Below are positions 1 through 64,000 of a stretch of DNA of 64,000 bases, one piece after another. The DNA lies in the NCBI RefSeq assembly GCF_024436435.1, contig NZ_JAFMZP010000005.1, positions 1 through 64,000 of the forward strand, given 5' to 3'. The position numbers were made by a program, and so were the translations under genes. Source of the stretch: Desertivirga xinjiangensis. GTDB lineage: Bacteria; Bacteroidota; Bacteroidia; Sphingobacteriales; Sphingobacteriaceae. Position 1 is the stretch's first letter; every line of letters begins with the position of its first letter. Under the pieces are notes generated by a model. That model made no database searches and was not told the origin of the DNA. It worked only from the letters and a program-made list of their open reading frames with translations.

Positions 1-99
1 AGTCAGTTCAGAGGGGTAACTAATATCGAATTCTTTATGTACAGGTTATCCAAAATATACGCCTAGTCCACAACTTTCCGGACTGATCCCCCATTTTCC

Positions 100-118
100 G
101 CCGGAAAACGGCTTTTTT
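100..118 (+). terminator. weak rho-independent terminator-like hairpin
   Basis: GCCG, loop GAAAA, CGGC, then six T on the plus strand. The stem is only four base pairs. It may end a plus-strand transcript that enters from outside the window; no plus-strand gene is visible here. The remaining bases from 1 to 284 hold only this hairpin and the kinase terminator. Confidence 0.35.
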
Positions 119-121
119 GCG

Positions 122-163
122 GGCAAAAAAAAAGCGGTGAAACTTTGGGGAGTTTCAGCCGCT
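122..163 (-). terminator. terminator of the sensor kinase operon
   Basis: Read on the minus strand, AGCGGCTGAAACT pairs with AGTTTCACCGCT (one bulged base) around a CCCCAA loop and is followed by nine T. It lies about 120 bases after the kinase stop codon and is the first strong stop for that transcript. Confidence 0.75.
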
Positions 164-284
164 AAACACACACTTAGATAAAATTATATTTAATAGTTCT
201 TATGAACTTTTAATATCGATTTGCTTATACAATAATAAAAGTTTAAGTAAAATGATTAATGGGTTTTTGAGTAAGCGGTAGTTT

Positions 285-3212
285 CTAATGAGTAAACGGT
301 ATAAATGGGATATTTATCAGCACCTGGGTGCCTTCAGGATGTAATTGCTGTGCCTTTATTTGTATAGGTTTCTCCTTGAAGGTATTCAAAAGTTTTATCC
401 GGTCGCGGGTTAACTGCATTCCGCGGCTGATATGGCCCTCAGTTTTTTGTTGCAGGGAATTATCAATCCCAACTCCGTCATCGGTAATTTCAATTTCGAG
501 TACCGCAGGATCTTTTAGTCTTATGCCTATAAATATTGTCCCGTTGTCCTCCTTTGGCATCAGGCCATGCCATATGGCATTTTCCACAAAAGGTTGTAAG
601 AGCATGGATGGAATATAGGTTTCTTCTTTATTTATCCCCTGCTCAACCTCAATCGTATAGTTCATGCGCTCGCCGAAACGCATCTTCTCAAGCGACAGGT
701 ACAGGTTAAGGTAGGACACCTCTTCTTCTATGGTGATATAACTTTTAGTACAGTTTTCCAGGTTCTTTCTTAACAGCCTCGCAAAGCCTGTGAGCGCCTG
801 GTTAGCCATCGTATTATCCTTTGTATTGATAAAATACTGGATGGAATTCATCACATTAAATACAAAGTGGGGGTTCATCATGGCTTGCAGTGCCTGCTGC
901 TCCAGGGATATGATCTTGGTGCGGGTAAGCAGTCGCTCATTTTCTTTGGCGCGCCTGTTTTTGTAATACTTGTTGATCAGATAGAAAAGGTAAACGGCAA
1001 TGCCAGTGATACTTAACACCAGGAACCACCATGTTTTCCAAAAAGGTGAATTTATAGTGAAAGTGATCTCGATGGGTGAACTCCAGTTGCTATTTATACT
1101 TTTTGCTCTGATCTGCAGATGATAAGTGCCTGGCTGCAGCGATGCGAACTCGATAGAATTATTGGTAGTTTCGTTCCACTTGAGTTCGGGATTGAGCTTG
1201 TAACTGTATTTTACCGATGCGGGATGTTCAAAGTCGAGTGCAATGAAATTTGCGGTGATGTTGTTTTTTTGATAGGGAAGGGTAATGATCGTATCTGTTG
1301 CAATGGGCTTTTTATTCGCAGTAAGCTGATTAAAGTAGAGTTTTGGTGGATCTTGTGCTGTTTGGTGTTGTTGCGCTTTAAAGATAGACAGACCGTTATT
1401 GGTAGCTGCATAAAGGCTGTCGTTCTCTACAATCAGGTCGTTTACTTCCGACGTTGTAAGGCCGTTTTCAGTGCCGTAATTAGTAACTTTTGCATTGTTA
1501 TCGAAGTCAATAGTGCTGATTCCTTTCCCGGTGACCAGCCACGCTGTATTGCCTTTGATGTAAATTTTCTTACAGATATTGCTTAGCAGTCCGTTTTTGG
1601 TACTAATTGTCTTGACGCGTTTAAAATCTTTCAGCAAAAAAAGTCCATAACCATAGGTAGAGCAAAGTATGGATCTATCAGGTAGTTCTGCTATATCGGT
1701 TATACGCTGACTCACAGCATCTCTGCTCTGAAACAATGAAACGGTATTGTAGTGGCAAAACAGACCATTCAGATTTGCAAACCAGAGCCGTTCTGAAGAG
1801 TCATAATAAACCGAGAATGCCCTGCTTTTGAAATAGGGGCTGTTAAGCAAGGTGTGTTTGGAGTCAAAAAGGAGTTTGTTTTTGTCGGGAACAAGATATA
1901 CGCCCGAAGCAAGTGCCAGTGCAATCTTCCCGTTTTTACTGACGCTGAAATCCTTTACTGAATATGCGCCGCCACTTTTTTCCTTTACAAAACTGTAACT
2001 TCGATCCTTCAGTTTCAGCTCTCCAAGCCGGTTGTTGGAAGCAAACCACACCGATTCTCTTTCCTTATCGTAATACAATTGTTTGACAGGATTGTAGGTT
2101 TTTTCATTGAGATATTGATGCGATATCTTGTTCTTTTCGATCAGGTCAATGTTGCCGTTCCTTAAGCCAAGTATCAGTTGGTTATTGATCTTCAGTACAC
2201 TATGGATAGCTTTGGAATTCAGGCCATCCTTATTAGTATAATTTAGCGTAGCCTGGGCGTATGCTGGTACCATGTACACACCGTTGCCTATAGTTGATAC
2301 CCAGATGTTGCCTTGCTGGTCCTGCAGAAGGTCGGTGATCAGGTTTTCTTTGAGATGGCTCTTGGCTTCCTGTGAAAGGGAGTTTAACTGGTAAAGTCCG
2401 TGTCCCATGGTGCCTAACCAGACATTGCTTTTTTTATCTACTACAAAGGTGGTAGCTGCACTGGCTACAACGTTTTCAGGCAGGAAACTGAATATGTGGT
2501 TGTAGCTGTTTTTATAGTGTATAAGACCTGTTTCAGAAATGAAAAACAAAGAATTACTTAGTTTATTTCTGTAGATAGACTTGGTAGAGATGGGAAGTTC
2601 TGCAGTCTTTTTATTGACGAAAACATCTCCCTGTAAAACCAGAAGGTTTTGACGGGTAAATACAGCTATTTGTTTTTCGGGGTTTTCAAAAATAAAGGCA
2701 TCTACAAGGGCGTAATTAGGCGAGCTGAGGAATTTCACTACCCCTGTATTACTGATCTTAAGGATCCGGTTTTGATTGGTAGAAAACCACAGGTTCTTTT
2801 TAGAATCTTCATAGAATGAAACGAAGCTGCCTTTGCAGACGGTACGTTTCAGCAGGTCGTTGTTTATAGGATTGTATATCTTTTTATTGTGGTAGTAGCT
2901 GAGCTTTCCGTTTAGAGTCAGAAACCAGATCCTTCCTTTTGAGTCTTCCTCAATCTGCAGCACTTCATTATCCGACAGGCCATTATCAATGGTAAACAAT
3001 TCAAATGTTCTTCCGTCGAAACGGTTAACACCTCCTTCGGTGGCAAACCAGATAAAGCCTTTTGAATCTTGTAGAATGGAATAAACAGTAGATGATGCCA
3101 GGCCGTGATTTACTGAATAGTTTTTGAAATTTAAAGTTTGAGCATTAGTTCTTACGCCTGTACAAAAGCCTGCTGTCAAAAACAACCATATGTAAAGGAG
3201 TAATCTATGCAC
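285..3212 (-). CDS. two-component propeller sensor histidine kinase, LytS-type
   Basis: Periplasmic ligand sensor and inner-membrane histidine kinase. A signal peptide (HRLLLYIWLFLTAGFCTG) is followed by about 600 residues of two-component-regulator propeller repeats (WFATEGGVNRFDG, WLGTMGHGLYQL, WVSTIGNGVY), a Y_Y_Y domain, a membrane helix (WWFLVLSITGIAVYLFYLI), then a His_kinase domain with the phospho-accepting His in NPHFVFNVMNSIQ and an ATPase domain with DDGVGID. Start: an open frame reaches an ATG at 3293, but that would overlap the upstream regulator by 71 bases. The GTG at 3212, ten bases after the regulator stop, begins exactly at the signal peptide, so I chose it. The LytTR response regulator immediately upstream is the obvious partner. 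The stimulus is unknown; propeller kinases of this build often sense oligosaccharides, but nothing here proves that. Confidence 0.9.
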   Translation of the reverse strand: MHRLLLYIWLFLTAGFCTGVRTNAQTLNFKNYSVNHGLASSTVYSILQDSKGFIWFATEGGVNRFDGRTFELFTIDNGLSDNEVLQIEEDSKGRIWFLTLNGKLSYYHNKKIYNPINNDLLKRTVCKGSFVSFYEDSKKNLWFSTNQNRILKISNTGVVKFLSSPNYALVDAFIFENPEKQIAVFTRQNLLVLQGDVFVNKKTAELPISTKSIYRNKLSNSLFFISETGLIHYKNSYNHIFSFLPENVVASAATTFVVDKKSNVWLGTMGHGLYQLNSLSQEAKSHLKENLITDLLQDQQGNIWVSTIGNGVYMVPAYAQATLNYTNKDGLNSKAIHSVLKINNQLILGLRNGNIDLIEKNKISHQYLNEKTYNPVKQLYYDKERESVWFASNNRLGELKLKDRSYSFVKEKSGGAYSVKDFSVSKNGKIALALASGVYLVPDKNKLLFDSKHTLLNSPYFKSRAFSVYYDSSERLWFANLNGLFCHYNTVSLFQSRDAVSQRITDIAELPDRSILCSTYGYGLFLLKDFKRVKTISTKNGLLSNICKKIYIKGNTAWLVTGKGISTIDFDNNAKVTNYGTENGLTTSEVNDLIVENDSLYAATNNGLSIFKAQQHQTAQDPPKLYFNQLTANKKPIATDTIITLPYQKNNITANFIALDFEHPASVKYSYKLNPELKWNETTNNSIEFASLQPGTYHLQIRAKSINSNWSSPIEITFTINSPFWKTWWFLVLSITGIAVYLFYLINKYYKNRRAKENERLLTRTKIISLEQQALQAMMNPHFVFNVMNSIQYFINTKDNTMANQALTGFARLLRKNLENCTKSYITIEEEVSYLNLYLSLEKMRFGERMNYTIEVEQGINKEETYIPSMLLQPFVENAIWHGLMPKEDNGTIFIGIRLKDPAVLEIEITDDGVGIDNSLQQKTEGHISRGMQLTRDRIKLLNTFKEKPIQIKAQQLHPEGTQVLINIPFIPFTH

Positions 3213-3222
3213 TTTCGATCGT

Positions 3223-3978
3223 TTATTTGGTAAAATATTGCCGGGCTTTTTCCTGAAATTCGGTTGCTCGCCTGCGTGATACTGGCAGAACAACGTTATT
3301 GGTGAGTAATACCTGCAATCCGTTTTTGTTTGAATAACTCTGTACGTATTTCATATTTATAATGGCCGATTTATGGATGCGGATAAAGTCGAAGGTGTCC
3401 AGCGTTTCTTCAAACTCTTTCAGTGGTTTGGAGATGATCAGTTTCTCGCCGGTTTTAAGATGAAATATGGAATAATTGCTGTCTGCTTCTACATAAAGAA
3501 TGTCGGCCGTATCGATAACCTTAAAGCCATAGGTGCCTGGCAGGCTGATCTTTTTGTTTGCATTTACATCGGGTTTTGCTGTTTCAGCGGTTTTGCCGGA
3601 AGAAACGGAAAGCATTTGAGCCCAGTCAACCGCCTTGGACACCGCAATTTTGAGCTCCGCAATGTCTATTGGCTTTAAAAGATAATCGATGGCGTTTGCT
3701 TTTAATGCTTTAAGGGCATATTGATCATAGGCAGTGGTAAAGATCACCATAATATTACGGCTTTGAAGTTGAGGCAATAGTTCGAAGCCGTTTTCTTTAG
3801 GCATGGCGATATCCAGAAAGGCAACATTAAAATTCTGCTCTTCGAGCAAAGTCCTGGCTTCGGCTACCGATTTTGCAATGCCACCGATATGAACATCCGG
3901 GCAGTTTTCCTGAAGTAAAAAATACAGCGATTTGCGGCTGTATTCTTCATCATCAACTATGAGAGCGTTTAGGGTCAT
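3223..3978 (-). CDS. LytR/AlgR-family response regulator (REC-LytTR)
   Basis: Cytoplasmic response regulator of 251 residues. The receiver domain occupies about residues 1-120: acidic pocket VDDEE, phospho-accepting Asp in FLDIAMPKENG, Thr in FTTAYD and Lys in LLKPID. A LytTR DNA-binding domain fills about residues 145-250 (ILYVEADSNYSIFHLKTG, FIRIHKSAIIN). Its ATG overlaps the mqnC stop by one base (TAATG), so it is probably translationally coupled to mqnC, and the kinase follows directly. Target genes cannot be told from the sequence. Confidence 0.93.
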   Translation of the reverse strand: MTLNALIVDDEEYSRKSLYFLLQENCPDVHIGGIAKSVAEARTLLEEQNFNVAFLDIAMPKENGFELLPQLQSRNIMVIFTTAYDQYALKALKANAIDYLLKPIDIAELKIAVSKAVDWAQMLSVSSGKTAETAKPDVNANKKISLPGTYGFKVIDTADILYVEADSNYSIFHLKTGEKLIISKPLKEFEETLDTFDFIRIHKSAIINMKYVQSYSNKNGLQVLLTNNVVLPVSRRRATEFQEKARQYFTK

Positions 3979-5102
3979 TAATAATTAATGGTTTGTTGCT
4001 GGATCTGCTCAGGAATTTCGCGGAATCCATACTGCTGATTGCGCAGCTGGGGTTCAAAGCCGGCTTCCCTGATGGATTGCTGGATGCCAGCGGATGTAAA
4101 GCGGTGCGGGGCACCTGCTGCACTCACTACATTTTCTTCGAGCATGATGGACCCAAAATCATTGGCTCCGCCATGTAAGCAGAGCTGAGCTACCTGTTTT
4201 CCTACGGTTAACCAGGAAGCCTGGATGTTTTTGATATTAGGAAGCATGATCCGGCTTAGCGCTATCATCCTGATGTATTCGTCGGCGGTTACCTGGTTGC
4301 TCACGCCACGAACCCGTTTCAACAGGGTTCCGTCATCCTGGAAAGGCCAGGGAATAAAAGCGATAAATCCTTTGGTGTCTGCGGGTTTTTCTGATTGTAC
4401 CTGTCTGATCCATACCAGGTGTTCAAAGCGCTCTTCGATGGTTTCCACATGCCCGAACATCATGGTTGCTGAACTGGAAAGTCCCAGCTGATGGGCTGCA
4501 CGCATCACGTCAAGCCATTCCTGACCTCCGCATTTTCCTTTAGAGATTAGGCGTCTTACCCGGTCGTTCAGGATTTCTGCACCAGCGCCGGGAAGTGAAT
4601 CGAGTCCGGCGTCCATTAAAGCCTTCAGAACTTCAGTATGCGAAAGTCCGTCAAGTTTCGCGATGTGAGCGATTTCGGGTGGACCAAGTGAATGTAATTT
4701 CAGGGTAGGGTAGAGCTGTTTCAGTTGCTTAAACAGGTCAGTATAAAATTGCAGGCCCAGATCGGGATGGTGGCCCCCCTGAAGCAGCAGCTGATCGCCG
4801 CCAAACCTGAAGGTTTCCTCGATCTTTATTTTATAAGTTTCTATATCGGTAATATAGCTGTCGGCATGACCTGGCCTTCTGAAGAAGTTACAGAATTTGC
4901 AGTTAGCAATACAAACGTTAGTTGTATTAACATTGCGGTCAATCTGCCAGGTTACTTTGCCGTGTGGTACCTGTTTTTTTCTTAGTTCGTTGGCTACATA
5001 CATCAATTCAGATGTAGCAGCATTTTTAAACAAATAAACGCCTTCGTCTATAGAAAGAAAGTCGAAGGCAAGAGCCCTTTGCAGCAAATCCTGTGTGTTC
5101 AT
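3978..5102 (-). CDS. mqnC: cyclic dehypoxanthinyl futalosine synthase (radical SAM)
   Basis: Radical SAM enzyme of the futalosine route to menaquinone; it cyclises dehypoxanthinyl futalosine. The cluster-binding motif CIANCKFC (C-x3-C-x2-C) follows WQIDRNVNTTNV, a stretch typical of MqnC rather than of MqnE or of CofH of F420 synthesis. Next come RRPGHADSY and LLQGGHHPDLG. The 374-residue length is normal. It sits 35 bases after the YpdA-like gene and overlaps the response regulator by one base. No other mqn gene is in the window. MqnE is the main alternative and looks less likely. Confidence 0.88.
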   Translation of the reverse strand: MNTQDLLQRALAFDFLSIDEGVYLFKNAATSELMYVANELRKKQVPHGKVTWQIDRNVNTTNVCIANCKFCNFFRRPGHADSYITDIETYKIKIEETFRFGGDQLLLQGGHHPDLGLQFYTDLFKQLKQLYPTLKLHSLGPPEIAHIAKLDGLSHTEVLKALMDAGLDSLPGAGAEILNDRVRRLISKGKCGGQEWLDVMRAAHQLGLSSSATMMFGHVETIEERFEHLVWIRQVQSEKPADTKGFIAFIPWPFQDDGTLLKRVRGVSNQVTADEYIRMIALSRIMLPNIKNIQASWLTVGKQVAQLCLHGGANDFGSIMLEENVVSAAGAPHRFTSAGIQQSIREAGFEPQLRNQQYGFREIPEQIQQQTINY

Positions 5103-5137
5103 CGATACAAAGATAAGCAGTGTTTGTGAGATAAGGA

Positions 5138-6124
5138 CTAGGTGTTGTTAATATGGTTAATATGGCTGATATGCTGGATGATCTTTACGGCGTGTTCTCG
5201 TGAATTTTCAATAAAAAGAGTGTGTGTATTCATTCCTCCGCAGACTACTCCGGCCATATATATCCCGGGGATGTTGGTTTCCATGGTGTCCTGATTGTAG
5301 ACGGGCAGCTGATTTTCGTCCAGGGAACACTCTATTCCGACTTCTTTGAGGAAACTAAAGTTAGGCCGGTAGCCCGTCATGGCCAGCACGAAGTTATTTT
5401 TGATGGTTACTTTACCGGAGGGGGTGTTGATGTCAATTTCCCCCGCACGGATTTCCGTTATTTCAGAATTGAAATACGCTTTGATACTGCCTTCGGCGAT
5501 GCGGTTCTCTATATCTGGCCTAACCCAATATTTAACGTTTTTACCGATTCCATCACCCCTTACGATCATAGTTACTTCAGCACCTTTTCTGTAGGTTTCG
5601 AGGGCAACGTCTACGGAAGAGTTACTTGAGCCGATCACAGCGATCTTTTGCATGGCGAAATAATGGGGATCGTGATAATAGTGATATACGTTAGGCAGGT
5701 CTTCTCCAGGTATATTAAGGTAGGCCGGGATATCATAGAATCCGGTGGCAATTATCACGTTTTTTGCCTGGTAAGTTTGTTTTGCTGATTCTAATGTAAA
5801 GGTTCTATGTGCTTTGTTAACCGAGTAAACTTCTTCAAATAAACGCACATTCAGGTTAAAGTGTAAAGTAACACGACGGTAGTATTCAAGGGCTTCTGCC
5901 CGCCTGGGTTTTGGATTGATAGACGCAAAGGGGAGGCCGCCTATTTCCAGGCGTTCTGATGTAGAAAAGAAGGTCATGTTTACCGGGTAGTTGTAAAGGG
6001 AGTTAACCAGGCAACCCTTTTCGATAATTGTATAGGACAGACCTGCTTTTACGGCTTCGATTCCGCAGGCGAGGCCGATGGGGCCGGCACCAATAATTAC
6101 CAGGTCGAGTGTATTGTTTTCCAT
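5138..6124 (-). CDS. ypdA: YpdA-family FAD/NADPH disulfide reductase-like protein
   Basis: Flavoprotein of 328 residues related to YpdA, the putative bacillithiol disulfide reductase. An FAD-binding GAGPIGLACG lies at residues 12-21, the family mark CLVNSLYNYP near residue 38, and a second nucleotide-binding VIGSSNSSVDVAL near residue 183. YpdA proteins lack the CxxC of thioredoxin reductases, and so does this one. The cysteine expected in the first glycine-rich loop of firmicute YpdA (GxGPC) is Ile16 here, though Cys20 is close. Thus the fold is firm but the bacillithiol role is inferred. It shares a strand and close spacing with mqnC; a terminator separates it from the upstream aldolase. 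Confidence 0.8.
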   Translation of the reverse strand: MENNTLDLVIIGAGPIGLACGIEAVKAGLSYTIIEKGCLVNSLYNYPVNMTFFSTSERLEIGGLPFASINPKPRRAEALEYYRRVTLHFNLNVRLFEEVYSVNKAHRTFTLESAKQTYQAKNVIIATGFYDIPAYLNIPGEDLPNVYHYYHDPHYFAMQKIAVIGSSNSSVDVALETYRKGAEVTMIVRGDGIGKNVKYWVRPDIENRIAEGSIKAYFNSEITEIRAGEIDINTPSGKVTIKNNFVLAMTGYRPNFSFLKEVGIECSLDENQLPVYNQDTMETNIPGIYMAGVVCGGMNTHTLFIENSREHAVKIIQHISHINHINNT

Positions 6125-6140
6125 ATTTACTAAGAAACAA

Positions 6141-6164
6141 AAAAAGCCGCTTGGAGCGGCTTTT
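6141..6164 (-). terminator. terminator after the transaldolase-like gene
   Basis: Stem AGCCGCT / AGCGGCT with a three-base loop, flanked by A-run and T-run on opposite sides, so it can act in both directions. It lies 20 bases after the aldolase stop and before the YpdA-like gene. Confidence 0.8.
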
Positions 6165-6183
6165 GAGATATTATTTTCTTTAA

Positions 6184-6843
6184 CTATTTGCCGGCAGCTT
6201 TTGCGTGGTCAGCTAAAAATTGCGCTAATCCGTTGTCTGTTAAAGGGTGTTTTAATAACCCCGTAATTGCAGAAAGAGGAGCAGTAATAACATCAGCACC
6301 TAATTTAGCGCAGTTAATAATGTGCATAGGGTGACGTACTGACGCTGCAAGGATCTCTGTTGTATAGCCGTAGTTATCAAAGATTGTACGGATGTCTTCG
6401 ATCAGGGTTAAGCCATCTGTAGAAACATCATCTAAACGTCCGATAAAAGGCGATACATAGGTAGCACCTGCTTTAGCTGCTAATAAAGCCTGTCCGGGTG
6501 AGAATATTAATGTACAGTTGGTACGGATTCCTTTTGAAGTGAAGAATTTGATTGCTTTAACGCCGTCTTTGATCATCGGCACTTTAACCACAATCTTTTC
6601 ATGAAGTTTCGCTAATTCAAGGCCCTCGGCTACAATTTCATCGTAAGTAGTGGCAATAACTTCTGCACTAACATCGCCATCAGTGATCTCGCAGATAGCT
6701 TTATAGTGGTTTATTACATTTTCCTGGCCTGAAATTCCTTCTTTAGCCATTAGGCTTGGATTGGTGGTAACGCCATCAAGAACACCCAGGTCATGAGCTT
6801 CTTTAATTTGAGCAAGGTTTGCTGTATCGATAAAAAACTTCAT
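6184..6843 (-). CDS. fsa: fructose-6-phosphate aldolase / transaldolase, TalC-FSA type
   Basis: Small class I aldolase of 219 residues, matching the short FSA/TalC branch of the transaldolase family. It begins [20 protein letters not shown], has the family mark [14 protein letters not shown], and a Schiff-base Lys in [11 protein letters not shown]. These enzymes either cleave fructose 6-phosphate or transfer dihydroxyacetone; the sequence alone does not decide which. It is the first gene of a minus-strand series and is followed by a terminator. Confidence 0.9.
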
Positions 6844-6944
6844 TTTTTTATATAAAAGATTAAAACAGAATCAACTTAGAGACAAGTGCCAGATTTGTTT
6901 TTTATTAAGTTTATGATTTTGATTCTGGCAGAAGAAAAAAAAGT

Positions 6945-7043
6945 GGGCTAGCCCCTTCTATCGCACCGCTACGACTCTTTACCCTTGCTTCGTTCCCGCC
7001 CTGGGGGAGTTCAAGAGGAGCTGGTCGTAGAAGACTAACCCGG
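6945..7043 (-). ncRNA. ffs: signal recognition particle RNA, small bacterial (4.5S) type
   Basis: The minus strand carries the conserved SRP domain IV core: GGGCGGGAACGAAGCAAGGG, equivalent to the GGUCCGGAAGGAAGCAGCC tip. The ends pair: GGGTTAG with CTAGCCC and CTTCTA with TAGAAG, then CTACGAC with GTCGTAG, which makes one long hairpin of about 99 bases. It is followed by eight T (6942 to 6935) and preceded by a perfect -7 box. The RNA acts with Ffh in membrane targeting. No protein gene fits the stretch. Confidence 0.88.
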
Positions 7044-7045
7044 CG

Positions 7046-7053
7046 CAAAAGTA
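7046..7053 (-). promoter_or_regulatory. Bacteroidota -7 box of the SRP RNA gene
   Basis: TACTTTTG on the minus strand matches TAnnTTTG perfectly and ends a few bases before the predicted RNA 5' end. I see no convincing -33 TTTG. Confidence 0.65.
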
Positions 7054-7156
7054 AGAACTTTTGAATACTTACCTAATTAAATTTGAAAATAAATTGGGGG
7101 GGAAGAAAAGGGAGTTTTTTTTAGTTTCTAGGGACAGGAGGTACAGTGAGGCTTTG

Positions 7157-7310
7157 CACACGCGGCACGCACGCATGCGCCATGTCTTTAAGTTAAGAGA
7201 TCCAATAGTTTGATCAGCGTTGTCCATAGTCTGTAGCCGGGGTTAAGCGCGAGTGATCCTTCAGAACACTAAGGACAGAAGAGACAGAAGAAGCAGACGT
7301 GCCGCGTGTG
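7157..7310. repeat. MITE-like intergenic element, copy A
   Basis: A 154-base stretch bounded by perfect 13-base inverted ends, CACACGCGGCACG (7157-7169) and CGTGCCGCGTGTG (7298-7310). Inside is a second inverted pair, TGTCCATAGT (7221-7230) and ACTAAGGACA (one mismatch). The blocks 7227-7253 and 7255-7278 recur on the other strand at 14382-14507. It contains no open frame of note. Interpretation as a mobile or REP-type element is inference. Confidence 0.6.
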
Positions 7311-7604
7311 TCTAATAGTCAATGGTAAGGATGCGTAACAGGTTCAAATGAGGTTTGTGAGGATTGTAAAAATATGATGGATATCATATAAATAACATTA
7401 TGAAAGCTCAAAACATATGAAATTGTTTTCAGAAAAGTGCACTTCGTTTGTGAAACTCTCAAATTTAGTGAAAGCAGTTTTGTTAATATTATAATAAAAT
7501 AGTGTTAAATTTAGTAAATTTATAAATGCGAGACTGTAAGGGTGTTTTGTTTTGAAGAAAACGTAAAAATCATTGTTTAGTCGATAATTTTGACGTAAAA
7601 TCTG
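7311..7604. other. intergenic stretch, no gene seen
   Basis: AT-rich leader between the repeat element and the gltB promoter. I see no credible open frame, RNA fold or terminator. Confidence 0.5.
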
Positions 7605-7612
7605 TACTTTCG
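7605..7612 (+). promoter_or_regulatory. probable gltB promoter -7 box
   Basis: TACTTTCG matches TAnnTTTG with one mismatch and lies 22 bases before the gltB ATG. A -33 element is not clear. Confidence 0.45.
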
Positions 7613-7633
7613 TGAATTACCATTATAATTCTG

Positions 7634-10600
7634 ATGAAGCAAACCGGAAATGACCAGCAGGGATTATATCGCCCTGAATTTGAACACGACTCTTGTGGAG
7701 TAGGTTTTATTACGAACATAAATGGCCATAAGTCGCACCAAACTGTATCAGATGCTTTAACTATTCTGGAGAATATGGAGCATAGAGGTGCATGTGGCTG
7801 TGATCCTGAAACAGGTGATGGTGCCGGTATTCTTTTACAGATACCTCATGAGTTCCTTATGGAAGAGTGTATTGGATTAGATATCCACCTTGCTGAACCT
7901 GGCCATTATGGCGCAGGAATGGTTTTCTTCCCGAAGGAGATCAATGCAAAGGAAGCCTGTCGTGCAGCTGTAGTTAGTGCTGCAGACAAGTTAGGCTTAC
8001 CTCTTTTAGGCTTTCGTAAGCTTCCTGTGAACCCTGGTGTAGTTGGAGAGACAGCTCTTGCCGTAGAGCCTGATGCGGAGCATTTATTTATAGGCCGTCC
8101 AGCAAATGTTGTAAGTGTAGAGGATTTTGAGAGAAAGCTGTACGTATTAAGACGTTTGATTACAAAAACGATTAACGAAACGGTTAACAATGGCAGCGAT
8201 TTTTATATTGCTTCTTTGTCAAGTCGTATTCTCGTTTATAAAGGACAGTTAACTACTTATCAGTTACGCCAATACTATCTTGACCTTCAGGATAGCAGAT
8301 TGACTTCTGCTTTCGGGATGGTTCACAGCCGTTTCTCTACAAATACGTTTCCATCGTGGAAACTGGCTCAGCCTTTCAGGATGATGGCCCACAATGGCGA
8401 AATCAATACACTTACAGGAAATCTTAACTGGTTTTATGCGGGTTTGAGATCTTATGCATCTTCTTTCTTCACGGCAGAAGAGATGGATATCGTTCTTCCT
8501 GTTATAGATAAGAACCAGTCAGATTCAGCCTGTTTAGATAACGTAGTTGAAGTATTAGTTAATACAGGCCGTTCATTACCTCATGTAATGATGATGCTTG
8601 TGCCGGAAGCATGGGATGGCAATGAGCATATGGAGCCCTTGAAGAAAGCGTTCTATGAGTTTCACGCTACTTTAATGGAACCATGGGATGGTCCGGCGGC
8701 ATTAACGTTTACTGATGGTAAGCAGATCGGTGCTTTGCTTGACAGAAATGGTCTTCGTCCGTTGCGTTACGCTACAACCAGCGATAACCGCGTGATCGTT
8801 GCGTCTGAAGCCGGTGCTTTGCCGATCGACGAGAAGCTGATCATTCAAAAAGGGCGTCTTCAGCCAGGAAAAATGTTGCTGATTGACATCGTTGAAGGAA
8901 AGATCATCACCGACGAGGAGATTAAAACCAAAATTGCAAGCAGCCAGCCTTATGCTGAGTGGCTTGAAAATTATAAGATCAGAATTGAAGAGCTTCCAGA
9001 ACCAAGGGTAGCCTTTACCAACCTGTCAAAAGATGCAGTTCACAAATACCACCAGGTATTTGGATACAGCCGCGAGGATATCGAAACTATCATTAAGCCA
9101 ATGGCTGTTGATGGAAAAGAGCCTATCGGTTCTATGGGAACGGATGTGCCATTAGCGGTTCTTTCAGACAGACCTCAGCATCTCTCCAGCTACTTTAAGC
9201 AGTTCTTTGCTCAGGTAACCAACCCGCCGATAGATCCTATCCGTGAGCGAATGGTAATGAGTTTGGCTACTTTTATCGGCAGTAACGGAAACCTGTTTGA
9301 TGAAGACAAAATGCATTGCCATTGCGTTGCATTGCAACAGCCTATTTTGACCAATACCGAGTTGGAAAAACTCAGAAGTATTGATACAGGTATGTTTAAT
9401 GCTAAAACACTTCAAACATATTTCAAAGCAGACGGTCAGCCTGGTTCTCTTCAAAAAGGACTTGAGCGGCTGTGCCGCTACGCTGAGGATGCAGTTAATG
9501 ATGGTTTTGAAGTCCTTATACTTTCTGACCGTGCGGTTGACTCTCAGCATGCACCTATCCCATCTTTATTAGCTGTTTCTGCCGTACATCACCACCTTAT
9601 TAAAAAAGGATACCGCGGACAAGTTGGTTTGGTGGTAGAAGCAGGGGATGTTTGGGAAGTACACCACTTTGCATGTCTGCTAGGCTTTGGTGCTACTGCT
9701 ATTAATCCATACCTCGCTTTAGAGACTATTCATGCTCTGAAAGAAGAAGGTAAACTGGAGACTTCGCTGGAGTTCAAATACCTTTCAAAGAACTATATCA
9801 AATCTGTATGTGACGGATTATTGAAGATCTTCTCTAAGATGGGTATCTCTACCTTACAGTCTTATCAGGGAGCACAGATATTTGAGATCCTTGGTATCAG
9901 CAGAGCGGTAGTTGACAAATATTTTGTTGGCGCGGTAACTCGTATAGAAGGTCTTGGCCTTGACGAGATAGCAAAAGAAACATTATTTAAACATAATAAC
10001 GGATTTATATCAAAAGCTGAGTACCAGTTATTGCCTGAAGGTGGTATCTACCAGTGGAAGCGCCGTGGTGAAGCTCACTTATTTAATCCGCAAACGGTTC
10101 ACTTGCTGCAGCAGGCAGCACGTACTGGTGATTACAGCGTATATAAGAGTTACGCCAAATTAATCAATGAGCAGGATGAGAAAATGTACACACTTCGTGG
10201 CTTATTCGATTTCGCTCATCATCGCGAACCGGTGCCATTGGCGGAAGTAGAGTCTGCTTCTTCAATCATGAAGCGTTTTGCTACAGGAGCAATGTCGTTT
10301 GGCTCAATTTCACACGAAGCTCACAGTACCCTGGCTATTGCTATGAACCGTATCGGTGGAAGAAGTAATACAGGAGAGGGTGGTGAAGATGAGATGCGTT
10401 ATGAAGTGCTTCCTAACGGAGATTCTATGCGTTCATCGATCAAACAGGTTGCGTCGGGTCGTTTCGGTGTAACTTCTTACTACCTGACTAATGCTGATGA
10501 GCTTCAGATCAAAATGGCTCAGGGTGCAAAACCAGGTGAAGGAGGTCAGTTACCTGGCGATAAAGTGGATCCATGGATTGCTAAAGTACGTCACTCCACT

Positions 10601-12151
10601 CCTGGAGTAGGTTTAATTTCTCCTCCTCCGCACCACGATATTTATTCAATCGAGGATTTGGCCCAGCTGATCTTCGACCTGAAAAATGCTAACCGTGCTG
10701 CACGTATCAACGTGAAGCTTGTGTCTAAAGCTGGTGTAGGTACTATCGCTGCCGGGGTGGCTAAGGCTCATGCTGATGTGATCCTGGTTGCAGGTTACGA
10801 TGGCGGAACAGGAGCTTCTCCGATCAGTTCCATCAAACATGCCGGTTTACCTTGGGAACTTGGTTTAGCTGAAGCGCACCAAACATTGGTTCGCAACAAG
10901 TTAAGAAGCCGTGTAGTTCTTCAAACTGACGGTCAGCTTAAAACCGGACGCGACATTGCTATTGCAGCTTTACTTGGTGCAGAAGAATGGGGCGTTGCAA
11001 CAGCAGCGCTTGTTGCGGGTGGATGTATCATGATGCGTAAGTGTCACCTGAATACCTGTCCGGTTGGGGTAGCTACTCAGGACCCTGAACTACGTAAGTT
11101 ATTCAGCGGTAAGCCAGAACATATCGTTAACTTATTCAACTTCATTGCTGAAGAGTTACGTGAAATCATGGCTGATCTTGGGTTCAGAACGATCAATGAG
11201 ATGGTCGGCCGCGCTCAATTCCTTAAAGTAAAGGAGAGCAATTTACATTGGAAGACAAAAACGCTTGATCTTTCGGCGATATTATTTCCGGTTACTAATC
11301 CGTCTAAGCAAACACTTTACAACAGCGAGGCGCAGGATCATGGAATGGCTAATATCATCGACTGGCAACTGCTTTCTCAGGCTCAGCAGGCTATAGAAAA
11401 TAAAACTCCTGTATTCGGTTCATTTACAGTTAAAAATACTGACCGTACCATAGGAACAGTTCTTTCAAACGAAGTTTCAAAAGTATATAAAGGTGCTGGT
11501 TTACCAGATAATACCATCAACTATAAGTTCAGCGGTTCTGCTGGGCAGAGTTTTGGAGCCTTTGCTGCAAAAGGTTTATCCTTTGAGCTTGAAGGTGAGG
11601 CAAACGACTATGTAGGTAAAGGTTTATCAGGTGCCAGGTTAGCTATTTATCCATCAGCAGACAGTTCTCTGGTCCCTGAAGACAATATCATCATTGGTAA
11701 CGTTGCACTTTACGGTGCCACTTCCGGTGAGCTTTTTGTAAGAGGCCAGGCTGGTGAACGTTTCGCTGTGCGTAACTCCGGAGCTACTGCGGTAGTGGAA
11801 GGAGTAGGTGATCACGGTTGTGAATACATGACTGGTGGCCGGGCCTTGATTCTGGGTAAAACCGGAAGAAACTTTGCTGCAGGTATGAGTGGTGGTATTG
11901 CCTGGGTTTACGATGTGGACGGTAATTTTGCAGATTACTGTAATCCGGAGATGGTTGATCTGGATCCCCTGACTTCTGACGATGAGGAGCAGATCAACAG
12001 CTTGTTACGTAAACATATTCAGCTGACACAGAGTCACCTTGGATTATTCCTTTTAAGTAACTGGGCTGAAGAATCCAGGAAGTTTATTAAGGTTTTCCCT
12101 AAAGAGTATAAAAAAGTATTACAACACGCACAATTTCAACCAGCTAATTAA
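7634..12151 (+). CDS. gltB: glutamate synthase, large (alpha) subunit
   Basis: Makes two glutamates from glutamine and 2-oxoglutarate together with GltD; cytoplasmic ammonium assimilation. It is 1505 residues, the usual length. A 20-residue propeptide precedes Cys21 (DSCGVGF), the nucleophile of the class II glutamine amidotransferase domain (about residues 21-430). The FMN-binding synthase domain covers about 850-1200, with the 3Fe-4S cysteines in CIMMRKCHLNTCPVGVATQ. The C-terminal beta-helix domain is marked by GEANDYVGKGLSGARLAIYP. gltD begins two bases after its stop. Confidence 0.97.
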   Translation: MKQTGNDQQGLYRPEFEHDSCGVGFITNINGHKSHQTVSDALTILENMEHRGACGCDPETGDGAGILLQIPHEFLMEECIGLDIHLAEPGHYGAGMVFFPKEINAKEACRAAVVSAADKLGLPLLGFRKLPVNPGVVGETALAVEPDAEHLFIGRPANVVSVEDFERKLYVLRRLITKTINETVNNGSDFYIASLSSRILVYKGQLTTYQLRQYYLDLQDSRLTSAFGMVHSRFSTNTFPSWKLAQPFRMMAHNGEINTLTGNLNWFYAGLRSYASSFFTAEEMDIVLPVIDKNQSDSACLDNVVEVLVNTGRSLPHVMMMLVPEAWDGNEHMEPLKKAFYEFHATLMEPWDGPAALTFTDGKQIGALLDRNGLRPLRYATTSDNRVIVASEAGALPIDEKLIIQKGRLQPGKMLLIDIVEGKIITDEEIKTKIASSQPYAEWLENYKIRIEELPEPRVAFTNLSKDAVHKYHQVFGYSREDIETIIKPMAVDGKEPIGSMGTDVPLAVLSDRPQHLSSYFKQFFAQVTNPPIDPIRERMVMSLATFIGSNGNLFDEDKMHCHCVALQQPILTNTELEKLRSIDTGMFNAKTLQTYFKADGQPGSLQKGLERLCRYAEDAVNDGFEVLILSDRAVDSQHAPIPSLLAVSAVHHHLIKKGYRGQVGLVVEAGDVWEVHHFACLLGFGATAINPYLALETIHALKEEGKLETSLEFKYLSKNYIKSVCDGLLKIFSKMGISTLQSYQGAQIFEILGISRAVVDKYFVGAVTRIEGLGLDEIAKETLFKHNNGFISKAEYQLLPEGGIYQWKRRGEAHLFNPQTVHLLQQAARTGDYSVYKSYAKLINEQDEKMYTLRGLFDFAHHREPVPLAEVESASSIMKRFATGAMSFGSISHEAHSTLAIAMNRIGGRSNTGEGGEDEMRYEVLPNGDSMRSSIKQVASGRFGVTSYYLTNADELQIKMAQGAKPGEGGQLPGDKVDPWIAKVRHSTPGVGLISPPPHHDIYSIEDLAQLIFDLKNANRAARINVKLVSKAGVGTIAAGVAKAHADVILVAGYDGGTGASPISSIKHAGLPWELGLAEAHQTLVRNKLRSRVVLQTDGQLKTGRDIAIAALLGAEEWGVATAALVAGGCIMMRKCHLNTCPVGVATQDPELRKLFSGKPEHIVNLFNFIAEELREIMADLGFRTINEMVGRAQFLKVKESNLHWKTKTLDLSAILFPVTNPSKQTLYNSEAQDHGMANIIDWQLLSQAQQAIENKTPVFGSFTVKNTDRTIGTVLSNEVSKVYKGAGLPDNTINYKFSGSAGQSFGAFAAKGLSFELEGEANDYVGKGLSGARLAIYPSADSSLVPEDNIIIGNVALYGATSGELFVRGQAGERFAVRNSGATAVVEGVGDHGCEYMTGGRALILGKTGRNFAAGMSGGIAWVYDVDGNFADYCNPEMVDLDPLTSDDEEQINSLLRKHIQLTQSHLGLFLLSNWAEESRKFIKVFPKEYKKVLQHAQFQPAN

Positions 12152-12153
12152 TT

Positions 12154-13626
12154 ATGGGAAAAGTGACAGGATTTAAGGAATACGCAAGAGAGCTTCCTTC
12201 AAAAAGATCTCCTGAAGAGCGTATTAATGATTATAAAGAATTCGTAGCATTATATCCGGAAAATAAGTTAAACGAGCAGTCTGCTCGTTGTATGAATTGC
12301 GGTGTGCCTTTTTGCCACAACGGTTGTCCGCTAGGAAATATAATTCCTGAATTTAACGATGCGGTTTATAAAGAGAACTGGGAAGAGGCTTACCGCATTT
12401 TATCTTCCACTAATAACTTCCCTGAATTTACAGGAAGGATCTGCCCTGCACCATGCGAGTCTGCATGTGTGTTGGGAATTAACAAGCCGGCAGTTGCTAT
12501 CGAGGAGATTGAAAAACATATTATCGAGATCGCATTCTCTAAAGGTTTTGTTACCTCAAAGGCTCCTCTTATCCGGAGCGGCAAAACGGTAGCTGTTGTA
12601 GGATCTGGTCCTGCAGGATTAGCTGCTGCTGCTCAGTTAAATAAAGCCGGGCACCTGGTGACGGTATTTGAGCGCGACGAAAAGGCCGGTGGTCTTGTAC
12701 GTTTCGGTATTCCTGACTTCAAACTTGAAAAATGGGTTGTTGAACGTCGTGTACAGTTAATGGAGGAAGACGGCATCATATTTAAATACGGCATTGAAGT
12801 AGGAAAGGATCTTTCTGCAGATGAACTTTTAAAATCTTTCGATGCAGTGGTTTTAGCCGGAGGATCAACCATTCCGCGTAATTTACCTGCACCGGGACGT
12901 GAGTTGAAGGGAGTGTATTATGCGATGGAATTCCTTAAACAACAAAACAAACGTGTAAGCGGAATTCCTTTTACAGAAGAAGAAATCCTGGCTACAGATA
13001 AGGATGTTATTGTAATTGGTGGTGGTGATACAGGTTCTGACTGCGTTGGAACTTCTAACCGTCATAAGGCGAGATCAATCACTCAATTCGAATTAATGCC
13101 GATGCCTCCGAAGGACCGTACGGAGAGTATGCCATGGCCTACGTACCCTATGCTTTTAAAAACTACATCTTCTCATGAAGAGGGTTGCGAGCGTGCTTGG
13201 GCAGTTAGTACCAAGGAATTCGTTGGCGATGCTGATGGCAATCTTACTGGTGTAAGGGTAGTAGATGTTGAATGGGAAACTGACGTATTCGGTCGCCCGG
13301 TGAAGTTTCAGGAAGTTGAAGGTTCTGAGCGTGTTTTACCTGCTCAAAGGGTATTCCTGGCGATGGGTTTCCTTCATCCTCAAAAACAAGGCTTGTTGGA
13401 GCAACTGGGTGTGGAACTTGACGAACGTGGAAATGTTAAAGCCAAAGAAGGTTTGTACAAGACAAGCGTGGATAAGGTTTTCGCTGCAGGCGATATGAGA
13501 AGAGGTCAGTCGCTGGTGGTTTGGGCTATTTCCGAAGGCCGCGAAGCTGCAAGAAGGGTAGATCTTTTCCTTACAGGAACTACATTCCTTGAAAGCAAAG
13601 ACGCTGAGAGCATGTATGCTTTCTAA
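12154..13626 (+). CDS. gltD: glutamate synthase, small (beta) subunit
   Basis: Passes electrons from NADPH to GltB. It is 490 residues. The N-terminal iron-sulfur region has CMNCGVPFCHNGCPLGN and CPAPCESACVLGIN, followed by an FAD site VAVVGSGPAGLAAAA (near 147) and an NADPH site VIVIGGGDTGSDCVGTS (near 287). It forms an operon with gltB, with two bases between them, and a strong terminator follows. Confidence 0.96.
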   Translation: MGKVTGFKEYARELPSKRSPEERINDYKEFVALYPENKLNEQSARCMNCGVPFCHNGCPLGNIIPEFNDAVYKENWEEAYRILSSTNNFPEFTGRICPAPCESACVLGINKPAVAIEEIEKHIIEIAFSKGFVTSKAPLIRSGKTVAVVGSGPAGLAAAAQLNKAGHLVTVFERDEKAGGLVRFGIPDFKLEKWVVERRVQLMEEDGIIFKYGIEVGKDLSADELLKSFDAVVLAGGSTIPRNLPAPGRELKGVYYAMEFLKQQNKRVSGIPFTEEEILATDKDVIVIGGGDTGSDCVGTSNRHKARSITQFELMPMPPKDRTESMPWPTYPMLLKTTSSHEEGCERAWAVSTKEFVGDADGNLTGVRVVDVEWETDVFGRPVKFQEVEGSERVLPAQRVFLAMGFLHPQKQGLLEQLGVELDERGNVKAKEGLYKTSVDKVFAAGDMRRGQSLVVWAISEGREAARRVDLFLTGTTFLESKDAESMYAF

Positions 13627-13658
13627 TAAATGGTACTAAATCAGAATGGTAATATTAA

Positions 13659-13686
13659 AGCCTGCTTCAAAGGAGCAGGCTTTTTT
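13659..13686 (+). terminator. gltBD terminator
   Basis: Stem AGCCTGCT / AGCAGGCT with a seven-base loop, then six T. It lies between convergent gltD and the methyltransferase gene. Confidence 0.88.
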
Positions 13687-13687
13687 G

Positions 13688-14224
13688 TTAATAGTTGAAG
13701 TTGATTTTGGCGAAGAAGTCCCAAAGGACCACACCAGCGGATACTACGATGTTGAAAGAGTGTTTTGTTCCGAACTGGGGGATTTCAATACAGCCGTCTA
13801 TTTGTTTCATCGCTTCTTCGGATACTCCATTTACTTCATTGCCAAAGATAAGGGCGTATTTTTCTTCTGCTAATGGTTTGAAATCATTTAAGCTGGTACT
13901 ATTCTCAGCCTGCTCTATGGCTATGATCTTGTAATGGCTTTGTTTAAGCTCAGTTATTGCTTCTACGATATCTTCATAGTAGTACCAGTCTATAGATTGC
14001 GTAGCGCCGAGGGCGGTTTTTTCTATCTCACGGTGTGGGGGCTGGCCGGTTATGCCGCAGAGGATGATCCGTTCAACCGCGAAACCATCGGATGTTCTGA
14101 AGATTGAGCCCACATTGTGCAGGCTTCTGACACTGTCAAGGATCACCGTTACAGGCAGTTTTTCCTGTTTTTTGAAATCGTCAACACTGACACGGTTTAA
14201 TTCGTCGAGTTTTAATTTACGCAT
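13688..14224 (-). CDS. SpoU/TrmH-family RNA 2'-O-methyltransferase
   Basis: 178-residue SPOUT methyltransferase. All three family motifs are visible: motif 1 LHNVGSIFRTSDG, motif 2 ALIFGNEVNGVS, motif 3 IEIPQFGTKHSFNIVVSAGV. It methylates the ribose of a tRNA or rRNA nucleotide using SAM. There is no extra N-terminal RNA-binding domain, as in short TrmH or TrmL forms, so the target base cannot be told. It is a single gene facing gltD. Confidence 0.9.
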   Translation of the reverse strand: MRKLKLDELNRVSVDDFKKQEKLPVTVILDSVRSLHNVGSIFRTSDGFAVERIILCGITGQPPHREIEKTALGATQSIDWYYYEDIVEAITELKQSHYKIIAIEQAENSTSLNDFKPLAEEKYALIFGNEVNGVSEEAMKQIDGCIEIPQFGTKHSFNIVVSAGVVLWDFFAKINFNY

Positions 14225-14274
14225 ATATAAAGGCGGATGTTAGCCGAATCCGGGGATTCTAAATTTATTTCTTC

Positions 14275-14354
14275 CTCATCCTGGACTTGTTTCAGGACCT
14301 CTTGAGTTAAACATGGTTCAAGAGGTGCCGAAATAAATTCGGCATGACGGAATG
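14275..14354. repeat. dispersed repeat family 2, copy A
   Basis: Two short hairpins in a row: TCCTGGACTTGTTTCAGGA and GCCGAAATAAATTCGGC. The same arrangement recurs at 20574-20653. It directly abuts element family 1 on its right. Confidence 0.7.
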
Positions 14355-14363
14355 ACGATACAC

Positions 14364-14549
14364 CGTCCTTCGTCTGTTTGTCTGTCCTTAGTGTTCCGAA
14401 GGATCTGACTCGCTAAAGCGCTATGTTTAATGCCTAACGAGTCAGAGATTCTTTTTTTATTGGACAATCCTTATTCCCTGGCGCGCTTTGCCCCAGGCTA
14501 CAGACTAAGGACAGTGCGGTTTTATTGGGCGCACGCGTGCCGCGTGTGC
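14364..14549. repeat. MITE-like intergenic element, copy B (reverse orientation)
   Basis: Reverse-oriented relative of 7157-7310. A perfect inverted pair CTGTCCTTAG (14382-14391) and CTAAGGACAG (14505-14514) encloses a hairpin CTGACTCG / CGAGTCAG (14405-14445) that copy A lacks. One end carries CGTGCCGCGTGTG (14536-14548). The other expected end is missing, and the sequence runs into repeat family 2. No gene fits 14225-14581. Confidence 0.6.
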
Positions 14550-14581
14550 TTAACCATAGCAATCTTCACCGCCATCACTTC

Positions 14582-15739
14582 CTAGTTTGGTAATTCAATA
14601 ACACCCGGACCTATTTCAGAGCTATACACCGAAGGCGCGTAGCCTATTTTCTCAGTATAGTATTCCGTGATCTCTTTACTGAACGTCTCAAAGGAATCTT
14701 TTTTAACCAACGCAATAGCACATCCGCCAAAGCCTGCACCTGTCATTCTTGCACCGGTAACATCAGGGAAGTTTAAACAGAATTCCACAATGGTGTCAAG
14801 CTCAACTCCTGATACCTCGTACAGGTTTTTAAGTGAGTCATGCGAGGCATACATCAGCTGACCAAAATCCTGTAAACGATTTTCTGCAAGCGCTTTGGCG
14901 GCGAGTATTACCCGCTCGTTTTCTTCCACGACGTGTTTGGCCCTGTTTAGAACAATTGGATCTGATATGAGATGTTTATTTTTATCGAAAGTTTCAGAAT
15001 CAATATCACAAAGGTTGGCAATGTTCAAGTTTTGCTGCAGTTCGCCGAGTGCTGTAGAACATTCCTGAACGCGTTCGTTATACTTAGATTCTGCGAGTTT
15101 ACGAGGTTTGTTCGTATTAATTATAGCAAGGTAATGATCGCCCAGATCGCAGTCTACCGCTTCATAGTCAAGCGTTTCACAGTTTAATTTGAGTGCTTTA
15201 CCAGCTTCTCCAAAGGTGACTGCAAACTGATCCATGATACCTGAATTTACTCCGATAAACTCATTCTCTACTTTTTTTGTCAGTTTAACCAGATCTAGCT
15301 TTGAGATGCCTCCCTTGAAAAGCTGATCAAAAGCAAAGGCGGTAACAACTTCTACAGAAGCAGAAGAAGATAAACCAGCTCCAATAGGAAGGTCGCCGTA
15401 GAACAAGAGGTCAAGTCCCTGTAGTCTTACTCCCTGGGCTAGCAGGTTGTGTATAACCCCAAGGGGATAATTATACCATTCTTTTCCTGTTTTCTGGTAA
15501 CTGTCTTGCAATGGAATATCAAGAGTTTCTTCAAAGTTTGTACTTCTAAAGCGGAATACCCCATCGTTATTAGGTGCTGTTAAAAGATAGGTTCCAAAGG
15601 TGACCGCACAAGGCAGTACAAGTCCGCCGTTGTAGTCAATGTGTTCACCTATTAGGTTCACTCTGCCTGGTGCAAAAAAAGAGTTTTTACTTTCCTGGCC
15701 GAATAGATTTGAAAATTGGTGTTTCAGGCTGTCTAACAT
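14582..15739 (-). CDS. galK: galactokinase
   Basis: ATP-dependent galactose 1-kinase of the Leloir pathway, GHMP fold. It has the substrate motif PGRVNLIGEHIDYNGG, the ATP loop LPIGAGLSSSASVEV and the C-terminal MTGAGFGGCAIAL. The frame opens at a GTG at 15775, but a perfect -7 box lies between it and the ATG at 15739. That GTG would lie upstream of the transcript, so the ATG start (385 residues, close to the usual 380-390) is right. No other gal gene is adjacent; a LacI-type regulator gene lies upstream on the same strand. Confidence 0.95.
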   Translation of the reverse strand: MLDSLKHQFSNLFGQESKNSFFAPGRVNLIGEHIDYNGGLVLPCAVTFGTYLLTAPNNDGVFRFRSTNFEETLDIPLQDSYQKTGKEWYNYPLGVIHNLLAQGVRLQGLDLLFYGDLPIGAGLSSSASVEVVTAFAFDQLFKGGISKLDLVKLTKKVENEFIGVNSGIMDQFAVTFGEAGKALKLNCETLDYEAVDCDLGDHYLAIINTNKPRKLAESKYNERVQECSTALGELQQNLNIANLCDIDSETFDKNKHLISDPIVLNRAKHVVEENERVILAAKALAENRLQDFGQLMYASHDSLKNLYEVSGVELDTIVEFCLNFPDVTGARMTGAGFGGCAIALVKKDSFETFSKEITEYYTEKIGYAPSVYSSEIGPGVIELPN

Positions 15740-15756
15740 GTTGTTTGAAATGAGCC

Positions 15757-15764
15757 CAAAGGTA
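15757..15764 (-). promoter_or_regulatory. galK promoter -7 box
   Basis: TACCTTTG on the minus strand, a perfect TAnnTTTG, with TTG 18 bases upstream as a -33. Transcription would begin near 15750, so galK has a very short leader. A CGTTTAAACG palindrome at 15821-15830 lies further upstream and may be a regulator site. Confidence 0.65.
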
Positions 15765-15914
15765 ACAAACTTCACAAATTATCAATGAATTTTCCAGATG
15801 ATTTTCTTTCCCAAAAACCGCGTTTAAACGTGTGTTATTGAATAAAATAGGTTTCAATTTCAAATGGTGTAAAAAATACACGAAGTAGGGGAAAAAACTA
15901 AGCGCGATAAATGA

Positions 15915-16940
15915 CTATTCGCCTAGCCGTTTAGATGAAGAACGAACTATTAATATTGGCTCAAGTATTACTTTTTTTGGAGACGGGTTAGTTTTTTCCT
16001 GCTTATTCAATTCCAGAAAAAGCCTGGCGGCCTCTTCTCCCATGGTAATGGTTTGCTGGGCAATGGTAGACAACTGAGGAGTTACGAGGCTGCCAAAGGC
16101 CTCGTTAGCAAAGCCGATCACTCCAACCTGTTCTGGTATCTTTATGCCTGATTCCATCAGTTGCTGCATTACACCCATAGCGGTATAATCTTCGAGAGCA
16201 AATACGGCATCAAAATCGCAACCCTCAGCAAGCAGTTCTTTGACGATGTTTCTTCCGAACTCCAGAGAAAAGTTTCCTTTCACGACTAGCTTTTCATCCA
16301 CAGGAATGCCATAATGCTCCAGGGCATCCATGTAGCCTAGTAACCTTTCTTTGAAAATAGAGAGGTTTTGTTCGGCTGTAATATGCAGGATCCTTCGGTA
16401 GCCTTGTTTTATCAGATGTTCAGTGGCAATAAAGCCGCCTTTGTAGTCGTCAATAGTTACCGAAGAGACTGGCATGGTTTCGAGTATGCGGTCAAAGAAT
16501 ACCAGAGGTGTGTTTCTTTTTTTGATTTCCTGGTAAGCATCGTCATTATTATCGGTGTCTAGGGTGACCGATGCTATGATACCGTCAACTCGCGATTGAA
16601 GAAAAGTGTCGATGCCTTTGGCCTGATGTTTTTTAGATTCATTAGATTGGTAAAGCAATATGTTGTAGCCGTTGGCATTCATTATCTTTTCAATACCGTG
16701 AACAACTGAACTGAAAAAGCTGACATGCAAACTTGGTACAATAACTCCGATAACGTTTGAACGGCCGGAACGAAGGGAGGAGGCCAGTTTATTTTGTCTG
16801 TAGTTTAGTCGTTCGGCAGTCTCCCTGACGGCTTTTTTTGTAGCATCACTAATTGCCGGATGATCATTTAAGGCCCGGGCAACCGTTGAAAACGTTATGT
16901 TTAATTCTTTAGCAATGTCAAGTATGGTAACTCTTTTCAA
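15915..16940 (-). CDS. LacI-family transcriptional regulator, probable xylose operon repressor
   Basis: 341 residues. The N-terminal HTH (VTILDIAKELNITFSTVARALN, about 4-25, then a hinge helix NKLASSLRSGRSNVIG) is followed by a periplasmic-binding-like effector domain (IGVIVPSLHVSFFSSVVHGIE, GIIASVTLD, VDGI). It is divergent from xylBA with 136 bases between, so the likely effector is xylose or a derivative. It may also act on galK, which lies downstream on the same strand. The effector assignment is from context only. Confidence 0.85.
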   Translation of the reverse strand: MKRVTILDIAKELNITFSTVARALNDHPAISDATKKAVRETAERLNYRQNKLASSLRSGRSNVIGVIVPSLHVSFFSSVVHGIEKIMNANGYNILLYQSNESKKHQAKGIDTFLQSRVDGIIASVTLDTDNNDDAYQEIKKRNTPLVFFDRILETMPVSSVTIDDYKGGFIATEHLIKQGYRRILHITAEQNLSIFKERLLGYMDALEHYGIPVDEKLVVKGNFSLEFGRNIVKELLAEGCDFDAVFALEDYTAMGVMQQLMESGIKIPEQVGVIGFANEAFGSLVTPQLSTIAQQTITMGEEAARLFLELNKQEKTNPSPKKVILEPILIVRSSSKRLGE

Positions 16941-17010
16941 AATGCGATGTTGCTGGAGTTCAAAAGTGCAAATAATTTATAAATTTTTGGGCTTTATAAA
17001 TATTCCTGCA

Positions 17011-17031
17011 TATCTTTACGCCAACGTTGGC
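17011..17031 (+). promoter_or_regulatory. xylBA promoter -7 box with overlapping LacI-type operator
   Basis: TATCTTTA (17011-17018) is one mismatch from TAnnTTTG, with a TTTG 22 bases upstream. The perfect 12-base palindrome GCCAACGTTGGC (17020-17031) with central CG starts just after it. That is the typical form of a LacI/GalR operator, placed to block initiation. Confidence 0.65.
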
Positions 17032-17076
17032 ACATTAGCTAAGCACAATTATAAATAGATCTTTAATTAATTATAC

Positions 17077-18558
17077 ATGCTTCTTTTAGGAATTGATGTA
17101 GGAACATCTTCTATCAAGGTTTCAATCGTAAATTCTGCAAGCCGGAAATGTATAGCTTCGGCTCAATACCCTGAAACCGAATCTGATATTAAGTCGGTTA
17201 GGCCAGGGTGGGCAGAACAATCGCCGCTCATGTGGTGGGAGCATGTTCAAAAAGCTATATTAAGAGCCAACACTGCCGCCTTGTATAATCCCAAAGACAT
17301 TGCCGCTATAGGGATTGCTTACCAGATGCATGGATTGGTGATAGTGGATAAGGAGCAGAATGTCCTCCGGGATTCTATTATCTGGTGCGACAGCCGGGCG
17401 GTAGAGATCGGAAACGACGCGTTCGCTGCTATTGGCGAAGAAGTTTGCTTATCGCAGCTGCTGAATTCGCCAGGCAATTTTACATCTTCAAAACTTGCCT
17501 GGGTGAAGATGAATGAACCTGACATTTTTGAGAAGATCGATAAAGTAATGCTTCCGGGTGATTTTATCGCTATGATGTTAAGCGGTTCAATTACCACCAG
17601 TGAATCGGCACTTTCTGAAGGGGTGTTTTGGGATTTTAAAAACGACGAATTGTCGCGAGATGTAATAGAATACTTCGGATTTAATAATGCCCTGTTTCCT
17701 GAAATCCATGAGCTATTTTCGATCCATGGCACTTTAAAAGCTGAGGTTGCTTCAGAACTGTCCCTACGCGCTGGTATTCCTATAGCTTATAAAGCAGGTG
17801 ATCAGCCAAATAATGCACTGTCACTGAATGTGCTGAAGCCAGGCGAGGTAGCTGCTACAGCCGGAACTTCAGGGGTAATCTACGGAGTAAGCGACAAACT
17901 ATCGTATGATAAAGAATCGAGGGTAAACACGTTTGCTCATGTTAATTACAAGGACGATGACAAGAGACTAGGGGTACTTCTTTGTATCAATGGAACCGGT
18001 ATTCTGAATAAATGGGCGAAAAACCTGTTTGGTTCAGACATTTCGTACAATGAGATGAATGCGATGAGCAAAACAATACCTGCCGGTAGTGAGGGCTTGC
18101 GTGTGCTTCCATTTGGTAACGGGGCAGAACGTATGCTTAACAACAAAATTGTAGGTTCGCATTTTTTGAATATTGATCTGAATCTTCATACGAAAGCTCA
18201 CATGTTCAGGGCTGTACAGGAAGGAATTGCTTTTGCCTTCCGTTATGGCCTGGATATTATGAGAGAAAATGGCATGGAACCAAAAGTGATCCGGGTGGGT
18301 AAAACGAATTTATTTCTGAGCGAGGTATTTACCGAGGCTTTTGTGAATGCTACCAATGTTCCGGTTGAATTTTATGAAAGTGATGGTAGTGTTGGAGCTG
18401 CAATCGGTGCCGGTATCGGTGCCGGAATATTTTCTTCAGAGCAGGAAGCCTTCAGCAATATGAAGCCGCTGCAGCTTATTCAGCCCCAAAATGCAGAAGC
18501 GTATAACCTGTTTTACCAGGATTGGAAAGAGTTATTAGAAAAATATATAAATAATTAG
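17077..18558 (+). CDS. xylB: xylulokinase
   Basis: Phosphorylates D-xylulose to xylulose 5-phosphate for the pentose phosphate pathway. It is an FGGY-family carbohydrate kinase of 493 residues: ATP motif [13 protein letters not shown] at the N-terminus, substrate-side [10 protein letters not shown], the catalytic Asp in [12 protein letters not shown], and a C-terminal GGY-like region [14 protein letters not shown]. xylA follows after five bases. The promoter and operator lie just upstream. Confidence 0.93.
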
Positions 18559-18563
18559 AAATT

Positions 18564-19895
18564 ATGGCAAATAATTCATTAGTAGAGACGGAATATTTCA
18601 AGGGGATCAGTCAGATCAAGTTCGAAGGTTTGGAGTCAGATAATCCCCTGGCGTTTAGATGGTATGATGAAAACAAGGTAGTGGCCGGAAAGACGCTGAA
18701 AGATCATTTTAAGTTTGCAGGTGCTTACTGGCACTCCTTCTGCGGAAACGGTACAGATCCTTTCGGCGGACCTACGCATATTTTTCCATGGGATGTAAAA
18801 GCGGATCCGATTGAGCGTGCGAAAGATAAAATGGATGCAGCGTTCGAATTCTTGACTAAAATGAACCTTCCTTATTACTGCTTCCATGATGTGGATGTTG
18901 TTGATTATGGAAACGATATTGTTGAGAATGAAAGACGTCTGAAGGTTTTGGTAGATTACGCTAAAATTAAGCAGGCAGAAACAGGTGTGAAACTTTTATG
19001 GGGAACTGCCAATCTTTTCTCTCACAGGCGTTATATGAACGGTGCTTCTACTAATCCTGATTTTCATGTGCTGACACATGGAGCAGCCCAGGTGATGGCA
19101 GCTTTAGATGCAACTATAGAATTAGGTGGTGAAAACTATGTTTTCTGGGGAGGTCGCGAAGGTTATATGAGCCTTTTAAACACCAATATGAAACGCGAGC
19201 AGGAACATCTTGCCCGGTTCTTGCATACCGCAAAAGACTATGCACGCAAAAATGGCTTCAAGGGCACTTTCTTTATCGAACCAAAACCTGCAGAGCCATC
19301 TAAACACCAGTATGACTTTGATTGCGCTACAGTAATAGGTTTTCTGCGTGAGTTTGATCTATTGAACGACTTTAAGATCAACATCGAAGTTAACCATGCA
19401 ACACTGGCCGGGCATACTTTCCAGCACGAACTGCAGGTTGCTGCTGATGCAGGTGTTCTGGGGTCTATTGACGCGAACAGGGGTGATGCTCAGAATGGCT
19501 GGGATACAGACCAGTTCCCTAATAATCTTAATGAAGTGACTGAATCGATGCTTATTTTTCTTGAAGCAGGCGGGTTACAAGGTGGCGGCGTGAACTTTGA
19601 CGCCAAAATCAGAAGGAACTCTACTGATCCTCAGGATCTGTTTGTGGCGCACATAGGGGGAATGGATACTTTTGCCAGAGCTTTAATTGCAGCTGATAAC
19701 ATCCTTCAGAAATCTGAATACCGCAAGATCCGGGAGGAGCGTTATTCCTCATTTGACAGCGGGAAGGGAAAAGAATTTGAAGAAGGCAAGCTTTCGCTCG
19801 AAGATCTAAGAGATTACGCCATTGAAAACGGTGAACCAGCTACTATCAGCGGAAAACAAGAGTACCTGGAAAATATCGTGAACCGCTATATTTGA
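18564..19895 (+). CDS. xylA: xylose isomerase
   Basis: Interconverts D-xylose and D-xylulose; TIM barrel with two metal ions. 443 residues, the long (class II) form. Catalytic His in [10 protein letters not shown], metal ligands in [17 protein letters not shown] and [17 protein letters not shown], and [19 protein letters not shown] near the C-terminal third. It is the second gene of the xylBA operon. No xylose transporter lies nearby. Confidence 0.97.
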
Positions 19896-19943
19896 GGATA
19901 TATCTAGGTAATCTGGTGGTGTTTGTATAAAAGAAGTTTTTAT

Positions 19944-19951
19944 TAGCTTTA
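19944..19951 (+). promoter_or_regulatory. promoter of the OmpA-like lipoprotein gene
   Basis: TAGCTTTA with TTTG at 19922-19925, 18 bases between. Spacing fits a Bacteroidota promoter; transcription would begin just before the ATG at 19974. Confidence 0.5.
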
Positions 19952-19973
19952 CCCTGACAAACACAACAAAGAT

Positions 19974-20522
19974 ATGAAGATTACGAAAATTAAGATCCTG
20001 CCAGTTGTCCTGGCAGGATTGTTCCTGACTTTACACTCTTGTAAAACAAAAAAAGCGGCGATTACTTCTACTCCGGTTCCCGTGGTTGAACCAAAGAAAG
20101 AAGCAGAAAAGACTGAAAGTCCTTCCACAGCGGTAGCTGAAGCTAAACAAAGTGAAAATGTAAACTCTGAAGCAGCGTCTGAGCCGGATTTGAATTTTAA
20201 AAACATTCAATTTGAATTTAATTCCGCTGTACTGAAGACCTTTTCATATCCTGTACTTGATAAGATTGCTTCAGATATGAAGAAAACTTCAACAGTAAAG
20301 TTTGTGATCAACGGACATTCTTCCGCCGAAGGAACTCCGGAACACAATAATTCACTTTCTGAAGACCGCGCAAATGCCGTCAAGTCATACCTTGTAAATG
20401 CAGGGGTTGATGTTAATAGCCTTAATACTATGGGTTATGGTGAAAGCAAGCCGATTGCCTCTAATCAAAACGAAGAAGGTCGGGCGCTTAACCGGAGAGT
20501 AGAAATTAAAAGGGTTAATTAA
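19974..20522 (+). CDS. OmpA-family peptidoglycan-binding lipoprotein
   Basis: 182 residues. The lipoprotein signal has its Cys in LTLHSCKTKK (about residue 23). A low-complexity Pro/Glu/Ala linker follows to about residue 75, then an OmpA C-terminal domain (FEFNSAVLKTFSYPVLDKIA, NGHSSAEGTPEHNNSLSEDRA, GYGESKPIASNQNEEGRALN). It probably tethers the outer membrane to the cell wall, like Pal. It has its own promoter and no linked tol genes. Confidence 0.88.
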   Translation: MKITKIKILPVVLAGLFLTLHSCKTKKAAITSTPVPVVEPKKEAEKTESPSTAVAEAKQSENVNSEAASEPDLNFKNIQFEFNSAVLKTFSYPVLDKIASDMKKTSTVKFVINGHSSAEGTPEHNNSLSEDRANAVKSYLVNAGVDVNSLNTMGYGESKPIASNQNEEGRALNRRVEIKRVN

Positions 20523-20573
20523 AATTTAAAGAAGGTGTCCGAAAATTTGGTTCGCGTAATCCTGAACCAGTTG

Positions 20574-20653
20574 GTCATCCTGAAGTTGTTTCAGGATCTT
20601 GTGCGTGAGCATACAATTAGTTCAAGGATGCCGAAATAAATTCGGCATGACGA
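20574..20653. repeat. dispersed repeat family 2, copy B
   Basis: GTCATCCTGAAGTTGTTTCA followed about 45 bases later by GCCGAAATAAATTCGGC and ATGACG. Same order and spacing as 14275-14354. It lies in the convergent gap between the OmpA-like gene and the outer-membrane gene. Confidence 0.7.
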
Positions 20654-20682
20654 TCAGCCTTTCTGGACACTTTCTTCTTCTT

Positions 20683-21369
20683 TTAAAACCGGCTTCGTCC
20701 CTCGAAGCCGAACCGGTATTTAAGCGTCAGGGCTACTGTTCCAAAAACGTCGTTATAATCTCCTTGCTCATAACCATCCATGTTATCACCCTGAATAAAA
20801 TTCAGCTGCCCTTTAATGCCGGCAATAAGTCGTTTTTCAAATGCTGATGTATCCCAACCTATATTAAGCGGGAACATAAACTCTGTTACCTTGTCGAAGC
20901 CATAAGTACTTTCATCTTTAGAGTTTCTGATTGAATAACGTTGTTTGTCGAACATTATCCCGAAGCCAACACCCAGGTATCCTCCTTTGAGCATGTTATA
21001 TACGAACTCTCTTCTGGGATTATAATCAGTAGTATTTCGACTAAAAAACTCCCCCAGATGCACCTTGCCGGTTAGGGAGTAAGATTTATAATGGTTCCTG
21101 AATTTCCGGAACGGTTGCTGTTTCTCAGAGCCTACCAGGGTACCTCGCTGAAACTCAAGACCAACCAGGGTATAGGGCGTTAAAAAATAATCGGCAGTGG
21201 CACCGAAGTGTTTCCTTATATCAACCACTGGCATATCACTCCAATGATGTGTAGATCCACCTTCGAGACCTAATGCAAGTTTTCTAAAGGTTCTTTGAGC
21301 GCGGGCCCCAGGTGCTGCGGATAGATAAAAAATAGATAATAAGATAGCAAACTGTAAAACTTTATTCAT
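20683..21369 (-). CDS. predicted outer-membrane beta-barrel protein
   Basis: 228 residues with a cleavable signal peptide (MNKVLQFAILLSIFYLSAAPGARAQ). The rest has alternating aromatic and polar strands (GLEFQRGTLVG, YSLTGKVHLGEFF, GGYLGVGFGIMF, GTVALTLKYRFGF) and ends in an aromatic-rich strand near the C-terminus, as barrel proteins do. I do not recognise a family. It is a single minus-strand gene with no clear partner. Confidence 0.65.
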   Translation of the reverse strand: MNKVLQFAILLSIFYLSAAPGARAQRTFRKLALGLEGGSTHHWSDMPVVDIRKHFGATADYFLTPYTLVGLEFQRGTLVGSEKQQPFRKFRNHYKSYSLTGKVHLGEFFSRNTTDYNPRREFVYNMLKGGYLGVGFGIMFDKQRYSIRNSKDESTYGFDKVTEFMFPLNIGWDTSAFEKRLIAGIKGQLNFIQGDNMDGYEQGDYNDVFGTVALTLKYRFGFEGRSRF

Positions 21370-21567
21370 TACTAAACATATGGTCCGTTGATTATTCCGT
21401 ATATGGATATCAATTTTCCAACCATATGCTGTTTTTAAGCTCAGATTTTCTAGCTCTTCTTAAAAAGAGGGTGTGAATCAGTGTTTTATTTTTTAAAGCA
21501 CACCGGGAACTTATTTCATTGAACTGAACAGATTAGAATTCACAATGCACATTATTTAATACAAGAT

Positions 21568-22770
21568 TTAATACAAGACAGCGTGTGTTCTGCTTGCACG
21601 ATTCATTGTTTGAACGCTATTAATAACGATGCCAATGTTGTTAACCACCCTTCTGATGAAAGTCGTTGCTATTTCGGGCATCTCAATATACCCTAATTCA
21701 ACGACACCTATGATTTCATCTTCGAAGAATACAGGTTGGAGAATAAGTACCTTTGGACTGCATCCGCCTAAGGCGGTTTTGATTTTTATGTAGTCTGCCG
21801 GAATGTCTTTAAGTATGTGTGCATCCTTATTCTTTGCGACTTGTCCGACCAGACCTTCTCCCAATTTGATTTCTCTGCTGGCGAAATTGGAATCGAATGC
21901 GTAGGTACCTGCCACCTGCAAGTTTTTATTTTCATTGAACAGATACAGGGCGCCGATCCTTGCACCAGAGTATTCACCAATACTGCGGATGATGGCGTTG
22001 GAGAGTGTTTTCAAATTGCGCTGTCCTCGCATGGCTTCGTCCATAAGTGCATTGCCTTTTAATATCCAGTTCTGCAATTCATTTTCCTCTGATATTTTTT
22101 TCAGTTGAAAGTTGGATTCAGCCAGGCTATCCTCAACGATCTTCCGCTTTTTAAAGCTGAGGCGAATAAACTGAAAAAGGACCAGGAATAATATCATAAT
22201 GACCGCACTTCCCACAAAAAACAACAGAATGCTCTTTTCTACGTTTGCCTCACTAATCTTTCTTCGTTCGGTCAAAAGCGCATTTTCTTTGGTATTTATT
22301 GCATCTACAATGCTTTGAACCTTGTTTATTGTCCTGTCAGCTAAGAGATCGGATTGTGCCTTCTGAAAGTCTTTTAGGTTAAAGGCCCAAAGAATCTTAC
22401 TCATAGCGTAGAGCTTTTGGGAAACCTGGTACCTCAGTGAATCTGCCAGGATACGTTGAGACGGGTCCTCCTTTAACAGGGAGCTCAGTCTGTCAACCGA
22501 AGGGTTGATCTTGCTGAGACTTTCATTGTAATCGTCCAGATAATAACTGTTACCTGTTGCTATTAAGCCCCTGACACTGCTTTCTGCCTGCACAATATTT
22601 ATGAACACCTGGTTTGTGAATTTGATGATCTCCTGAGTGCGATCGACCGAAAGGCTGTCTTTCTGCAGATCACGGATACGATTATAGGATATGATTGCTC
22701 CAGTAAATACAAGGATAAGTGTTGTGATAAATCCTGTTAAAACACGTTGTTGAAATGATAACTTTGGCAT
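21568..22770 (-). CDS. CHASE3-GAF sensory protein without output domain
   Basis: 400 residues. Membrane helix 1 (about 10-30), a periplasmic CHASE3 domain (about 35-180, with the mark AESSVRGLIATGN), membrane helix 2 (ILLFFVGSAVIMILFLVLFQFI, about 183-204), a short coiled coil and a GAF domain (about 245-395: SIGEYSGARIGALYLF, LGEGLVGQVAKNKDAHILKDIP). It ends after the GAF domain with no kinase, GGDEF or methyl-accepting part. CHASE3-GAF normally precedes a histidine kinase. The neighbouring downstream sequence holds no remnant of one that I could find. Confidence 0.82.
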   Translation of the reverse strand: MPKLSFQQRVLTGFITTLILVFTGAIISYNRIRDLQKDSLSVDRTQEIIKFTNQVFINIVQAESSVRGLIATGNSYYLDDYNESLSKINPSVDRLSSLLKEDPSQRILADSLRYQVSQKLYAMSKILWAFNLKDFQKAQSDLLADRTINKVQSIVDAINTKENALLTERRKISEANVEKSILLFFVGSAVIMILFLVLFQFIRLSFKKRKIVEDSLAESNFQLKKISEENELQNWILKGNALMDEAMRGQRNLKTLSNAIIRSIGEYSGARIGALYLFNENKNLQVAGTYAFDSNFASREIKLGEGLVGQVAKNKDAHILKDIPADYIKIKTALGGCSPKVLILQPVFFEDEIIGVVELGYIEMPEIATTFIRRVVNNIGIVINSVQTMNRASRTHAVLY

Positions 22771-22799
22771 GATGATTTTTAATTGCCCTGTCTAAGCTT

Positions 22800-22807
22800 C
22801 AAAGCTA
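22800..22807 (-). promoter_or_regulatory. promoter -7 box of the CHASE3-GAF gene
   Basis: TAGCTTTG on the minus strand, perfect match to TAnnTTTG, 29 bases before the ATG. Confidence 0.55.
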
Positions 22808-22860
22808 AAATTGAAATGTAAACTAAATATTAAATGGGTGTAAACTGTTAATAGTAAGCT

Positions 22861-23958
22861 ATGCTGAGATTTATCTTATGTTTGATTTGTTTACTTGTTT
22901 CTTGTCTTGCCGTATTGAAAGCTCCTACCTATCATTTGTGGCTGGTAGCTATACTGGTCACTGAATTTCCTGTTTTTCTGGCTGGAGTTATTATCGTGCT
23001 GTTATTGTGGGGAATAAAAGTTGAAAGATTTAATTTGCCCGGGACTCTATCCGCAATCATCGCATTGATGCTGGTGTTAAGTACGCCTGCCAGAGCCTGG
23101 CTGCTTGCCGGGGATATAAAAAACGACTTTAGTGCCGGATCATCACCAATCAGCCTGAAGCAGTTATTTTCCGGAAAGGGGACGAGAGAGGTTAGCCCGG
23201 ATAAGTTGAGTTATGTCAGCAAGGGAGATCATTTAAAAATAAATTTTTTCTCTGCAGTGTCTGCAGGTGAGCGACCTTGCATTATAGTGATTCATGGCGG
23301 ATCCTGGAAAAGTGGAAATAATGCCCAGCTACCTGAATTGAACTCAGTTTTAGCGTCAGAAGGATATCACGTCGCGGCGGTAAATTATCATCTTGCTCCA
23401 AAGTATCAAAGTCCGGTACAGGTAGATGACATCAGATCTGCATTTGAATATTTAAAGAAACACTCAAAGGAATTAAGAATTGATACCAGCCGCTTTGTCT
23501 TGCTCGGTAGATCTGCCGGTGCCCAGATTGCATTGGTATCAGCTTATACTATGCACGAGCGCGGAATAAAGGGAGTAATTGATTTTTATGGCCCGGCAGA
23601 TATGATTTGGGGATACACTCGACCTGCGAGCCCTTTGGTTATGGATTCCCGGAAGGTGATGGAAGATTATCTTGGCGCCACCTTAGAGGTAAAACCTAAA
23701 TATTATGAGCTGAGCTCTCCAATATATTTTATCACTGCCGACTCTCCGCCAACCCTGATTATCCATGGAGAAAACGATGTTCTGGTTGATTATGAGCATA
23801 GCAGGCGTTTACAGAACAAATTGCAGGAGAGCTCTGTTAAGAACTATTTTCTAAGTCTTCCCTGGGCAACTCATGGTTTTGATTATAATATTAATGGCCC
23901 CGGCGGACAACTCTCTACTTTCGTTATCAAAAAATTCCTTAAAGATGTTACCCGTTGA
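22861..23958 (+). CDS. membrane-anchored alpha/beta hydrolase (esterase/lipase type)
   Basis: 365 residues. Three hydrophobic segments at about 1-17, 21-45 and 58-78 are followed by an alpha/beta hydrolase domain. It has oxyanion motif VIHGGSW, nucleophile Ser in GRSAGAQ, Asp in HGENDVLVDY and His in WATHGFDYN, so a full triad. It resembles BD-FAE and acetyl-esterase types. The substrate is unknown. It ends 11 bases inside the SemiSWEET gene on the other strand. Confidence 0.82.
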   Translation: MLRFILCLICLLVSCLAVLKAPTYHLWLVAILVTEFPVFLAGVIIVLLLWGIKVERFNLPGTLSAIIALMLVLSTPARAWLLAGDIKNDFSAGSSPISLKQLFSGKGTREVSPDKLSYVSKGDHLKINFFSAVSAGERPCIIVIHGGSWKSGNNAQLPELNSVLASEGYHVAAVNYHLAPKYQSPVQVDDIRSAFEYLKKHSKELRIDTSRFVLLGRSAGAQIALVSAYTMHERGIKGVIDFYGPADMIWGYTRPASPLVMDSRKVMEDYLGATLEVKPKYYELSSPIYFITADSPPTLIIHGENDVLVDYEHSRRLQNKLQESSVKNYFLSLPWATHGFDYNINGPGGQLSTFVIKKFLKDVTR

Positions 23959-24223
23959 CGGATTTATCAGAATATTTGAACTTCAATATAAGCATCAGGC
24001 CGTTTAATAAAAAGGAGAAGCTATTGGTTACGATAATAGGGAGATCGTCCTTTAGAAAGCCGTAATAAGTCCATAAGCCAGTCCCCGCGAGCAATAAAAC
24101 AAAAATAAAAGTGGATAATTCACCCGCTTTTTTTGACCGGAATGTTTTTATCAGTTGGGGTATCATAGATGCTGCCGTGAGTATCCCCGCAACTAAGCCA
24201 ATAATTTCGTTACTAAGTTCCAA
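23948..24223 (-). CDS. SemiSWEET-type sugar transporter
   Basis: 91 residues with three membrane helices and a PQ-loop (SMIPQLIKTFRSK near residue 20), so one MtN3 half-unit that works as a dimer. The start is a TTG two bases after the cytochrome c stop; no in-frame ATG exists nearby. The close coupling to cytochrome c and SCO1 is odd for a sugar carrier. The substrate is not known. Confidence 0.85.
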   Translation of the reverse strand: MELSNEIIGLVAGILTAASMIPQLIKTFRSKKAGELSTFIFVLLLAGTGLWTYYGFLKDDLPIIVTNSFSFLLNGLMLILKFKYSDKSVNG

Positions 24224-24225
24224 TA

Positions 24226-24666
24226 TCAGTGCCGGCAGTTTTTTAGATCAGTGCCGGCATTAGTAACATCATATAATCCTTGCTTGTTTCCAAAAGAGTT
24301 GGTTATATAGGTAACTATCGCCGCAATGTCTATATCTGTCAACTGATGATTGGCGGGCATTTGCTCGTTAAAGGTCTGTCCGTTAATAATTATTTCTCCG
24401 TTAAGTCCATGTTTGACTATACAGGCAAGCTCGTCCCTATGCTGCGTTAAATACACAGTATCTGTCAATGGCGGGATCAATGCAGCCAGGCCCTGACCCT
24501 CAGCGCCATGACAATTTTGGCAGTGGGTGTCATAAAGTTTTTTGCCGTTAGTATAGTATCTCGCATAGTTTATATCTCCCTGGCTTTGACATGCTTGAAA
24601 AATAGAAATCAGAGAGGTGCTGCAAGCGAGTATAACAAGGAGTTTATTCCTGATCTTTATATTCAT
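24226..24666 (-). CDS. c-type cytochrome lipoprotein
   Basis: 146 residues from the ATG at 24666; a TTG one codon earlier is less likely. Lipoprotein signal with Cys in SIFQACQSQG, a single heme motif CQNCHGAEGQG, and a distal Met candidate in NEQMPANHQLTD, where cytochrome c class I proteins have it. It overlaps the SCO1 gene by 23 bases. It is a periplasm-facing electron carrier; its partner is not identified. Confidence 0.87.
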   Translation of the reverse strand: MNIKIRNKLLVILACSTSLISIFQACQSQGDINYARYYTNGKKLYDTHCQNCHGAEGQGLAALIPPLTDTVYLTQHRDELACIVKHGLNGEIIINGQTFNEQMPANHQLTDIDIAAIVTYITNSFGNKQGLYDVTNAGTDLKNCRH

Positions 24667-25291
24667 CAAGCAAGGTCTTCATGTCAGCAATCATCTGATC
24701 TACCTGATCCGGCTTGGTACCATCATAAGCACCTCTAAGCCTTTTTTCTTTATCAACCAAAATAAACCATCCCTGGTGAATATAACCACCGGGCGCATTT
24801 TTGTCTTCGTTAACTGCAACGAGGTAGTTTTTTTCTGCGATGTTATAGACATCGTTTTTATTACCCCATAGGAACTGCCACTGATCACTTTCTGCTCCCA
24901 GTTTTTTCGCATATGCCTTTAGCTTGGAAGGGGTGTCATATTTGAAATCGATGGTGTGTGAAACTATCCGGACTTGATCATTTCCTTTATATTCCTGAAA
25001 GACCTTCATCATATTACGATGCATTACCGGACAAATTGAAGGGCATGAAGTAAAGAAGAAGTCGGTTACATAAATTTTGCCGTCAAGGTCTTTATCTGTA
25101 AAAGCAACACTATCCTGGTTCAGAAACCTGAATGAAGGAATGGTTTGATAAAGTGTATCTGTTACTAACTTTCCATCTACGGTCTTTTCTACAGGTTCCC
25201 GGTTACCTAAAATTGGTAAGCGTTTCTTGTTATCCGAGGAGCATGAAGCCAAAATTAATATCATGATCACGGACAGTGAGGTAAATTTCAT
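24644..25291 (-). CDS. SCO1/SenC-family copper chaperone, lipoprotein
   Basis: 215 residues. Lipoprotein Cys in LILASCSSDNK, then a thioredoxin-like fold with the copper-binding FTSCPSICPVMH (CxxxC) and a conserved His in GYIHQGWFILVD. SCO proteins deliver copper to the CuA centre of cytochrome oxidase. It overlaps cytochrome c and is therefore in its operon. Confidence 0.92.
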   Translation of the reverse strand: MKFTSLSVIMILILASCSSDNKKRLPILGNREPVEKTVDGKLVTDTLYQTIPSFRFLNQDSVAFTDKDLDGKIYVTDFFFTSCPSICPVMHRNMMKVFQEYKGNDQVRIVSHTIDFKYDTPSKLKAYAKKLGAESDQWQFLWGNKNDVYNIAEKNYLVAVNEDKNAPGGYIHQGWFILVDKEKRLRGAYDGTKPDQVDQMIADMKTLLDEYKDQE

Positions 25292-25313
25292 TATAATGCT
25301 GCTTGATGTGCCG

Positions 25314-25321
25314 CAAAGTTA
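25314..25321 (-). promoter_or_regulatory. promoter -7 box of the SCO1-cytochrome c-SemiSWEET operon
   Basis: TAACTTTG on the minus strand, perfect TAnnTTTG, 22 bases before the SCO1 ATG. Confidence 0.6.
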
Positions 25322-25535
25322 GGTCATTGGGATGAAAGTTTAAAGGGGAGAGTTCGAAGGGTGAGTTTAAAGTGAAGACTTTATAGTTGAGAGCTAAGAC
25401 TTAAAGTATGCGCATTAGTGAGTTTTGAGCTGAGTTTAAAGTGTTATTGCCAATAAGGCTTAATATAATGCAAAATTCTTAAACTAATAAGCGTGCTTTC
25501 TGTGTTTTATTTGCAAATAGCTTTTATAGATAGAG

Positions 25536-27197
25536 ATGTCACAGACAAAGAAAGATTTCCTTCAAATTCATCCCAAAGACAATGTGCTGGTTGCGTTAAG
25601 TAATCTAAATGCGGGGAAGCACATTGAGTTTAATGGTCAAGATATAACACTTACTGAAAATATAGCGGCCAAACACAAGTTCTCAATAGGTGATCTGGAG
25701 CCGGGGGATGAAATCTTTATGTATGGAGTATTGGTGGGAAAAGCAAGCCGACATATTGGTTCCGGAGGATTACTGGCTGTTTCTAATGTGGAGCATGCTG
25801 CAGGTAACTTCGAACTCGGTCCGCGTAAGCTTTCCTGGGAAAAACCTGATGTTTCTAAGTTCAGCGACCGGGTTTTTCATGGTTATCATCGTCAGGATGG
25901 AAGTGTTGGTACAGCTAACTACTGGTTGGTTATCCCTTTGGTATTTTGTGAAAACAGAAACATAGAAGTATTAAAAGACGCGCTACAAGATAAGCTGGGC
26001 TATAAAAAATCCAGGAAATACGACAATTATGTCGATAATTTGATAGACTCCTATAAAACGGGGAAGGATATCACGGATATTCTAAGTCTTGAGTTAAATG
26101 ATGATCTCCAGGATTCAGGCAAGAAGCGGTTATTTCCGAATATCGATGGTGTTAAGTTTCTTACGCATGATATGGGCTGCGGCGGAACACGCACGGATTC
26201 AGATGCCTTATGTGGTTTGATCGCAGGTTATATCACCCATCCTAACGTGGCTGGGGCAACAATATTGAGTTTAGGCTGCCAGCATTCACAGGTGAGTATT
26301 TTAAAAGATGAAATTGCAAAACGCGATGCTTCTTTTGCAAAACCATTGGTAATATTGGAGCAGCAGGTTTTAGGAACTGAACATCAACTGATGCAGGAAG
26401 CTTTGAAAAGAACATTTACTGCGCTTATCGAGGTCAATCAGATCAGCAGGAAGCCTGCTCCTCTATCAAAGCTATGTATAGGTCTCGAATGTGGTGGGTC
26501 TGATGGTTTTTCAGGGATATCGGCCAATCCGGCTCTAGGTTACGTCTCCGATCTTCTGGTATCTATGGGTGGGTCTGTGATCCTGGCTGAATTTCCAGAA
26601 CTCTGCGGTGTAGAACAAGAGATGAGTGATCGTTGCATGGATGAGGAAACGGCAAACCGCTTTATTAATCTCATGCGTACCTACAATGCGAGGGCAGAAG
26701 CTGATGGATCTGGGTTTTATGCTAATCCATCACCCGGAAACATCAAAGACGGACTGATCACTGATGCTATAAAATCGGCGGGAGCTGCAAAAAAGGGAGG
26801 CACATCGCCCGTAACAGATGTTCTCGATTACCCGGAGAAAGTGAAAAAGCCAGGACTTAACTTGTTGTGCACGCCAGGAAGCGATGTTGAAAGCACTACT
26901 GCCGAAGTTGGTGCAGGGGCAAATGTGGTGTTGTTCACCACGGGCCTGGGTACTCCAACTGGTAATCCTGTAGCACCGGTGATAAAATTGTCTACCAATA
27001 CCAGTTTGGCGCTTCGCATGCCTGATATAATAGACATCAATTGTGGTAGCATTATCGAAGGTGCCGAATCGATTGAACAGGCCGGAGAGCGCATCCTCGA
27101 TTTTGTAATTCAGGTAGCAAGTGGTGAAATTCAGCCAAAATCTGTTAAATTAGGCCAGGATGATTTTATCCCATGGAAAAGAGGTGTTTCATTGTAA
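25536..27197 (+). CDS. UxaA-family sugar-acid dehydratase, probably L-fuconate-type
   Basis: 553 residues. N-terminal SAF-like domain (about 10-95: HPKDNVLVALSNLNAGKHI), then the large UxaA/GarD domain with HGYHRQDGSVGTANYWLV, MGCGGTRTDSDALCGL and LGCQHSQ. It belongs to altronate dehydratases. In this operon, with two SDRs and an FAH hydrolase, it more likely dehydrates L-fuconate or a similar acid to the 2-keto-3-deoxy acid. A related UxaA gene sits in the fucose locus of Campylobacter jejuni. The gene could also be a true altronate dehydratase, but no uxaB or kdg genes are present. Confidence 0.85.
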   Translation: MSQTKKDFLQIHPKDNVLVALSNLNAGKHIEFNGQDITLTENIAAKHKFSIGDLEPGDEIFMYGVLVGKASRHIGSGGLLAVSNVEHAAGNFELGPRKLSWEKPDVSKFSDRVFHGYHRQDGSVGTANYWLVIPLVFCENRNIEVLKDALQDKLGYKKSRKYDNYVDNLIDSYKTGKDITDILSLELNDDLQDSGKKRLFPNIDGVKFLTHDMGCGGTRTDSDALCGLIAGYITHPNVAGATILSLGCQHSQVSILKDEIAKRDASFAKPLVILEQQVLGTEHQLMQEALKRTFTALIEVNQISRKPAPLSKLCIGLECGGSDGFSGISANPALGYVSDLLVSMGGSVILAEFPELCGVEQEMSDRCMDEETANRFINLMRTYNARAEADGSGFYANPSPGNIKDGLITDAIKSAGAAKKGGTSPVTDVLDYPEKVKKPGLNLLCTPGSDVESTTAEVGAGANVVLFTTGLGTPTGNPVAPVIKLSTNTSLALRMPDIIDINCGSIIEGAESIEQAGERILDFVIQVASGEIQPKSVKLGQDDFIPWKRGVSL

Positions 27198-27209
27198 AAA
27201 TTCGCACAC

Positions 27210-27974
27210 ATGTTTAGTTTAAAAAATAAATCCGCTGTAATTACAGGTGGCGGAAGTGGTATCGGCAAAGCAATCGCTACGCTTTTTGCAAAGCAGGGAG
27301 CAATTGTTCATATCATTGAATTAAGTGAAGAATCAGCTGCACAGACCATTGCTGAGATTAAGGAATTAGGGTCAAGCGCCTACAGTTACAGTTGTAATGT
27401 AAGTGATCAAAGGCAGGTATTGGATACTTTTGCTAAAATTTCGAAGGTAGATATCCTGGTAAATAATGCGGGCATTGCCCATGTAGGTAATCTTGAAAAA
27501 ACCTCAGAGGATGACTTTTTGAGAGTATTTGATGTAAATGTAAAGGGAGCTTACAACTGTTTATACGCCGCTATCCCGTTGATGAAGAAAAACGGAGGCG
27601 GGGCTGTTGTAAACATGGCCTCCATTGCATCTGTTGTCGGAATCTCAGACCGTTTTGCTTACTCTATGAGTAAGGGCGCTATTTATGCCATGAGTATGTC
27701 GGTTGCCCGTGACTATATTAACGATAATATACGTAGTAATACCATATCTCCGGCAAGAGTGCATACACCTTTTGTCGACGGTTTTATTGCCAAAAATTAT
27801 CCGGGTAAAGAAGCTGAGATTTTTGATAAGCTCTCCAAAAGTCAGCCAATTGGCCGAATGGGTAAGCCGGAAGAAGTAGCTTCGCTCGCTCTGTATCTAT
27901 GCTCGGAAGAAGCAGGCTTTGTTACAGGGAATGACTATGCGCTTGATGGCGGATTTATCAAACTGAACAATTAA
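27210..27974 (+). CDS. SDR oxidoreductase, probable 2-keto-3-deoxy sugar-acid dehydrogenase
   Basis: 254 residues, classical short-chain dehydrogenase. Cofactor loop TGGGSGIGKA, NNAG, catalytic Ser in VNMASIASVVG and YSMSK (Tyr-Lys). NAD preference is suggested by the acidic residue at the end of beta 2 (HIIELSEE). It sits between the UxaA and FAH genes. In an L-fucose-type path it would oxidise C4 of 2-keto-3-deoxy-L-fuconate. Confidence 0.85.
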   Translation: MFSLKNKSAVITGGGSGIGKAIATLFAKQGAIVHIIELSEESAAQTIAEIKELGSSAYSYSCNVSDQRQVLDTFAKISKVDILVNNAGIAHVGNLEKTSEDDFLRVFDVNVKGAYNCLYAAIPLMKKNGGGAVVNMASIASVVGISDRFAYSMSKGAIYAMSMSVARDYINDNIRSNTISPARVHTPFVDGFIAKNYPGKEAEIFDKLSKSQPIGRMGKPEEVASLALYLCSEEAGFVTGNDYALDGGFIKLNN

Positions 27975-28054
27975 GGAGTTGTAAGTTTTTATCGCTTAAC
28001 CAAAGAATTCAATTTAAATAAGTTTTAATGCGCCAGACGGCGAAAATATAAATT

Positions 28055-28912
28055 ATGAAACTGATCAGACACGGAGAACTTAACAAAGAAAAACCAGGAA
28101 TTGTCCTGGATGATGTTTACTATGATGCATCAACATTTGGTGAAGATTACAATGAGAGTTTTTTTGAATCAGACGGATTAGCTCGTCTTTCACAGTTTGT
28201 GGAGGAAAATAAAGCTAGTCTTCAAAGACTTCCGGAAGGAATCCGTTTAGGATCTCCTGTGGCCAGGCCCTCTAAAATTGTTTGTATAGGCTTAAATTAT
28301 GCAAACCATGCAACTGAAACAGGCGCAGCATTGCCTGCAGAACCAGTGGTGTTTATGAAAGCTACATCGGCGTTGGCAGGACCTTTTGACGATGTGATAA
28401 TACCCAAAGACTCAGTAAAAACCGACTGGGAGGTAGAGCTGGCGTTCGTGATTGGAAAGAAGGCAAGTTATGTTGAAGAAGCTGAGGCAATGGATTATGT
28501 TGCAGGATACTGTCTCCATAACGACGTTTCAGAAAGGGAATTTCAATTGGAAAGAGGTGGTACCTGGGATAAGGGAAAAGGCTGTGATACATTTGCTCCT
28601 ATTGGTCCATTCATGGCTACAAAAGATGAAATCGCTGATCCTGATAATCTTCGTTTATGGCTAAAGCTTAATGGCAAAACGATGCAGGATGGAAACACTT
28701 CTGATTTCATTTTTAGAATACCTTATTTAGTTGCTTACCTCAGCAAATTTATGTCGTTGCTTCCGGGCGATATTATATCAACCGGAACACCTGCTGGTGT
28801 AGGCCTGGGAATGAATCCTCCATTGTATGTTAAGGACGGGGACGTTATAGAACTTGGCATCGATGGGCTGGGTGTGTCTAAACAAGTGTTTAAAGCATAT
28901 TCAAAAAGTTAA
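28055..28912 (+). CDS. FAH-family hydrolase, probable diketo-deoxy sugar-acid hydrolase
   Basis: 285 residues. Fumarylacetoacetate-hydrolase fold: VCIGLNYANHATE, metal ligands in DWEVELAFVIGK, GYCLHNDVSERE, TGTPAGVGLGM. The enzyme cleaves a C-C bond in a diketo acid. In an L-fucose-type route it would split 2,4-diketo-3-deoxy-L-fuconate into pyruvate and lactate. The next gene begins one base after its stop. Confidence 0.85.
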   Translation: MKLIRHGELNKEKPGIVLDDVYYDASTFGEDYNESFFESDGLARLSQFVEENKASLQRLPEGIRLGSPVARPSKIVCIGLNYANHATETGAALPAEPVVFMKATSALAGPFDDVIIPKDSVKTDWEVELAFVIGKKASYVEEAEAMDYVAGYCLHNDVSEREFQLERGGTWDKGKGCDTFAPIGPFMATKDEIADPDNLRLWLKLNGKTMQDGNTSDFIFRIPYLVAYLSKFMSLLPGDIISTGTPAGVGLGMNPPLYVKDGDVIELGIDGLGVSKQVFKAYSKS

Positions 28913-28913
28913 T

Positions 28914-29702
28914 ATGGACTTAAAGCTTCAGGAAAAAGTATTTATTGTCTCCGGTGGTGCGAAAGGGATAGGCGAGGGTATAGTAAAGGTACTTGCCCGC
29001 GAAAAAGCTATTCCTGTAATTATTGGCCGCAACCAGGATGATAACTTAAAGACACTGGCAGAGGTTGAAGCTGAAGGTGGAAAAGCATTTCAGGTGACCG
29101 CCGAACTAAGTGATCCTGAAGAATGTCGTAAGGCAATAGATGAAATATTGACACAATTCGGTCGAATTGACGGATTGGTTAATAACGCAGGCGTTAACGA
29201 TGGCATTGGTTTGGAAAAAGGAGATTATAAAGGCTTTGTTGCAAGTTTGCATAAAAATGTGATCCATTATTATTTGCTTGCTCATTACGCCCTGCCTTCC
29301 TTGATAGAAACCAAAGGATCGATCGTAAATATCAGTTCAAAAACTGCTGAAACAGGTCAGGGTGGCACATCAGCGTATGCAGCTTCAAATGGTGCCCGGA
29401 ATGCTTTAACCAGGGAATGGGCTGTAGAACTGCTGGATTATGGTATCAGGGTGAATGCGCTGGTAGTTGCAGAATGCTGGACTCCTCTTTACGAAAGATG
29501 GATAAACAGTTTGCCTGATGCAGGGGAAAAGCTGAAAGAAATAAATTCACGTATTCCTTTCGGGGGAAGAATGACCACTGCTGAAGAGATAGCAAATACG
29601 ACAGCTTTTCTGTTGTCTGAATGTTCAAGCCATACTACTGGTCAGCTAATACATGTTGATGGAGGGTATGTGCATCTTGACAGGTCTGTACGCTCTGCAT
29701 AA
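28914..29702 (+). CDS. SDR oxidoreductase, FucX-like (probable L-fucose dehydrogenase)
   Basis: 262 residues from ATG 28914; the frame is open earlier at 28854, but that overlaps the FAH gene, and the ATG one base after its stop begins the Rossmann fold properly. SGGAKGIGEG, NNAGV, catalytic Ser in VNISSKTAETG and YAASNGA, where Tyr is present but the usual Lys of YxxxK is replaced by Asn-Gly-Ala (Asn at the Lys position). It is the last gene of the operon. The L-fucose role is inferred from context and from the FucX type. Confidence 0.8.
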   Translation: MDLKLQEKVFIVSGGAKGIGEGIVKVLAREKAIPVIIGRNQDDNLKTLAEVEAEGGKAFQVTAELSDPEECRKAIDEILTQFGRIDGLVNNAGVNDGIGLEKGDYKGFVASLHKNVIHYYLLAHYALPSLIETKGSIVNISSKTAETGQGGTSAYAASNGARNALTREWAVELLDYGIRVNALVVAECWTPLYERWINSLPDAGEKLKEINSRIPFGGRMTTAEEIANTTAFLLSECSSHTTGQLIHVDGGYVHLDRSVRSA

Positions 29703-29749
29703 CAATTCATAACAATATTAATTTTCTTGTTTTATTTTTACTTTACCTT

Positions 29750-29778
29750 CCCGGAGTTTTGTTGGCTCCGGGTTTTTT
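29750..29778 (+). terminator. terminator of the UxaA-SDR-FAH-SDR operon
   Basis: Stem CCCGGAG / CTCCGGG, nine-base loop, six T. Confidence 0.88.
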
Positions 29779-29783
29779 GTTAA

Positions 29784-29820
29784 TAAAAAAAGCATCGCCT
29801 CCCAAGACGATGCTAATTTT
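29784..29820. terminator. second, bidirectional terminator hairpin
   Basis: AGCATCG (29791-29797) pairs with CGATGCT (29808-29814), with an A-run before and T-run after. It backs up the terminator just upstream. The rest of 29821-30018 holds no gene I can see. Confidence 0.7.
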
Positions 29821-30018
29821 TTAATTTGTGATGAGTATATATTGAACAGTAGCTGATAGTGTGTTATCTCAGCTAAACTGGGTGTTGCGCTGTTATGTCT
29901 GGTATATAGCAGAGATTGTGCCAAACTTATTTTGACGCCTAAAAAAAGAGATTTTTCTTAACAACGCCGCCTTCTTTTTAAACTATCCACATGTCTGTTC
30001 AATTCCCGAAAATTATCA

Positions 30019-30046
30019 CACCTTTGCAGTTTGGCGTTTGAACGCC
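30019..30046 (+). promoter_or_regulatory. topB promoter -7 box and adjacent inverted repeat
   Basis: CACCTTTG (30019-30026) is one base from TAnnTTTG. It is followed by the inverted repeat GGCGTT-TG-AACGCC (30033-30046), where transcription should begin. The repeat could be an operator or a 5' hairpin. Confidence 0.4.
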
Positions 30047-30089
30047 GGTTGATATAACTGGTCTAAGTTCCGGAATCTGTCATTTGAAC

Positions 30090-31934
30090 ATGAAAGTAGT
30101 AATAGCAGAGAAACCCTCAGTAGCCCGTGAACTTGCAAAAGTTTTTGGTGCTACAGGCAAAAAGAATGGATATATTGAAGGGAAAAATTATTCTTTTACA
30201 TGGGCATTCGGCCATTTGTTACAATTAGCCCCTCCTCAGGATTACGGTTACTATGGCTGGAGAGAGCAGAACCTTCCCATGCTTCCCCAAAAGTTTAAAC
30301 TGGCTATACGAAAAGTCAAAACGAAGGACGGTATTGTTGAAGACCCCGCTGTTCGGAAACAGCTGGACATTATTAAAATGTTGTTTGACGAAGCTGAGGA
30401 AATAATTGTGGCAACGGATGCCGGACGGGAGGGAGAGCTCATTTTTCGCTATATCTATCATCACCTTAAGTGCAAAAAGCCGTTCCGAAGATTATGGATA
30501 TCTTCACAAACTGATTCCGCCATAAAAGATGGCTTCCGGAATTTGAAACCCGGCGCTGATTACGATACCTTATTCAGTTCAGCCCATTGCCGGTCTGTGT
30601 CTGACTGGCTTGTGGGAATGAATGCGACGCAGGCACTGAGTATTTCAGCGGGCAACCGTTCGGTGCTTTCTCTTGGCAGGGTACAAACACCCACTCTGGC
30701 TATGATCTGCGCGCGATACCTGGAAATGAAAAACTTTGTTCCCCAGATATTTTTCCAGGTAAGTATCCTCCTGAATAAAAACGGACAGACGTTTAAGGCG
30801 GTATCTGTACAGAACTTCAAAGAAAAAAGCCAGGCTCAGGAAGTGTTCGACAAAGTGCTGGATGTTGCTTCCGGGCATGCCACAGGTGGTCTCATTTTGA
30901 ATGTTGAGGCGAAGTCGAAAAAAGAACCACCTCCTTTGCTACACGACTTAAGCAGCCTTCAGCAGGAAGCAAATAAACGAAAAGGGTATACCGCCGATCA
31001 GACGCTTGCAATCTTGCAAAATTTATATGAGAGTAAGCTGGTTACCTATCCCCGAACAGGTAGTCGTTATATCGGAGATGATATATTTGCTACGGTTCCG
31101 GCTCTAATCGAAAAGTTGCAAAGCCATCCCGACTTCGGAAAACATGCCCAGTTTTTAGGTACTATACCGCTTAATAAACGGAGTGTTAATGCCAAGAAAG
31201 TGACAGACCACCATGCCATATTGACGACAGGTGAAAATCCTGGTTATCTTTCAGAGGACAGGCAGGCGGTTTATGATATGATCGCGGGAAGGATGCTCGA
31301 AGCTTTCCATAAAGAGTGCCTTAAGGATCTCACTAAACTGACTATAGAGTCTGGTTCAAAATTTACCGCAACAGGTACGGTGATCAAATCCGCTGGTTGG
31401 CGTTCAGTTTTTAACGAGGCAGATGAGGAGAAAAAAGATGAAGACAATGCGAGTTTACCTAAGGTTGAAGCCGGAGAACCATTACCGATAGAAAATAAAG
31501 CGCTGCTTGAAAAGCAAACCAAACCTAAGCCTCTGTATACTGAAGCTACATTATTAAAAGCACTCGAGACGGCAGGCAAGGAGATTGAGGACGAGGAGTT
31601 ACGTTATGCAATGAAAGAAAGTGGTTTGGGAACTCCGGCCACCAGGGCATCTATTATTGAAACCCTGATAACACGGGAATATATTTTGCGGGAAAAGAAA
31701 AACCTGGTCCCCACAACAAAAGGTCTGGCTGTTTATGAGGTGGTTAAAGACAAAAAAATAGCCCAGGCAGAACTGACCGGAACCTGGGAAAAGCGGCTCG
31801 AAGAAATAAGATCTGGAGCCTCTGTACATGATTTTAAAGAAGAAATTAAGGCCTATACCCGAACCATTACCACCGAACTCCTTCGTGCCGGGAAAACTCT
31901 GGCGTCGGTTGTCAATGCAGAACTAATAAAATAA
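30090..31934 (+). CDS. topB: DNA topoisomerase III
   Basis: Type IA topoisomerase that unlinks replication and recombination intermediates. 614 residues from the ATG at 30090; a TTG two codons earlier is also open. TOPRIM domain at the N-terminus (IAEKPSVARELAKVFG, ATDAGREGELIFRYIY), active-site Tyr in LVTYPRTGSRYI, and HHAILTTG. C-terminal end SGLGTPATRASIIETLI. No C-terminal zinc fingers. The MaoC-like gene follows after four bases. Confidence 0.95.
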   Translation: MKVVIAEKPSVARELAKVFGATGKKNGYIEGKNYSFTWAFGHLLQLAPPQDYGYYGWREQNLPMLPQKFKLAIRKVKTKDGIVEDPAVRKQLDIIKMLFDEAEEIIVATDAGREGELIFRYIYHHLKCKKPFRRLWISSQTDSAIKDGFRNLKPGADYDTLFSSAHCRSVSDWLVGMNATQALSISAGNRSVLSLGRVQTPTLAMICARYLEMKNFVPQIFFQVSILLNKNGQTFKAVSVQNFKEKSQAQEVFDKVLDVASGHATGGLILNVEAKSKKEPPPLLHDLSSLQQEANKRKGYTADQTLAILQNLYESKLVTYPRTGSRYIGDDIFATVPALIEKLQSHPDFGKHAQFLGTIPLNKRSVNAKKVTDHHAILTTGENPGYLSEDRQAVYDMIAGRMLEAFHKECLKDLTKLTIESGSKFTATGTVIKSAGWRSVFNEADEEKKDEDNASLPKVEAGEPLPIENKALLEKQTKPKPLYTEATLLKALETAGKEIEDEELRYAMKESGLGTPATRASIIETLITREYILREKKNLVPTTKGLAVYEVVKDKKIAQAELTGTWEKRLEEIRSGASVHDFKEEIKAYTRTITTELLRAGKTLASVVNAELIK

Positions 31935-31938
31935 AAAT

Positions 31939-32400
31939 ATGATTGTTATAACAAGTTACAAAGAGTTTGAAAGCTATCTTGGCAAGGAAATAGGGGTATC
32001 TGACTGGCATTCTATTAGTCAGGACCAAATTAATAAGTTTGCTGATGCCACATTAGATCATCAATGGATCCATACAGATCCTGAGAAAGCCCGGACCGAC
32101 AGTCCGTTTAAGGCCACCATTGCTCATGGGTACCTTACATTGTCGCTGATACCGTATTTATGGAAGCAGATCACAGATATCCAAAACCTCAAAATGGAGA
32201 TTAACTATGGTATCGAAAATTTAAAATTTGGCCAGGCGGTTGTTGTTGAAAGTGCTGTGCGATTGAAAGTTAAACTAAATAATATTATAAATCTGCGAGG
32301 AGTAACCAAAGCGACGATTGGTGTGGAGCTCGAAGTGAGCGATCAGAAAAAGCCTGCTTTTACCGGTGAAGTAGTGTTTTTATACCACTTTATTGATTAA
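31939..32400 (+). CDS. MaoC-like hot-dog dehydratase
   Basis: 153 residues. Single hot-dog domain with the hydratase site FADATLDHQWIHTDPEKA and IAHGYLTLSLIP, matching the (R)-specific enoyl-CoA hydratase and NodN group. The Asp-His pair needed for water addition is present. Substrate unknown. Four bases follow the topB stop, so it is likely co-transcribed, without clear functional link. Confidence 0.87.
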   Translation: MIVITSYKEFESYLGKEIGVSDWHSISQDQINKFADATLDHQWIHTDPEKARTDSPFKATIAHGYLTLSLIPYLWKQITDIQNLKMEINYGIENLKFGQAVVVESAVRLKVKLNNIINLRGVTKATIGVELEVSDQKKPAFTGEVVFLYHFID

Positions 32401-32460
32401 CACAAACCGCGCATTTGACAGATATTACATTGGCCTGTTTTTCAATCTTTGCTATTCCTA

Positions 32461-32468
32461 TACTTTTG
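32461..32468 (+). promoter_or_regulatory. promoter -7 box of the Bcr/CflA-type transporter
   Basis: TACTTTTG, a perfect TAnnTTTG, 21 bases before the ATG. Confidence 0.6.
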
Positions 32469-32489
32469 CACCTCAAAATCGTCTAAGCT

Positions 32490-33725
32490 ATGAAACAGAA
32501 AGGGAGCACTTTGCTAATTTTGATCCTGGGCACGTTAACAGCCCTGGGTCCTTTTTCAATTGATATGTACCTGCCGGGTTTTCCGGCAATTGCTGATGAT
32601 CTTAACTGCTCAGTTGCGGATGTCTCCCTATCCTTATCAAGCTTTTTTATAGGAATATCAGGTGGGCAATTACTGTATGGACCTCTGTTGGACCGCTATG
32701 GGCGTAAAAATCCATTATATTTTGGTTTGGCTATATACATACTGGCGTCGTTTGCCTGTGTTTTTGCAACCACTATAGAGGCTCTCATCATTCTGCGATT
32801 TGTTCAGGCAGTGGGCAGTTGCGCTGCGGCGGTTGCTTCGGTGGCTATGGTAAGAGATTTATTTCCAGTGGAAGATAGTGCCAAAGTGTTTTCGCTTCTT
32901 ATGCTTGTAGTAGGGGTTTCGCCTATGATAGCTCCAACAGCCGGAGGTTATGTTACAGCTGCATTTGGATGGCATTCGGTTTTTGTGATACTTACCCTGA
33001 TGGCCGCCTTAATTTTAGTGGCTGTGTATTTTAAATTGCCAGAGAGCAGCAAACCCGACCCTTCATTTTCCCTGAAGCCACGTCCTATTCTTCTAAACTT
33101 CTTAAATGTCGTTAAGGAAAGCCAGTTTACTACTTACGCTATTACGGGGGCAATCGCCTTTGCAGGACTCTTTGCGTATGTAGCAGGTTCCCCACTAGTT
33201 TTTATGGAAATATTTAGTGTGAATGAGAAAGAATACGGCTGGATATTCGCCTTGCTTTCTGTTGGTTTTATTGGCGGAAGTCAGGTGAACAGTTTCTTAC
33301 TAAAAACATTTAAAAGTGAACAGATTGTGCTCACGGCCCTTATTTGCCAGTCGGTAGTTGGTGTTTTGTTTTTCATCGGTACTGCAAATAACCTGCTGGG
33401 GCTCACAGGGACTATTTGTATGCTTTTTGTATTTCTTGCTTGTCTCGGTTTTACATTTCCAAACGCATCCGCCTTGTCCCTGGCGCCGTTCTCGAAGAAT
33501 GCGGGCAGCGCTTCTGCCTTGATGGGAGCAGTACAGATGGCCATAGGGGCAATGGCATCGATCGCTATCAGTGTATTCAGCAATCATACCGCCATTCCAA
33601 TGGTAGGGGTTATGGCGGCGTCCGCAATACTTGCCCTGCTTATTCTGCTTATAGGAAGAAGAAAGATCCGCTACCAGGTTGATAAGCAACCTGTAGCTGA
33701 ATTGATAAACGAGGTAGTGATCTGA
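32490..33725 (+). CDS. MFS multidrug efflux transporter, Bcr/CflA family
   Basis: 411 residues, 12 membrane helices. Bcr family marks: GPFSIDMYLPGFPAIADDL at helix 1, the MFS A-motif GPLLDRYGRKNP, and the proline-glycine motif VVGVSPMIAPTAGGY in helix 5. It is a proton-driven exporter of drugs such as bicyclomycin or of small metabolites; the substrate is not known. It has its own promoter. Confidence 0.9.
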   Translation: MKQKGSTLLILILGTLTALGPFSIDMYLPGFPAIADDLNCSVADVSLSLSSFFIGISGGQLLYGPLLDRYGRKNPLYFGLAIYILASFACVFATTIEALIILRFVQAVGSCAAAVASVAMVRDLFPVEDSAKVFSLLMLVVGVSPMIAPTAGGYVTAAFGWHSVFVILTLMAALILVAVYFKLPESSKPDPSFSLKPRPILLNFLNVVKESQFTTYAITGAIAFAGLFAYVAGSPLVFMEIFSVNEKEYGWIFALLSVGFIGGSQVNSFLLKTFKSEQIVLTALICQSVVGVLFFIGTANNLLGLTGTICMLFVFLACLGFTFPNASALSLAPFSKNAGSASALMGAVQMAIGAMASIAISVFSNHTAIPMVGVMAASAILALLILLIGRRKIRYQVDKQPVAELINEVVI

Positions 33726-33861
33726 TCGTTTTCATTCTGTTGGCGAGGTCAGTTCTGGATAGTCTCTGATCCTTCAAGTGATCAGTTATAGTTTTCCGTT
33801 TTAGCAAAGGAAAAACGTCCTAAAACTTTTCAACAGGGAAGTTCATACTCGCATAATTTCT

Positions 33862-33869
33862 TATCTTCG
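33862..33869 (+). promoter_or_regulatory. probable gyrA promoter -7 box
   Basis: TATCTTCG, one mismatch from TAnnTTTG, 48 bases before the gyrA ATG. The leader contains GTCGCATTACAGCGAC, an inverted repeat. Confidence 0.45.
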
Positions 33870-33917
33870 CAGGTCGCATTACAGCGACTTTTAATTCAAA
33901 AAAGGAACGATCAAACA

Positions 33918-36533
33918 ATGGCCGACGAAACAGAGAACGAAAATCTACAACCTGCTAACGACCGGATAATACCTATAAACATTGAGGAAGAAATGAAAGC
34001 CGCCTATATCGATTATTCGATGTCGGTAATCGTTTCTCGTGCTCTGCCTGATGTAAGAGATGGCTTAAAACCAGTACATCGCAGGGTCCTTTACGGTATG
34101 CTTGATTTAGGTGTAACCAGTGGTAAACCTTATAAAAAATCTGCACGTATTGTTGGTGACGTGCTTGGAAAGTATCACCCGCATGGTGACTCTTCCGTTT
34201 ACGATACTATGGTACGTATGGCCCAGGACTGGAGTTTACGGTATCCACTGGTAGATGGCCAGGGAAACTTTGGTTCAATCGACGGTGACAGCCCTGCGGC
34301 AATGCGTTATACAGAGGCAAGATTGAAAAAGATTGCTGAAGAGATGCTGGCAGATATCAATAAGGATACTATTGACTACCAGTTGAACTTTGATGACTCT
34401 CTGGAAGAGCCTACTGTACTGCCGTCAAAAATTCCTAACCTTTTGGTAAACGGAGCATCGGGTATCGCGGTAGGTATGGCCACTAACATGGCTCCGCATA
34501 ACTTAAACGAAGTTATTGATGCCACCGTTGCTTATATACAGGATAGGGAAATTGACATCGCCGGGCTAATGCAGCATGTTAAAGGTCCCGATTTCCCGAC
34601 AGGTGGTTTTATTTACGGGCATTCGGGTGCAAAAGATGCGTATGAAACCGGACGCGGACGTATTGTGATGCGGGCTAAAGCCGAAATTGAAACCTATGGT
34701 AATGATAGAGAGCGGATCATTGTAAATGAAATACCTTATCAGGTGAATAAAGCAATGATGATCGAGCGGACAGCCGAACTAGTCAATGAAAAAAAACTTG
34801 AAGGGATCTCCGAAATCCGCGATGAATCTGACCGTGACGGAATGCGTATCGTTTACGAAATTAAGCGTGATGCCAATTCTTCTATCGTCTTAAACAACCT
34901 TTATAAATACACGTCTTTACAGACTTCCTTTAGTATCAACAGTATTGCGCTTGTACATGGCCGGCCAATGATGCTGAATTTGAAAGATATCATAAGGCAC
35001 TTTGTTGATCATCGCCATGAAGTAGTAGTAAGAAGAACAAGGTTTGAACTCGCCGAAGCTCAGAAAAGAGCCCATATCCTCGAAGGTTTACTTATAGCTT
35101 TAGATCATCTGGATGAAGTTATCCGATTGATTCGGAGCTCTGAAACTCCTGATGATGCAAGGACCGGTTTAATTGAGCAATTCGGTTTATCCGATATTCA
35201 GGCCCGTGCTATTCTCGATATGACTCTTCGCCGGTTAACAGGACTTGAAAGAGATAAGATCAAGGAGGAATATGCAGAGTTAATGAAAACTATCGACTAT
35301 TTGAACTCTGTTTTGGCCGACGAAGATCTGAGAATGAAGATCATCACCGATGAATTATTGGAGATCAAAGAAAAATATGGTGATGCCAGGAAAACTCAGA
35401 TAGTTCATTCTGCGGAAGATATGACCATGGAGGACTTTATCGAAGATGAAGGGGTGGTAATTACTATATCGCACGAAGGATATATCAAGCGTACTCCGCT
35501 TACAGAGTACCGTACTCAGGCAAGAGGTGGTAAAGGCTCCTTAGGGTCTAACTCCCGAGATAAAGACTTTATCGAGCATATTATTATAGCCTCTAATCAT
35601 AACTACATGCTGTTCTTTACCGAAGCCGGACGTTGTTTCTGGCTGCGGGTGTTCGAAATACCGGAAGGCAGCCGGACAAGCAAGGGAAGAGCGGTTCAGA
35701 ATATTATTAATATTCCTAAAGAAGAAAAGATCAAAGCTTTTATAAAAGTAAAAAATCTTAAAGATCAGGAATACCTGGAGAATAACTTTATTATGATGTG
35801 TACTAAAAAGGGTACTATTAAAAAGACTTCTCTTCAGGCATACTCGCGTCCGCGTGCAAATGGTATCAATGCGATCAATATTAACGAGGGCGATCAATTA
35901 TTGGAAGCTGCACTTACCGACGGTAACAGCGAAATTGTAATGGCGCTGCGTTCCGGACGTGCTATCCGTTTCAACGAATCGAAAGTAAGGCCGATGGGTC
36001 GTACGGCAACAGGTGTAAGAGGTGTTACCCTGGCCCACGAAAAAGACGAAGTGGTGGGTATGATCAGTGTAAACAGTCCGGAAGTTACGGTGCTGGTTGT
36101 TTCTGAAAACGGATACGGTAAACGTACCGACATTGAAGATTATCGTGTAACCAACCGGGGCGGTAAAGGTGTGAAAACCATTAACGTGACTGAAAAAACC
36201 GGGGAGCTTATAGCGATTAAAGATCTTACAGAAAAAGACGATCTGATGATCATCAATAAGTCGGGTATTGTGATCAGGATTGCGGTTAGTCAGTTAAGAG
36301 TAATGGGCAGAGCCACACAAGGTGTACGCTTAATTTCTTTAAAAGGTGATGATGCAATTGCCTCTGTTGCAAAAGTGGAGCACGATGATGACGAAGTGAT
36401 TGATACCGATGCGATAGCTGAAATTTCGGATGAAGAATTAGCAGCTGCGGCAATCACGGAGCCTGAGGAGATTGAAGATGAATCAGAGCCTGATGATACC
36501 AATGAAGAAGATGATACGTTAGAAGAAGAATAA
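33918..36533 (+). CDS. gyrA: DNA gyrase subunit A
   Basis: Breaks and rejoins DNA in the GyrA2B2 supercoiling enzyme. 871 residues. Winged helix with the quinolone-pocket stretch [19 protein letters not shown]; the Ser and Asp that commonly mutate to resistance are wild type. Active-site Tyr in [12 protein letters not shown]. GyrA-box [10 protein letters not shown] and a full six-bladed C-terminal wrap domain ([12 protein letters not shown]). The last 60 residues are very acidic ([19 protein letters not shown]), a tail that may tune DNA wrapping. Confidence 0.97.
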
Positions 36534-36539
36534 TGAACT

Positions 36540-36564
36540 AATCCGGAGCTAAGCTTTCCGGATT
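36540..36564 (+). terminator. weak gyrA terminator
   Basis: Stem AATCCGGA / TCCGGATT with an inner AGC/GCT pair, followed by a broken T-rich stretch. Read-through to the TPR genes is likely. Confidence 0.5.
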
Positions 36565-36601
36565 ATTAATTTATTTTAAGTTTAATAAATTGAATGACTA
36601 T

Positions 36602-37708
36602 ATGAAGAGGGCAGGATTACTTATAGCTGCTGTATTTTGTTTGTCGGGACTTTCCGCCCAGACATTTACGAAAGAAGCTATGAATAATTTTGCCCTTTAT
36701 ACATCAAAAGGGGAATTTTCAAAATTAGAAAGTGCCCGAAAGAATATTGACGACGGTTATAAAACAAAAAGAGACTCGTTTACCTACAAAAATAATCTCA
36801 TACGTGCGCTGGTATATTCTTCCTTAGCTTATGCGGACTCTCTTCGCAAGCTAAAATATGTTAAGGATCCGATTCAGGAAGCCGAATTTTCGTTGCGAAG
36901 GTTAAAGAATCCTAAATTAAACGACGAACATGAGCCCGAGTTGAAATACATTGATAAACAGCTGGCAAAAGCCTGGCTGATCAGAGCGAACAAGGCGGTT
37001 TCTGGATTTAAATATTTGCAGGCGTTTGAGGCGTTTAAAACGGTAGACTCACTCGATGCTGGTAACTTTTTAGTCCGCTATAATCTTGCTGTCCTTGCCG
37101 AAAAACTTGGTTATACCCGGCAGGCTATCCGGTATTATGAAATCATAATTTCCGACAAACAGCGCACTCAACCTGATTATTACCTTGCATTATCAAATTT
37201 GTATGATCTGACTAAAAACCATAACCGGTCTCTGGAAGTATTGCAGGAAGGCAGGAAAGTCTTTCCTGGCAATAAAGACATCCTGTTTAAAGAGATTAAT
37301 ATATATGCGGATAACGGCTCCTATGAAACACTTGAAAAAATTGTTATGGATGCTCTTGCCCTTGATCCGGATAATGTAAACCTGAACTATCTTGCCGGTT
37401 TTGCCTATGAAAGCATGGGTAAAAAAACAAAAGCCGAAGAGTTTTATAAAAAAGTGATCAGCGAAGAACAAAATAGTTATCAAGGTCATTATTCATTAGG
37501 TTTATTGTATTTAAATTTATTTTTGAAGGCAACAGAAAATAAAGAGTCATATCTTGCCCTGGCAAAGAAACATCTAACCATGGCAGGGGATATAAACCCT
37601 AATTCTGTAAATGCTCTTAAATCGTTGGCTGTATTGTATACCAATACCGGAAATATGATTGAATTGCAAAAGGTGAATAACAAACTAAAACAATTTATAT
37701 TTAATTAA
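36602..37708 (+). CDS. TPR-repeat exported protein
   Basis: 368 residues from the ATG at 36602; a TTG four codons earlier is possible. Signal peptide (MKRAGLLIAAVFCLSGLSAQ) and tetratricopeptide repeats, clearest at FLVRYNLAVLAEKLGYTRQA and VNLNYLAGFAYESMGKKTKA and again at the C-terminus. It is probably a periplasmic or surface scaffold. It resembles the next gene in length and layout, and is 14 bases upstream of it. Confidence 0.78.
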   Translation: MKRAGLLIAAVFCLSGLSAQTFTKEAMNNFALYTSKGEFSKLESARKNIDDGYKTKRDSFTYKNNLIRALVYSSLAYADSLRKLKYVKDPIQEAEFSLRRLKNPKLNDEHEPELKYIDKQLAKAWLIRANKAVSGFKYLQAFEAFKTVDSLDAGNFLVRYNLAVLAEKLGYTRQAIRYYEIIISDKQRTQPDYYLALSNLYDLTKNHNRSLEVLQEGRKVFPGNKDILFKEINIYADNGSYETLEKIVMDALALDPDNVNLNYLAGFAYESMGKKTKAEEFYKKVISEEQNSYQGHYSLGLLYLNLFLKATENKESYLALAKKHLTMAGDINPNSVNALKSLAVLYTNTGNMIELQKVNNKLKQFIFN

Positions 37709-37722
37709 ATAATTAACACAGT

Positions 37723-38889
37723 ATGAAAATGAAGTCATTTATTTTGGCTGTAGCTGTAACGGGGATATCCTTTACAGCATCTGCGCAAAAAAGTGCAATT
37801 AGCTCTGCCAAAACTGAATACGAGAAATTTTTAGCCATCAAGGCTCAGCCTAAATTATCCATTCCTTCTTTGAAAGCTGCAAAAGAAGCAATTGACAGGG
37901 CTGTTGTTCATGAGAAGACTAAAGAGGATGTAAACGCGTGGACTTACAAAGCACTTATTTATTCAGAGCTTGCAGCGGAAAAAACCACAACGAGCGCCGA
38001 TGTAATTGCTCAGGCTGAAGAAGCTATACAAAAGGCATCTTCTCTGGATAATGCAGGAGCGAATAAAGACAAACTAAAGTCTGCTAACCAGTCGCTTTAT
38101 TATCTTCAGGTTCAAAGAGGTAAAGACTTTTACGACAAAAAAGATTACACAAATGCGTATACTGAATTCAATAAAGGTTTAAAATACGCACCTGGTGATA
38201 CCACTGCTGCTTATGCTGCAGGTATTTCTGCGATGTATGCAAAAGATTACCCCAATGCGATAGCGAGATATAATGAATTGCTTAAAACTGATTACTCGCA
38301 GTTGGAAGGTGTGTACTCCAATCTTTCCATCCTTTATGCCGGACAAAAAGATACTGCTTCAGCTATAAGAGTGTTATCGGAAGGGGTGAAGAGGTTCCCG
38401 AAAAGTACTGATCTTGCTACCAGAGAGATTGAGTTCAGCCTGATGTCGGGCAAACAGAAAGAAATCATAGAAAAGATCACACAGCAAGTAGCGGCAAATC
38501 CAACCAACAGATTATATCCTTTTTATTTAGGAATTGCCTATAATGCTACAGGGGATAACAAAAAGGCTGAGGAAGCTTATAAAAAAGCTATTGAAGTTGA
38601 TCCGAATTATACTGATGCTTACATAAATATAGGCGGTTTGATTATGAACAATGGCATTGATATGTATAATAGAGCGAATAAGCTTCCAACCAGTAAGGTT
38701 GCTGAATACAATGCACTTAAAAAACAATCCTCTGCGGAGTTTGACCGCGCTCTACCTTATCTTCAAAAATCAGTTGAGCTTGATCCTAAATCGAACATTG
38801 CACTTCAGAATCTGAAAAAATATTATTCTATAAAAAATAATACCGCTAAGGTTGCTGAAATTGATGCTAAGCTAAAGGCTTTGGAATAA
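37723..38889 (+). CDS. TPR-repeat exported protein
   Basis: 388 residues. Signal peptide (MKSFILAVAVTGISFTASAQ), then five or more TPR motifs, the best at LYPFYLGIAYNATGDNKKAE and AYKKAIEVDPNYTDAYINIG. It is likely a paralogue of the preceding gene and co-transcribed with it. Partner unknown. Confidence 0.8.
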   Translation: MKMKSFILAVAVTGISFTASAQKSAISSAKTEYEKFLAIKAQPKLSIPSLKAAKEAIDRAVVHEKTKEDVNAWTYKALIYSELAAEKTTTSADVIAQAEEAIQKASSLDNAGANKDKLKSANQSLYYLQVQRGKDFYDKKDYTNAYTEFNKGLKYAPGDTTAAYAAGISAMYAKDYPNAIARYNELLKTDYSQLEGVYSNLSILYAGQKDTASAIRVLSEGVKRFPKSTDLATREIEFSLMSGKQKEIIEKITQQVAANPTNRLYPFYLGIAYNATGDNKKAEEAYKKAIEVDPNYTDAYINIGGLIMNNGIDMYNRANKLPTSKVAEYNALKKQSSAEFDRALPYLQKSVELDPKSNIALQNLKKYYSIKNNTAKVAEIDAKLKALE

Positions 38890-38913
38890 GCTTTATCTCA
38901 ATCTATATTAAAC

Positions 38914-38945
38914 AAAAAAAGCGAACAAACCTGTTCGCTTTTTTT
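38914..38945. terminator. bidirectional terminator
   Basis: AAAAAAAGCGAACA pairs with TGTTCGCTTTTTTT around a four-base loop. It serves the TPR genes on the plus strand and the nitroreductase on the minus strand. Confidence 0.92.
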
Positions 38946-38960
38946 GTTTATTTTCTTTGA

Positions 38961-39611
38961 TTAAGCAGCGTTTACGCGGAGGTCAGAATCTTTAATGAAA
39001 AGTTTCCCGGCATCTACACGTACTTTGGGGAGCTTTACCAACCAGTCGTTTTCCTGGTCACGGTAGCCTAAAGGAAGCAGGATGACGCTTTTTAAGCCAA
39101 GTGCTTCCAGCCCCAGCAGCTTATCCAGGGCTGCAGCATCAAATCCCTCCATCGGCGTAGCATCTACCTGTTCTGCAGCTGCAGCAATTAGAGCTGTGCC
39201 CAACGCGATATAGGCCTGCCTTGCAGCCCAGTTAAAGTTTTGTTCTTCAGGAGCTGCACTTAAATTTTCACCATAGGTGCGCATGGTTTTTAGAGAATCC
39301 AGGCTTACATTTCGAACTTCGGCAATTCTTTCAACAAATTCTTCCACTCTTTTTGGTGTTATTTTGTTCCATGCCGCAAATACCAGCAGGTGCGAGGCCT
39401 CTGTTATCTGCGGCTGGTTGTTTGCAATCGTTTTGATTTGTTCACGTATCTGCTCGTCGCGGATCACCAGTACATTATAGGGCTGCATGCCGATAGAAGA
39501 GGCCGAAAGTTGTATACTTTCTAAAATGTTATTTAATTTTTGTTCTGCAATTTGTTCGCCGTTCATGCGCTTTGTTGCATATCTCCAGTTTAAGATTGAT
39601 TTAAGATCCAT
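38961..39611 (-). CDS. nitroreductase-family NAD(P)H-dependent oxidoreductase
   Basis: 216 residues, FMN-binding nitroreductase fold of the NfsB type. WRYATKRMNGEQI near the N-terminus holds the FMN-phosphate Arg; QLSASSIGMQPYNVLVI and the C-terminal LLPLGYRDQENDW complete the fold. It reduces quinones or nitro compounds. It is divergent from an HxlR-type regulator, a common regulator-target pair. Confidence 0.88.
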   Translation of the reverse strand: MDLKSILNWRYATKRMNGEQIAEQKLNNILESIQLSASSIGMQPYNVLVIRDEQIREQIKTIANNQPQITEASHLLVFAAWNKITPKRVEEFVERIAEVRNVSLDSLKTMRTYGENLSAAPEEQNFNWAARQAYIALGTALIAAAAEQVDATPMEGFDAAALDKLLGLEALGLKSVILLPLGYRDQENDWLVKLPKVRVDAGKLFIKDSDLRVNAA

Positions 39612-39625
39612 ACTTTTATTTACTT

Positions 39626-39669
39626 AGTTACTTTTAATAACTCAAATTTATTTAGTAACTTAGTACTAA
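39626..39669. promoter_or_regulatory. two inverted repeats in the nitroreductase/HxlR gap, candidate operators
   Basis: AGTTA-CTTTTAA-TAACT (39626-39642) and TTAGTA-ACTTAG-TACTAA (39652-39669), within the 89-base divergent gap. Each could bind a dimeric winged-helix regulator. The HxlR-type gene next door is the obvious candidate. Confidence 0.55.
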
Positions 39670-39700
39670 ACAATAAGGCACTATTTAATTACTCAGTTGT

Positions 39701-40138
39701 ATGGAAGTAACTATTGGAAAAGGAGAAGCCAGAGCCACACGGGAAAAAGTAAACAGTCATTTTTCTGACGGAAAGAAGACATTTAACTGCCCTATTACCA
39801 ACGTTCTGGACCGTATCAGTGATAAGTGGTCGATTCACGCGATAATAACGCTTGGGAAGGCTGATAAGCTCAGATTTAATGAGCTTATGAAGAGTATTCA
39901 TGGTATTAGTCAGAGGATGCTTACGGTTACTTTACGGAACCTGGAACAAGACGGTATTGTAACCCGTAAGATATTTCCCGAGATTCCTCCCAGAGTTGAA
40001 TACCAGTTAACAGACCTTGGCCGGAGTCTTTTATTTCAATTGATCCAGCTTTCTGAATGGGCGACCAGTAATATGGACGAAATCTTTGCTGCCAGGGAAA
40101 AGTTTGGAAATACAAATTCAAGTTTGCCTGGCAGGTAG
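39701..40138 (+). CDS. HxlR-family transcriptional regulator
   Basis: 145 residues. Winged helix with the family mark NCPITNVLDRISDKWSIHAI, then FNELMKSIHGISQRMLTVTLRNLEQDGIVTRK (recognition helix and wing). The Cys at the start of that motif is the residue that senses electrophiles in HypR/YodB relatives. It probably represses the divergent nitroreductase and itself. Confidence 0.88.
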   Translation: MEVTIGKGEARATREKVNSHFSDGKKTFNCPITNVLDRISDKWSIHAIITLGKADKLRFNELMKSIHGISQRMLTVTLRNLEQDGIVTRKIFPEIPPRVEYQLTDLGRSLLFQLIQLSEWATSNMDEIFAAREKFGNTNSSLPGR

Positions 40139-40176
40139 TTACTGCTTATACTTGTTCATTCTTATAAATCATTTAG

Positions 40177-40725
40177 ATGAAGATATACACCAAAACCGGT
40201 GACAGCGGTGAAACGTCGTTAATAGGAGGAAGGCGTGTTCCAAAATACGACCTTCGGATTGAGAGTTATGGAACAATAGATGAGCTCAACTCTTACATTG
40301 GTTTAATAAGAGATCAGGACATTGAAGCAGATGTTAAAGCCGTTTTGAAAGAAATTCAGGACCGGCTCTTTACAATAGGATCGGTGCTGGCTACTGATCC
40401 CGAAAAGTCGCGCCTTAAAATTTCGGGTTTGATTGATGCTGATATTGTATTGCTTGAAACGGAGATAGATGCTATGGTGTCTAAGCTTCCGGAGTTGCGG
40501 CATTTTATTTTGCCTGGAGGAGATACGGTTGTTTCTTATTGTCACCTGGCCAGATGCGTGTGCCGCCGGGCTGAGAGGATTGTGGTGCATTTATCAGACA
40601 GCAGTTTTGTGGATGAAAAAGTTGTGGTATATCTTAACCGTTTGAGCGATTATCTTTTTGTACTCGCCAGGCACTTGTGTGCTTACAAAGGAATTGAGGA
40701 GAATAAGTGGGTTGCCAGGTCATAA
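40177..40725 (+). CDS. cob(I)alamin adenosyltransferase, PduO type
   Basis: 182 residues. Adenosylates reduced cobalamin to coenzyme B12. IYTKTGDSGETSLIGGRRV is the ATP-binding N-terminal motif, then YGTIDELNSYIGL and the C-terminal ARCVCRRAER and LNRLSDYLFVLAR. Length is normal. It lies 38 bases after the regulator but is not functionally related to it. Useful for B12-dependent mutase or ribonucleotide reductase. Confidence 0.92.
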   Translation: MKIYTKTGDSGETSLIGGRRVPKYDLRIESYGTIDELNSYIGLIRDQDIEADVKAVLKEIQDRLFTIGSVLATDPEKSRLKISGLIDADIVLLETEIDAMVSKLPELRHFILPGGDTVVSYCHLARCVCRRAERIVVHLSDSSFVDEKVVVYLNRLSDYLFVLARHLCAYKGIEENKWVARS

Positions 40726-40805
40726 GCCTGTTTTAGGGGATTGTTAGACAAAAATCAAAATCTATATTATTCAAAAAATATTTTAAATTCTTATAATTTT
40801 TATTA

Positions 40806-40813
40806 TACTTTTG
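40806..40813 (+). promoter_or_regulatory. promoter -7 box of the DUF2795 gene
   Basis: TACTTTTG, perfect TAnnTTTG, 33 bases before the ATG. Confidence 0.6.
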
Positions 40814-40846
40814 CGACAAAATTTTGAAGCTTAAACTTTAAAAAAT

Positions 40847-41068
40847 ATGTATTGGACCTTAGAATTAGCATCGCACCTGGAAGACGCTCCATGGCCTGCA
40901 ACAAAAGATGAGTTAATCGATTATGCTATCCGTTCAGGAGCTCCTGTTGAAGTGATAGAAAATTTACAGGCGTTGGAAGATGACGGCGAGCCCTACGAGA
41001 ATATTGAGGAGATCTGGCCCGATTATCCAACCAAAGATGATTTCTTCTTTAATGAAGACGAATACTAA
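40847..41068 (+). CDS. DUF2795-family small acidic protein
   Basis: 73 residues, very acidic, with WTLELASHLEDAPWPATKDELIDYAI and an acidic C-terminal half ending DDFFFNEDEY. It matches the DUF2795 type found across Bacteroidota. Function unknown. It has its own promoter and terminator, so it is a monocistronic gene. Confidence 0.75.
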   Translation: MYWTLELASHLEDAPWPATKDELIDYAIRSGAPVEVIENLQALEDDGEPYENIEEIWPDYPTKDDFFFNEDEY

Positions 41069-41069
41069 A

Positions 41070-41098
41070 AGCTCTGTCCCTGTACAGGGCTTTTTTTT
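41070..41098 (+). terminator. terminator of the DUF2795 gene
   Basis: AGCTCTGT pairs with ACAGGGCT (one G-U) around a six-base loop, then eight T. Confidence 0.88.
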
Positions 41099-41115
41099 AT
41101 AGGGCAACTCCTAGT

Positions 41116-41142
41116 CGCACGCGGCACGCGTGCCGCGTGTGC
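41116..41142. repeat. palindrome of the family-1 element ends
   Basis: CACGCGGCACG (41118-41128) directly followed by its exact complement (41129-41139), a perfect 22-base palindrome. Each half is the end of the 7157-7310 element, here with no interior. It lies in the gap between the DUF2795 gene and the next small gene. Confidence 0.7.
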
Positions 41143-41332
41143 TATAAAGCGGCTTTTTTCATTATTCTGTAAAGTCCTCTGTTCACTATTGGCTATTATA
41201 TTGTACAGATAATTAAAAATAAGTACCTAAAAGTGCTGTTTCGGAACGGTTTTCCATAGTTTGCCGCTTGGCTTGCTTTTTGTATCGGTAGTATCAGTTG
41301 AATATATCAATCTAAAACTAAAATATAATACT

Positions 41333-41485
41333 ATGGGAAATCTACTTTATTTAATCGCAGTTGTCCTGGTAATAATCTGGGCTGTGAGTTTTTTCGGAGG
41401 ATATGCAAGCGGAGGAATCATCCATATTCTATTAGTGATTGCAATTGTTGCAGTGCTATTAAGAGTTATAAGAGGAGCTGTTTAG
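41333..41485 (+). CDS. small two-helix membrane protein, Lmo0937 type
   Basis: 50 residues from the ATG at 41333; an earlier in-frame start would add 24 residues that are not membrane-like. Two hydrophobic helices (LLYLIAVVLVIIWAVSFFGG and IIHILLVIAIVAVLLRVI) with a Gly-rich turn. This matches the Lmo0937-like small membrane proteins, often stress-related. Terminator follows. Confidence 0.7.
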   Translation: MGNLLYLIAVVLVIIWAVSFFGGYASGGIIHILLVIAIVAVLLRVIRGAV

Positions 41486-41507
41486 TTCCCTGAGAATAAT
41501 TAATAAA

Positions 41508-41537
41508 TAAAAAGATCCGGTTCGCCGGATTTTTTTA
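41508..41537. terminator. bidirectional terminator with UUCG loop
   Basis: ATCCGG-TTCG-CCGGAT with seven T after and an A-run before. It lies between convergent lmo0937-like gene and ispD. Confidence 0.9.
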
Positions 41538-41545
41538 TTTATTAA

Positions 41546-42217
41546 TTATCTACCGGACTTTAGAAAAAGCGATGCAATCTCAAGATCTTCCCGGAACGTA
41601 ATTTTTATATTTCTGAGGTCTCCATACACAGTAGATACCTTGAAACCCGCTTTCTCCACCACAGAGGCATCGTCAGTGAATTCGCCGGAAAAGCTTTGCT
41701 GATAAGCTTTTTTTAAGATTCCGGACTTAAATATTTGGGGCGTCTGTACAATCAGGATTTCGTCACGATTCAATGCCACGGTGTTGTTGTTTACTTTTCT
41801 TCGCAATGAATCGCGACTACCTACTACCGGAATGGCGGATTCATGTTCTTCCGCGTGCCGGTAACATCGGGAGATCAGATCATCTGATATGATTGGACGG
41901 ACTGCGTCATGTACAGCTGTTACAGACTCTTCGCTGATTTGAGACAATGCATTTTTCACGGATTCAAAACGCTGACTTCCTCCCGGAATAATTTTATGAG
42001 GTATGTCAAATGAATGCGTCGTGCAGAGTTCTGTCCAGAGAGAGTTATACGATTGATTTAATGCTAAAATGATCTCCGGTTGCATGGATGACTCGTGAAA
42101 GGCCCTGATGGTATGCATCAGTACGGGAAGTCCGTCCAGCAGTAGAAATTGCTTAGGAGTGGAAGTTTCCATTCGACTCCCGGAACCGCCGGCGACTATT
42201 ATGGCGTAGTATTTCAT
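41546..42217 (-). CDS. ispD: 2-C-methyl-D-erythritol 4-phosphate cytidylyltransferase
   Basis: Third step of the MEP isoprenoid pathway. 223 residues. AIIVAGGSGSRMETSTPKQF is the CTP-binding loop, HDAVRPIIS and QTPQIFKSGIL follow, and the DDASVVEKAG motif is near the C-terminus. It is probably transcribed with queA upstream; a strong hairpin sits between them. Confidence 0.95.
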   Translation of the reverse strand: MKYYAIIVAGGSGSRMETSTPKQFLLLDGLPVLMHTIRAFHESSMQPEIILALNQSYNSLWTELCTTHSFDIPHKIIPGGSQRFESVKNALSQISEESVTAVHDAVRPIISDDLISRCYRHAEEHESAIPVVGSRDSLRRKVNNNTVALNRDEILIVQTPQIFKSGILKKAYQQSFSGEFTDDASVVEKAGFKVSTVYGDLRNIKITFREDLEIASLFLKSGR

Positions 42218-42242
42218 TCACCTGGTAAAAAGAAGGGATAGG

Positions 42243-42273
42243 ACCGGAGATCAGTTTTGATCTGATCTCCGGT
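42243..42273. terminator. strong hairpin between queA and ispD
   Basis: ACCGGAGATCAG pairs perfectly with CTGATCTCCGGT around a seven-base loop. On the minus strand the T-run is not immediate (CC TATCCCTTC then TTTTT), so it may be an attenuator or RNA-stability hairpin rather than a full terminator. Confidence 0.55.
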
Positions 42274-42296
42274 TTTGGGCGGTAAGCCCGAATAAA

Positions 42297-43346
42297 TTAG
42301 ATGATCAGCATTGCATCGCCATAACTGTAAAAGCGGTATTTTTCTTTTACAGCTATTTCGTAAGCATTCATAACATTTTCATAACCTCCGAAAGCACATA
42401 TCATCATCAACAAGGTCGATTCTGGTGTGTGAAAGTTGGTGATCATGCTGTTTGCTATACTGAAATCGTATGGCGGGAATATGAACTTGCTGGTCCAGTC
42501 GTTTGCGGCCTTAAGTGTTCTATTGGCAGAAACGGCCGATTCGATAGCTCTCATGCTGGTAGTGCCAACTGCACAAATACGTCTTTTTTCTTCAATAGCA
42601 CGATTAACCAGGTCTGCGTCTTTCTGTTCGATAATGAATTGCTCAGAATCCATCTTATGTTTAGTCAGATCCTCTACCTCTACGGCGCGGAAGGTACCTA
42701 AACCGACATGAAGGGTTACTTCGGCAAAATCCACACCTTTAAGCTCAAGGCGTTTCATTAATTCGCGACTGAAATGCAAACCAGCCGTTGGAGCAGCAAC
42801 AGCACCTTCGTTTTTAGCAAAAATGGTTTGATAGCGTTCCTTGTCCTCAGGAGTCGCTTTTCTTTTGATATATTTGGGGAGTGGTGTTTCTCCGAGAATT
42901 TCGATGTTTCTGCGGAATTCTTCTTCTGAACCATCAAAAAGGAAACGAATTGTACGGCCGCGTGAAGTAGTATTATCCACAACTTCAGCAACCAAAAGAT
43001 CGTCTTCTCCGAAATAAAGTTTGTTACCCACGCGGATCTTACGTGCCGGATCAACCAGCACATCCCATAACCGTAATTCTTTATTTAGTTCTCTTAAGAG
43101 AAATACTTCAATAGTTGCGCCGGTTTTTTCCTTATTGCCGTACATCCTGGCAGGAAATACCTTTGTGTTATTCAGAATCATCACGTCCTTCTCATCAAAA
43201 TAACCTAAGACATCTTTAAAGATTTTATGTTCAATGGCACCGGTTTTACGGTCAAGTACCATTAAACGGGCTTCATCACGCTGATCGGCAGGTGTATGTG
43301 CAATCAAAGAATCAGGTAAATTGAATTTGAACTGCGATAACTTCAT
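42297..43346 (-). CDS. queA: S-adenosylmethionine:tRNA ribosyltransferase-isomerase
   Basis: Makes epoxyqueuosine in tRNA by moving the ribose of SAM to the 7-aminomethyl base. 349 residues. [26 protein letters not shown] at the N-terminus, VFPARMYG, and [12 protein letters not shown] and [12 protein letters not shown]-like [20 protein letters not shown], with IKPPYDF-like FPPYDFSI near the C-terminus. The gene has its own -7 box. Confidence 0.95.
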
Positions 43347-43371
43347 AAGATTATAACAAAATTTTAGGGCG

Positions 43372-43379
43372 CAAAGTTA
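43372..43379 (-). promoter_or_regulatory. queA promoter -7 box
   Basis: TAACTTTG on the minus strand, perfect TAnnTTTG, 25 bases before the ATG. Confidence 0.6.
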
Positions 43380-43447
43380 GTGAAAATTAATTCTATTTTG
43401 TTAACGATTCATCTTATCAAAGATATTTTCAGCAGAATATGCGAGTA

Positions 43448-45421
43448 TTAATAATCGATTTCTCCACTATACTTAAGCACTATTAGTGCCAGGGGAGGAA
43501 GTGTAAGGCAAAAGGAATGGCTTTTCTGATGTTTTGGAATTGGGAACGTCTCAATTGGCCCCCGGTTTAATACATCACTTCCGCCATACTTAAGATCATC
43601 AGAGTTAAACACCTCGGTATACATGCCCAGTTTAGGCGCGCCGACCCGGTAATTAGTTTTTACCAAAGGGGTGAAGTTCGCGACGAAAAGAAGCTGCTCG
43701 TCAGGATCCTTTCCTTTTCTTATCCAGCTGATCACACTGTTAAAAGAATCATTGATATCTACCCACTCAAAGCCTTTATCGCTAAAGTTTTCATCATAAA
43801 GAGCAGGTTCGCTTTTGTAAAGTTCGTTAAGGTCTTTTAATAATCTCTGAACACCATAATGGCATGGATGCTCATTTTCATGCCAGTCGAGGCTAAAGTC
43901 ATGCTGCCATTCATGGCGCTGCCCAAAATCGCCTCCCATGAAAATCAGCTTCGCACCGGGATGCCCGTACATATAGCTGTAAAGTAAACGGAGATTAGCA
44001 AATTGTTTCCACTCATCGCCGGGCATTTTGTTGATCAGCGAGTGTTTTCCATACACTACTTCATCATGAGAAAGAGGGAGTGTGAACTTCTCAGAGAAAG
44101 CATAAACCATACTGAATGTTATCTCGCCCTGATGATAGCTTCTGTATATGGGGTCCTTCTGGAAATAGCTTAGCGTATCGTGCATCCAGCCCATCATCCA
44201 TTTCATGTCAAAACCCAAACCGCCCATCGCAGTGGGATGAGTTACCCCCGGCCATGCTGTTGATTCTTCGGCAATAGTGATCACTTCGGGATGAAAGTCA
44301 TGTACGGCCGCATTAAACTCTTTTAAAAAACTAATGGCTTCCAGATTTTCTCTTCCTCCATAGATATTGGGGATCCATTCTCCTTCTTTTCGCGAATAAT
44401 CAAGGTATAACATTGAAGCTACCGCATCTACGCGCAGACCGTCTATATGGAACTTATCCAGCCAGTACAAAGCGTTTGATATAAGGAATGCCCGTACCTC
44501 ATTTCGGCCAAAGTCGAAGATATTACTCTTCCAGTCAGGATGAAAACCTTTACGGGGATCGGCGTACTCATAAAGATGGGTGCCATCAAAGTACCCCAGG
44601 CCATGCTCATCTGTAGGAAAGTGGGAGGGAACCCAGTCAAGTATTACACCAATACCTGCTTTATGTAATTCGTTCACCAGGTACATAAAGTCTTGTGCTG
44701 TGCCGAATCGACTTGAAGGTGCAAAGTAGCCGGTCAGTTGATAACCCCAGGATCCGTAAAAAGGATGTTCCATGACAGGCATAAACTCAATGTGGGTAAA
44801 GCCCATATGACTGCAATAGTGAGGCAGTTCTTCTGCCAGCTCACGATAGCTTAAAAAATCGCCGCTTGCATTGCGCTTCCATGAGCCTATATGGACTTCA
44901 TATATGGATATCGGTTTACCGAGCGCATGTTTTGACGATCGCTCGCTGAGCCAGGCTGAATCATCCCACTGGAAATCGATATCCCATACAACCGTTGCTG
45001 TTGCCGGCGGCGCTTCCCATCTAAAAGCATATGGATCGCCCTTTTCCACACAATAACCATTGTGGGATTCAATATAGTATTTATAGACCTCACCCCTTGT
45101 TATATGAGGAATAAACACTTCCCATATTCCCGAGCCGTCCCATCTTATATTCATGGGATGGGTTCTTTTATCCCAACCATTAAAGTTTCCAATAACAGAC
45201 ACAGACCTGGCGTTTGGTGCCCATACTGCAAAGTAGATGCCCTGAGTGCCATTTTTTTCAAGCCGGTGACTTCCAAGTTTATTGTATAAATGATAATGTT
45301 TGCCGGCTTTAAACAGCTCTATATCAAAATCAGAAAACAGGGAGAAATGATCTGCTGTTGTCAGCGATGTGTTTTCTATATTTTCTTCAAAAGGTAGCAA
45401 ATCTGATTTTTTGTATCCCAT
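43448..45421 (-). CDS. glgB: 1,4-alpha-glucan branching enzyme
   Basis: Adds alpha-1,6 branches to the glucan made by GlgE. 657 residues. N-terminal CBM48 (about 30-130: [23 protein letters not shown]), GH13 barrel with nucleophile Asp in [19 protein letters not shown], acid Glu in [13 protein letters not shown] and the third Asp in [13 protein letters not shown]-terminal beta domain ends at about 650. It is last in the glgE operon, 15 bases after treS. Confidence 0.96.
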
Positions 45422-45436
45422 AATATGTTCGTGTGA

Positions 45437-48400
45437 TTATAGATCACTTGTAATGCTGTTTTTTTCCATTATCGTTTTTATACCGCGGATAGGGATGATC
45501 ACCCAGTCGGGCCTGTTGTTTAGCTCATAGTTTAATTCGTACACGGCCTTTTCCAGTAAAAAGGTATCCATTAAAACGTCCAGACTTTCTTTGTCCTTAG
45601 GAATTATCCTGGTGCCTTTTACCGTTTCCAGGTAGGCTTTCATGAAAAATCCGCTCATGTAGTGGTACCATTGTTCTGCATAAGGGATCAACTTTTCTGT
45701 ATCCTCCTTGCTGATCTTGTCATCCAGGAATAATCCGGCATAGGCGGCGTAATGCAGTGAACGTACCATACCGGCCACATCCCTGAGAGCCGAGCGTTTT
45801 AGTCGCCTTTCGCTGTAGGCTTTTGCTGGTTCTCCCTCAAAATCAAGGATAACAAAGTCTTTCCCTGTTAACAATACCTGGCCCAGGTGGTAGTCGCCGT
45901 GCACCCTGATCTTGAGCACATCGATCTTTTTACGATATATTCTTCTGAAAACTTCCAGGATATCACTTTTCATACTCAGAATTTCAGTAGCTTCCTGTTT
46001 TACCTGCGGCTGTAGCTTGCTTGTATTACGAACCTGATTCTGAAATGCGGCCCTGACAAGCGACTGCAGGGAAGAATACAGTGACCGTTGGTAGTGCAAT
46101 GAATATTCTTCAGGGCGGAACTCAGGTAAATCGTCACCCGATGCCAGAGCAATATGCATTTCGCCAGTACGGATGCCCAGCAATCTGATCCTTTCCGCCA
46201 GTGACGCATCTATGAGGGTTTTTATTTCTTCCGGAGCATCCTCGTAGTCTACCGGATTGGTTAAAGAACCCTGTAGTGGTGACTTAGGAGCTTCTACTCT
46301 CGTTCCCGACAGAATATTTTCGTAGAAGTCGTTAAGTCTCTCTATCATGTATGCCCAGGCGTCACCACTATTTTCAATCATCTCCTGTACCATGCCAAGC
46401 ACCATACTGCCGCGGCCGAACTCCCATTTTACAGATCCGAGGTAAGTGGGAATGTGTTCGAACCTGGCATGTTTGCTCAGGAAGTGATTTATTTCGAGAT
46501 CGGGATTAATGGCAGTATCGACCTTCCGGTAGATCTTCAGGAAAAACTTGTTGTCAAAACTTATGGCTGTATTACTTTGCTCAACGGAGATCACTTTGGG
46601 TTTGATCTTATCGTGTTCAGCAAAATAGTTCTTCATTAATTTATTGCCTGAGAACTGGATCTCGCCGTCTTTTAAATCTATATTCTGATTGTTTGTAATC
46701 CGGTTAAACAGAACCATCTGATATTCTTCGCCATACAATGCATCATATAATACACCTTCTTCCGGCGTTCCGTTTTGTCCATCTAATTGTACACGGGCCA
46801 GAACAGATTGAGGGTAGTTTTCCTTAAGTGTCTGAACATTAGCTCCGCTGGCAAAACTTACAGGTAGATGGTAAATTTCGGGCAAGCCACTCTGATAGTG
46901 CAGTTCTATCAATAGTACGAGTGCCGGATTTTCAGACAGAGGGATAAAAGCATGATTAATGATCTGGATACTTTCGATCAGACGCCCTTTACCTCCAAAC
47001 CAGCGCACTTTCATGAGGTATTGCTGCAGCACTGTCTTTTCAAGGCTAGTAACGGCTTGCCTTGATACAATATCTTTCCACTTGCTGAGTTGAACAAGAG
47101 GCAGATCCTTATGTTCTCCAATCTCAGGGAAGCTTTTCTCCAGAATAAACCATTGACAATCATAGGGGCTTAGGGTAAAAAAGTAAGGCGTATCCTCTTT
47201 AATTGCAGGGTACTTGTTCTTACTAAAGATCTCTACCGGAAGATAGCCTTTAAAAGCATTAAGGTCAAGCTCGGCAGGCTGGGCGTATCGCGACAGGTTT
47301 ACAATTACAAGAACTGTTTCATCCTGATAAGTCCTGGTAAAGGACAGTACTTTTGAGTTTTCAGCCTGGATAAATTTCATATCGCCTCGGCTGAAGGCTT
47401 TATACTGCTTACGTGTATTAATTATTCGTTTTGTCCACCAAAGCAAGGAGCTGGTATTTCGCCGCTGTATATCAACGTTAACTGATTCGTAGTGGTAAGA
47501 AGGATCCAATATAACAGGCAGATAAAGCCGGTGCGGATTTGCCTCAGAGAAGCCAGCATTTCTATCTGAGGACCATTGCATTGGCGTACGAACTCCGTCA
47601 CGGTCTCCTAAATAGAAGTTATCGCCCATCCCGATTTCATCTCCGTAATAGATGACAGGGGTTCCCGGGAATGAAAACAAAAGGTAGTTTAATAACTCTA
47701 TTTTTTTACGGCTGTTATCCATTAGGGGTGCAAGGCGGTGCCTGATACCCAGGTTAATGCGCGCTTTCGGATCTTTCACATACACCTTATACATGTAATC
47801 GCGCTCCTCATCAGTAACCATTTCAAGGGTAAGTTCGTCGTGGTTGCGCAGAAACATTGCCCATTGACAGGTCTCGGGGATTGTCGGGGTTTGTTCAAAG
47901 ATGTCAGTAAGAGGATAGCGGTCCTCCATTTGTAAGGACATGAACATCCGCGGCATCACCGGGAAGTGATAATTCATATGACATTCGTCGCCGTCGCCAA
48001 AGTAAGCTGCCGAATCTTCAGGCCACATATTTGCCTCTGCGAGCAAAAGAGTTCCAGGGAAGTTGTCATCTACATGTTTCCTGAGTTTTTTCAAATACTC
48101 GTGGGTCTCTGGCAAGTTTTCGCAATTGGTGCCTTCCCGCTCAAACAAGTATGGAACAGCATCAAGACGGAAGCCGTCAACGCCCATTTTGCACCAGTAG
48201 TCTATTATTTTAAAAACTTCCTGCTGAACCAGGGGATTATCATAGTTCAAATCTGGCTGGTGATGAAAAAAGCGATGCCAGTAATATTGCTGGGCTACAG
48301 GATCCCAGGTCCAGTTTGAGCCTTCGTAATCCTGAAATATGATCCGCACTTCATTAAATTGATTAGGATCGTCAGTCCATACATAAAAATCCCTGTAGGG

Positions 48401-48790
48401 TGAACCTTTTGGAGCCTTTCTGGCCCTTTGGAACCAGGGATGCTGATCAGAAGTATGGTTAATGACCAGCTCGGTTATTACTTTGAGGTTCCGGTTATGA
48501 GCCTCCCGCAGGAACTGTTTGAATTCCTTTAAATCACCATAAGATGGATTTATGCTGTAGTAGTCGGCAATATCGTAACCATCGTCCTTTAAAGGCGATG
48601 GATAAAAGGGAAGGAGCCAGATTGCGGTTACACCCAGGTTTTGCAGATAATCGAGTCTTTCCAGTAAGCCCTTGAAATCGCCAATTCCGTCGCAGTTTCC
48701 GTCGCGGAAGGCTTTTATATGAAGTTCATAAATAACTGCATCTTTATACCAATGAAGTTTATCGTCTATTTGATTGTGGTTATCGGGCAT
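45437..48790 (-). CDS. treS: trehalose synthase / maltokinase fusion
   Basis: 1117 residues in two enzymes. Residues about 1-550: GH13 TreS, isomerising trehalose and maltose (WYKDAVIYELHIKAFRD; nucleophile Asp in VDGFRLDAVPYL; Glu in LLAEANMWPED; FLRNHDELTLEM). Residues about 585-1110: maltokinase (Pep2/Mak), an APH-like kinase with VRWFGGKGR and catalytic HGDYHLGQVLL plus VILDFEGEPAK. The product, maltose 1-phosphate, feeds GlgE next door. The fusion is common where the GlgE route is complete. Confidence 0.95.
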   Translation of the reverse strand: MPDNHNQIDDKLHWYKDAVIYELHIKAFRDGNCDGIGDFKGLLERLDYLQNLGVTAIWLLPFYPSPLKDDGYDIADYYSINPSYGDLKEFKQFLREAHNRNLKVITELVINHTSDQHPWFQRARKAPKGSPYRDFYVWTDDPNQFNEVRIIFQDYEGSNWTWDPVAQQYYWHRFFHHQPDLNYDNPLVQQEVFKIIDYWCKMGVDGFRLDAVPYLFEREGTNCENLPETHEYLKKLRKHVDDNFPGTLLLAEANMWPEDSAAYFGDGDECHMNYHFPVMPRMFMSLQMEDRYPLTDIFEQTPTIPETCQWAMFLRNHDELTLEMVTDEERDYMYKVYVKDPKARINLGIRHRLAPLMDNSRKKIELLNYLLFSFPGTPVIYYGDEIGMGDNFYLGDRDGVRTPMQWSSDRNAGFSEANPHRLYLPVILDPSYHYESVNVDIQRRNTSSLLWWTKRIINTRKQYKAFSRGDMKFIQAENSKVLSFTRTYQDETVLVIVNLSRYAQPAELDLNAFKGYLPVEIFSKNKYPAIKEDTPYFFTLSPYDCQWFILEKSFPEIGEHKDLPLVQLSKWKDIVSRQAVTSLEKTVLQQYLMKVRWFGGKGRLIESIQIINHAFIPLSENPALVLLIELHYQSGLPEIYHLPVSFASGANVQTLKENYPQSVLARVQLDGQNGTPEEGVLYDALYGEEYQMVLFNRITNNQNIDLKDGEIQFSGNKLMKNYFAEHDKIKPKVISVEQSNTAISFDNKFFLKIYRKVDTAINPDLEINHFLSKHARFEHIPTYLGSVKWEFGRGSMVLGMVQEMIENSGDAWAYMIERLNDFYENILSGTRVEAPKSPLQGSLTNPVDYEDAPEEIKTLIDASLAERIRLLGIRTGEMHIALASGDDLPEFRPEEYSLHYQRSLYSSLQSLVRAAFQNQVRNTSKLQPQVKQEATEILSMKSDILEVFRRIYRKKIDVLKIRVHGDYHLGQVLLTGKDFVILDFEGEPAKAYSERRLKRSALRDVAGMVRSLHYAAYAGLFLDDKISKEDTEKLIPYAEQWYHYMSGFFMKAYLETVKGTRIIPKDKESLDVLMDTFLLEKAVYELNYELNNRPDWVIIPIRGIKTIMEKNSITSDL

Positions 48791-48807
48791 GTGAATATGG
48801 TTAATAA

Positions 48808-50811
48808 TTAAATTAACAGGTCTGATGTTTCTTGTTGCTGCTCTATTTTAAACACATGAACGGGCATCTCGTATGGATTTAATTCCACATAGTTCCATTC
48901 ATTTTGCCAGTGATACCGGCTGCCACTGAGCAGGTCATGTACGATATAAGGCTTATCCGGATCAATGCCGAGATTTGAAATGGGGATCTTTACATAGGCG
49001 CCCTGTGTGTTAAACAGATCCAGGTTTGCAGCCATGATAAGTGTATTGCTGTTCTTTTTATCATTTTTAGTGTAGCAGATGATCTGCTCATTTGTGGTTT
49101 CTGCCAGACCGATATTCCAGGTAGAATGAAAAGCAGTATTTTGTTTACGTATCTTATTGATACGGGTGATTATCTCCCTTATCCTGGTGTACTGATCCCA
49201 ATCCCAGTGTCTGACCTCGTATTTTTCATTATCGATATATTCTTCTTTTCCCGGACGAGGCTCATTTAATCCAAACTCATAAACGGGTCCATACAGTCCA
49301 TAATTCGAAGAAAGAGTGGCAGCTAAGAGAACGCGTAAAATATGAGCGTTTTCGCCCCCATAGGTCAGCAATGGTGGTAAGATATCGGGGGTATTCGGCC
49401 AAAAGTTGGGTCTGAAATAATAACGCTGGTCAGTGTTCGTCAGTTCGTTGATATATTCTTCCAGTTCGTGTTTTGTATTGCGCCAGGTATAATAAGTGTA
49501 CGATTGGTTGAATCCGTTTTTAGCCAGTCGTTCCATAATACGGGGACGAGTGAATGCTTCGGCCAGGAATATGATATCCGGTCGCTTGGCACGAACTTCT
49601 TTGATCATCCATTCCCAGAATGGAAATGCTTTGGTATGCGGATTATCGACCCTGAAGATGTTTATACCCTGTTCGATCCAATAGTCAATTACACTCTTTA
49701 ATTCCTGCCAAAGATTTTCCCAATCCTCTGTTTCAAAGTTTATGGGTAGAATATCTTCGTATTTCTTAGGCGGATTCTCTGCATACTGAACAGAGCCATC
49801 GGGCCGCCATTTGAACCATTGGGGATGCTCTTTAACATAAGGGTGGTCGGGAGCGCATTGATACGCAATGTCCATAGCTACATCAATCCCATAATTTTTA
49901 GCTTCCTCAATAAGGTTTTTAAAGTCCTGCAATGATCCCAGTTCTGGGTGGATATCTTTGTGTCCCCCAAGACGATTACCTATTGCCCATGGAGAGCCCG
50001 GTTCTCCAGGTTCAGCTACCAGGGAATTATTTTTTCCCTTCCTGTTTATCTCTCCAATCGGATGAATGGGAGGGAGATAGAGGACGTCGAAGCCCATTTT
50101 TGCAATCCTGGGTAGCAGGGCCTTTACATCGTTGAAAGTACCATGTTTATTAGCTTCCTTAGAAGCCGACCTTGGAAATAACTCATACCAGGTGCTAAAA
50201 CCAGCTTTCTTTCTTTCCACTTCGATGGTAAACTCTGGGGAAATGGTATCAAGAGAGGTGTCCCGGTTTCTGTACATGAGCTCAGACAGCTCATTACTTG
50301 TGGAAATATTCACCAAATTGTCTGGATCATCCTTGAGTGACTTAAACTGATCGATGTATTTCACCAGCAAAGTTTGATCAGCTTTCGGTGACTTTGACGC
50401 CGTCTTTTCAACCATCTCCAGTCCAATCAAAAATTCTACCGAGATGTCCTGACCTGCGTCGTGTTTTTTAATGAGTCCCTTTTGCCAGGTTGTAAAATGG
50501 TCGATCCATGCCCGGATGCTGAAGGTATGCAAGCCAAGATCCTCTGGCTCAAATGTGCCCTCCCAGTAATCATTAGCCAGATGTTTAAGTGGAATATGTA
50601 CCGGTGACTGACCCGCTTTATGGATATCGGCTGCAGCGGCAACTTCATCGTGACCATCCCCAAAGATACTTGCCGAGATTGTTATGATCTCGTGTATAGC
50701 AGATCTTGCCGGATATTGACCGTTTTCAACTGAGGGCTTTACATTCGTGATTATTGCTCTTTTCCTACCATTTTCGTTCATGCGCAGATGATTTTGCAGG
50801 TAAATTTTCAT
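48808..50811 (-). CDS. glgE: alpha-1,4-glucan:maltose-1-phosphate maltosyltransferase
   Basis: Lengthens alpha-1,4-glucan two glucoses at a time from maltose 1-phosphate. 667 residues. N-terminal immunoglobulin-like domain (about 20-130), helical insert, then GH13 barrel with GFDVLYLPPIHPIGEINRKG, the nucleophile Asp in NIFRVDNPHTKAFPFWEW and acid Glu in IIFLAEAFTRP. The ATG at 50811 has an AGGTG sequence only two bases before it; an ATG ten codons later is possible. It is first of glgE-treS-glgB. Confidence 0.95.
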   Translation of the reverse strand: MKIYLQNHLRMNENGRKRAIITNVKPSVENGQYPARSAIHEIITISASIFGDGHDEVAAAADIHKAGQSPVHIPLKHLANDYWEGTFEPEDLGLHTFSIRAWIDHFTTWQKGLIKKHDAGQDISVEFLIGLEMVEKTASKSPKADQTLLVKYIDQFKSLKDDPDNLVNISTSNELSELMYRNRDTSLDTISPEFTIEVERKKAGFSTWYELFPRSASKEANKHGTFNDVKALLPRIAKMGFDVLYLPPIHPIGEINRKGKNNSLVAEPGEPGSPWAIGNRLGGHKDIHPELGSLQDFKNLIEEAKNYGIDVAMDIAYQCAPDHPYVKEHPQWFKWRPDGSVQYAENPPKKYEDILPINFETEDWENLWQELKSVIDYWIEQGINIFRVDNPHTKAFPFWEWMIKEVRAKRPDIIFLAEAFTRPRIMERLAKNGFNQSYTYYTWRNTKHELEEYINELTNTDQRYYFRPNFWPNTPDILPPLLTYGGENAHILRVLLAATLSSNYGLYGPVYEFGLNEPRPGKEEYIDNEKYEVRHWDWDQYTRIREIITRINKIRKQNTAFHSTWNIGLAETTNEQIICYTKNDKKNSNTLIMAANLDLFNTQGAYVKIPISNLGIDPDKPYIVHDLLSGSRYHWQNEWNYVELNPYEMPVHVFKIEQQQETSDLLI

Positions 50812-51046
50812 TCACCTAATTATAGGTTCATTGCAAAAACTGCATAGTGCGGCCAAAAGTTTTTATAAAATGATATTATAGTGAAGCCTTGTGTGGACGA
50901 ATGTTTTACAAAAGTATACAAACTACTTATCTGGAATGTCAGGTAATGTTCTGATAATCAGGTGTTCGTTAGTTTTCTTGACTTTTTAGAATGTGTCATT
51001 CGAAAATCTTTTTTATAAAAGATAGAAAATTGGATCTTTTAAAGTG

Positions 51047-51054
51047 TACCTTTA
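51047..51054 (+). promoter_or_regulatory. cold shock gene -7 box
   Basis: TACCTTTA, one mismatch from TAnnTTTG, 20 bases before the ATG. The gap from 50812 to here is AT-rich with no other gene seen. Confidence 0.4.
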
Positions 51055-51074
51055 TATTAATTAATAATAATATA

Positions 51075-51266
51075 ATGCAACAAGGAACAGTAAAATTTTT
51101 TAATGAAACTAAAGGTTTCGGATTTATTATCCCTTCAACAGGTGGTAGCGAAATCTTCGTTCATTCTTCAGGTCTTATCGATAACATTCGTGAGAATGAT
51201 ACCGTAACTTACGATGTTGAGCAAGGTAGAAAAGGCTTAAATGCAGTAAATGTGAAAGTTAGCTAA
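51075..51266 (+). CDS. cold shock domain protein, CspA family
   Basis: 63 residues from the ATG at 51075; the frame opens 28 codons earlier but that part is not conserved and precedes the -7 box. Single OB-fold with RNP motifs KGFGFI and EIFVHSS, acting as RNA chaperone. The usual length is 64-70 residues. A strong terminator follows. Confidence 0.93.
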   Translation: MQQGTVKFFNETKGFGFIIPSTGGSEIFVHSSGLIDNIRENDTVTYDVEQGRKGLNAVNVKVS

Positions 51267-51290
51267 GAAAACTAGTATCATAAATTGTAG

Positions 51291-51322
51291 GCATCCATCA
51301 TTTGATGGATGCTTTTTTTTTA
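51291..51322 (+). terminator. cold shock gene terminator
   Basis: GCATCCATC pairs with GATGGATGC around ATTT, then nine T. The next 245 bases before the following gene are AT-rich and hold no feature I can name. Confidence 0.93.
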
Positions 51323-51570
51323 GGCAGATTTTTCTCTCCTGTTACTACTCTCTGTCATTAAAAAAGTTCTATATTTTAAAAACTATTCGGCATTTATATT
51401 GTATCATTTGAAGAAATATACCATGCTTTTACACAGCTTCTGCCCAATTTTCTCTTTGAGGGAAAAAAAATGTTTTTGTGTACTTGTAGTGTGGTTTTAT
51501 TTATTAATTTTACAATAATTAAATCTATTGATTGTCAAGTTCTTATTAAAGTAAGTTATATTTTATTGAA

Positions 51571-51864
51571 ATGCTACAGAAAACATACGTAAAAAGTAAA
51601 GATCTTTGGAAAGTAAAGTTCACTTTCAAACATGATAGTGCTGAAACAGTAGAGATACTGGGTCTTAATAGTGATTGGGAGAACTCGATTCCGCTCAGCA
51701 AAAAAAAGGATGGTTCTTTCTCAACAGAAATAACCCTTCCAAAAAATAGTCAGCATGAATTTAAATATCGTGTAAATAAAACGGAGTGGATGGAAGAGCC
51801 AGAAGCTGACGATCAGAATGTTAACGCTTTTGGTAGCACTAATAGTGTTTTGATCCTTAACTAA
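51571..51864 (+). CDS. stand-alone glycogen-binding (CBM48/AMPK-type) domain protein
   Basis: 97 residues, nearly all of it one early-set beta-sandwich: VKFTFKHDSAETVEILGLNSDWENSIPLSKKKDGSFSTEITLP, with the HEFKYRVNKTEW strand and the acidic EEPEADDQN turn seen in isoamylase N-terminal and AMPK glycogen-binding domains. No catalytic domain is attached. It lies 0.8 kb from the glgE operon on the opposite strand, so it may help glucan recognition; that link is inferred. Confidence 0.75.
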   Translation: MLQKTYVKSKDLWKVKFTFKHDSAETVEILGLNSDWENSIPLSKKKDGSFSTEITLPKNSQHEFKYRVNKTEWMEEPEADDQNVNAFGSTNSVLILN

Positions 51865-51890
51865 AGAGATTCGCGGATTACGGTTAAAAA

Positions 51891-51926
51891 TACAAAAAGC
51901 GGCACTTCTGTGGCCGCTTTTTGTAT
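51891..51926. terminator. bidirectional terminator
   Basis: ACAAAAAGCGGC and GCCGCTTTTTGT flank a nine-base loop. It separates the CBM48 gene from the convergent Dabb gene. Confidence 0.88.
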
Positions 51927-51927
51927 T

Positions 51928-52224
51928 TTAATGAGAATCATAGATAACCACTTTCTCAAAAAGCCCCCTGAACTCATCAAGAAAGGCTTTATGTATTGGA
52001 TGTTCCTGATACACATCATGTCCTGCCAGGTCATCGAATAAGGTTAGCAAAGAAAAGGTATAAGTGGTGTCTACTACAGCCCTGCTGATCGGCGCCGGGG
52101 TTCCGATATAAATTGATTTAATAGTTTCTACTCCCTGAAGGGACTCTAGACCTCCTCGGAACGCTTCTTTTTGTTCTTCGGAAGTATCGGCTTTAAGCCA
52201 GAATAAAACGTGATGAGTAAGCAT
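51928..52224 (-). CDS. Dabb-family (stress-responsive alpha/beta barrel) protein
   Basis: 98 residues from the ATG at 52224. A TTG at 52251 is also open but belongs to the -7 box itself, so it cannot be the start. Dimeric ferredoxin-like fold with HHVLFWLKADTSEEQKEAF near the N-terminus and LTLFDDLAGHDVYQEHPIHKAF, typical of Dabb proteins. Function is unknown; some relatives are stress-induced. Confidence 0.85.
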   Translation of the reverse strand: MLTHHVLFWLKADTSEEQKEAFRGGLESLQGVETIKSIYIGTPAPISRAVVDTTYTFSLLTLFDDLAGHDVYQEHPIHKAFLDEFRGLFEKVVIYDSH

Positions 52225-52248
52225 ACTTATTGAATTTTGTGAATGCGG

Positions 52249-52256
52249 CAAATATA
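52249..52256 (-). promoter_or_regulatory. Dabb gene promoter -7 box
   Basis: TATATTTG on the minus strand, perfect TAnnTTTG, 24 bases before the chosen ATG. Confidence 0.65.
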
Positions 52257-52378
52257 GAGAAGTATATGCAAAGGATCTAAATTAAACCTTTTTACATTTA
52301 GCTTGTCTGTTATTATTAAAGAGAAAATATTAAGCATAAATTATTTGGCATTATTTTTTCAGTAGAATATAAAAATTA

Positions 52379-52394
52379 AACACACACACACACA
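52379..52394. repeat. CA dinucleotide repeat in a leader
   Basis: An unbroken run of about eight CA units (ACACACACACACACAC), directly before the glycine-zipper lipoprotein gene. Such tracts can vary by slippage and alter leader length. Confidence 0.75.
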
Positions 52395-52411
52395 TAAACA
52401 CTATTAGGCTT

Positions 52412-52894
52412 ATGAAACGGATAATGATAGCTTTTGCAGTTGCCTCAATATTTGCGGCATGCAACAACAACACAAAAACAAACAGTCAGGAAGTTTCAGC
52501 GCGCGATTCGGTTAAGATGCTGCAATATTCAATGAAGGCAATGCGCGATAGTTTGAAGATTGACAGTTTACAACGTGTTGCGGAAAATGCAAAACTGCAA
52601 CAACAGCAAGCTGCAGCACAAAGGGTAGCCTATTCTGCTGCACCGAAAAGACAAACCTACGTTAAAGGAGTGTCTGAATCATACTACTATACTCCAACAC
52701 CTGTACAACAAAAAAAGAAAGGCTGGAGTTCGGCAGCTAAAGGAGCTGTAATCGGAGCTGGTGCAGGTGCTGTTACCGGGGTACTTGTTGACAAAAAGGA
52801 TGGACGTGGTGCCGTAATCGGGGGTCTGTTGGGAGCAGGTACCGGTTATGTGATCGGTCGTTCTAAGGATAAGAAGACAGGAAGAGCGCAATAA
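52412..52894 (+). CDS. glycine-zipper lipoprotein
   Basis: 160 residues. Lipoprotein signal with Cys in SIFAACNNNT (about residue 17), an alpha-helical and Gln-rich middle, and a glycine-zipper segment (AAKGAVIGAGAGAVTGVLVD then GAVIGGLLGAGTGYVIGRS). The zipper (YMGG-like) suggests membrane insertion or self-assembly. A cationic end (RSKDKKTGRAQ) follows. Exact role unknown. Confidence 0.78.
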   Translation: MKRIMIAFAVASIFAACNNNTKTNSQEVSARDSVKMLQYSMKAMRDSLKIDSLQRVAENAKLQQQQAAAQRVAYSAAPKRQTYVKGVSESYYYTPTPVQQKKKGWSSAAKGAVIGAGAGAVTGVLVDKKDGRGAVIGGLLGAGTGYVIGRSKDKKTGRAQ

Positions 52895-52911
52895 TAATTC
52901 TGATTTACGAT

Positions 52912-52948
52912 AAAAAAGGCGCTGTGAGAACCTCACAGCGCCTTTTTT
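52912..52948. terminator. bidirectional terminator
   Basis: GGCGCTGTGAG pairs perfectly with CTCACAGCGCC around AAC, with six A before and six T after. It serves the glycine-zipper gene and the convergent YtxH-like gene. Confidence 0.95.
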
Positions 52949-53031
52949 ATGAATTGATTTGTCTACAACTCCTGGAGAGGCGCCTCAACTTCATCCTGCA
53001 GAGCTGCGCTCATGCACGTTTATATTACCAC

Positions 53032-53226
53032 TTAAATTCCCAGGGTTGTTTCCTCTGTTTCTTCTTCCACACCGGCACCTTTGTTAGCACCTCTAAGTTT
53101 TTCCCCGGCCCACTCCCCGATTCTTGAGCGGGTGGTTTTTCCGTCATCAGAGGTTAGCAAGATTGCTGCTATTGCACCCGTTGCCGCCCCGGCCAGTAAA
53201 GCTAAAATGATCTTCTGGTTTTTCAT
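53032..53226 (-). CDS. YtxH-like small membrane protein
   Basis: 64 residues from the ATG at 53226. One Gly/Ala-rich membrane helix (ILALLAGAATGAIAAILLTSD) followed by a charged soluble end (GKTTRSRIGEWAGEKLRGA). This is the YtxH/gas-vesicle-GvpP-like layout, a general stress membrane protein type. Its own -7 box is upstream. Confidence 0.78.
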   Translation of the reverse strand: MKNQKIILALLAGAATGAIAAILLTSDDGKTTRSRIGEWAGEKLRGANKGAGVEEETEETTLGI

Positions 53227-53246
53227 CAATTAAATCTTCAGTTCTG

Positions 53247-53254
53247 CAAATATA
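53247..53254 (-). promoter_or_regulatory. YtxH-like gene promoter -7 box
   Basis: TATATTTG on the minus strand, perfect TAnnTTTG, with TTTG 15 bases upstream. Leader of about 15 bases. Confidence 0.6.
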
Positions 53255-53279
53255 TACTTTCAACCGTATCAAAAAGAGT

Positions 53280-53670
53280 ACAAAATTCTAACAAAGTAAA
53301 ACGAACTGTCAACTGTTTCTAAGTAGAGTACAATAAAAGCGAAAAGATATCGTTTCTTAACTGATGACCAATTCATTAAAAAATAGCGTAACGAAACCAT
53401 TGCATGCAGCGCACGCTGTTGCCGTTAGTTATTGTAGGTCAGTTTTTTCCCGCATCGAGCTACGCAAGTCATTTCTTAAAGCGAGCAAGGACTTTATCAA
53501 GTAGGCCCCAACCATCTTTTTTGCGTTGGGGCACTCATAAAACGATCTGTTTTATTAGCCTGAAATTATTAACAAACAATATGTTGCCGGTTTATTCTGG
53601 CAGCGTTTTATCGTTTTTTATACCGTCAAGTGACGATTAACCATTAATATTTAAACGCACTTAAATCTAG
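53280..53670. other. non-coding stretch with hairpins
   Basis: About 390 bases without a credible gene. It contains GCCCCAAC / GTTGGGGC around a 12-base loop (53504-53531) and ATAAAAC / GTTTTAT (53537-53555). A short plus-strand frame (53404-53640) lacks a promoter or start signal and looks random. A small RNA is possible but not shown. Confidence 0.35.
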
Positions 53671-53673
53671 ATT

Positions 53674-54072
53674 ATGAAACAAGAACAATTAATTATTCTA
53701 AAAAAAGAGCTCGAATTACTAAAGACGCATTTGATGCGCAGCAATCTTTCTGATTTCAATAAAAATAAACTCCTGGATGAATTAAAATCTGCACAGGTTA
53801 AAAAGGAGTCTGAATTACCAGACGATGTTGTTTGCCTGGACGCTAAGGTAGAGATAGAAGAGACTAAAACCGGGCAAAAGTTTGTTTTCCAGATCGTCTT
53901 ACCCTCTGATGCTAACATTAAAGCAAATAAAGTTTCAGTGTTTGCTCCAATAGGCGTTGCTCTGCTTGGTTATCGCACAGGGGCGCTGGTGCAATGGGAG
54001 ATGCCAAATGGCTTGAAGAACTTTAAGATCTTAAAGGTCACCCATAGCGCGCAAGAGGAAGCGGTCAATTAA
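53674..54072 (+). CDS. Rnk/GreA-C-like protein
   Basis: 132 residues. The C-terminal two-thirds match the FKBP-like GreA/GreB C-terminal domain: VFQIVLPSDANIKANKVSVFAPIGVALLGYRTGALVQWEMP. The N-terminal 45 residues are a short helical region that could be a Rnk-type coiled coil, not the long GreA coiled coil. Such proteins bind the RNA polymerase secondary channel. A paralogue follows 56 bases downstream. Confidence 0.8.
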   Translation: MKQEQLIILKKELELLKTHLMRSNLSDFNKNKLLDELKSAQVKKESELPDDVVCLDAKVEIEETKTGQKFVFQIVLPSDANIKANKVSVFAPIGVALLGYRTGALVQWEMPNGLKNFKILKVTHSAQEEAVN

Positions 54073-54128
54073 TGCCTGCCAGAATGCTAAGCAAACCGGT
54101 TAATCTTTTCATGATTAAAGAATAAGAA

Positions 54129-54542
54129 ATGAAGCAACCAACTATTATTTTAACTGAACAGGATTTTAATTTATTAATGCGTTATTTCCTTAATGGCGGT
54201 CTTTCATCTATAAATAAAAGACGTCTATACAGCGAACTAATGGGGGCGAGGATCGTAGCAAAGGATTGTTTGCCCTTAAATGTTGTTTGCCGGAACTCAA
54301 AAGTGGTTGTTTGGAACGTAAATAAAAATCACACGTTCAGTGTACAGGTTGACATTCCGGAACTGGTTCCGGAAGGCGCCACCGAAACCGCTTTGCCTAT
54401 AGGCCTCGCCTTGCTGGGTTATCCAACTGGGGCGATTACCGAATGGGAGATGCCGGACGGGATAAACACATTTAAGATCATATCTGTTGGACAGGATTCC
54501 ATGCTTTCTACCAGGGATACCAGCGAACTTCAGGATCATTAA
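54129..54542 (+). CDS. Rnk/GreA-C-like protein, tandem paralogue
   Basis: 137 residues. Same layout as the preceding gene: short N-terminal helical part (LTEQDFNLLMRYFLNGG) then ALPIGLALLGYPTGAITEWEMPDGINTFKI. The two share the GLALLGYxTGA and xWEMPxG core. Co-transcribed, ended by a long hairpin. Confidence 0.8.
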   Translation: MKQPTIILTEQDFNLLMRYFLNGGLSSINKRRLYSELMGARIVAKDCLPLNVVCRNSKVVVWNVNKNHTFSVQVDIPELVPEGATETALPIGLALLGYPTGAITEWEMPDGINTFKIISVGQDSMLSTRDTSELQDH

Positions 54543-54586
54543 AAGATCAAACGCCTAAAAAGATTGTTTTAGGCGTTTGATCTTTT
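54541..54586. terminator. long bidirectional terminator
   Basis: A perfect 20-base stem: AAAAGATCAAACGCCTAAAA pairs with TTTTAGGCGTTTGATCTTTT around AGATTG. Both sides end in T-rich runs on their strands. It overlaps the last codons of both convergent genes. Confidence 0.95.
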
Positions 54587-55157
54587 AAATAGAATCCAGG
54601 GCCTTTCGATGCAAAACAGGCTCCCGCATACGTTTGAATTGCGAAGGTGTCAGCCCTGTTACTTTCTTAAATTGTGTGGATAAGTGCTGAACGCTGCTGT
54701 ATTCCAATAAAAACGCTATTTCACTAAGATTTTTTTCATCATAGATGAGCAGTTCTTTCGTCTTCTCAATTTTTTGGCGAATGATATATTGCTCAATTGT
54801 GATACCCTCTACAGAAGAGAATAAGCTGCTTAAATTATTGTAATCCTGATGCAGTTGTTCTGCTATATAGTCAGACCAGTTCACCTTTAAGTCCAGACGG
54901 TCGTGGTGATGAACTTTGTCAATGATCAGGCTTTTTATCTTTTCGACAACCCTCGATACATTAGAATCTAGCATCTCGAAACCCAGATCTTTTAAACCTT
55001 TGGTCAGCGCCGATTTTATATCTTCAGATATGTTTTCTTCACTGATGGTTGCGATGCCAAGCTGTATATTCACAGGATTTAAGCCATGCTTGTGCAATTC
55101 TGAATCAACTGCACTGATACAACGTCTGCAAACCATATTTTTAATGTGAAAGTCCAT
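54585..55157 (-). CDS. HMA-AraC fusion transcriptional regulator
   Basis: 190 residues. N-terminal heavy-metal-associated-like domain (about 1-70) with metal motif MVCRRC and the HMA pattern VDSELHKHGLNPVNIQLGIATI. C-terminal AraC-type HTH pair (about 95-180: LSSLFSSVEGITIEQYIIRQKI and LSEIAFLLEYSSVQHLSTQFKKV). A His cluster HHHDRLD joins the two. It likely reads out a metal ion and adjusts transcription; its target is not seen nearby. Confidence 0.8.
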   Translation of the reverse strand: MDFHIKNMVCRRCISAVDSELHKHGLNPVNIQLGIATISEENISEDIKSALTKGLKDLGFEMLDSNVSRVVEKIKSLIIDKVHHHDRLDLKVNWSDYIAEQLHQDYNNLSSLFSSVEGITIEQYIIRQKIEKTKELLIYDEKNLSEIAFLLEYSSVQHLSTQFKKVTGLTPSQFKRMREPVLHRKALDSI

Positions 55158-55237
55158 TTTAATATTTCTTAAGAATCTAGATTAACCGTACTTTATATGT
55201 AAGGTCCAATTTATAATTTTCTTAAATATTTAGGTCA

Positions 55238-56443
55238 TTAGTTTTGATCAAGTGCTTTTATTTTTGCTGTTAACAAAGTTACCAATAGTCCGAAGCAACC
55301 GATCACTGCATATGAATACCGTAAGTTTGATAAAGCTGAGATATACCCAATTAGAGGGGGGCCCATTAAAAAACCAAAATAACTAACACTCGATACCATA
55401 GCCAGTGCCATTCCGGCTGAAACTTTTTTGTTTTTTCCGGCAACACTGTAAAGTGTGGGTACGATACTGGATACTCCCAGACCGACCATCATAAAACCAA
55501 TTGTGGCAGGTATAAGGTAAGGAAAAATTACAGAAATAAACATGCCTGTAAACATAACCATACCGCTGAACTGCATAGTCCTTTTTCGGCCAAATTTCAA
55601 AATTACGCTGTCGCCTATAAATCGTCCAACAGCCATCATGATCATAAACGAGGCATATCCTATTACTACCAGGGTAGAAGGAGTTTGAACGACTTCTTTA
55701 AAATATACACCGCTCCAGTCGAACATGGCGCCTTCAGTTGCCATGCTGCAAAACCCGATGATCCCCAGCTGGAGCAGGGAGCCTTCTGGTTTAACAAAAA
55801 AACTGGATCTTGACGCATTACTACTGTTGCCTTTGCCCGGCACCAGGTACTTATAGTTTAAAAAAACATTTAACCAAATGATGAGTGCAATAATCCAGAA
55901 ATGAAGATAGGGCGAGAGATGCAGGTTGATCATTAACAGGCCCAGGAGTGCTCCCGTAAAACCAGCAATACTCCAGGCTCCGTGGAAGGAGGTCATAATC
56001 GGTCGTGTAAACAATTTCTCAGCTTCCACACCTTGTGTATTAACCGAAATATTACACATGTTGCCAATAATGCCGAAAAGGAATAGACAGGCTGCTAACT
56101 GCCAGGCCGAGCCTGCCAGCCCCAGATTACTTAGCGCCAGCACATACAAAGGCGCCGTCACTGTGAGTACCTGCCGGCTGCCAAAGCGGGTAACTAACCG
56201 GCCCGATATAGGCATAGTGCATAATTGGCCAAGCGGAAGTGCCAGCAGTATACTGCCCAGTACAGCGTCGGTAAGACCCAAATTATGTTTGATATCCGGA
56301 ATCCGGCTTGCCCAGGAGGCAAAACTTAAACCTTGTCCAAAATAAAACAAGGAAACCGCCAACCGTATTCTGTTGGGACTGATTTCTTTGATTAGGGAAG
56401 TATTTTCGATTGCAGCCGGGAGCTGCTCATTTGATAGTGCCAC
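55238..56443 (-). CDS. MFS transporter
   Basis: 401 residues, 12 membrane helices. It begins at a GTG (residue 1), as no earlier ATG is in frame. First helix FYFGQGLSFASWASRIPDIK, A-motif-like SGRLVTRFGSRQV, and a helix-7 entry at QLGIIGFCSMATEGAMFDWS. It resembles the YbjJ/YfmO branch of the superfamily. The substrate is unknown. Confidence 0.82.
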   Translation of the reverse strand: MALSNEQLPAAIENTSLIKEISPNRIRLAVSLFYFGQGLSFASWASRIPDIKHNLGLTDAVLGSILLALPLGQLCTMPISGRLVTRFGSRQVLTVTAPLYVLALSNLGLAGSAWQLAACLFLFGIIGNMCNISVNTQGVEAEKLFTRPIMTSFHGAWSIAGFTGALLGLLMINLHLSPYLHFWIIALIIWLNVFLNYKYLVPGKGNSSNASRSSFFVKPEGSLLQLGIIGFCSMATEGAMFDWSGVYFKEVVQTPSTLVVIGYASFMIMMAVGRFIGDSVILKFGRKRTMQFSGMVMFTGMFISVIFPYLIPATIGFMMVGLGVSSIVPTLYSVAGKNKKVSAGMALAMVSSVSYFGFLMGPPLIGYISALSNLRYSYAVIGCFGLLVTLLTAKIKALDQN

Positions 56444-56572
56444 GTATAAACAGGTAATGGATAAATATTTTGATAATGTTCACCAAAGGTCTTCAAATTC
56501 GATGCAAGATCGAGACCAGAAATACATTTTTTACCCTTAGCTGTTAATAGTGTCAACTTAACACAATGGAAG

Positions 56573-57469
56573 CTACCTGTGATCTGTATAAGCAAGAGCC
56601 TGAATACTCTCTTCCAGTATTGTTATCTCGTCAGTGTTCAATATAGAGGTATCAAAAGCTCCCAGAGCATCTGATAGCTGAGCGCTTGTTCTGATTCCCA
56701 CAAGGGCAACTTGTACAGCCGGCTGATGTAAAACATAACGAAGAGCAGTCTGAGCCGGACTTCTATGCAAGCCGGATACGGCCATTATAGCTCGTGCAGC
56801 TTTGCCTACCTCTTCCGCAGAGTATGAAAGATAATTTTTTGGTTCTTTGCCCGTCAGTAAGCCTTGTGCAAGGCTGCCCCTGGCAATCATCCCGATCTCA
56901 TGCTCTTTAAGCAAGGCTGTGATGCTCTCGTCCGGCCGTCGGTCTAACAGGCTGTACTGCATCATTACGCTGGCGATCCTGGAGTGTTCTACATAGCTTC
57001 TGATCACATTTGGCCGAATGGAAGAAATACCATAATATCTTATCTTACCTTCTCGCTTTAGTTTTTCAAATGTTTCGACGATTTCATCGGCCGGATCTTC
57101 TACTGTTCCCCCATGTAATTGATACAGGTCTATATAATCTGTTCTTAAGCGCTTCAGGCTTTGTTCCACAGCTCCGGTGATGTAAGCCCCGGAAGGACTC
57201 CAGTCCCAGCCACTTCCGTCGGCCCGCCATCGGTTCCCGACCTTGGTAGCTAAAATTACATCCTTACGGCGCGTATGTAGTGCCTGTCCTACACGTATTT
57301 CATTTTCGCCCTTCTCATAAAGATCTGCTGTGTCGAAAAAGTTAACTCCCTTGTCTAAAGCTTGTGTAATCAGGCTTTCGGATTCTTTTTGATCTGCAGG
57401 CAATGACATACATCCAAAACCAAAACGACTAACTTTTAATTGTGACTTTCCAAGGTAGATGTATTCCAT
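56573..57469 (-). CDS. aldo/keto reductase
   Basis: 298 residues. NADPH-dependent reductase of carbonyl compounds. TIM-barrel marks: NFFDTADLYEKGENEIRVG (catalytic Asp and Tyr), DVILATKVG (Lys), YIDLYQLHGGTV (His). The C-terminal cofactor site is VQVALVGIRTSAQLSDALG. It follows the serine hydrolase by 14 bases, so the two are probably in one operon. Physiological substrate unknown. Confidence 0.9.
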   Translation of the reverse strand: MEYIYLGKSQLKVSRFGFGCMSLPADQKESESLITQALDKGVNFFDTADLYEKGENEIRVGQALHTRRKDVILATKVGNRWRADGSGWDWSPSGAYITGAVEQSLKRLRTDYIDLYQLHGGTVEDPADEIVETFEKLKREGKIRYYGISSIRPNVIRSYVEHSRIASVMMQYSLLDRRPDESITALLKEHEIGMIARGSLAQGLLTGKEPKNYLSYSAEEVGKAARAIMAVSGLHRSPAQTALRYVLHQPAVQVALVGIRTSAQLSDALGAFDTSILNTDEITILEESIQALAYTDHR

Positions 57470-57483
57470 GTTCTTTTTGATGT

Positions 57484-58644
57484 TTAGTTGTTTTTCATCA
57501 TTTTCAAGACCTCATCCAGGTATATAAGGATATCGACCGAAACGCCGTTTTGTTTGACGCTGGCTCTCTTTTTGCCCAATCTTACCACAATCATGTTCTG
57601 GGAGGGTATAACAAAAAGATATTGACCAGCCAAACCTCTGGCATGATTAACCTGTACTCCGCCCCGATGTATTAACCACCAGCTATAACCATAATAGTCT
57701 GTTAAATTGCCACGCTGATCAGGTAAACCCACAGGAACAAATGAGGCTTGCATATAGGCTGAGTCAATCAGCTGTTCCCCGTTATACTTTCCGTTTTGTA
57801 ATACCAGCTTCCCAATTTTAGCAAGATCACGTGCATTGGTATAAAAGCAGCAATACGCTTTTTCAACCCCCTCTACGTGATCGAGGCTCCATTCTGCAGC
57901 GCTTTCTACGCCTAATTTCTCCCATAATTTTTCAGAAGCATAATCACTTAAAGTCCTGCCTGTTGCCTGCGATAAAAGCATTCCGAGGACCTGCGTGTCT
58001 CCACTTTTATAGCGACTTACAGTTCCCGGCGTTTCAATGACCTTCAGTTTTCCAACAAGTCCCTTAAGATCAGTGCCATAATATGCTTCTGTAGTATAAT
58101 TGAAAGGACTGCTGTAGCTTTCCATGAAATCAAGCCCTGAAGTCATTTGCAAAAGGTGTTTGATGGTAATCTTCGATTTCTCGGACTCCTTAAATTCGGG
58201 TAAGAAATCAGACACAGGCTGATTAACAGATCTGATATGCCCGTCTTTAATTGCTGCTCCGACAAGAAGACTTACAATGCTTTTTGTAATGGAAAAGGGA
58301 TTAGATAGGGTAGAATCCGTATATCCATCCCAATATTCTTCGTGAACGAGAGAGTCATTTTTTATGATCAGAAAAGCTACTGACTCCGTTTCTAAGAGAG
58401 TTTTTCGCAAGGTATCCGAAAGGGGTGCTTTGTTGTATTTCGTAGCGCGAGGCCATGCTACATTGTTCTTTCCCTGTTTAACTTCACGTGTAGGAAAGAT
58501 ATTAATATCGTCGATATCTGCCTGCCGGTGAAGCAGTGCTTTATAGATATAGGTTGTACCAGTTAAATAAATCAGGATGCAAGCCAGGAGTAACACAAGC
58601 AGTATCGTAGTAAATAAGCTGAACCTGAATGGACGTTGTCTCAT
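57484..58644 (-). CDS. membrane-anchored serine hydrolase, beta-lactamase/6-aminohexanoate hydrolase type
   Basis: 386 residues. N-terminal anchor helix (LFTTILLVLLLACILIYL). Penicilloyl-serine fold: nucleophile Ser in FSITKSIVSLLVG (SxxK), Tyr in SRYKSGDTQVLG (YxS), and a later motif HARGLAGQYLF. The acyl pocket fits NylB/esterase types rather than resistance beta-lactamases. Substrate unknown. Own -7 box upstream. Confidence 0.83.
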   Translation of the reverse strand: MRQRPFRFSLFTTILLVLLLACILIYLTGTTYIYKALLHRQADIDDINIFPTREVKQGKNNVAWPRATKYNKAPLSDTLRKTLLETESVAFLIIKNDSLVHEEYWDGYTDSTLSNPFSITKSIVSLLVGAAIKDGHIRSVNQPVSDFLPEFKESEKSKITIKHLLQMTSGLDFMESYSSPFNYTTEAYYGTDLKGLVGKLKVIETPGTVSRYKSGDTQVLGMLLSQATGRTLSDYASEKLWEKLGVESAAEWSLDHVEGVEKAYCCFYTNARDLAKIGKLVLQNGKYNGEQLIDSAYMQASFVPVGLPDQRGNLTDYYGYSWWLIHRGGVQVNHARGLAGQYLFVIPSQNMIVVRLGKKRASVKQNGVSVDILIYLDEVLKMMKNN

Positions 58645-58661
58645 AAGAAAAAATGGTTTCG

Positions 58662-58669
58662 CAAAAATA
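58662..58669 (-). promoter_or_regulatory. serine hydrolase promoter -7 box
   Basis: TATTTTTG on the minus strand, perfect TAnnTTTG, 17 bases before the ATG. Confidence 0.55.
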
Positions 58670-58672
58670 GCA

Positions 58673-58704
58673 AAATCCGCTCACCATTTAGGATAAGCGG
58701 ATTT
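58673..58704 (-). terminator. terminator of the DUF4249/TonB receptor operon
   Basis: AAATCCGCT pairs with AGCGGATTT, 14-base loop, then T-rich on the minus strand. Confidence 0.7.
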
Positions 58705-58721
58705 GGCGCAGTTTTACAAGA

Positions 58722-59561
58722 TTACTCTACTGTCCTTTCAATAGACTCCACTAAAGAAGCTCCAAAATAGCCAACAACGTCAAGAGCGCCTTCGCTGGTT
58801 TTTTTAACATTGGTTCTGGCATTACTAAAAGGTGTGGCAAACAGCTGGCCATTCTGCAACTGGGTTCTGATATCCGTCCAGAAAAGATACGCCTCTTCTG
58901 TTAATGACCAGATTTCTACTTTAACCACATCGCTCTTTTGAAAAGGATCGTTCACCGCTAGTTCTGTATCTCCGATATAATTACCATCCACAAGCTCATC
59001 GTCAGACAGGTTGAAGTCGTTTTTCTTGTTAAGATATACGCCATTTTTGTACAAGCGGATCTGCATAAAATCGCCTTTACCCTCGATTTCCTGGCCGTGA
59101 AAGAGTGGATAGTAGCCTGCTTTTTCATACATCACAGACTCCTCTTCATATTTGAAAGTCAGGGAGTCCGGCTTTCCTGATTGTCTTTTAACAGGAGCAA
59201 GGGCCTGGTACTTACCCTCAGACGACTCAATTGTCAAAGTATAAACTCTGCGCTCAACAGCCCTGGTAGTAGCGATCTCATATTTTCCGGGACTCACTTC
59301 CTGCAAGATTTCCTGGTTGTTTTGATCATCGCTGAGGATAAGTTTAGCATTTGTTAAATTGCTGAAACCCGAATTGTCAGAAAGCGCACCGGTATAATAA
59401 AGCTTTACATAGTGGTTTTGCGGCCGGTTGGTCAGCCAGCCTTCCACTACCAGGGTTTTTTTGCCTTTTTCAAGATCTACATCAATTACATCTTCACAGG
59501 ATGCAAGCGTTAACAGAAGGGCAGACGCAATAAGGAGATTGAATATTTTAAAGTATTTCAT
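58722..59561 (-). CDS. DUF4249 lipoprotein
   Basis: 279 residues. Lipoprotein Cys in LTLASCEDVIDVD (about residue 22), then LVVEGWLTNRPQNHYVKLYY, the DUF4249 mark. It typically pairs with a TonB-dependent receptor, as here: the receptor ends five bases upstream. It is thus likely a surface-exposed accessory of that receptor. Ligand unknown. Confidence 0.86.
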   Translation of the reverse strand: MKYFKIFNLLIASALLLTLASCEDVIDVDLEKGKKTLVVEGWLTNRPQNHYVKLYYTGALSDNSGFSNLTNAKLILSDDQNNQEILQEVSPGKYEIATTRAVERRVYTLTIESSEGKYQALAPVKRQSGKPDSLTFKYEEESVMYEKAGYYPLFHGQEIEGKGDFMQIRLYKNGVYLNKKNDFNLSDDELVDGNYIGDTELAVNDPFQKSDVVKVEIWSLTEEAYLFWTDIRTQLQNGQLFATPFSNARTNVKKTSEGALDVVGYFGASLVESIERTVE

Positions 59562-59566
59562 GATAG

Positions 59567-61927
59567 TTAAAATTTAAAGTTCCAGGTAACAGAAGGTATT
59601 ACAGTGCCAAATACAGAAAAACGTACAGCTTCCAGATTGGCACTGTTATCTTCGTTCTGACGCATATATACAGAGAATGGATTTTTACGATTAGTAGCAT
59701 TGTATAAGGATACTACCCATTCGCTGGTAAACTTCCTTCCGGGAATGACTTTCCGTTTAAACGTAGCCGACAGGTCCAGGCGGTGGAAAGAGGGTATGCG
59801 ATAATTGTTACGGACTTCTTCTGAGCTATACTGAACCGGTATACCTTCAAACTCGAACTTGCTGTCGGGCATGGTGGTAGGAGTGCCCGACGCGAAGTTA
59901 TAGGTTCCTGAAAGCGTAATGCGAGGTTTCAGTTGATAAATTCCAACCAATGAAACAACATGTGTCTTGTCATGCCTTACCGGGTAATAATCTTTGAACA
60001 ATTCTGTCTTTCGTTCAGCCCTGCTGAGGGTGTAGCTTAGCCAGCCGTTAAAGCGTCCCTCGTTTTTGCGCACCAGGAATTCGGCACCATAAGCGCGGCC
60101 CTTACCAAATACCATTACTCCCGGAAGATTATCATTAAGCAAGGTTTGCGCGTTATTGATAAAATCCAGCTGGTTCTGCAGTTTCCGGTAATAAAGTTCT
60201 GCCGAAACTTCGTATTTATTGTTCTTAAAGTTTCTGAAATAGCCGGCCGAAACCTGGTCCGCAAGCTCCGGCTTCACATTGTATGAGCTCGGTGCCCATA
60301 TATCCAGGGGACTTGAGGAAATGGTATTGGAAATTAAATGGAGGTTTTGCGCAGTGCGGCTGTATGAAGCCTTCACCGAGGAGTTTTCGCTCGTCTGCAG
60401 CTTCAACGACAGTCTTGGTTGCAAATTATGGTACATTTTTATGGTATTCCAGTCGTCGAAATTCTTTGGATTGACAGGCTTTTTCTCTAAGCCAGTTTCC
60501 CCTTCATAATCGTATACCGTGGTGTTACCGCTGGCAAGGCTCTGAAACAAAGAGTAGCGCAGGCCGTATTCTACACTGAAAGCATCAGACAAAGCCAGTT
60601 CATGATCAGCATAAAGGTTGTATTCGGCAGCCCGTTCCGCTTTCATTTTAATGGGGTTAAAAATGGATACCTCACTGCCAGGCTCAGCCGTTCCCGGACT
60701 GAATTCATGTAAGGCAGCGTCTAGTCCGAAGTAAACCGTACTTTTTGAATTTATATACCAGTTGTAGCTGTTTTTCAGGGAATAATCTATGATTCCCGCT
60801 TTCCAGGTAAAACTTGTAGCAGGGTCATTCATCACACCCAGTTCATATTTGTAATCCGAATAAATAAAACTGGTATTTGAAAAGAGCTTCGGATTAAATA
60901 CATGATTCCAGCGTACTGTACCTGTTCCGTTTCCCCATTGCATTCCAAAGCTTTTCGCAATACTCATATCATCTTTTCCAAAATAACCTGATAAATACAG
61001 TCGGTCTTTCTCTGACAGCGTAAAGTTCAGTTTTGCACTCAGGTCATAAAAATAGATCGAATTGTCCCTGATATCGCGGTCTGAGGATTGTTTGGTGAAC
61101 AAATCGGTATAAGATCTTCTGCCACTCACGATCACCGAGCTTTTATCTTTTTCAATAGGGCCTTCGACGGTGAAGCGGCTGGCAATTAAACCGAGTCCGC
61201 CAGTTCCGCTCCATTTTTTATTGTTGCCATCCTTCATCCTGGTATCCAAAACAGAGGATAGCCGGCCTCCAAAACGCGCGGGCATATCGGATTTGTACAA
61301 GGATGCATCCCTCATGGCGTCCGGATTGGTAACTGAAAACAAGTTGAAAAGGTGAGAGGTGAAGTATAGTGGTGCTTCATCCAATAATACGAGATTTTGA
61401 TCTACGCCACCACCACGCACATTAAATCCCGAAGCGCCTTCACCTACAGTACTAACGCCTGGCATTAATTGGAAAGACTTGATCACATCTGGTTCTCCAA
61501 GCATCGGCGGAAGTTGTTTGATCTGATTGACGGAAAGTGCCGTAACGGTGATGGGTTTGCGCACGTTGTCGCTGCCTTTACGCGATGAGCTAACTACAAC
61601 TTCGTTCATTTGTTTGGATGCAGAGCCGAGCTGTACACTGATCACCGTGTCCTTTGTTATCCTGACGAGTTTTTCCTGAGTTTCATAACCCACATATGAA
61701 TAGCTCAGCGTGTAGCTTCCAGGGTTAAGGCTTATTGAATAAAAGCCGTAATTGTTAGATGATGCTTTAATTATAGTGTTTTTAACGATAATGGCAGCTC
61801 CGGGGAGTATTTCACCATTGGAAGCGTCTTTCAGGTAACCGCTGATAGTCACCTTCTTTTGAGCAAAGGTTTCCTGTTGCAGAAGCAGGCCCAGCGCGAG
61901 TGTGATAAAAAGTCTAATTGTGTTCAT
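59567..61927 (-). CDS. TonB-dependent receptor with carboxypeptidase-like regulatory domain
   Basis: 786 residues from the ATG at 61927; the frame opens earlier but the ATG begins the signal peptide (MNTIRLFITLALGLLLQQET). Carboxypeptidase-D-like domain (ISGYLKDASNGEILPGAAI, about 25-110), plug domain (PPMLGEPDVIKSFQLMPGV, NVRGGGVDQNLVLLDEAP), then a 22-strand barrel. It imports a large or chelated ligand across the outer membrane with ExbBD-TonB energy. Not a SusC type; a DUF4249 partner follows instead of SusD. Confidence 0.88.
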   Translation of the reverse strand: MNTIRLFITLALGLLLQQETFAQKKVTISGYLKDASNGEILPGAAIIVKNTIIKASSNNYGFYSISLNPGSYTLSYSYVGYETQEKLVRITKDTVISVQLGSASKQMNEVVVSSSRKGSDNVRKPITVTALSVNQIKQLPPMLGEPDVIKSFQLMPGVSTVGEGASGFNVRGGGVDQNLVLLDEAPLYFTSHLFNLFSVTNPDAMRDASLYKSDMPARFGGRLSSVLDTRMKDGNNKKWSGTGGLGLIASRFTVEGPIEKDKSSVIVSGRRSYTDLFTKQSSDRDIRDNSIYFYDLSAKLNFTLSEKDRLYLSGYFGKDDMSIAKSFGMQWGNGTGTVRWNHVFNPKLFSNTSFIYSDYKYELGVMNDPATSFTWKAGIIDYSLKNSYNWYINSKSTVYFGLDAALHEFSPGTAEPGSEVSIFNPIKMKAERAAEYNLYADHELALSDAFSVEYGLRYSLFQSLASGNTTVYDYEGETGLEKKPVNPKNFDDWNTIKMYHNLQPRLSLKLQTSENSSVKASYSRTAQNLHLISNTISSSPLDIWAPSSYNVKPELADQVSAGYFRNFKNNKYEVSAELYYRKLQNQLDFINNAQTLLNDNLPGVMVFGKGRAYGAEFLVRKNEGRFNGWLSYTLSRAERKTELFKDYYPVRHDKTHVVSLVGIYQLKPRITLSGTYNFASGTPTTMPDSKFEFEGIPVQYSSEEVRNNYRIPSFHRLDLSATFKRKVIPGRKFTSEWVVSLYNATNRKNPFSVYMRQNEDNSANLEAVRFSVFGTVIPSVTWNFKF

Positions 61928-62113
61928 TGCAAAGTTTGGATATTGTATCTGTTTAGCGTGTACATGCCTTAGATATTGGTGTAATCTGAATGTTACTATC
62001 ATTTGAGTAAAATATCTTTACCGGTATGACATTCGTTTTTAGATATACCCCTACGCTCCCGTAAAAAAAACACTTCTTTATTTATGGATGAGAAGCGTAA
62101 ATCCTTACCTTCA

Positions 62114-63373
62114 CTAAACCTCAGAAACCTGGTAATTCTGATTCACCTTTTTATTAACGATCTGACTTACCTGGTAAACGAAGAATATGCAGAGAACAAT
62201 CACCACAGATACCACGATGCCCAGAATATCATAATGCTCGAGCGGGCTCGAAGGAGTTTTCTGGCTTACCAGTAAGCCCGCACAAACTGCGGCTATACCG
62301 CCAGCCATTTGCTGAAGTGAAGAATTAATACTCATAAAAGCGCCGCGGTCCTTCATCTCCGGTACGCTGGTAGTGAGAGTTGTGGCTGGAATCATGCGGC
62401 TCATAATTCCCATAAAAAGGATCATATTGATCACAACGATCTCCCATAAAGGAGTAGCAGATAAATTGGTATAGATCACAATCATGATGATCGCCAGTAC
62501 AGATCCCCCGGTAAACAATTTAAACTTATCTATACGGTCGCTCAGTTTCCCAATTATGGGCATGATAATGATCGAAGCGATCCCTGTGAACATAAAGACC
62601 AATGGTAATTGCCCTGCAGTGATCTTAATGTTGTTAATTAAATACGCACTGCCGAAAGGCATCAGCATAAATCCACCTACCGACAATAGTGCTGTAGCAG
62701 TAAAAGCCGTAAGATATGATCTGTTTGACAAGGTGTGCATAAAGTGAAGCATTGCACTCTTCTCAGACTTAATAGAAAGATGCCCGTCGATGGGTTTAAC
62801 CTTAAACAGGATAACCACGAAAATGAAAATTGCCAGTATTACTATCATTAAAAATGACGAATGCCATCCCCATAAATTGGCGAGGTAGATCCCGATTGGA
62901 ATACCCATAACCTGGCTTGCAGCAAATGCCATTTGTATGAAACCCATCACTCTTCCCCGCTGATTAATTGCAAAGAGGTCGGTTACGATGGCCAGTGAAA
63001 TGGAACCTATAACACCGCCGAAGAGCCCGGTGACCACCCTGGCAGCTAAAAGCATGTGGTAGGAGTTGGCCAGAGCGCAGAATAAAGTTCCGAGTATGAA
63101 GCCGCTGTAAAAGAATAACAGCAGTTTTTTACGGTCGAACTTGTCGGCAAAACCTGCAGCTAAAATTCCGGAAGCACCGGCACTAAAGGCATAGGAAGAT
63201 ACTACCAATCCGAAGCCAGAAGGGCTTATACTAAGTGATTTCATCAGCACGTCCCCGAGAGGAGAAAGTACCATGAAGTCCAGAATCACTGTAAATTGAA
63301 GCAAAGAAAGTAAAGCGACTAAGAGTTTTTGGTAAGAGGAAAAGGCAGGAGCGATATGTTGATTATTGTCCAT
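62114..63373 (-). CDS. MFS transporter, AraJ-like
   Basis: 419 residues, 12 helices. DFMVLSPLGDVLMKSL in helix 1, A-motif-like AAGFADKFDRKKLLLF, IGSISLAIVTDLFAINQRGRVMG in helix 5. It resembles arabinose-efflux and Bcr-like exporters. Substrate unknown. The small HMA-like gene ends 18 bases before its start, so they may be co-transcribed. Confidence 0.85.
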   Translation of the reverse strand: MDNNQHIAPAFSSYQKLLVALLSLLQFTVILDFMVLSPLGDVLMKSLSISPSGFGLVVSSYAFSAGASGILAAGFADKFDRKKLLLFFYSGFILGTLFCALANSYHMLLAARVVTGLFGGVIGSISLAIVTDLFAINQRGRVMGFIQMAFAASQVMGIPIGIYLANLWGWHSSFLMIVILAIFIFVVILFKVKPIDGHLSIKSEKSAMLHFMHTLSNRSYLTAFTATALLSVGGFMLMPFGSAYLINNIKITAGQLPLVFMFTGIASIIIMPIIGKLSDRIDKFKLFTGGSVLAIIMIVIYTNLSATPLWEIVVINMILFMGIMSRMIPATTLTTSVPEMKDRGAFMSINSSLQQMAGGIAAVCAGLLVSQKTPSSPLEHYDILGIVVSVVIVLCIFFVYQVSQIVNKKVNQNYQVSEV

Positions 63374-63391
63374 GATCTTATTAGTGTTATT

Positions 63392-63616
63392 TTATTCAAG
63401 TTCGCTACACGCGTATCCTAGTTTATTTAGGATTGTGATAATATCCTGTTCTGGCAATTGTGTCACAATTCTCAATACCCGGTCGATATCTTCGGTATCT
63501 ATGTTCCATTCTATGATGGACGTGATGGTGTCAAACCGCTCTTTCACTATACTGCAATCGGCTTTGGTACAGATATTAGTTTTAAAAACCAGGATATTAA
63601 TTGGACTGGGATTCAT
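63392..63616 (-). CDS. small HMA/ferredoxin-like-fold protein
   Basis: 74 residues from the ATG at 63616; the frame is open a little further without a start I trust. Pattern INILVFKTNICTKADC then FDTITSIIEWNIDTEDIDRV and IITILNKLGYACSELE matches an HMA-type beta-alpha-beta fold with a C-x4-C pair in place of CxxC. It may bind metal or only share the fold. It lies in front of the MFS gene. Confidence 0.65.
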   Translation of the reverse strand: MNPSPINILVFKTNICTKADCSIVKERFDTITSIIEWNIDTEDIDRVLRIVTQLPEQDIITILNKLGYACSELE

Positions 63617-63650
63617 GATGATGTATTTAAATGATAAGTTTAGAGTTTGA

Positions 63651-63835
63651 TCATTTTTCCAGGGCATTTGTTACAAGTTCAAAGGTCTGCCATAGAATTT
63701 CTTCCGTCATGGTAAATTTCCGTCTGCCGATATCTTTACCTCCGATATGAAAACGGATAAGGTTATAACTTCACACTCTTTGAGATACGTCATCTTGTAG
63801 CCTTTTGTAGGTTCTTCGAACCGATAAAATACTTT
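63651..63835 (-). pseudogene. possible frameshifted gene remnant
   Basis: Two overlapping minus-strand frames both look protein-like. One reads YRFEEPTKGYKMTYLKECEV, stopping at 63707; the other reads RFHIGGKDIGRRKFTM then TEEILWQTFELVTNALEK, stopping at 63651. Neither has a good ATG near its beginning. Joined by a one-base shift near 63765 they give one continuous chain. I do not recognise the family. It may be noise. Confidence 0.25.
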
Positions 63836-63849
63836 TCAAACCCCGTCAC

Positions 63850-64000
63850 CTAAACCCTCATATAGTCAGGAACCCAGTTTTTTATAGCATCCTTTATCTG
63901 AGCAGGATTCAAATCTTCCGCTATGCTTCTTTGAACTAATCCTTCCAGCTCTTCATTTGAAGCAAAACGTAAAGCGGCTAGTTGTCCGAAGGAAAGCTGG
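63850..64000 (-). CDS. 3' end of a DUF6526-like gene (cut by the window edge)
   Basis: The last 49 or so codons of a minus-strand gene. It ends LSFGQLAALRFASNEELEGL then VQRSIAEDLNPAQIKDAI and KNWVPDYMRV. The pattern resembles the C-terminus of DUF6526 membrane proteins (regular LRFAS and KxAIKNW motifs). The N-terminal part lies outside the window. Confidence 0.55.
   Translation of the reverse strand, partial: QLSFGQLAALRFASNEELEGLVQRSIAEDLNPAQIKDAIKNWVPDYMRV

Follow-up and report, generated by a model that had tools for sequence, protein, structure and literature searches.

The window, a stretch of 64,000 nucleotides from Desertivirga xinjiangensis, carries two short repeat-bearing blocks, the first of which, block A (7156-7310), lies between a small SRP RNA on its left and, on its other side, a gene that we take to be gltB. 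The RNA, a short way to the left of the block, belongs to the Bacteroidales small SRP family (RF04183; 98.8 bits, E = 3.7e-20; 6941-7048, minus strand) and was the only match to reach the gathering score when positions 5000-17000 were scanned for known RNA families. No such family covered block A or block B, and four weak matches elsewhere in this interval all fell below the gathering score. We found no plasmid DNA similar to block A.

The perfect 13-base inverted ends that the initial annotation gave to block A are present at 7157-7169 and 7298-7310. With up to two mismatches, this end occurs at five sites in the window against 0.34 expected, and none of 100 shuffles reached five. The same annotation described an inner inverted pair and interior blocks that recur on the other strand at a second place, block B (14383-14549). 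We located this 10-base pair in both blocks, at 7221-7230 and 7268-7277 in block A and at 14383-14392 and 14504-14513 in block B, which has its inner parts in common with block A on the opposite strand. The inner 10-mer alone had no significance within the window (six matches with at most one mismatch, a number reached by 17 of 100 shuffles). Block B has a single 13-base end (14536-14548) and is not enclosed by such ends. A core hairpin that had been noted as present in block B and lacking in block A was borne out, and from comparison with longer copies in the genome, the middle of block A looks deleted. Folded as single-stranded DNA, both blocks were more stable than their shuffles (z of -3.07 for block A and -3.78 for block B, with 0 of 200 shuffles equally stable in each case).

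Both blocks resolve into units of two families of dispersed palindromic repeats, REP I and REP II (Table 1). Block A consists of a REP I unit, a linker, an internally deleted REP II pair, and an inverted REP I unit, and block B of one REP I unit and a partly deleted REP II pair, beside a CGTC-tagged REP dimer. The window holds two dimers of this class, the one beside block B and another at about 20583-20647, with the motifs GCCGAATTTATTTCGGC and TTGTTTCAGGA; they belong to neither REP I nor REP II but make up a third family.

Table 1. Repeat units identified in the 64-kb window
Feature	Position	Strand	Remarks
Block A, left REP I unit	7156..7181	+	Tag side degenerate
Block A, linker	7182..7220	n/a	Common to a composite at C19:738 kb (contig 19), 85% over 86 bp
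Block A, REP II pair without core	7221..7277	-	One end hairpin apparently fused to half of the other; deletion suggested by comparison
Block A, right REP I unit	7298..7310	-	Inverted orientation, truncated
CGTC-type REP dimer adjoining block B	14274..14349	+	Tags CCTC and CGTC, assigned by eye; tag classes as described in PMC3733652
Block B, REP II pair	14383..14513	+	Part of left unit missing; core stem at about 14404-14451
Block B, single REP I unit	14529..14549	-	
Further REP I site	41116..41141	n/a	26-base palindrome formed by fusion of two REP I units

The search for further copies that the initial annotation had proposed found many, dispersed through the genome. In the assembly that contains the window (G000; 5.5 Mb, 26 contigs, 99.98% complete), REP I, CACACGCGGCACGCGTGCGCYAGCA, has 86 copies at up to three mismatches, the search string CACACGCGGCACGCGTGCGCNAGCA giving 86 matches against 0 for its control. 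The 11-mer of the block A ends, CACGCGGCACG, occurs 76 times exactly against once for the reversed control, and the REP II core, AAGAGTCTCNGACTC, matches 63 times with at most one mismatch against 2 for the control. Block A with its flanks matched at least 12 other places in G000 at E <= 0.001, block B among them (40 of 82 candidates scored). Because the genome counts of both families so exceed those of the reversed controls, we rejected a chance repeat and a repeat confined to the window.

The REP I unit forms a short stem, GCACACGCG-GCA-CGCGTGCGC, with a three-base loop, followed by YAGCA. Its fold was no stronger than that of shuffled sequences on the given strand (33 of 200 as stable) and somewhat stronger on the other (9 of 200). 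The GT[AG]G tag that canonical REPs carry at the hairpin foot is absent from REP I, and the conserved extension is instead YAGCA (TGCTRG on the other strand). We set aside a covariance model of REP I (R1), which had only three base pairs. At two loci, L045 and L085, terminator-like hairpins adjoin REP I, and by eye their arms look matched well past the A/T tract. The string CACACGCGGCACG was not found in the literature searched, and no title devoted to REPs was among the matches listed for Mucilaginibacter palindromic repeats. We looked for partners of 73 REP I copies (up to five mismatches, within about 170 bp; a set in which L061 and L062 count as one and the three exact block A and block B units are not included), and 21 had a facing partner, 1 a diverging one, and 51 were single.

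REP II has a different plan, in which CTGTCC precedes a hairpin whose sequence varies, followed by GGATTC, an A-rich segment, and a small palindrome, GAGTCTCNGACTC; the units often stand in inverted pairs flanking a core. The sequence of the end hairpin differs among copies, with its pairing kept. We examined 15 hairpins, comprising 12 from G000 (13 strings, minus two overlapping frames, one without part of the stem, and one from L002, plus three added) and 3 from relatives (four strings minus one overlapping frame). In this alignment, which has three rows one column out of register, 93.2% of 118 cells were paired compared to 76.9% in shuffles, and a shift of 1 to 3 columns lowered pairing to 24-47%. 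Changes on both sides were seen in 14 cells, against a shuffled mean of 3.7 and with 0 of 500 shuffles as high; the count of pairs with two-sided change, 4, was weaker, being reached by 32 of 500 shuffles. A 30-base sequence that leads into REP II was found at five separate places among the collected loci, with 0-1 mismatch and beside whole or partial REP I units, and thus some REP I/REP II composites seem to have spread as units. A composite search of G000 gave at least 19 matches (15 of 132 own-genome candidates scored).

RAYTs (REP-associated tyrosine transposases) are single-tyrosine HuH nucleases related to the IS200/IS605 transposases, and the REP I unit is linked to genes of this kind in relatives. 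The exact REP I 24-mer occurs in 54 stretches of named genomes from Pedobacter, Mucilaginibacter, metagenome-assembled genomes (MAGs) of Sphingobacteriaceae and other Bacteroidetes, Fulvivirga imtechensis, and two Cyclobacteriaceae MAGs. A RAYT match lies within 250 bp of the 24-mer in 10 of the 54 stretches (one being the locus of relative G013 again), and anywhere in the stretch in 13. At seven loci, REP I units with up to three mismatches flank an intact or broken RAYT on both sides within 170 bp: L143 (from G013; the same as L104), L262, L211, L243, L241, L220, and L263, the last with a broken RAYT. The geometry is constant, with an inverted unit before the RAYT gene and a direct unit after it, the latter 21-46 bp behind the gene in six loci and 96 bp in L220. 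Partial bracketing was seen in P. terrae (L258) and M. rivuli (L239). Because selection of the loci rested on an exact REP I match, identity on one side is by construction; however, the second, unselected unit in the seven loci has 1 to 3 mismatches, few enough to suggest that the RAYT recognizes it. The RAYTs bracketed in this way, from Sphingobacteriaceae, Fulvivirga, and Cyclobacteriaceae, are 55-78% identical to the G013 RAYT.

In the aligned RAYT proteins, H60 and H62 make up the HuH motif and Y144 the Y motif. The G013 protein passes the NCBIfam model NF047646, "REP-associated tyrosine transposase" (95.8 bits, cut-off 80), which matches all nine aligned RAYTs at E <= 0.001. The best match to a solved chain was TnpArep (4er8), a weak one (E = 0.00017). 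In a tree of 48 of the 54 RAYT pieces (six under 100 amino acids omitted, those of L263 kept), the 11 rows that have a REP I copy no more than 200 bp away make up one side of a branch (support 100/98, with the bootstrap not fully settled), most named rows having been found via REP I and the numbered-genome rows via RAYT likeness. REP I lay within 200 bp in 0 of the other 37 rows, among which L188 lacks its downstream flank.

REP II is linked to a RAYT of its own. In G013, it brackets a different, broken RAYT, with the downstream unit represented by the end hairpin only, and it adjoins RAYT pieces in G012, G034, and G003. In G023, a short, decayed REP II end stands beside a RAYT remnant, as judged by eye. 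REP II core counts in relatives, at 0 to 4, were close to those of the control (0 to 2). The CGTC-type repeat (family III) was also tried as the REP of a RAYT; scanning the collected RAYT flanks for it with a simple motif turned up no convincing copy.

G000 itself yielded no RAYT by Pfam PF01797, by a search with the G013 RAYT protein, or with a profile built from nine RAYTs (E <= 10), although a RAYT in a piece left out of the 26-contig assembly could be missed. The nine-RAYT profile also found none in the same-genus genome G001 and 13 fragmentary matches in the other, G002; broken RAYT pieces of G002 lie on contigs 3 and 13 (L300-L307). Thus, the earlier remark that no transposase explains the conservation holds for G000, but not for relatives, where a RAYT sits beside the same repeats, and the RAYT-type transposase with matching ends that had been suggested as a target for searches was found in relatives with the repeats at both sides, with none within G000. 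Among 49 genomes, REP I copies with up to three mismatches occur in six (86 in G000, 6 in G013, 4 in G020, 2 in G002, and 1 each in G003 and G027). REP I is therefore most abundant in a RAYT-free genome, so its copy number does not track the enzyme across these genomes. Because no RAYT is detectable in G000, its REP populations appear orphaned. Loss of a RAYT with its REPs left behind has been proposed in PMC3686654.

Taken together, blocks A and B are very probably mosaic copies of two families of repetitive extragenic palindromes (REPs), each serving as substrate for a separate, cognate RAYT, and the RAYTs were presumably lost later. By analogy with the E. coli and Pseudomonas systems, a RAYT would have recognized the REP in its folded, single-stranded form and cleaved it, and would have copied or moved inverted pairs (REPINs) to sites between genes. 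The model for single-strand cleavage at the foot of the hairpin is E. coli TnpA_REP (PMC8266576), and that for the movement of inverted pairs is the REPIN (PMC3116915). REP II pairs would have ended up within REP I pairs, with some composites spreading as units, and the subsequent loss of the RAYTs would have left an orphaned, slowly decaying REP population.

The copies lie mostly between genes. Of 65 REP I sites beyond the window, 34 are convergent, 22 tandem, 4 divergent, 4 within an ORF, and 1 at a stretch edge, by crude ORF calls (simple longest-ORF picks) that place 60 of the 65 between genes. Among 1,280 random positions in the same stretches, 1,087 lie within ORFs, 62 are convergent, 77 tandem, 33 divergent, and 21 at an edge. 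Block A, between the small SRP RNA and gltB, belongs to the rare divergent class. In the same-genus genomes G001 and G002, the DNA before gltB and after galK is element-free; blocks A and B are absent there, and G001 has no REP I copy and G002 two degenerate ones, not at the block A and B places. The copies are thus neither lacking elsewhere nor always in one syntenic place, the two findings named beforehand as speaking against a mobile element. Absence from G001 and G002 fits gain in G000 or loss in those genomes alike. The empty sites gave no base-exact insertion junctions, because the intergenic DNA is too diverged in both.

The repeats could be kept today as bidirectional terminators, mRNA stabilizers, or gyrase sites at the ends of genes, with copy number reflecting selection instead of past transposition. 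Convergent placement of 34 of 65 sites compared to 62 of 172 random intergenic positions would fit such a role, as would the 17 of 22 tandem sites that lie closer to the 3' end of the upstream gene and the pairing of the REP II end hairpins, kept through two-sided change. However, two-sided changes can also arise when template switching copies one arm onto the other, and a host function leaves both the RAYT linkage and the near absence of REP I from the same-genus genomes unexplained. We consider this explanation unlikely. A RAYT-free genome might also keep, and partly renew as composites, its two REP families through host work at gene ends or through another enzyme, the hairpins staying paired by two-sided change despite the loss of their transposases; this seems to us quite unlikely.

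Several REP I copies lie at the center of copy-specific palindromes: 4 of 73 have at least 10 extra positions with one mismatch allowed, compared to 2 of 5,256 cross-paired controls. The extra stems so counted were 14 positions in L032, 12 in L053, 13 in L086, 6 in L099, and 10 in L100. PMC3733652 describes REPs within palindromes in three other bacteria. The palindromes may be targets or else products of fold-back copying. Together with the lack of a RAYT match in G000, they would suit a spread without RAYTs, by hairpin-primed template switching or recombination between copies. Such a course is very unlikely given that REP I brackets RAYTs 55-78% identical to that of G013, with so few mismatches in the second unit.

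The initial annotation called block A MITE-like or REP-like, and the second term stands, with many dispersed copies and a RAYT at the same repeats in relatives, whereas a classical MITE, with target-site duplications and 13-bp terminal inverted repeats and derived from an insertion sequence of the DDE type, is scarcely credible despite the perfect 13-bp ends of block A and the lack of a recognized gene inside, as the 13 bp belong to a unit that is itself a hairpin, is mostly without a recognizable partner (51 of 73), and adjoins RAYT genes in relatives, a linkage that explains the ends; target-site duplications are not expected of IS200/RAYT-type enzymes.

The mosaic-REP reading places the blocks among known systems. 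In E. coli BIMEs, REPs of alternating orientation are combined with other motifs to form mosaics. The G000 mosaics likewise combine alternating REPs with other motifs, but differ in joining REPs of two different RAYTs. Like REPINs (PMC3116915), they include inverted REP doublets between genes, of repeats that are RAYT-linked in relatives; unlike REPINs, only 22 of 73 REP I copies in G000 have a recognizable inverted partner, a share below that reported in PMC3116915 for Pseudomonas, and a second REP family occupies some of the spacers. The dimer beside block B resembles the CGTC-tagged REPs of PMC3733652 in ending in CCTC and CGTC tags, both of the CGTC class, which that paper reports from Bacteroidetes among others and describes as having no dedicated transposase. 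This element is a neighbor of block B and part of neither REP I nor REP II.

The closest counterpart is subclass 2.6 of PMC6006769, given there as group 5 of Bertels et al. 2017, to which we assign these RAYTs from their phylum, the missing tag, and the spacing instead of with the profiles of that paper. The subclass is mostly from Bacteroidetes, and its RAYT genes have on their flanks atypical hairpins that lack GT[AG]G and also occur elsewhere in the genome; the paper describes classes 2.6 and 3 as lacking this tag, and it describes REP pairs as well. The median HuH-to-Y distance in subclass 2.6 is 82 amino acids, as is the distance from H62 to Y144 in the G013 RAYT. G000 differs from the subclass as described in having two such REP families and zero RAYTs. 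Judged by sequence comparison, blocks A and B can be read as falling within a known kind of REP whose population in G000 is orphaned.

For the REPs of Bacteroidota RAYTs, which have been poorly described, concrete sequences are now at hand. G000 holds two sizeable REP populations without a detectable RAYT, whereas its relatives hold few REPs with intact or broken RAYTs. This contrast is a natural test of the decay of REPs after enzyme loss, as proposed in PMC3686654.
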